Shown here: positions 1 to 7,125 of the stretch, in pieces
How the letters are laid out: the number at the start of each line of letters is the position of its first letter
Numbering within the stretch: the first letter of the stretch is position 1
Assembly (NCBI GenBank): GCA_021789565.1
Contig: JAJYJL010000410.1
Coordinates: 1-7,125 of the forward strand
Source of the DNA: Acidobacteriota bacterium
GTDB lineage: Bacteria; Acidobacteriota; Terriglobia; UBA7540
DNA: 7,125 nucleotides
Direction of reading: 5' to 3'
Notes under the pieces: model-generated
Databases searched by the model: none
What the model was told of the DNA's origin: nothing
The model's input: the letters and a program-made list of their open reading frames with translations, nothing else
Made by a program: the position numbers and the translations under genes

Positions 1-202
1 GACGCTCCAAACTCTCGAGTCCCTTTGCATGAGCTTGCCTTGATCGTACGCAACCACAGCCTCGGCTCGTTGCGTCCCCTCGACATGACCAGGACTCCCT
101 GATTGGCAGGTGCCGGCAGAATGGGGGAGGGAGGTCATGGTTGCTTTCGTTGGCGGCTGGTGGCACCATGATCTTGAGCCTTTAGTGCACGGAGGTCAGA
201 GT

Positions 203-208
203 AAGGAG
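203..208 (+). promoter_or_regulatory. Ribosome binding site that fixes the GTG start of the sigma-54 activator
   Basis: AAGGAG lies 8 bases before the GTG at 217. An in-frame TAA stop at 202-204 closes the frame immediately upstream, so no longer form of the protein is possible, and GTG 217 is the only start with a good Shine-Dalgarno sequence. Confidence 0.8.
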
Positions 209-216
209 TTTGTTCC

Positions 217-1656
217 GTGCGGTCCATTCCAGATTCACTCCCACCGCTTGCTTCTGAGCTCGGCATGCACCCGTTAACTGAGGCCGCGCTCCACGGGATT
301 ACGCGAGCTCTCGCATCAGTCGGACGTGCTTTCATCTGTCTCGACTCCTCTTTCCACATCGTGCATTTCTCGGATGTGCTCGAACGTGTCGTGGGGCGCA
401 ACGCCTCCATGACGCTCCGGGGAAAGCCGGTTGAAGAAATTCTTGGTAACGATCTCTTTGGAGCTCGCGGTCCTCTGCGTACGGCGATGCTCGAAGGGCA
501 GATGCGCGAAGGCTGGCGAGCGACTCTCCAATTTCATGACGCCGAGCCTCGCCTGGTCTCGATCACCGTTGCGCCGATGATCAGTGACTATTCAGAGATC
601 TGCGACCCAATGGTTCGATACCTCATCCTTTTGCGGCCGGCGGATGAGGAGGAGACTTGCCCGGATGCGCCCGTCTACTATGCCGGCGCCGTCGCCTGTT
701 CCCCCGCGATGCAGCGAATCTTCCGGCTTGTCGAGACTTTGCAGCACAGCGAAGCAACAGTCCTGGTTACTGGCGAAAGCGGTGTCGGCAAGGAAGTCGT
801 CGCCCGCGCTGTTCACCAGAGCTCCCCGCGCAGCAGTGGACCATTTGTTGCCGTGAACTGCGGCGCGTTGCCGGCGGACCTGCTGGAGTCCGAGCTCTTC
901 GGGCATGTCCGCGGCGCCTTCACGGGCGCCGTGCGTGATCGCGTCGGCCGTTTTGAACTTGCTTCGCAGGGCACGCTCTTTCTGGATGAGATTGGAGACC
1001 TGCCCCCCCAGTTGCAGGTGAAACTACTGCGCGTTCTTCAGGAGCGCCAGTTTGAGCGCGTTGGCGAAAGCACGTCACGAACCACAAATGCCCGGATTAT
1101 CGCGGCCACCAACGTCGACCTTCGCCTTGCCATGCGCCAGGGACGGCTGCGCGACGACCTCTACTATCGCCTGTGTGTGGTTCCGATTGAAGTCCCTCCT
1201 TTGCGCGAGCGGCGTGAGGATATTCCTCCTTTGGCAGGAAATCTCCTGAACCGTATCACCGCCCAGCACGGGCTTGTACGCCGCATCTCACCCCAGGCGA
1301 TGCGGCTGTTGCTGGACTACGCCTGGCCCGGCAATGTCCGCGAACTGACAAACGTGATGGAGTACGCAGTGGCCGTTGCGCGGATGGAGACGATTCTGCC
1401 GGAGGATCTGCCTGAGGAAATTCGGCACACACTCCCGGAGGCGACCTCTGCTGCTGCGGCGACCCCAGGTGCAGACTCTCGCGCAGTCCCTGCTGCCCCT
1501 CAATCGGTCACGATCTCTGAACCGGATGCGATCGACCGCGGCCGCATGGTGGCCGCGCTGGAAGCGCATCACTGGAAGCGCTCTGAGGCAGCCCACGCCC
1601 TGGGCATCAGCCGTTCCACGCTGTGGAGGCGGATGCGAGAGCTTCAGATCGGCTAA
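217..1656 (+). CDS. Sigma-54-dependent transcriptional activator (PAS-like sensor, AAA+, Fis-type HTH)
   Basis: This is a bacterial enhancer-binding protein of 479 residues that would use ATP hydrolysis to open sigma-54 RNA polymerase promoters. Residues about 25-125 look like a PAS-type sensory domain, and there is no receiver domain, so it is probably a one-component sensor. The AAA+ domain (about 158-400) is intact: Walker A GESGVGKE (186-193), the sigma-54 contact loop GAFTGA (233-238), Walker B LFLDEIGD (254-261), an AATN sensor I element (296-299), arginine finger region [10 protein letters not shown] (310-319), and sensor [10 protein letters not shown] (370-377). An Ala/Pro-rich linker (about 405-435) leads to a Fis-type helix-turn-helix (about 441-477, [11 protein letters not shown]). 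It starts at GTG with AAGGAG 8 bases upstream. A consensus sigma-54 promoter begins 108 bases after its stop, so the downstream FadL-like gene is the obvious target. The signal sensed is not visible; Cys41 sits in the PAS-like domain. Confidence 0.95.
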
Positions 1657-1700
1657 GGCTCGTTCCTGAAACATTTTGATTCAACTTGCAACGGATTGAT

Positions 1701-1715
1701 GCGACGTCCTGTCGC
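1701..1715. promoter_or_regulatory. Candidate enhancer (upstream activator) site: GCGAC-N5-GTCGC palindrome
   Basis: Perfect 5-base inverted arms (1701-1705 and 1711-1715) are separated by 5 bases. The centre at 1708 lies about 84 bases before the transcription start predicted from the -24/-12 promoter, within the usual -80 to -150 range for enhancer-binding-protein sites. It lies between the activator gene and its likely target. A single short palindrome can arise by chance, so the assignment is tentative. Confidence 0.35.
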
Positions 1716-1764
1716 GTTCTGTCTCTGGATATTTCACTAAGTCCATTCATTTCAGCGCCCTCGC

Positions 1765-1782
1765 TTGGCACGCTGGTTGCAT
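1765..1782 (+). promoter_or_regulatory. Sigma-54 (RpoN) -24/-12 promoter of the FadL-like gene
   Basis: TTGGCACGCTGGTTGCAT matches the sigma-54 consensus (TTGGCAC, 5 bases, TTGCW) at every conserved base. The GG is at 1767-1768 and the GC at 1779-1780, the required 12-base spacing. Transcription should start near 1792. Because the site lies inside a reading frame that could be read from TTG 1765, it shows that the upstream part of that frame is not coding. The gene just upstream encodes a sigma-54 activator. Confidence 0.92.
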
Positions 1783-1854
1783 CATGTCGGGTCAAGGCCC
1801 GCGTCGCAATCTGTTCCAAAATTGCGGGTCAAGAAGGGTCCTGAAAGAACGATC

Positions 1855-3195
1855 ATGGCTTCCTGGAATTTCTCCCGATTGCAAGCAGGAATTTTCCTTT
1901 TATTCTTCGCTCTTGTTGTGGCACTACCGGGCAACCTCCGCGCGACCGACGGACATTTTCTGCATGGTGCCGGTCCGGTCAATGAAGCCATGGGCGGAGC
2001 CGATACGGGTCTTTGTCTTGATGCCACGGGTTCGCTCGCATGGAATCCGGCATGCTCATTTCACTTTTCCGGCAAGCGCCTGGAGTTTCACGGCACGATC
2101 TTTGTTCCATGGCGATCGCTGGGCAGCACTGTGGACGCGAATGCCTTTGGTCCCGGGATGCCCGGTGCAACCCTCAGTGGAACCACCGTCAGCCATACGG
2201 ATACCTCATTCATGCCAGGCATGGCTTTTGTCTACCATCCGCAGAGCAGCCGCAATGCTTACCACTTTGCCATGCTCGCCGTCAGCGGATTTGGTGTGGA
2301 CTACGATCAAAGCAACAACTTCAGCAATCCCATTCTCACTCCGCAAGCACCGAATGGATTTGGCTTTGGGAAACTCCGTTCCAATTACGCCTTGCTGACC
2401 ATGCCGGTTGGCTTCTCGCGTCAAGTCACAGACCAGCTTTCCGTGGGCATCTCAATTGTTCCTGCATTCTCCATGCTGAAGGTGATTCCCGCTCCATTCT
2501 CCGCTCCAGTGAGTGCGGGTAGTACGATGCCGTACTATCTGTCCGCATCAACCAACGCAAAGGCCCTCGGGATTGGTGCGCAGATTGGCGTGCACTACGC
2601 CATGAACGACAAAGTGAGCCTGGGTGTTGCCTACCATTCAAACGTGTGGTTTCAGGACTTCAAGTGGACCAGCGCCGATCTGACAGGCGCCAGGCACAAC
2701 CTCAACTTCAATATGGATCTGCCAAGCCTGGTCACCGTTGGGATCGGAGTGACACCGACCCAGTCCACTCATATTGGTGTGGATGCGCGCTGGATCGATT
2801 ACCAGAACACCTCAGGCTTCGACGAGGTTGGCTATGACCCAGATGATGCCATTTCCGGTTTCGGCTGGAAAAACATCTGGACGGTCGGCGGTGGGATTCA
2901 GCAGCGCATCACTTCCTCGACAAAGCTGATGGGCGGCTACAACTTCTCGCAGAATCCTGTGCCAGCTGCCTATACATTTTTCAACACGCCCGCGCCGGCG
3001 ATCGTGCAGCATCACCTGTCTGGTGGAATCGTTCAATCCGTGCACGGATGGGATTTGAATGCTGCCTACTATCACGCATTTAAGAATTCGATCACCGGGC
3101 CATGGATCTCTGGGCAAGGAAATATCCCGGGAACGTCCGTGACGAGCAAGATGTCAGAAAACTCCATTTCCATTGGACTCGCCAGAAGTTTTTAG
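1855..3195 (+). CDS. FadL/TodX/OmpP1-type outer-membrane channel for hydrophobic compounds
   Basis: This 446-residue protein, close to the usual FadL-family length, should be a 14-strand outer-membrane beta-barrel that passes hydrophobic molecules by lateral diffusion. It begins with a signal peptide: Arg8, hydrophobic core about 11-24, and probable cleavage after LRA (28-30). The N-terminal hatch follows with the family's G-x-G...MGGA pattern (38-49) and a WNPA segment (63-66). Alternating amphipathic strands continue to a C-terminal Phe, the usual signal for barrel insertion. ATG 1855 is chosen because the frame's earlier TTG start (1765) lies in the sigma-54 promoter. TTG 1822 is possible but has no Shine-Dalgarno, and the one for 1855 is itself weak. 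The only two cysteines, Cys54 and Cys67, are both in the hatch, the second replacing the glycine of the common NPAG motif. The substrate is unknown: fatty acids, hydrocarbons, or by context possibly elemental sulfur. Confidence 0.88.
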   Translation: MASWNFSRLQAGIFLLFFALVVALPGNLRATDGHFLHGAGPVNEAMGGADTGLCLDATGSLAWNPACSFHFSGKRLEFHGTIFVPWRSLGSTVDANAFGPGMPGATLSGTTVSHTDTSFMPGMAFVYHPQSSRNAYHFAMLAVSGFGVDYDQSNNFSNPILTPQAPNGFGFGKLRSNYALLTMPVGFSRQVTDQLSVGISIVPAFSMLKVIPAPFSAPVSAGSTMPYYLSASTNAKALGIGAQIGVHYAMNDKVSLGVAYHSNVWFQDFKWTSADLTGARHNLNFNMDLPSLVTVGIGVTPTQSTHIGVDARWIDYQNTSGFDEVGYDPDDAISGFGWKNIWTVGGGIQQRITSSTKLMGGYNFSQNPVPAAYTFFNTPAPAIVQHHLSGGIVQSVHGWDLNAAYYHAFKNSITGPWISGQGNIPGTSVTSKMSENSISIGLARSF

Positions 3196-3196
3196 C

Positions 3197-3252
3197 GTCA
3201 TCCTCCAGCCGGATTGTGCATATCTTCCGTGCGTTCCGCGCCGGAGGACGAC
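3197..3252 (+). repeat. Inverted repeat after the FadL-like gene (long-loop stem)
   Basis: GTCATCCTCC (3197-3206) pairs with GGAGGACGAC (3243-3252), 9 of 10 positions matching, around a 36-base loop. It begins two bases after the stop codon of the FadL-like gene. There is no run of T after it, so it is not a classic intrinsic terminator. It could be an RNA end structure, or chance. Confidence 0.3.
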
Positions 3253-3255
3253 TTA

Positions 3256-3280
3256 TGTGGTTTGTACGAAGCTGACCACA
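3256..3280. repeat. Inverted repeat TGTGGT-N13-ACCACA
   Basis: A 6-base perfect inverted repeat (3256-3261 with 3275-3280) with a 13-base spacer lies in the intergenic region ahead of the ArsR-type gene. It could be an operator or a small hairpin. No poly-T follows, so a terminator role is unlikely. Confidence 0.25.
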
Positions 3281-3285
3281 AAGAG

Positions 3286-3301
3286 CGTGATATCGGTCAC
3301 T
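3286..3301. promoter_or_regulatory. Candidate CRP/FNR-family box (GTGA-N6-TCAC)
   Basis: GTGA (3287-3290), six bases, then TCAC (3297-3300) reproduces the core of CRP-type sites. It lies 36 bases before the palindrome at 3337 and about 85 bases before the ArsR-type start codon, a sensible place for an activator acting on the sulfur-gene operon. No CRP/FNR-type regulator is encoded in this window. The match covers only eight bases. Confidence 0.35.
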
Positions 3302-3336
3302 GCGCATGGAAAAGGAAGGCCATACAGTTTTCTTAG

Positions 3337-3352
3337 TTGCACAATTGCGCAA
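3337..3352. promoter_or_regulatory. Candidate ArsR-type operator (TTGCACAATTGCGCAA)
   Basis: This 16-base palindrome is symmetric at 7 of 8 base pairs and ends 32 bases before the ArsR-type gene's ATG. ArsR-family repressors generally bind short palindromes overlapping their own promoters, so autoregulation of the downstream operon is the natural reading. A further partial half-site, TGCAA, follows at 3356-3360. I could not identify convincing -35/-10 elements around it. Confidence 0.45.
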
Positions 3353-3371
3353 GTATGCAACAAGCGGAATC

Positions 3372-3377
3372 GGAGGA
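3372..3377 (+). promoter_or_regulatory. Ribosome binding site that decides the ArsR-type start
   Basis: GGAGGA ends 7 bases before ATG 3385. The alternative in-frame starts TTG 3337 and ATG 3355 have no Shine-Dalgarno, and TTG 3337 lies in the palindromic operator candidate. Confidence 0.75.
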
Positions 3378-3384
3378 ATCCCGA

Positions 3385-3753
3385 ATGAAGCGCCTCATGA
3401 ACGAAGCATCGTGCGAGCTGCTGGGCGACTTTTTTGAGACGTTTGCCCACGGCACGAGAATGCGAATCTTCTGCGCATTGCAGCGGGAGCCCAAGACCGT
3501 GACCGAGATTGCCAACGAGGCAGCCGTGTCCATTCCGAATGCCTCCCAGCATCTGCGCTTGATGCGAGACAGGGGCGCTGTCATCGCGGAGAAGAAGGCG
3601 CAGAGTGTCTACTACCGGATTGCCGATCAACGCTTTATCGAAGCTGCGATTCTGATTCGCAGTGCACTCTCCGAAAGATTTCTACACACTGCGGTTCGAA
3701 CTTCCATTCACCCAACCGCAAAACAACCTTCAAAGCAACTTCAACCCGCGTGA
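3385..3753 (+). CDS. ArsR-family winged-helix repressor, probably thiol/sulfur-responsive
   Basis: This is a 122-residue DNA-binding repressor of the ArsR/SmtB family. Helices at about 11-45 lead into the helix-turn-helix, with the recognition helix near 50-64 (NASQHLRLMRDRG), and a beta-hairpin wing at 66-81 (KKAQSVYYRI). A long C-terminal helix (about 83-102) should form the dimer interface. The metal-binding ELCVCDL motif of classical ArsR is absent. The only cysteines are Cys10 and Cys30. Cys30, in RIFCAL, appears to align with the first reactive cysteine of the persulfide sensors BigR/SqrR, whereas their second, C-terminal cysteine is missing and Cys10 could take its place. The chosen ATG has GGAGGA 7 bases upstream. 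The gene heads a row of sulfur-transfer and Hdr-like genes and lies just after a palindrome, which suggests self-repression released by reactive sulfur species. Family assignment is firm; the signal is inferred. Confidence 0.88.
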   Translation: MKRLMNEASCELLGDFFETFAHGTRMRIFCALQREPKTVTEIANEAAVSIPNASQHLRLMRDRGAVIAEKKAQSVYYRIADQRFIEAAILIRSALSERFLHTAVRTSIHPTAKQPSKQLQPA

Positions 3754-3791
3754 CTGCTGCGGCAGGCACGCATGAAAGATGGAGTCATTTT

Positions 3792-4043
3792 ATGAGTGAA
3801 GCAGTTGCAATCCTCACCGCCGATAAGGTCATTGATGCCCGTGGAACAGCATGTCCAGGGCCGCTTCTTGAAGCCAAAAAGGGCATTGGCGCTGTCAAGG
3901 TCGGGCAGATCATTGAGATCAAGTCGAACGACAAGGGATCACGCAAGGATATCTCCGCGTGGGCCGGCAAAGTGGGTCATGAGTTTCTGGGGATCGTCGA
4001 GGCTGAAGGGCACGATCGCCTGTTCGTCCGTCGCAAGAAGTAG
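3792..4043 (+). CDS. tusA: TusA-family sulfur carrier protein
   Basis: This small cytoplasmic protein of 83 residues, the usual TusA length, should carry sulfur as a persulfide on a conserved cysteine. The family signature DARGTACPGPLLEAKK spans residues 15-30, with the acceptor Cys21 in the CPGP motif. The second half has the typical TusA pattern of a polar loop (SNDKGSRKDI) and an aromatic helix (WAGKVGHEFL). ATG 3792 is chosen over GTG 3750 because GGAG lies 7 bases before it and the homologous part begins there. It starts 38 bases after the ArsR-type stop and precedes the MvhD- and HdrA-like genes. TusA proteins also accompany sHdr and Dsr sulfur-oxidation clusters, so here it may deliver or accept sulfur for the complex encoded downstream rather than serve tRNA thiolation. 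Confidence 0.9.
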   Translation: MSEAVAILTADKVIDARGTACPGPLLEAKKGIGAVKVGQIIEIKSNDKGSRKDISAWAGKVGHEFLGIVEAEGHDRLFVRRKK

Positions 4044-4137
4044 CCCCTTCAAACAGAGTGACGCGGACTGCTGGGTGCTGAATAGATGGACGACGCATGT
4101 CTGAGTCGCAAACGGCAGCCGCAGGAGGAGGCTCAAG

Positions 4138-4638
4138 ATGAGCGTTCCATTCATCCCGAAAATTCTGGTTCTGGCAACCGAAAAATGCGCCTATCCAGGC
4201 GCTGATGCCGTGGGCAAGGCGCACCAGGAATATCCATCTCACGTGTATATTCTTCGCGTCCTTTCACCTGTTGTGTTTCCTGAAGACTTCTATCTTCGTA
4301 CGTACAGTCAGGGCATCGACGGCATTCTGATTGCCGCTTGCGGCTCCGACTGTCCTTATCACGGTGCTTACGACCGTCTTGCTGCGCGCATTGATCGGCT
4401 TACTACCCGCATGAATGCGGGTGGGCTTGGCATTGAACGCATTCGACTGACCGCCATTTGCACCGTGTGCATCAAGGCGTTTCTGAAAGAGATTGCCATG
4501 ATGACCGACAACCTGCAGCGGCTGGGGCCTGTCGATCGAAAGATTGCAGAGCGACTGCATCTGGAATCTCTCGAACGTCTTCAGGAGTCAGTGCGATCTG
4601 AAGAGCCGGTCGAAGTCATGCAAGGGGGTCTTTTGTGA
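4138..4638 (+). CDS. MvhD-like (hydrogenase delta/HdrA-partner) iron-sulfur protein, divergent
   Basis: This 166-residue protein resembles MvhD, the small [2Fe-2S] protein that passes electrons to HdrA. The family landmarks are recognisable: CAYPGAD (17-23), a YPSHVYILRV strand (32-41), GIDGILIAACGSDCPYH (59-75), and the GIERIRL segment (98-104). As I recall the family, the first ligand region is C-x2-C and a further cysteine follows the RV strand; here those positions are Thr14 and Ser43. The retained cysteines are Cys17, Cys68 and Cys72, and an extra CTVC pair (108/111) is present, so the cluster may be bound differently. Residues after about 130 form a charged helical tail. The start has AGGAGGAG 7 bases upstream. 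The stop overlaps the next gene's start (GTGA), which points to translational coupling with the HdrA-like protein. The 94 bases before it hold nothing clear beyond the ribosome site. Confidence 0.8.
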   Translation: MSVPFIPKILVLATEKCAYPGADAVGKAHQEYPSHVYILRVLSPVVFPEDFYLRTYSQGIDGILIAACGSDCPYHGAYDRLAARIDRLTTRMNAGGLGIERIRLTAICTVCIKAFLKEIAMMTDNLQRLGPVDRKIAERLHLESLERLQESVRSEEPVEVMQGGLL

Positions 4639-5948
4639 ACACCGCGATTGATTCCAGCTACTCTCCCGACGTCGTCGTCATTGGCGCAGGGATCGCCGGG
4701 TTACAGTCTGCACTCGATCTGGCCGATCAAGGGATGAGCGTCCTGGTCGTTGAGCGCAATGCGAGCATCGGCGGGCACATGATCGAACTTAGCAAAGTCT
4801 TTCCCACGCTGGATTGCGCCAGTTGTATTACGACGCCAAAGATGTCTGCAGCGGCGCACCATCCGAATATTCAGATCCTGACCTATACGGAGGTGGAGTC
4901 GATCGAATCCATCGAAGCACATCATGTGGTGCGGCTCCTCCAGAAGCCAACCTATGTGAACTTCGACAAATGCATCGGTTGCCGGCTTTGCGAATATGCA
5001 TGCGACACAGAGTACCCGGATCCCTTTGAGCAGGGTCTTGGTTCGGTTCGCGCCATCGCGGTCCCGTTTACCAACGCCATTCCGCAAAAGGCGGTGCTCG
5101 ATGCGGAGCATTGCGGCACTTGCGGCACCTGCGCGCGCGTGTGCCCGACCGGAGCGATTGAGTTCGATCAGCAGCCACGGCGGCTAAACATTCACACGGA
5201 TGCGGTCATCCTTGCGACTGGATTTCAGCTGAATGCAGTCACGATCAAGCCGCAGTATCACGCCAGCCTCAGCCGCGACATCATTTCACCGCTCACGCTG
5301 GAGCGCCTTCTGGCGCCCCACGGACCTTATGGGCGAGTGCTTCGGCCCTCCGACGGAAAAATCCCTTCTTCAATTGCATTTGTGCAATGCGCTGGCTCGC
5401 GCGACGAGTCGATCGGCGTCCCCTACTGTTCACGGGTGTGCTGCATGTACGCCATCAAGCAGGCCATGCTGTTGTCCGGAGCTCTTCCGCTGGCAGACAT
5501 CACCATCTACTACATGGACATTCGGGCCTTTGGTAAAGGGTATGAGCAGTTCTATCAGACTGCCAAAGCAATGGGCATCAACTTTGTCCGGGGCAAGGTT
5601 GCTCGGATTCAGCCCGTCGGTGGAGGCGATCTGTCGGTGCTGGTGGAGACCACAGAAGATGCCGAGAACCCCATGCAGGAACATCGTCACGACTTGGTTG
5701 TACTTGCACAGGGGATGGTTCCCGGCTGGAATCCGAAGGGGATTGTCAACACAGCCTGCGCGGGAGACGGCTTTGTGGCAACGCCGCAGTTGACGGCGCC
5801 AACCGCTACCACGGTCCCCGGCATATTCACTGCCGGCGCAGCGGCGGGACCCAAGGATATTGTCGACAGCATTGCAGAGGCTGGAGCCGCAGCCATGCAG
5901 GCCAGCGAGTATTTGTATCAGAAGCGATCCTTAACCTGCGTTGGGTGA
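4635..5948 (+). CDS. HdrA-like FAD and 2x[4Fe-4S] oxidoreductase (QmoA/HdrA core)
   Basis: This 437-residue cytoplasmic flavoprotein is related to the core of heterodisulfide reductase subunit A and to QmoA. A Rossmann FAD site comes first (GAGIAG 17-22, Glu40), followed by the HdrA signature FPTLDCASC (56-64). An inserted ferredoxin module carries two [4Fe-4S] motifs: Cys113/116/119/123 and Cys160/163/166/170, the latter with the classic CP ending. The second flavin half contains QCAGSR (251-256), YCSRVCCMYAIKQA (264-277) and a closing TAGAAAGPKDI segment (399-409). The N-terminal HdrA domain and the C-terminal ferredoxin of methanogen HdrA are missing. GTG 4635 is chosen because AAGGGGG lies 6 bases upstream and it overlaps the MvhD-like stop. 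The protein probably receives or splits electron pairs through FAD with the MvhD-like partner. The family is clear; whether it bifurcates electrons or oxidises a sulfur carrier is not. Confidence 0.9.
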   Translation: MNTAIDSSYSPDVVVIGAGIAGLQSALDLADQGMSVLVVERNASIGGHMIELSKVFPTLDCASCITTPKMSAAAHHPNIQILTYTEVESIESIEAHHVVRLLQKPTYVNFDKCIGCRLCEYACDTEYPDPFEQGLGSVRAIAVPFTNAIPQKAVLDAEHCGTCGTCARVCPTGAIEFDQQPRRLNIHTDAVILATGFQLNAVTIKPQYHASLSRDIISPLTLERLLAPHGPYGRVLRPSDGKIPSSIAFVQCAGSRDESIGVPYCSRVCCMYAIKQAMLLSGALPLADITIYYMDIRAFGKGYEQFYQTAKAMGINFVRGKVARIQPVGGGDLSVLVETTEDAENPMQEHRHDLVVLAQGMVPGWNPKGIVNTACAGDGFVATPQLTAPTATTVPGIFTAGAAAGPKDIVDSIAEAGAAAMQASEYLYQKRSLTCVG

Positions 5949-5983
5949 TTGTTACGAATGTGAGCCAGCGTGAGAGGAAGACG

Positions 5984-7125
5984 ATGAACCATCCGGATCC
6001 GAAAGACCAGGCACTGGAACTTACGAACGGCGGCGCGGAATGCTGGGAGCCCGGGCAGGTCGACGAGCATGCTGTCCAGCAGGAAATTGACTCTGCCTGG
6101 CGCCGCGAAGAGGCTCTTTACTCTGCTGCAAAGGAGCAGCAAGAGCCGCGCATCGGCGTCTATATCTGCCGGTGTGGCGGAAACATCTCGGATGTTGTCG
6201 ATGTCGAGCGCGTCGCCCGGACGGTGCGCCTGATTCCAGGAGTGACAACGGCCAAGGTACATACATTTGTCTGCTCCGATCCTGGGCAACACACCATCAG
6301 CGATGACATTCTCAAGGAGAACCTGGATCGCGTCGTGGTCGCATCCTGCTCACCGTTTCTGCATGAGCAGACATTTCGCGGCGCTGTTTCACGCGGCGGG
6401 CTCAACCCCTATCTCTACGAGCACGTCAATATCCGGGAGCAAGCGTCGTGGGCGCATAAGCACGATCCGGAGGGCGCGACTCAGAAGGCGATCCGGATGA
6501 TCGCTGCTGCCGTCGGAAAGCTGCACTATGTTCGGCCGCTGGATCAAATCAAACTGCCCAATCATCGTCGCGCCCTCGTGATTGGCGGCGGAGTTGCCGG
6601 CATGAAAGCAGCCTCTGATCTGGCGATGCGTGGCATCAAAGTCCTGCTAGTGGAAGCGTCCGAGCGATTAGGCGGCCAGTTGAACAACCTGAACCGCGTC
6701 TACCCATCGGAGCGTCCGGCCTCAGAGATTGTGAAGGAACTTGAGCAGAAAGTCCTGCACAACGAGAATATCGAGATCTTCCTCGGCGCCAGGGTCAAAT
6801 CAGTAAGTGGATTCATCGGCAATTTCAAAATTGCGCTGCAAGTGGCAAGCACTGCCGGAGATGAATCTCCCCATGTTGCGTTCACTGTAGGAGCAATCGT
6901 CATTGCGACAGGCTTCCGTCCTTATGTCCCGCAAGATGGTGAGTCTCTTTATCGCAGTTCGCCTGCGGTGCTTACCATGCCGGAATTCATCCGATTTCTG
7001 CGCACTGTTGAGCCTGCTGCATCGGAGCTGGTCTTTGGGGATCGCGTCGTCCGCAAGATCGCCTTCCTGCATTGCGTCGGCAGCCGCCAATTGGACGGAG
7101 TCCACCAGCCTTCACCGGAAGGCAA
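5984..7125 (+). CDS. Second HdrA-like flavoprotein (partial, runs off the right edge)
   Basis: The open frame runs from ATG 5984 to the window end, 380 codons with no stop. AGGA lies 5 bases before the ATG, and the gene begins 35 bases after the first HdrA-like gene. Residues 1-55 are a polar, charged extension of unknown role. Residues about 56-190 are the N-terminal HdrA domain: GVYICRCGGNI (58-68), a FVCSDPGQ element (95-102), VVVASCSPFLHEQTF (117-131) and NIREQASWAH (149-158). Candidate cluster ligands are Cys62, Cys64, Cys97 and Cys122. A Rossmann FAD domain follows (GGGVAG 201-206, Glu224) and continues through VIATGF (306-311) and FLHCVGSR (361-368). Between the strand at about 278-286 and VIATGF there are only about 20 residues, so the ferredoxin insert found in the upstream paralog is absent, as is its DCxxC. 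The rest of the protein, and any C-terminal ferredoxin or MvhD-type domain, lies outside the window. Confidence 0.9.
   Translation, partial: MNHPDPKDQALELTNGGAECWEPGQVDEHAVQQEIDSAWRREEALYSAAKEQQEPRIGVYICRCGGNISDVVDVERVARTVRLIPGVTTAKVHTFVCSDPGQHTISDDILKENLDRVVVASCSPFLHEQTFRGAVSRGGLNPYLYEHVNIREQASWAHKHDPEGATQKAIRMIAAAVGKLHYVRPLDQIKLPNHRRALVIGGGVAGMKAASDLAMRGIKVLLVEASERLGGQLNNLNRVYPSERPASEIVKELEQKVLHNENIEIFLGARVKSVSGFIGNFKIALQVASTAGDESPHVAFTVGAIVIATGFRPYVPQDGESLYRSSPAVLTMPEFIRFLRTVEPAASELVFGDRVVRKIAFLHCVGSRQLDGVHQPSPEG

What the first reader, a model, noticed from the sequence alone, without database searches (positions are those of the whole stretch)
3385..7125. Candidate undescribed sulfur-linked Hdr-like operon: ArsR - TusA - MvhD-like - HdrA-like - HdrA-like
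Five co-directional genes with short gaps or overlaps join a thiol-type repressor and a TusA sulfur carrier to two different HdrA-type flavoproteins and an MvhD-like protein. The known sulfur-oxidising sHdr cluster has the order C1-B1-A-x-C2-B2 and lacks MvhD, and QmoABC lacks TusA and a separate MvhD, as I recall them. This layout fits neither. It could be a cytoplasmic complex that takes electrons from TusA-bound persulfide, or a bifurcating complex linking NAD(P)H or ferredoxin to sulfur chemistry.
Basis: partly seen in the sequence, partly recalled or inferred. Interest (0 to 1): 0.72.

Follow-up and report, generated by a model that had tools for sequence, protein, structure and literature searches.

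The report
TusA-linked Hdr/Qmo-type electron-transfer operon
A bacterial gene set that recurs in several phyla pairs a protein that carries sulfur atoms (TusA) with an electron-transfer machine related to enzymes of methane producers and sulfate reducers, which suggests a possibly undescribed way of passing electrons between sulfur and the cell's respiratory chain.

Summary
The operon is real. L001 (Acidobacteria MAG; 88.7% DNA identity over window 1-7116) shows its continuation: arsR–tusA–mvhD–hdrA1–hdrA2–x105–qmoC-like–dsrE2. x105 encodes a small protein that models as a winged helix.

The order recurs across phyla: tusA precedes hdrA1 in 74 of 75 similarity-chosen loci (window included) and 25 of 28 loci from phylum samples. 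A QmoC-like membrane subunit and an HdrC+HdrB pair were never found together.

It is not canonical QmoABC: MvhD is a separate protein, HdrA1 lies outside the QmoA clade, and aprA passes its cut-off in only 17 of 50 operon genomes. Nor is it sHdr in layout.

The MvhD-like protein has a derived signature: CxVC in 105 of 105, absent at that place from 20 ordinary MvhD/QmoB domains. Two members keep no other core cysteines. In relatives nested in the clade, [NiFe]-hydrogenase genes, with ordinary MvhD in the two readable loci, take TusA's place, so TusA looks like a swappable electron-input partner.

Most likely: a TusA-(per)sulfide:quinone (or heterodisulfide) oxidoreductase. Complex, substrate and direction are inferred. 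The papers searched gave no description; two relevant reviews were not seen.

The parts
217..1656 (+). sigma54-dependent activator (AAA+ and Fis-type HTH), probable regulator
   Evidence: Pfam Sigma54_activat E=2.7e-69, HTH_8; an activator of this broad family lies upstream of hdrA1 in 26 of 75 first-set loci (window included) and 13 of 28 phylum-sample loci; orthology not tested
1766..1781 (+). sigma54 -24/-12 promoter-like site TGGCACGCTGGTTGCA, upstream of the FadL-type gene
   Evidence: 0 mismatches; 0.42 matches at up to 1 mismatch expected in shuffles; sites with at most 1 mismatch in 29 of 38 other loci with such a regulator
1855..3195 (+). FadL/TodX-type outer-membrane porin; uptake of hydrophobic sulfur is a guess
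   Evidence: Pfam Toluene_X 36.3 bits, cut-off 29.7; FadL-type gene within 7.5 kb of hdrA1 in 13 of 80 other loci
3385..3753 (+). ArsR/SmtB-family repressor
   Evidence: NCBIfam HTH_metalloreg 67.5 bits, cut-off 55
3792..4043 (+). TusA sulfur carrier with CPGP motif
   Evidence: Pfam TusA E=1.5e-19; the motif Cys invariant in 76 of 76 aligned relatives
4138..4638 (+). MvhD/FlpD-fold protein with the derived C108-T-V-C111 motif
4635..5948 (+). HdrA1: small HdrA-type FAD protein with the inserted two-cluster ferredoxin domain
   Evidence: NCBIfam HdrA2 model 453.5 bits, core only, cut-off 1100 not reached; 14 Cys invariant in 81 aligned
5984..7125 (+). HdrA2: larger HdrA-type FAD protein with HdrA N-terminal domain, cut by the window end; 664 aa in L001 with a C-terminal ferredoxin domain

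Best explanation
The window holds most of an operon for a TusA-linked Hdr/Qmo-type electron-transfer complex: TusA, a repurposed MvhD, two complementary HdrA flavoproteins and, beyond the window as seen in L001, the winged-helix protein X105, a QmoC-like membrane subunit and a DsrE2-type sulfurtransferase. Shown by sequence: gene content and order, conserved cofactor ligands, the CxVC signature, the alternative output modules (QmoC-like, or HdrC+HdrB, or fused HdrD), and the hydrogenase-for-TusA swap in nested relatives. Inferred mechanism: sulfane sulfur or sulfide is loaded on TusA Cys21, with DsrE or DsrE2 as sulfur-transfer partner; two electrons cross through the CxVC thiol pair of the MvhD-like subunit to the FAD and [4Fe-4S] clusters of HdrA1/HdrA2, and leave through the QmoC-like subunit to the quinone pool. 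Where HdrC+HdrB or HdrD replaces it, they go to a protein heterodisulfide, perhaps a TusA-DsrE one. Committed direction: sulfur-derived electrons into quinone, reversible in principle. X105 is probably an adaptor or allosteric subunit.
For: Continuation in L001. First set, 80 similarity-chosen loci plus the window: tusA in 74 of 75 and mvhD in 73 of 75 with at least 1.5 kb upstream; x105 in 67 of 67, and QmoC-like (55) or HdrC+HdrB (12) in 67 of 67 with at least 3.8 kb downstream, never both. Loci from phylum samples: tusA in 25 of 28, x105 in 26 of 26. A DsrE- or DsrE2-type gene in 64 of 67 and 16 of 26. Invariant TusA Cys, 14 HdrA1 Cys, eight QmoC cluster Cys and three His. CxVC in 105 of 105 TusA-type MvhD, counted after leaving out L133-L135, L158, L159; absent at that place from 20 ordinary MvhD/QmoB domains; in L160 and L162 the only core cysteines; in the model it precedes helix 112-129 after strand 102-105. 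L133-L135: [NiFe] hydrogenase genes instead of tusA beside hdrA1-qmoC, with ordinary MvhD in L133 and L134; they nest inside the TusA-type group. Disulfide reductase-rhodanese relatives (c15) downstream in 7 and upstream in 2 loci.
Against: No biochemistry, expression data or complex prediction. No substrate is identified. QmoC-type operons show no HdrB of the c11 kind (0 of 55 and 0 of 13), so a disulfide-active iron-sulfur site is missing and the thiol step rests on the CxVC motif alone. Gene neighbourhood does not prove a physical complex; TusA could be a substrate, a regulator or an assimilatory sulfur donor. L158/L159 keep hdrA1-hdrA2-x105 (L158 without a nearby tusA; L159 is cut at its contig start). 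The TusA label is not a single clade: three changes are needed on the tree. Direction rests on textbook redox potentials (recalled), not on data.
Confidence: 0.5

Rival explanations
1. Same complex, opposite direction: a persulfide/polysulfide reductase. Quinol, ferredoxin or NADH electrons pass through QmoC/HdrA to TusA-SSH and release H2S, perhaps with electron confurcation.
For: A disulfide reductase-rhodanese protein (c15; the L014 protein scores 457.9 bits to the CoA-disulfide reductase model, cut-off 578.8) or its relatives lie downstream in 7 and upstream in 2 loci. Operon genomes of Desulfobacterota hold dsrA and mostly aprA. Canonical Qmo runs from quinol towards APS in sulfate reducers (established knowledge).
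Against: Persulfide reduction from menaquinol alone is uphill (recalled potentials). The hydrogenase-swapped variant fits an electron-donating input module better.
Confidence: 0.25
2. It is a type II QmoABC in the sense of Neukirchen et al. 2023, serving APS reductase; TusA is an incidental neighbour.
For: The third subunit is QmoC-like. [quoted passage not shown]
Against: aprA passes its cut-off in 17 of 50 operon genomes only. Of 14 of these 17 whose aprA region was fetched, 10 carry a complete separate qmoABC beside aprA, 2 are cut by contig ends and 2 have QmoAB with an HdrBC-like partner. TusA is far too constant a neighbour to be incidental. No type II sequence could be obtained for direct comparison.
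Confidence: 0.1
3. A variant of the sulfur-oxidising sHdr pathway that oxidises TusA-bound sulfur to sulfite.
For: TusA and DsrE proteins sit in sHdr-type clusters (PMC6776052 passages); Desulfobacterota versions often have HdrC and HdrB.
Against: 55 of 67 first-set and 13 of 26 phylum-sample loci have a QmoC-like subunit and no c11-type HdrB; a separate MvhD and two HdrA genes are not sHdr features (recalled). Lipoate-binding genes were not searched for.
Confidence: 0.1
4. The operon serves sulfur assimilation or protection: TusA supplies or removes persulfide for cofactor synthesis or reactive-sulfur control, with the Hdr module recycling thiols.
For: ArsR-type repressors lie upstream in 40 of 53 first-set and 4 of 10 phylum-sample QmoC-type loci, against 0 of 11 and 0 of 7 HdrC-type loci.
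Against: A quinone-type membrane subunit and patchiness (11 of 396, 23 of 297, 4 of 301, 4 of 294 genomes) point to catabolism.
Confidence: 0.05

Closest known systems
QmoABC (quinone-interacting complex of APS reductase)
   Same: Two HdrA-type flavoproteins, an MvhD-type domain and an HdrC+HdrE-type membrane subunit
   Different: MvhD is a separate protein with CxVC instead of a QmoB C-terminal domain; TusA and X105 present; where aprA was located (17 genomes), the nearest to the operon is about 11 kb away, in D. widdelii, or lies on another contig or farther as far as contig lengths tell; HdrA1 outside the QmoA clade; QmoC-like subunit 180-200 bits against a 300-bit cut-off
Type II QmoABC (Neukirchen et al. 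2023)
   Same: Described as closer to HdrA than to bacterial QmoAB, and present with or without Dsr/Apr (passages)
   Different: TusA beside it and a split MvhD are not mentioned in the passages seen; sequences not compared
sHdr sulfur-oxidising complex
   Same: Hdr-type proteins with TusA and DsrE-type sulfurtransferases
MvhAGD-HdrABC of methanogens
   Different: TusA instead of hydrogenase; canonical MvhD cysteines partly lost and CxVC gained; two HdrA proteins that split the domains; QmoC-like output
YTD gene cluster (yedE-tusA-dsrE)
   Same: tusA with a DsrE-type gene
   Different: YTD has no Hdr/Qmo-type genes in the passages read; YedE was not searched for near our operon

Membership tests
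Canonical QmoABC | QmoB carries the MvhD domain at its C-terminus | tested here: not met
   MvhD is a separate 166-aa protein and HdrA2 is 664 aa in L001; the 13 uncut QmoB of apr regions are 748-826 aa
Canonical QmoABC | Third subunit passes the QmoC equivalog cut-off (NF038018, 300 bits) | tested here: not met
   180-200 bits in 5 of 5 tested; controls beside aprA: L111 498, but L120 only 259, so the cut-off also misses some QmoC
Canonical QmoABC | HdrA1 falls in the QmoA clade | tested here: not met
   QmoA from apr regions of operon genomes forms its own clade, 100/100
Canonical QmoABC | Works with APS reductase | tested here: inconclusive
   Interaction cannot be tested here; aprA over cut-off in only 17 of 50 operon genomes, many of them incomplete MAGs
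Type II QmoABC | Sequence grouping with the published type II QmoA/B/C | not testable with these tools
   No type II sequence was reached; supplementary files could not be read
sHdr | Paired HdrC1B1 and HdrC2B2 subunits | tested here: not met
   QmoC-like and no c11-type HdrB in 55 of 67 first-set loci; HdrC with HdrB in 12
sHdr | Lipoate-binding protein genes in the cluster | not tested
   No scan for LbpA was made
MvhAGD-HdrABC | MvhAG [NiFe] hydrogenase beside mvhD | tested here: not met
   No such gene among the window's genes or the L001 operon genes; seen only in relatives L133-L135
MvhD/FlpD | Fold and Pfam family | tested here: met
MvhD/FlpD | Canonical cysteines CxxC and MCSG for the [2Fe-2S] cluster | tested here: not met
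   Changed in the 20 TusA-type rows; assignment of these cysteines to the cluster is recalled
TusA | TusA domain with CPxP | tested here: met
   Pfam TusA; C21 invariant and P22, P24 at 95% or more of 76
DsrE2 (NF047629) | Equivalog cut-off 210 bits | tested here: not met
   L001 protein 56.7 bits, though Pfam DrsE_2 gives 151 bits

The most novel reading that the evidence does not exclude
A new class of respiratory complex: a TusA-(per)sulfide:quinone oxidoreductase in which a former iron-sulfur subunit (MvhD) became a CxVC thiol/persulfide relay between a carrier protein and an Hdr-type flavin core, with interchangeable input modules (TusA or hydrogenase) and output modules (QmoC-like, HdrC+HdrB or HdrD).
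Probability: 0.35. Interest if true: 0.85.

Novelty: new variant of a known kind. Interest (0 to 1): 0.7.

Why it matters
TusA is known as a sulfur courier whose known respiratory clients are Dsr and sHdr (established knowledge). A conserved TusA-Hdr/Qmo operon in Acidobacteriota, Planctomycetota, Armatimonadota, Chloroflexota and Desulfobacterota, including genomes with neither dsrA nor aprA over the cut-offs, would add a third client and a sulfur energy pathway that current marker genes miss. It also gives a directly testable case of module exchange in Hdr machines: the same core with TusA plus CxVC-MvhD, or with hydrogenase plus ordinary MvhD. Desulfosarcina widdelii, whose complete genome record holds the operon (L057), may be a place to test it.

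Tried and rejected
Whole genome of the window: none held, so L001 and its genome G002 stood in for it.

Ordinary sHdr or Qmo operon: rejected on the tests above. First idea that the hydrogenase cluster L133-L135 is a sister group: rejected, because it nests within the TusA-type group. The first tree showed TusA-type HdrA1 as one clade, but its rows were chosen by similarity; with phylum-sample loci the TusA label needs three changes, so 'always with TusA' would be too strong.

CxVC by plain pattern search also rang in one QmoB (L118); alignment put it at another place. Of the 20 ordinary domains, 13 were aligned and the other 7 were checked by pattern only. X105 as a DNA-binding protein cannot be excluded: the rows listed are mostly winged-helix regulators and Z-alpha domains; PDB sequence search found nothing. 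DsrD-like function for X105 is an idea only; no DsrD chain is among the rows listed.

FadL and elemental sulfur: the paper search gave two papers, neither read, so the uptake role is a guess. Naive gene calling took shadow ORFs for genes and was replaced. The sigma54 script ended with an error when it reached the window, after printing 38 loci; its shuffles were single-base shuffles, one strand was scanned, and 4 of 38 loci had 3 mismatches at best. No sigma54 activator over 150 bits was found upstream in 49 of 75 and 15 of 28 loci.

Literature: search listings; passages only of PMC12998232, PMC12142623, PMC8528874, PMC6018796, PMC10504309, PMC6776052, PMC5109826, PMC2702500, PMC13293266, PMC9751629, PMC10553843. 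The reviews of Appel et al. 2021 (HdrA modules) and Tanabe et al. 2019 (TusA), known here from reference lists, and the Vulcanisaeta paper were not seen, so prior mention there is possible.
Full report
What is there. The window encodes, on the + strand, a sigma54-type activator, a FadL-type porin, ArsR, TusA, an MvhD/FlpD-type protein, a small HdrA (HdrA1) and the first part of a larger HdrA (HdrA2). No genome is held for the window. L001 matches window 1-7116 at 88.7% DNA identity and shows the rest of the operon: HdrA2 of 664 aa with a C-terminal ferredoxin domain, X105 (105 aa), a QmoC-like protein of 391 aa with two [4Fe-4S] motifs and a QmoC-type C-terminal part, and a DsrE2-type protein. 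HdrA1 is the only high-scoring HdrA-type gene besides HdrA2 in the genome of L001; two further matches are weak, E 1e-5 to 7e-5.

How conserved it is. With one set of profile HMMs and fixed score limits, the first set (80 loci plus the window) shows tusA in 74 of 75 and mvhD in 73 of 75 loci that reach 1.5 kb upstream of hdrA1; hdrA2 in 66 of 67, x105 in 67 of 67, QmoC-like in 55 and short HdrC in 12 of 67 that reach 3.8 kb downstream. All 12 HdrC loci have HdrB (c11, CCG domain by Pfam in L057), and no locus has QmoC-like and c11-type HdrB together. The first set was picked by similarity, so I sampled phyla: HdrA1 hits at the chosen E-values (1e-120 or 1e-115) occur in 11 of 396 genomes of the Acidobacteriota sample, 23 of 297 Desulfobacterota, 4 of 301 Chloroflexota and 4 of 294 Planctomycetota. 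I fetched 32 new loci from the first three samples (8, 21 and 3); the other 6 hits there and 2 of the 4 Planctomycetota hits were genomes already in the first set, and two Planctomycetota hits were not fetched. In the new loci tusA is present in 25 of 28, x105 in 26 of 26, QmoC-like in 13 and HdrC+HdrB in 7 of 26. Of the six without either, L155 and L157 were read and carry a fused HdrD-type protein (two CCG stretches and a 4Fe-4S domain), L154 and L156 show a similar weak c11 hit, and L158/L159 show none. A DsrE- or DsrE2-type gene is near in 64 of 67 and 16 of 26. So the operon is rare in each phylum sampled but nearly constant in make-up where found.

Not Qmo, not sHdr. Of 50 operon genomes tested (of 80 loci), dsrA passes its cut-off in 21 (three more have dsrA-like hits of 333-343 bits) and aprA in 17; many are incomplete MAGs, so absences are soft. 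For 14 of these 17 I fetched the aprA region: 10 have a complete qmoABC beside aprA, L117 and L119 are cut by contig ends, and L118 and L124 have QmoAB with HdrBC-like partners; L129, whose aprA is split and below the cut-off, also has qmoABC. The 13 uncut QmoB are 748-826 aa. X105 and TusA profiles find nothing in the 20 regions L111-L130. QmoA from those regions and HdrA1 form separate, fully supported groups. Five TusA-type QmoC-like proteins score 180-200 bits against the 300-bit QmoC cut-off, a canonical control 498, another control beside aprA only 259.

Module exchange. In L133 and L134 the order is hdrA2-mvhD-[NiFe] hydrogenase small and large subunit-hdrA1-x105-qmoC, without tusA (in L133 x105 was hidden by a shadow ORF but counted). 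Pfam confirms Oxidored_q6 and NiFeSe_Hases in L133 and NiFeSe_Hases in L135, which is cut at its contig end so that only the large subunit, hdrA1, x105 and qmoC are seen. L133 and L134 have an ordinary MvhD. In the tree these three nest inside the TusA-type group (nesting forced by starred branches; their nearest branch 83/81), if the root lies on the QmoA/HdrA side, so the hydrogenase seems to have replaced TusA plus CxVC-MvhD. This is the main reason to think that TusA stands at the electron-input end.

Other parts. X105 has no conserved cysteine and models as a winged helix (pLDDT 87.9). TusA Cys21, 14 HdrA1 cysteines, and eight QmoC-like cluster cysteines and three histidines are invariant in the aligned sets. 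ArsR genes go with the QmoC type (40 of 53 and 4 of 10) and not with the HdrC type (0 of 11 and 0 of 7). A sigma54 activator lies upstream in 26 of 75 and 13 of 28 loci. In 38 loci other than the window, 29 have a -24/-12 site with at most one mismatch in the scanned stretch (7 with none), 5 with two, 4 with three. The window has a perfect site at 1766-1781 upstream of the FadL-type gene. A FadL-type gene lies within 7.5 kb in 13 of 80 other loci.

Mechanism. I commit to a TusA-linked complex that moves electrons between TusA-bound sulfur and quinone (QmoC type) or a protein heterodisulfide (HdrB/HdrD type) through the CxVC relay and the two HdrA proteins. Shown: anatomy, conservation, signature, module exchange. 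Inferred: physical complex, substrate, thiol relay, direction. The direction towards quinone rests on recalled potentials and on the hydrogenase variant.

Literature. Searches and the passages read gave no tusA-mvhD-hdrA-hdrA-qmoC operon. The nearest text is Neukirchen et al. 2023, which leaves the function of type II Qmo open. Two relevant reviews were not available, so novelty is claimed only within these searches.

Noticed in passing
   Followed up: partly
L158 and L159 (Desulfobacterota-sample genomes G694, G650): hdrA1-hdrA2-x105 without an output module nearby, in L158 with a 108-aa ordinary-MvhD piece and no tusA; a partner elsewhere in the genome is likely.
   Followed up: no
L042:3873-4157, L057:8948-9253 and similar: Small proteins c20/c22 beside tusA that look like TusA without the active cysteine; the likeness is by eye and Pfam gives no hit for the L042 protein. 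Weak TusA hits of 27-32 bits are seen upstream in L066, L080 and L140.
   Followed up: no
L014:15751-17586; relatives in L011, L013, L016, L017, L019, L020 (downstream), L005, L018 (upstream) and L037: A pyridine nucleotide-disulfide reductase with a rhodanese domain (L014 protein scanned) of the CoA-disulfide/persulfide reductase kind near the operon.
   Followed up: partly
L112, G001:C1:4568337-4570229 (Desulfosarcina widdelii): A second aprA gene over the cut-off lies about 11 kb from the TusA operon, apart from the aprA beside qmoABC.
   Followed up: no
L037:2349-5263: The Planctomycetota MAG of L022 (DBS1-1.bin91) has a second hdrA1-x105-qmoC set without tusA, mvhD and hdrA2 nearby.
   Followed up: no
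L126 (G002:C32): The genome of L001 has dsrA with a dsrB-like neighbour but no aprA match, so perhaps a sulfite rather than sulfate metabolism.
   Followed up: no
L025, L026, L027, L028, L029, L031: Relatives of a dihydroorotate dehydrogenase-like protein (L025 scanned) follow dsrE2 in six Planctomycetota loci.
   Followed up: no
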